Below are positions 1 through 6,002 of a stretch of 6,002 bases of DNA, piece after piece. Source of the stretch: Deltaproteobacteria bacterium (GTDB taxonomy: Bacteria > Desulfobacterota_B > Binatia > Binatales > Binataceae); contig JAKAVX010000182.1 of the NCBI GenBank assembly GCA_021827465.1, positions 1-6,002 on the forward strand, in the 5' to 3' direction. Numbering within the stretch: the first letter of the stretch is position 1; each line of letters starts with the position of its first letter. Below the pieces are notes generated by a model. The model was not told where the DNA came from and did not search any database. It saw only the letters and a program-made list of their open reading frames with translations. Both the position numbers and the translations under genes were made by a program.

Positions 1-249
1 CCGATCTGCACACTCGCGCGATGCGCGGGTATCGTGTTCGGAGCAATTCGGCCGATCGAGGGCGACGAAGGCGAGGCGCGGCTCATTATGCGTTTCATCG
101 CGGAGCAGACCGAAGGGCTCGGATGCCCGGTGCTGTTCGGTATCGAGGCCGGCCATGGAACCGAGAATCTGACTTTGCCGTTCGGGCTCTCCGTTCGCGT
201 CGACGCAACTGCGCGCCGGCTCATCGTCCCGGACGCCGCCGTGAGCTGA
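1..249 (+). CDS. ldcA: LD-carboxypeptidase (peptidase family S66), C-terminal part only
   Basis: Only the last 82 codons are present; the 5' part lies outside the window and the reading frame is open from base 1. The family removes the terminal D-Ala from murein tetrapeptides in the cytoplasm, giving the tripeptide used in peptidoglycan recycling. The visible segment carries the family's C-terminal signature: a strand with GIVFG, then about 25 residues on GIEAGHGTENLTLPFG, in which the His of GHG (window residue 52) is at the position of the catalytic His of the Ser-Glu-His triad. The nucleophile Ser and the Glu are not in view. The gene ends in TGA at 247-249, and 81 bases separate it from the next gene on the same strand. 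Its position two genes upstream of mpl fits a recycling role. Substrate preference (murein tetrapeptide or a peptide antibiotic, as in MccF-type S66 proteins) cannot be decided from this fragment. Confidence 0.85.
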   Translation, partial: PICTLARCAGIVFGAIRPIEGDEGEARLIMRFIAEQTEGLGCPVLFGIEAGHGTENLTLPFGLSVRVDATARRLIVPDAAVS

Positions 250-315
250 TTCGCGATGCGTCCACGCGCTGTAACGTTCGAACCGACTCAGGATTCCCGA
301 GTAGCCCGTGCCGAG

Positions 316-323
316 CGGAGGTG
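316..323 (+). promoter_or_regulatory. Ribosome binding site for the serine hydrolase gene
   Basis: CGGAGGTG contains GGAGGTG, a near-perfect Shine-Dalgarno sequence, and sits 7 bases before the GTG at 331. It fixes the start at this GTG because an in-frame stop (TGA 322-324) rules out any start further upstream. Confidence 0.8.
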
Positions 324-330
324 AAGACGG

Positions 331-1461
331 GTGGGATGGCGTGAGGTAGAGGAGGCATTCACACAGGCGATCGAGCGCCAGGTTTTCCCGGGCGCGACGA
401 TCGTCGTGCGCAAGGGCGGGGCGGTCGTGTTCGAGGGAGCCTTCGGCTCGCGCACACTCGTGCCGGAACGCGCTCCGATGCGGATCGACACGGTCTTCGA
501 TCTGTCGTCGCTCACCAAGGTTCTCGCGACCACATTCGCGGTGATGGTCGTCGCGCGCGACGGCAAGCTTCGCGTGGACGATCGCGTGACGCGCCTGTTT
601 CCCGACTTCGGCGTCCATGGCAAAGGCCATGTGACCTTCCGCAATCTGCTCGCGCATTGCTCGGGGCTCGCCGGATGGCGGCCGTTCTGCCATCGCATTA
701 TCGAGATCGAACGCGGCGGCAAGGTCAATTTCGTCGCGAGCTACGGCGCGAAGGAATGGGTTTACGATCAGATCCATCGTGAGAAACCGGAGGTCGCGCC
801 CGCGACCAGGGCGATCTACTCGGATCTGAATTTCATGCTGCTCGGCGAAACCGTCGAGCGGATGGGCGGACTCTCACTCGACCGCTTCTGCCGGGAGAAA
901 ATCTTTCGCGAGCTGGAACTGAAGTCGACAGACTTTATCGACCTCTCGATGGCGCGCTCGCGACGCCTCGAGCCGGTTCGCGATATGTTCGCCGCGACCG
1001 AGATTTGCCCGGTGCGTAAGCGTCTTTTAGTTGGCGAAGTGCACGATGAGAACGCCTACGCGATGGGCGGTGTCGCCGGGCACGCGGGACTTTTCGCCCC
1101 CGTCCGCGAAGTTGACCGAATTGCACGGGAATTGATCGATTCCTACAAGGGCCGTTCCTCGCTCCTTCCGCAGAAGATTGTCCGCGAGTTCTGGGCCCGC
1201 GACGCGACCGTCCCCGGCTCGACCTGGGCGCTCGGATGGGACATGCCGTCGCCCGAAAACTCCAGCTCCGGCCGGCATTTTCCCCCGACCGCCGTCGGCC
1301 ATCTCGGCTTCACCGGCACCTCCATCTGGATCGATCCCGAGCGCGAGATCGCCGTCTCGCTCCTGACCAACCGGATCCATCCGAGCCGCGACAAGCAGGG
1401 AATCCGCGAGTTCCGCCCGAAAATCCACGACCTCGTCATGGAAGCTCTCGAAAGTGCCTGA
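331..1461 (+). CDS. Serine hydrolase, class C beta-lactamase / penicillin-binding-like fold, cytoplasmic
   Basis: A 376-residue SxxK acyl-enzyme family protein (COG1680 type). The three active-site motifs are all visible: S60-L-T-K63, Y163-S-D165 (the YxN position) and H324-L-G326 (the KTG position, followed by FTGTS). The segment DENAYAMGGVAGHAGLF (239-255) is also typical of this branch, which includes PBP4B-like and esterase-like members. The N-terminus starts directly with a helix and the fold, without a hydrophobic signal peptide, so a cytoplasmic location is likely; that is unlike true beta-lactamases and PBPs. The GTG start has a strong ribosome binding site and an in-frame stop just upstream. 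The 3' end overlaps mpl by 8 nt, which implies co-translation. Known members include esterases, D-amino-acid peptidases and carboxypeptidases, so the substrate is not identifiable. The flanking LD-carboxypeptidase and mpl suggest a muropeptide, as an inference. Confidence 0.88.
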   Translation: MGWREVEEAFTQAIERQVFPGATIVVRKGGAVVFEGAFGSRTLVPERAPMRIDTVFDLSSLTKVLATTFAVMVVARDGKLRVDDRVTRLFPDFGVHGKGHVTFRNLLAHCSGLAGWRPFCHRIIEIERGGKVNFVASYGAKEWVYDQIHREKPEVAPATRAIYSDLNFMLLGETVERMGGLSLDRFCREKIFRELELKSTDFIDLSMARSRRLEPVRDMFAATEICPVRKRLLVGEVHDENAYAMGGVAGHAGLFAPVREVDRIARELIDSYKGRSSLLPQKIVREFWARDATVPGSTWALGWDMPSPENSSSGRHFPPTAVGHLGFTGTSIWIDPEREIAVSLLTNRIHPSRDKQGIREFRPKIHDLVMEALESA

Positions 1462-2908
1462 TTCCCAAAGCGAACTTCGTCTTTCCCGAGTCCCCGCGAC
1501 GGTCCGCCACGTCCATCTGGTCGGCGTCGGCGGCACCGCGATGGCCGCGCTGGCCGGGATGCTCTCCGAGCGCGGGCTTCGGGTGACCGGCTCCGACAAG
1601 GAACTCTACGAGCCCACCGCCTCTCTGCTGGCCGGCTCGCGGGTCGAGGTGATGCGCGGCTTTCGCGCCGAAAACCTCGTCCCCGCGCCCGACCTGGCCG
1701 TGGTCGGCAACGTCATCACGCGCGACAATCCCGAGGCCCAGGCGCTGCTCCAAAGCCCGATCCCGTATCTCTCGATGCCCGAGGCGCTGTGGCACTTCTT
1801 CCTGTCCGGGCGGCGCGTCCTGATGGTCGCGGGCACCCACGGCAAGACGACCTCGACCGCGATGGCCGCGCAAGCGCTGGCCGCGGCGGGCCGCGACCCC
1901 TCGATGCTGGTCGGGGGAATCGCAAAGAACTTCGGCTCCAATTACCGGCTCGGCGCGGGAGGCGACTTCGTTATCGAGGGCGACGAATACGACACCGCCT
2001 TTTTCGACAAGGGACCCAAGTTTCTTCATTACCGGGCCGACGCCGCGATAATCACCGCGGTCGAATTCGACCATGCCGATATCTACCGCGACCTCAATCA
2101 CGTGAAGTCGTCGTTCCGGGCGCTGGCAAACTCGATGGACTCCGCGCGAATCCTCGCGGTATGCGCGGATTTTCCGAACGCGCTCGTCGTATGCGGCGGC
2201 ACGCGCGCAAAGATGCGCACGTTCGGCCTTCATGCGGGCGAATTCCGCCCGGGCGCAATCGCAATCGGTCCGGAAGGGGCGCGGTTCACCGTGATGCGCG
2301 AGGCGCGGCCGGTTTCGCGCGAGATTCTGCTCAGCGTGGGCGGCAGGATGAACGTCGCGAACGCAATCGGGGTGTTCACGATGCTCTCCGAGTGCGGGAT
2401 GGACGCCGAAGAGATCGCGCGCGGGCTCGAATCGTTCACCGGCGTGGTGCGCCGGCAGGAGATTATCGGCGAGGCGGCGGGAATTACGGTGGTGGACGAT
2501 TTCGCGCATCATCCGACGGCGATCCGCGTGACGCTGGAGGCAACCGCCGAGCGTTTTCCGGGACGGCGAATCCTTGCGGCCTTCGAGCCGCGCTCGAACA
2601 CCGCGCGCCGAAACGTTTTCCAGGCGGGATTCGCGGCGGCCTTCGACCGCGCCGCGAAAGTCTATCTCGCGCCGGTCTATTTCAAGGAGAACGATCCGAT
2701 TCCCGAGGGCGAGAGGCTCGACACGCGCGCGCTCGCGCGCGACATCTCGACGCGGGGGCCCAACGCGCTCGCGGCGGAATCGACGGGGCAGATCCTGGAC
2801 GCGATGCTCTCCGAGGCGCGCGCGGGCGACGTCGCGCTCTTCATGTCCAACGGCCCGTTCGACCGGCTGAAGGAACGCTTCCTCGATTCGCTCAAATCCC
2901 GCGCGTAG
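1454..2908 (+). CDS. mpl: UDP-N-acetylmuramate:L-alanyl-gamma-D-glutamyl-meso-diaminopimelate ligase
   Basis: A 484-residue Mur ligase of the Mpl (recycling) type. It joins recycled tripeptide L-Ala-gamma-D-Glu-mDAP to UDP-MurNAc with ATP in the cytoplasm, bypassing MurC, MurD and MurE. The N-terminal Rossmann-type domain has HLVGVGGTAMAALAG (21-35); the ATP loop AGTHGKTTST is at 126-135. EGDEYDTAFFDKGPKF (175-190) is the Mpl-specific version of the metal and ATP-binding region and separates it from MurC. EFDHADIY follows at 204-211. The C-terminal domain carries DDFAHHP (348-354) and FEPRSNTARR (377-386). The length matches the family, which is usually about 450-490. The GTG start lies 8 nt inside the preceding gene, with GGAAG at 1440-1444 as a fair ribosome binding site. 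No downstream partner continues the operon; a 321-nt gap follows. Identification is firm. Confidence 0.96.
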   Translation: MPDSQSELRLSRVPATVRHVHLVGVGGTAMAALAGMLSERGLRVTGSDKELYEPTASLLAGSRVEVMRGFRAENLVPAPDLAVVGNVITRDNPEAQALLQSPIPYLSMPEALWHFFLSGRRVLMVAGTHGKTTSTAMAAQALAAAGRDPSMLVGGIAKNFGSNYRLGAGGDFVIEGDEYDTAFFDKGPKFLHYRADAAIITAVEFDHADIYRDLNHVKSSFRALANSMDSARILAVCADFPNALVVCGGTRAKMRTFGLHAGEFRPGAIAIGPEGARFTVMREARPVSREILLSVGGRMNVANAIGVFTMLSECGMDAEEIARGLESFTGVVRRQEIIGEAAGITVVDDFAHHPTAIRVTLEATAERFPGRRILAAFEPRSNTARRNVFQAGFAAAFDRAAKVYLAPVYFKENDPIPEGERLDTRALARDISTRGPNALAAESTGQILDAMLSEARAGDVALFMSNGPFDRLKERFLDSLKSRA

Positions 2909-2944
2909 CGGCGAGCGGGGCGCAGAACCCCCGCCCGCGCGTCA

Positions 2945-2973
2945 CGGATGCTGCAACAAAAGAGCGGCATCCG
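2945..2973 (+). terminator. Stem-loop 37 nt after mpl, possible transcription terminator
   Basis: CGGATGCTGC (2945-2954) pairs with GCGGCATCCG (2964-2973) across a 9-nt loop, giving a 10-bp stem with one G-T wobble. It is the strongest hairpin after the mpl stop codon and may end the cell-wall transcript. There is no T-run after it on the plus strand, so it is not a classical intrinsic terminator; Rho help or a role in 3'-end protection is possible. Confidence 0.35.
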
Positions 2974-2981
2974 CGCCGCTC
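2955..2981 (-). terminator. Candidate intrinsic terminator on the minus strand
   Basis: Read on the minus strand, GAGCGGC (complement of 2975-2981) pairs with GCCGCTC (complement of 2962-2968) through a 6-nt loop and is followed at once by TTTTGTT (complement of 2955-2961). This is the usual shape of an intrinsic terminator. No minus-strand gene is evident upstream of it, so it could only stop antisense transcription toward mpl, or it may be chance. It shares bases with the plus-strand hairpin at 2945-2973, so the two cannot form together. Confidence 0.3.
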
Positions 2982-3065
2982 GCTCCCGCAGCCCAACGCG
3001 AGGGAAAAAATTAGGCTCGTAGGCGAGGGACCGAAAAAGAACCTTCGTTTCGACGCCTCGTGACG

Positions 3066-3086
3066 CGACCCGTAGCGTGCGGGTCG
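3066..3086. repeat. Inverted repeat CGACCCG / CGGGTCG
   Basis: A perfect 7-bp inverted repeat (3066-3072 and 3080-3086) with a 7-nt spacer. There is no T-run on either side, so it is not a good intrinsic terminator. It lies about 55 bases before the promoter-like hexamer and could be a hairpin or a protein site; no function can be assigned. Confidence 0.3.
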
Positions 3087-3140
3087 ATGCGGCCACTGCA
3101 TGCGCCTCCCTACACTACGGCAGGAACCCGGCGAGGTTAG

Positions 3141-3171
3141 TTGACAGCAAGTTTATTAGATTTCGTGCAAA
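3141..3171 (+). promoter_or_regulatory. Candidate promoter for the right-hand operon
   Basis: TTGACA (3141-3146) is a perfect -35 consensus hexamer and opens the only clearly AT-rich stretch between the two gene blocks (13 G or C in the 40 bases 3141-3180). The -10 element is poor: TGCAAA at 3166-3171 matches three of six positions with a long 19-nt spacer. It lies about 60-90 bases before the first accessory gene, and no other promoter-like sequence was seen after mpl. The weak -10 suggests low or activator-dependent activity, or that the true promoter differs. Confidence 0.4.
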
Positions 3172-3180
3172 TCTGCTAAA
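3152..3180. promoter_or_regulatory. 29-nt dyad, candidate operator in the promoter region
   Basis: TTTATTAGATTT (3152-3163) and AAATCTGCTAAA (3169-3180) form an inverted repeat with 12-nt arms and a 5-nt centre (CGTGC). Ten of twelve positions pair, and one more is G-T. It lies directly downstream of TTGACA, over the expected -10 region, where a dimeric repressor would block RNA polymerase. No T-run follows, so it is not a terminator. No regulator gene is present in the window to bind it. Confidence 0.4.
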
Positions 3181-3186
3181 AGAGCC

Positions 3187-3216
3187 ATGGAATACGGAGG
3201 ACCCGTAAAGGGGTAG
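3187..3216 (+). other. Nine-codon open frame before the small accessory gene
   Basis: ATG at 3187 opens a frame of nine codons ending in TAG at 3214-3216, 13 bases before the GTG at 3230. It contains GGAGGA (3196-3201). AAGGGG overlaps a small hairpin, GGGG(3210-3213)/CCCC(3220-3223). It could be a leader peptide controlling the next gene, but its own ribosome binding site is weak and chance is at least as likely. Confidence 0.15.
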
Positions 3217-3229
3217 ACGCCCCGCCACC

Positions 3230-3484
3230 GTGACCTTGACGCTTGAGGAAAAGCTCGCGCGCCATAAACAGATGAAAGCGTTGGAAGTGCAACGCCACGA
3301 GAAGAGGCGCTCATTGTTCGATGCGCAAAACGACATCGAGCGCCGACGCGACCAGTTCACTACCGAGATCGAGGAAACTGAAACAAGGGGTATCGCTCGC
3401 GCCGCTGTTCTCGATCCAGTGGAGTCTTCTGTGAAGGCCGCTAGACAGCGAAAAATTGAAGCGCTCTGCAGAAAAATTTTATGA
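3230..3484 (+). CDS. Small charged coiled-coil protein resembling a SNF2-type helicase C-terminal tail
   Basis: An 84-residue, highly charged protein. Residues 5-50, from LEEKLARHKQMKALE to the stretch RSLFDAQNDIERRRDQF (28-44), read as a long helix. They resemble, from memory, the C-terminal tail of large SNF2-like helicases found in defence islands, where an 'LFDAQDEI..RRD.LI.EIE' pattern is common. Residues 51-84 do not match that tail. It is therefore either a free-standing small partner or the remnant of a lost helicase. An in-frame TAA at 3206-3208 limits the start to GTG 3230 or TTG 3236, and neither has a well-spaced ribosome binding site (AAGGGG is 16 nt away). The stop overlaps the next start as ATGA (3481-3484), typical of translational coupling, which supports it being a translated gene. 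Function unknown. Confidence 0.6.
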   Translation: MTLTLEEKLARHKQMKALEVQRHEKRRSLFDAQNDIERRRDQFTTEIEETETRGIARAAVLDPVESSVKAARQRKIEALCRKIL

Positions 3485-4746
3485 CAGAACCGACGATCAT
3501 CTGCCCAAACTGCAAAACCGAGATTCGCCTGACCGAATCGTTAGCGGCGCCCCTTATCGAAGCCACACGGAAAGAATACGAGAAACGCCTCGCCCAAAAG
3601 GATACCGACGTCGCCAAGCGCGAATCGGCATTGCGCGAACAGGAGAAGGCGCTTGCCAAGGAGAAAGAATCGATCGAGGACCAAGTCGCGGAGCGGATGA
3701 AAGGGGAGCGTGAAAAGATTGCGGCCGACGAGGCGCGCAAGGCGAAGCAAACGCTCGCCGTCGACCTCGATCAGAAGAGCAAGGAGATCACGGAACTTCA
3801 GGACGTTCTGAAGCAGCGCGACGAAAAGCTCAAGGAAGCGCAGAAGGCCCAAGCCGAACTTTTACGCAAACAGCGGGAACTGGATGACGCCAAGCGGGAA
3901 CTCGAACTGACGATTGAGAAGCGGGTACAGGAGGGACTCACCGCAACGCGCGATAAGGCGCGCAAGGAAGCCGAGGAGGAGTTAAAGCTCAAGGTCGCCG
4001 AGAAAGAGCAGACCATCAAGTCGATGCAAGGCCAGATCGACGAATTAAAGCGAAAAGCCGAGCAAGGTTCTCAGCAGCTTCAAGGCGAGGTCCAAGAGCT
4101 TGAACTCGAAGCGTTACTGAGCGCGAAATTCCCGGCCGACAGGATCGAACCGGTGCCCAAGGGCGAGCACGGCGGCGACGTGTTGCACCGGGTTGTTGGG
4201 CCGCTCGGCCAGGTGTGCGGCACGATCCTCTGGGAATCGAAGCGCACCAAGAATTGGAGCGATGGATGGCTCACGAAGCTTCGCGACGACCAGCGCGCGG
4301 CAAAAGCCGAAATCGCGATCATCGTCAGCCAAGCCCTGCCAAAAGAGGTCGAGACTTTTGACCTCAGAGACGGCGTGTGGATAGCCCACCCGCGCGTTGC
4401 CATTCCTGTCGCGGTAAGCATTCGGCAGTCCCTCATTGACCTTGCCATGGCTCGGAAGGCGTCTGATGGCCAGCAAACCAAGATGCAAATGGTCTATCAG
4501 TATTTGACAGGGTCAAGGTTCCGGCAACGTGTGCAAGCGATCGTCGAGGCTTTTTCCTCGATGCAGGACGACCTTGCCAAAGAAAAGAAGGCCATCACGA
4601 AGCAGTGGGCGAAGCGCGAAGAGCAGATCGACCGCGTGATGCAGGCCACCGTCGGCATGTACGGAGATCTGCAAGGAATCGCCGGCAAGACGCTCCAGGA
4701 AATCGAGGGGCTGGACGTCCGTGCATTGGAAGGTCCCTCAAAATGA
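3481..4746 (+). CDS. DUF2130 family protein, coiled coil plus nuclease-like C-terminal domain
   Basis: A 421-residue protein, near the usual size of the DUF2130 family, whose members are related to RmuC-like PD-(D/E)XK enzymes. Residues 8-11 form one CPNC knuckle. About 28-210 is a long Lys/Glu-rich coiled coil. The conserved domain follows: PVPKGEHGGDVLHRVVG (224-240), TILWESKRTKNWSDGWLTKL (248-267) and IAIIVSQALP (278-287). Asp233 and E252-S-K254 are at the spacing expected for a PD-(D/E)XK active site. The tail FRQRVQAIVEAFSSM (347-361) through KREEQIDRVMQATVGMYGDL (378-397) is also typical of DUF2130. The start ATG overlaps the preceding stop and has no Shine-Dalgarno sequence, so translation probably depends on coupling. 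It likely acts on nucleic acid, but no substrate is established. Its association with a PHP-ATPase suggests a defence role by inference. Confidence 0.88.
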   Translation: MTEPTIICPNCKTEIRLTESLAAPLIEATRKEYEKRLAQKDTDVAKRESALREQEKALAKEKESIEDQVAERMKGEREKIAADEARKAKQTLAVDLDQKSKEITELQDVLKQRDEKLKEAQKAQAELLRKQRELDDAKRELELTIEKRVQEGLTATRDKARKEAEEELKLKVAEKEQTIKSMQGQIDELKRKAEQGSQQLQGEVQELELEALLSAKFPADRIEPVPKGEHGGDVLHRVVGPLGQVCGTILWESKRTKNWSDGWLTKLRDDQRAAKAEIAIIVSQALPKEVETFDLRDGVWIAHPRVAIPVAVSIRQSLIDLAMARKASDGQQTKMQMVYQYLTGSRFRQRVQAIVEAFSSMQDDLAKEKKAITKQWAKREEQIDRVMQATVGMYGDLQGIAGKTLQEIEGLDVRALEGPSK

Positions 4747-4783
4747 AATGCGCGACTGAATGACGTAAAGTCTGCCCGTAATT

Positions 4784-6002
4784 ATGCCAAACCTTCAATT
4801 TCCTCGCGGCTCTGAATGGCGAAGGTGGGACCTCCACGTTCACACGCCGTATTCAGTCCTCAACAGCGACTTCGGCAGCGACTTCGACCAGTACGCGAAG
4901 CGCCTTTTTGAACTCGCAATCCAGAACAAGATCGCAGCAATAGGAGTTACGGATTATTTTTCAATCGAGGGATACAAAGCCCTGAGGGAGCTTCTAAACA
5001 ACTCCGAGCGGCTCGACCGACTTCTCGGTGCCGACCTTGCGCCTAAGGCGCGCGCGATTCTGTTGTTGCCAAATATCGAGCTTCGAATATCGGTCATCGT
5101 TGAAAACAGCAGCGTCAACTTCCACGTGATCTTTTCGGAACAACTTCCGCCCACGGTGATCGAGGAACATTTCCTCCGCGAGCTGGAATTCACGGCACAG
5201 TCTAGCCCAGGGGAGTCGGATGAATCATGGTCGCTTACGATTCCTAATTTAGAGGTACTTGGCAGAAAGTTGAAGGAACAGCACGCAGAGTTTAGTGGAC
5301 AGAGCGACCTCTATGTCGGCATGAAGACTGCCGTCATCGCGCATGAGGACGTCACGAAGGTACTAGAAAAATACCGCTCCCATTTCAAAGACCGCTTCAT
5401 AATTGTTGTGCCAGCAGATGAGGACCTTTCGGAGTGCAGTTGGGACGGACAGGCCCACAACGTTAGGAAGGTTTTAATTCAAAAGGCCCATATGCTCTTT
5501 TCGAGCAATGCTGGCACCAGGGAATTCGGACTCGGGAAAAAGCACCCAACCGTCGCTGACTTCCTCAAAGAGTTCAAGAGTCTAAAACCCTGCATTCACG
5601 GCTCCGACGCGCACTCCTATGAATCTCTCTTCGAGCCTGCAGAGGGCCGAAAACTCTGGATCAAAGGAGACCCAACCTTCTTTGGTTTGCGTCAATTGCT
5701 CTATGAGCCAGCCGACCGAATTTATGTTGGCAGCGAACCTCCCGAGCTGACACATGTAAATCAAAACACCACGAAATATATTGACGGGATCGAACTTGAA
5801 CGAAACCCGGATGCAAAGCCAGACGACATCTGGTTCTCGGGCGAAGTACTGTTCAATCACGGACTCGTAGCGATCATCGGCAACAAAGGTAGCGGTAAGA
5901 GCGCGCTTGCCGACATGCTCGGTCTTCTCGGCGATAGCCGTAACTCGGAGCATTTCTCATTCCTGAACTCGAGCCGTTTCCTCGACAAAAAGGAAAGGCT
6001 GG
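4784..6002 (+). CDS. PHP-domain / P-loop ATPase (TrlF-type), 3' end beyond the window
   Basis: The frame is open from ATG 4784 to the window end (406 codons seen). The N-terminal PHP phosphoesterase domain shows its metal ligands: D16-L-H18-V-H20-T, D57 in VTDYFS, E99 in PNIEL, H114, H187 in AHED, and H272-G-S-D275-A-H277. The linker DPTFFGLRQLLYEP (296-309) is typical of this group. A Walker A motif G366-NKGSGKS373 begins an SMC- or AAA-like ATPase whose remaining parts lie outside. This order matches proteins labelled TrlF-family ATPases, and resembles the PHP-ATPase defence protein called Ppl by Gao et al. (2020); both matches are from memory. An in-frame TAA at 4766-4768 leaves ATG 4784 as the sensible start; the ribosome binding site is weak. 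It lies 37 nt after the DUF2130 gene with no terminator between, so co-transcription is likely. GC content is the lowest in the window. Confidence 0.88.
   Translation, partial: MPNLQFPRGSEWRRWDLHVHTPYSVLNSDFGSDFDQYAKRLFELAIQNKIAAIGVTDYFSIEGYKALRELLNNSERLDRLLGADLAPKARAILLLPNIELRISVIVENSSVNFHVIFSEQLPPTVIEEHFLRELEFTAQSSPGESDESWSLTIPNLEVLGRKLKEQHAEFSGQSDLYVGMKTAVIAHEDVTKVLEKYRSHFKDRFIIVVPADEDLSECSWDGQAHNVRKVLIQKAHMLFSSNAGTREFGLGKKHPTVADFLKEFKSLKPCIHGSDAHSYESLFEPAEGRKLWIKGDPTFFGLRQLLYEPADRIYVGSEPPELTHVNQNTTKYIDGIELERNPDAKPDDIWFSGEVLFNHGLVAIIGNKGSGKSALADMLGLLGDSRNSEHFSFLNSSRFLDKKERL

Follow-up and report, generated by a model that had tools for sequence, protein, structure and literature searches.

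We analysed a stretch of 6,002 nucleotides (the window), in which two flanking genes are followed on the same strand by the remnant of a helicase gene, a gene for a DUF2130 protein and the start of a TrlF-family gene. The features are as follows:

331..1461, + strand: serine hydrolase / beta-lactamase-fold gene (PF00144, E 4.9e-49), in the flank and outside the system
1454..2908, + strand: Mur ligase-type gene (PF01225, PF08245, PF02875), which we take to be Mpl-like, also in the flank
3215..3434, + strand: 3'-end remnant of an SNF2-family helicase gene, spanning roughly its final 70 codons and split between two frames
3230-3484, + strand: 84-aa open reading frame as called, probably not a gene
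3481-4746, + strand: DUF2130 gene, 421 aa (PF09903, E 6.6e-79)
4784-6001 (to 6002), + strand: TrlF-family gene, first 406 residues, open at the contig end (NF045780, E 4.6e-87)

GC content falls from 0.61-0.70 upstream to 0.51-0.59 from about position 3000 on (500-base windows), in agreement with the lower-GC DNA that the original prediction had described beneath the genes. The promoter-like site that it had placed ahead of them was not recovered: none was found in the window, where 1.1 would be expected by chance. Searches of the window for tRNAs and against Rfam returned nothing useful, and repeats at the 5' boundary amounted to a single 14-nt pair. The predicted spacing, with an ATGA overlap between the 84-aa ORF and the DUF2130 ORF and the TrlF ORF 37 nt further on, was confirmed; of the proposed three-gene operon, the three same-strand ORFs stand, two of them as real genes, and the 84-aa ORF is probably not one.

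A probable broken helicase gene precedes DUF2130

A profile built from the helicase tails of relatives matches the region before DUF2130 at 3215-3385 with 56.9 bits (E 4.6e-15), the best score among 1000 codon shuffles of the region being 12.1 bits. A second piece of the tail follows in a different frame at 3372-3428 and runs into a stop at 3432, 46 nt ahead of DUF2130, as it also does in one relative (L007; loci of relatives carry the prefix L). The remainder of the SNF2 helicase gene is absent from the window. The 84-aa ORF, which has a stop codon just upstream and whose last ~30 residues lie outside the helicase frame, is most likely, judging by its sequence, the truncated and frame-disrupted 3' tail of this gene. 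The original prediction had correctly guessed a likeness to a helicase tail; the small coil protein that it had counted as a component is most likely this broken end.

It is extremely improbable that the 84-aa coiled-coil product is instead a functional subunit, or its reading frame a leader ORF, of a three-gene operon. The frame does stay open up to the ATGA overlap, and in L011 a short helicase-tail copy also lies directly before DUF2130; however, the ORF begins as helicase tail and ends out of that frame, the remaining tail sequence continues in a different frame, and only two relatives of similar length were found besides itself, both helicase-tail-like. The overlap arises because the DUF2130 start carries ATGA, at which any ORF in that frame stops, and of the 5 relatives in which the two genes are adjacent, 3 (L023, L060, L067) show the same overlap between the helicase itself and DUF2130. 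By the tail profile, remnants are present in the window, L011, L052 and L076, a weak match in L065 being left out of this list. Short ORFs before DUF2130 in L040, L048 and L076, which had joined the helicase cluster through L081, were considered as further helicase tails and rejected on inspection, being nucleotidyltransferase-like; we assume the names MNT/HEPN for such upstream ORFs.

DUF2130 as a predicted coiled-coil nuclease

The DUF2130 protein matches PF09903 with 265.2 bits against a gathering score of 26.7, and is laid out as a CPxC motif, a long helix (coiled coil), a predicted nuclease domain and C-terminal helices. The predicted PD-(D/E)XK domain occupies residues ~196-325 and includes D233, E252 and K254, which are invariant in a 36-row alignment, and the alpha-beta-beta-beta-alpha-beta core fold and D...ExK motif of PD-(D/E)XK nucleases are both present in the predicted model (pTM 0.41). 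Foldseek with this model gave no match at E ≤ 0.001, and sequence searches against solved structures gave no useful match. We predict from the model and its weaker fold matches that DUF2130 is a coiled-coil PD-(D/E)XK nuclease, and the nuclease-like identity and ExK-type site that had been proposed for it are upheld by the family match and the invariant residues. RmuC was rejected as an identity, there being no PF02646 match even at E ≤ 1. The gene is under purifying selection, with a dN/dS of about 0.08 against L005 and 0.11 against L010. PF09903 is a large family, with at least 8000 scored candidates, all significant; a literature search found no functional account of PF09903 / DUF2130, no role for DUF2130 in defence and no phage assay of any DUF2130.

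Neighbours of DUF2130 are exchanged

In relatives, SNF2 and DUF2130 are followed by a variable gene and then by type III-like Mod and Res, with Mod and/or Res present in 15 of the 80 closest DUF2130 loci. The downstream slot holds a defence-type gene in 39 of these 80, including OLD, SIR2(-HerA), AAA_13, TrlF, IetAS and others, with SMC-like, AAA_21, HATPase and DUF2779 genes called defence-type by resemblance only. AAA_13 fills the slot at 7/80 loci (PADLOC best PDC-S06; PrrC match weak). The defence context first proposed from domain types is supported by relatives, whose DUF2130 genes have neighbours such as type III-like Mod/Res, SNF2, OLD, SIR2-HerA and IetAS. No effector was recognised in the slots of 41/80 loci, 5 of which end within 700 nt of DUF2130, and some slots contain ordinary genes, namely an ammonium transporter cluster (L042/L044) and MmgE/PrpD (L048).

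The DUF2130 tree of these 80 loci requires a minimum of 7 changes (gain or loss) for OLD, 6 for SIR2, 4 for AAA_13 and 3 for TrlF, counts that cannot separate gain from loss, and the slot labels are partly inherited (29 changes vs 38.9 in shuffles). This exchange of neighbours suggests that DUF2130 is a partner common to interchangeable effectors. Alternatively, DUF2130 could mark nothing but an insertion hot spot, a landing place for independent downstream genes with no common mechanism. Half of the slots with nothing recognised, the Schlafen-like and MNT/HEPN-like genes found between helicase and DUF2130 in some relatives, and the rule that TrlF occurs without a nearby window-type DUF2130 (below) all fit such a hot spot. 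We nevertheless regard it as unlikely, since the effectors lie in the +1 position, co-directional with DUF2130, and not upstream of it, nine of them with 4-nt overlaps, and since this placement is repeated with unrelated families, once beside a DUF2130 of 34% identity.

In a wider phylum sample, a recognised defence gene lay downstream in 6/25 loci matching the DUF2130 profile, or 6/17 among those with a same-strand downstream neighbour; 6 looked ordinary or regulatory. A second DUF2130 subfamily made up 14/39 of those sampled; an impression that it mostly stands alone was discarded on a recount, which gave a same-strand gene ≤ 350 nt downstream in 6/13 resolved loci. Phage contigs also carry DUF2130, and these viral copies lie amid DNA-metabolism-like ORFs, as might be expected of a nuclease for general DNA repair or housekeeping, RmuC-like in architecture, that is only incidentally close to defence genes. 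The many loci with no recognised effector would suit such a nuclease as well, but DUF2130 occurs sporadically, in 5-7% of the genomes sampled from three phyla, and recurs in operon-like placement beside effectors, which makes this explanation quite improbable.

TrlF is a recurrent but rare neighbour

The window TrlF gene consists of a PHP domain and an ABC/SMC-like P-loop. It is cut short where the contig stops and scores 293.7 bits against NF045780 over positions 1-356 of 944, where the curated full-length cut-off is 350; full-length relatives are mostly open frames of about 880-1110 aa. Residues H18, H20, D57, E99, D275 and H277, and the P-loop residues G366, G369, G371 and K372, are at least 90% conserved in a 25-row alignment, and we take them to be the PHP metal site and Walker A that had been predicted. 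The match to Ppl (NF042955) is weak (1.5e-05), and a literature search pairing TrlF with phage found no paper.

Outside the window, a window-type DUF2130 adjoins TrlF in 2/76 TrlF loci; it was not found within ~1.5 kb flanks in the other 74, as judged with a profile built from close relatives that misses the second subfamily, so that a TrlF beside that subfamily would escape, nor was it found on one TrlF plasmid region examined. The pair recurs beyond this lineage, in Planctomycetota (L041) and Nitrospirota (L123/L178). It is recurrent, rare and not fixed: the fixed pairing that had been suggested does not hold, DUF2130 having many different neighbours, and a single clade for the three paired TrlF genes is rejected (p-AU 3.9e-13). 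In the Nitrospirota contig L178, TrlF occupies the slot of an SNF2 - DUF2130 - slot - Mod - Res island, and the window therefore fits a decayed form of such an island.

Discussion

Taking together the computed remnant, gene orders, neighbour exchange, predicted fold, conserved residues and purifying selection, we consider it probable that the window holds a decayed defence island in which DUF2130 is the common DNA-side nuclease partner of a downstream effector. The window would be the downstream part of a fuller form (SNF2 helicase, DUF2130, variable effector gene or genes, type III-like Mod, Res) that has lost its helicase save for the broken 3' tail, with DUF2130 and the TrlF start still open and bearing the expected catalytic residues. 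We infer a role in defence, a physical or functional coupling, a direction of signalling and a target for TrlF. DUF2130, most likely a coiled-coil PD-(D/E)XK DNA nuclease and perhaps dimerising, may act for any effector that adjoins it downstream, as a sensor, a processor or a licensing factor. By binding or trimming aberrant phage DNA, e.g. the ends that restriction leaves behind, it may produce a signal that activates the neighbour, be it an OLD/TOPRIM nuclease, a SIR2 NADase-HerA, a PrrC/RloC-like AAA_13 or a TrlF PHP phosphoesterase, activities that we assume from their families. The neighbour would then back up restriction-modification as a second line of protection, often an abortive one.

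More tentatively, the window-type DUF2130 could be a universal adaptor nuclease of immunity, coupled to many unrelated effectors (OLD, SIR2-HerA, PrrC/RloC-like, TrlF, IetAS, Lit-like) that are swapped through one slot, within or outside the SNF2 - type III R-M core, the coupling often running via overlapping start/stop codons and probably involving direct contact.

RmuC proteins combine a long helix with a nuclease, a layout that the predicted DUF2130 architecture resembles. In Shield (PMC10270631), a single conserved nuclease gene, ShdA, with an RmuC domain has different partner genes downstream, which can modulate ShdA or add protection; four subtypes are reported, from Pseudomonas only, and part of the homologues are located within DISARM-like loci. 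DUF2130 loci likewise have one constant nuclease gene and varying downstream partners, whereas DUF2130 belongs to a different family, spans phyla and has neighbours from known effector families.

The window gene shares with TrlF / Ppl-like PHP-ATPases the NF045780 match, PHP-type residues and P-loop, but follows DUF2130, unlike nearly all TrlF loci. Type III R-M systems with SNF2 (DrmD/BrxHII-like) are also close, L007 and L178 strongly matching PADLOC MTase_III, REase_III and DrmD. Their SNF2 protein itself matches DrmD models, and DISARM drmA, drmB and drmC never came up as the best match for the L007 and L178 proteins that were scanned. The DUF2130 islands differ in adding DUF2130 and a variable slot; the window keeps the helicase tail only, and its sequence breaks off within TrlF, short of any Mod/Res. 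PrrC-type guard effectors are latent effectors inside an R-M locus that provide a second layer. The AAA_13 genes in the slot similarly place an effector within a restriction locus, but in DUF2130 loci the effector type is exchanged and DUF2130 is constant.

An uncharacterised nuclease-like gene that lies repeatedly beside differing defence genes allows an unstudied family to be tested for a common role in bacterial immunity, and since the neighbours are swapped, the adaptor idea can be tested directly with one DUF2130 and several effectors. If DUF2130 is a shared trigger or processor, this would explain why unrelated defence genes occupy the same slot, and it would be a single protein whose loss could shut down, or whose presence could switch on, more than one system.

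Gene content of the window

The contig of 6002 bases carries three same-strand ORFs that the original prediction had joined in a defence operon:

3230-3484 (+), ORF of 84 aa, predicted as a small coil protein
3481-4746 (+), DUF2130 protein of 421 aa, a predicted PD-(D/E)XK nuclease with a coiled coil
4784-6002 (+), TrlF fragment of 406 aa, a PHP-ATPase

All three are present at these positions, with lower GC than the upstream genes; the promoter-like site proposed with them was not recovered, a promoter scan of the window finding none. The 421-aa protein matches PF09903 (6.6e-79), and the 406-aa fragment, which ends with the contig, matches the NCBIfam TrlF model (4.6e-87) over the first 356 of 944 model positions.

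An exchangeable position downstream of DUF2130

A genome-collection scan with a DUF2130 alignment confirmed at least 330 loci, of which the best 80 were kept. In 39 of these best 80, the slot downstream of DUF2130 holds a defence-type gene.

Table. Defence-type genes in the downstream slot in the best 80 of at least 330 loci
OLD-like ATPase-TOPRIM: 12 loci
SIR2 type: 10 loci, with HerA next in 7
AAA_13/PDC-S06: 7 loci
AAA_15/SMC-like: 3 loci
TrlF, IetAS, GmrSD, PDC-S46, DUF2779/Cas4-like, AAA_21, HATPase: one locus each

One member was scanned per larger cluster, and the SMC-like, DUF2779, AAA_21 and HATPase genes are called defence-type by resemblance only. As to the SIR2 exceptions, L051 and L078 reach the contig end and the downstream gene of L058 lies outside that HerA cluster. 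The other 41 of the best 80 loci have no recognised effector in the slot; five of them end less than 700 nt from DUF2130, and in some an ordinary gene occupies the position.

OLD stands at +1 in 12 of 13 cases (the other is an additional piece in L028), SIR2 cluster 8 in 7/7 and AAA_13 in 7/8, and nine +1 genes overlap DUF2130 by 4 nt. Same-strand ORFs of at least 150 aa within 350 nt downstream numbered 50, 38 of them in the listed defence-type groups. As a control, 39 upstream neighbours selected likewise were compared with the PADLOC models. The 25 families with the most matches, at 5 or 6 members each, were all SNF2/helicase-type, led by DrmD, and no OLD, SIR2 or AAA_13 model was among those 25.

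On a quick ML tree of DUF2130 (82 rows: the 80 loci, the window and L123), the labels change 29 times against a shuffled mean of 38.9, and the labels are therefore partly inherited. Starred branches require no fewer than 7 changes of OLD, 6 of SIR2, 4 of AAA_13 and 3 of TrlF, with gains and losses counted together. One planctomycete genome has two DUF2130 copies, 93% identical (L041 and L069), with TrlF beside one and OLD beside the other. Two proteins downstream of DUF2130 are candidate new effectors: one of 910 aa (L006:11312-14044), which matched nothing in Pfam or PADLOC at the thresholds applied, and one of 1111 aa (L018:11832-15167), with no PADLOC match.

A probable broken helicase gene upstream of DUF2130

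The 84-aa ORF matched 15 plasmid records by tblastn, all Salmonella, 14 of them annotated SNF2-related or RapA at the matched site; the remaining one (L001) lists no gene there, and its match falls close to the C-terminus of the second helicase ORF. A protein search among similar lengths returned two others, both helicase-tail-like. A profile built from the C-terminal 110 residues of 11 relatives' SNF2 proteins scored 56.9 bits at 3215-3385 of the window, and the remainder of the tail matched in a second reading frame (3372-3428); the best of 1000 codon shuffles of the region reached 12.1 bits. The tail's stop in the second frame (3432-3434) lies 46 nt ahead of the DUF2130 start, a spacing identical in L007. 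Outside positions 3212-3428 of the window, pieces matched by ten helicases of relatives all had E >= 1.1. These results point to a helicase gene, intact in relatives, that was truncated and disrupted in frame. The DUF2130 and TrlF genes of the predicted operon stand, but the small protein is most likely the broken end of an SNF2 helicase gene rather than a component.

L011 has, 20 nt ahead of DUF2130, a second and short copy of the helicase tail (9861-9980), although a full-length helicase and a gene of Schlafen/AlbA type are present farther upstream; the arrangement looks like the insertion of a gene together with a duplicated tail. Toxin-antitoxin-type ORFs, presumably MNT-like and HEPN-like, stand directly ahead of DUF2130 in L052 (9221-9978), L076 (5506-6305) and L048 (9338-9974), in the first two 3' of a helicase-tail remnant. 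In the Salmonella plasmid L001 (4221-9454), two ORFs make up the SNF2 helicase; next come a transposase-like ORF (named by eye) and an Abi family gene, and after these a methyltransferase and a DEAD/DEAH helicase. The stretch has no annotated DUF2130.

A fuller locus in relatives

A same-strand SNF2 helicase lies upstream of DUF2130 in 10 of the best 80 of at least 330 loci (that of L025, incomplete, runs off the contig end), directly adjoining it in five (L007, L023, L060, L066, L067). Type III-like methyltransferase (Mod) and/or restriction (Res) ORFs of at least 150 aa, assigned by clustering, occur in 15 of the same 80; those of L007 match the PADLOC type III methyltransferase (6.4e-230) and restriction (4.7e-222) models. 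The sequenced stretch of 26 of the 39 effector loci, several of them on short contigs, shows neither SNF2 nor Mod nor Res ORFs of at least 150 aa; Mod fragments (L057, L074) and helicase-tail remnants (L052, L076) are left out of this count. The Nitrospirota contig L178 carries, all in the same orientation, an SNF2 gene whose 5' end is lost at the contig edge, a 120-aa ORF, PDC-S02, DUF2130, TrlF, a second PDC-S02 gene, Mod, a SoFic-like gene and Res. In the window, the helicase tail, DUF2130 and TrlF are most readily interpreted as what remains of such a locus after decay, the window ending before any Mod/Res position.

The DUF2130-TrlF pairing

The pairing is rare. TrlF was found in 10/148 Nitrospirota, 34/398 Pseudomonadota and 22/199 Planctomycetota genomes (E <= 1e-80); of 49 genomes with a window-like DUF2130, 8 carry it (E <= 1e-40). 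Among 76 TrlF loci, with flanks of at most about 1.5 kb, some partial and some from repeated genomes, two had a window-like DUF2130 alongside: L085 (= L041) and L123. Another 12 matches had no locus assigned. The window's DUF2130 is 76% identical to that of L123 and 73% to that of L041; for TrlF the values are 31% and 33%. A single clade of the three paired TrlF proteins was rejected (p-AU 3.9e-13 for 25 rows, with long branches flagged). The TrlF closest to the window's, that of L179 (58%), has no window-type DUF2130 at its locus, and no DUF2130 is annotated around the best plasmid TrlF (50%). These results argue that DUF2130 and TrlF came together more than once or that the pair was exchanged.

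The wider DUF2130 family

PF09903 occurred in 22/299 Pseudomonadota, 9/145 Verrucomicrobiota and 7/149 Acidobacteriota genomes, samples whose three centre genomes were known carriers. A window-type profile matched 25 of 39 PF09903 proteins (23 to 784 bits). Thirteen of the other 14, those with a resolved ORF, have a second form with an EMK motif, and 6 of these 13 are followed within 350 nt by a gene on the same strand. This second subfamily (L186-L194, L200, L210-L212, L218; the ORF of L188 unread) starts like CPHCxKAFKIDEAGYADI and possibly has a different role.

Of the 25 window-type loci, four (L195, L214, L220, L221) come from the same genomes as the first set. A same-strand neighbour at that distance downstream is present in 17, a count that includes L209 and L217, both outside the scan. 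Six neighbours are recognised defence genes: SIR2 (L196, L213), OLD/AriA-like (L203, L214, which is the L029 site, and L216) and a Lit-like peptidase (PF10463; L208:521-1408, 4-nt overlap). That of L223 has a RAMP domain, those of L195, L202, L204, L206, L215 and L219 look ordinary or regulatory, and those of L197 and L222 had no match when scanned. Among the 13 closest proteins (>650 bits), 10 have a neighbour and five a recognised defence gene.

Eight plasmid DUF2130 regions were examined. DUF2130 is followed by an ATP-dependent endonuclease, a UvrD helicase and a methyltransferase in L183 and by type I R-M-like genes in L185, and is preceded by an AAA ATPase in L003 and L180; the other four had nothing clear nearby. 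Fourteen viral contigs (L089-L102) also carry DUF2130, so phages use the family as well; some of these genes lie close to ORFs resembling methyltransferases, helicases or polymerases (named by eye). Overall, the link to defence is clear in the clade of the window, and across the family it is partial.

Relation to known systems and proposed mechanism

In the literature searched, titles and opening lines of abstracts gave no defence role for DUF2130, PF09903 or COG4487. A BREX survey covers SNF2 helicases, and its main text contains no occurrence of DUF2130 (PMC12839542). The nearest described analogue is Shield, which has a single nuclease core and varying downstream partners (PMC10270631).

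Most DUF2130 partners share a common logic, not a common fold. That logic we take, from the family activities, to be a P-loop ATPase fused to, or paired with, a damaging domain. DUF2130 would contribute a nuclease on a long coil, sensing or processing aberrant DNA and then licensing the neighbouring effector, which may act as a second layer behind restriction-modification wherever R-M genes persist.
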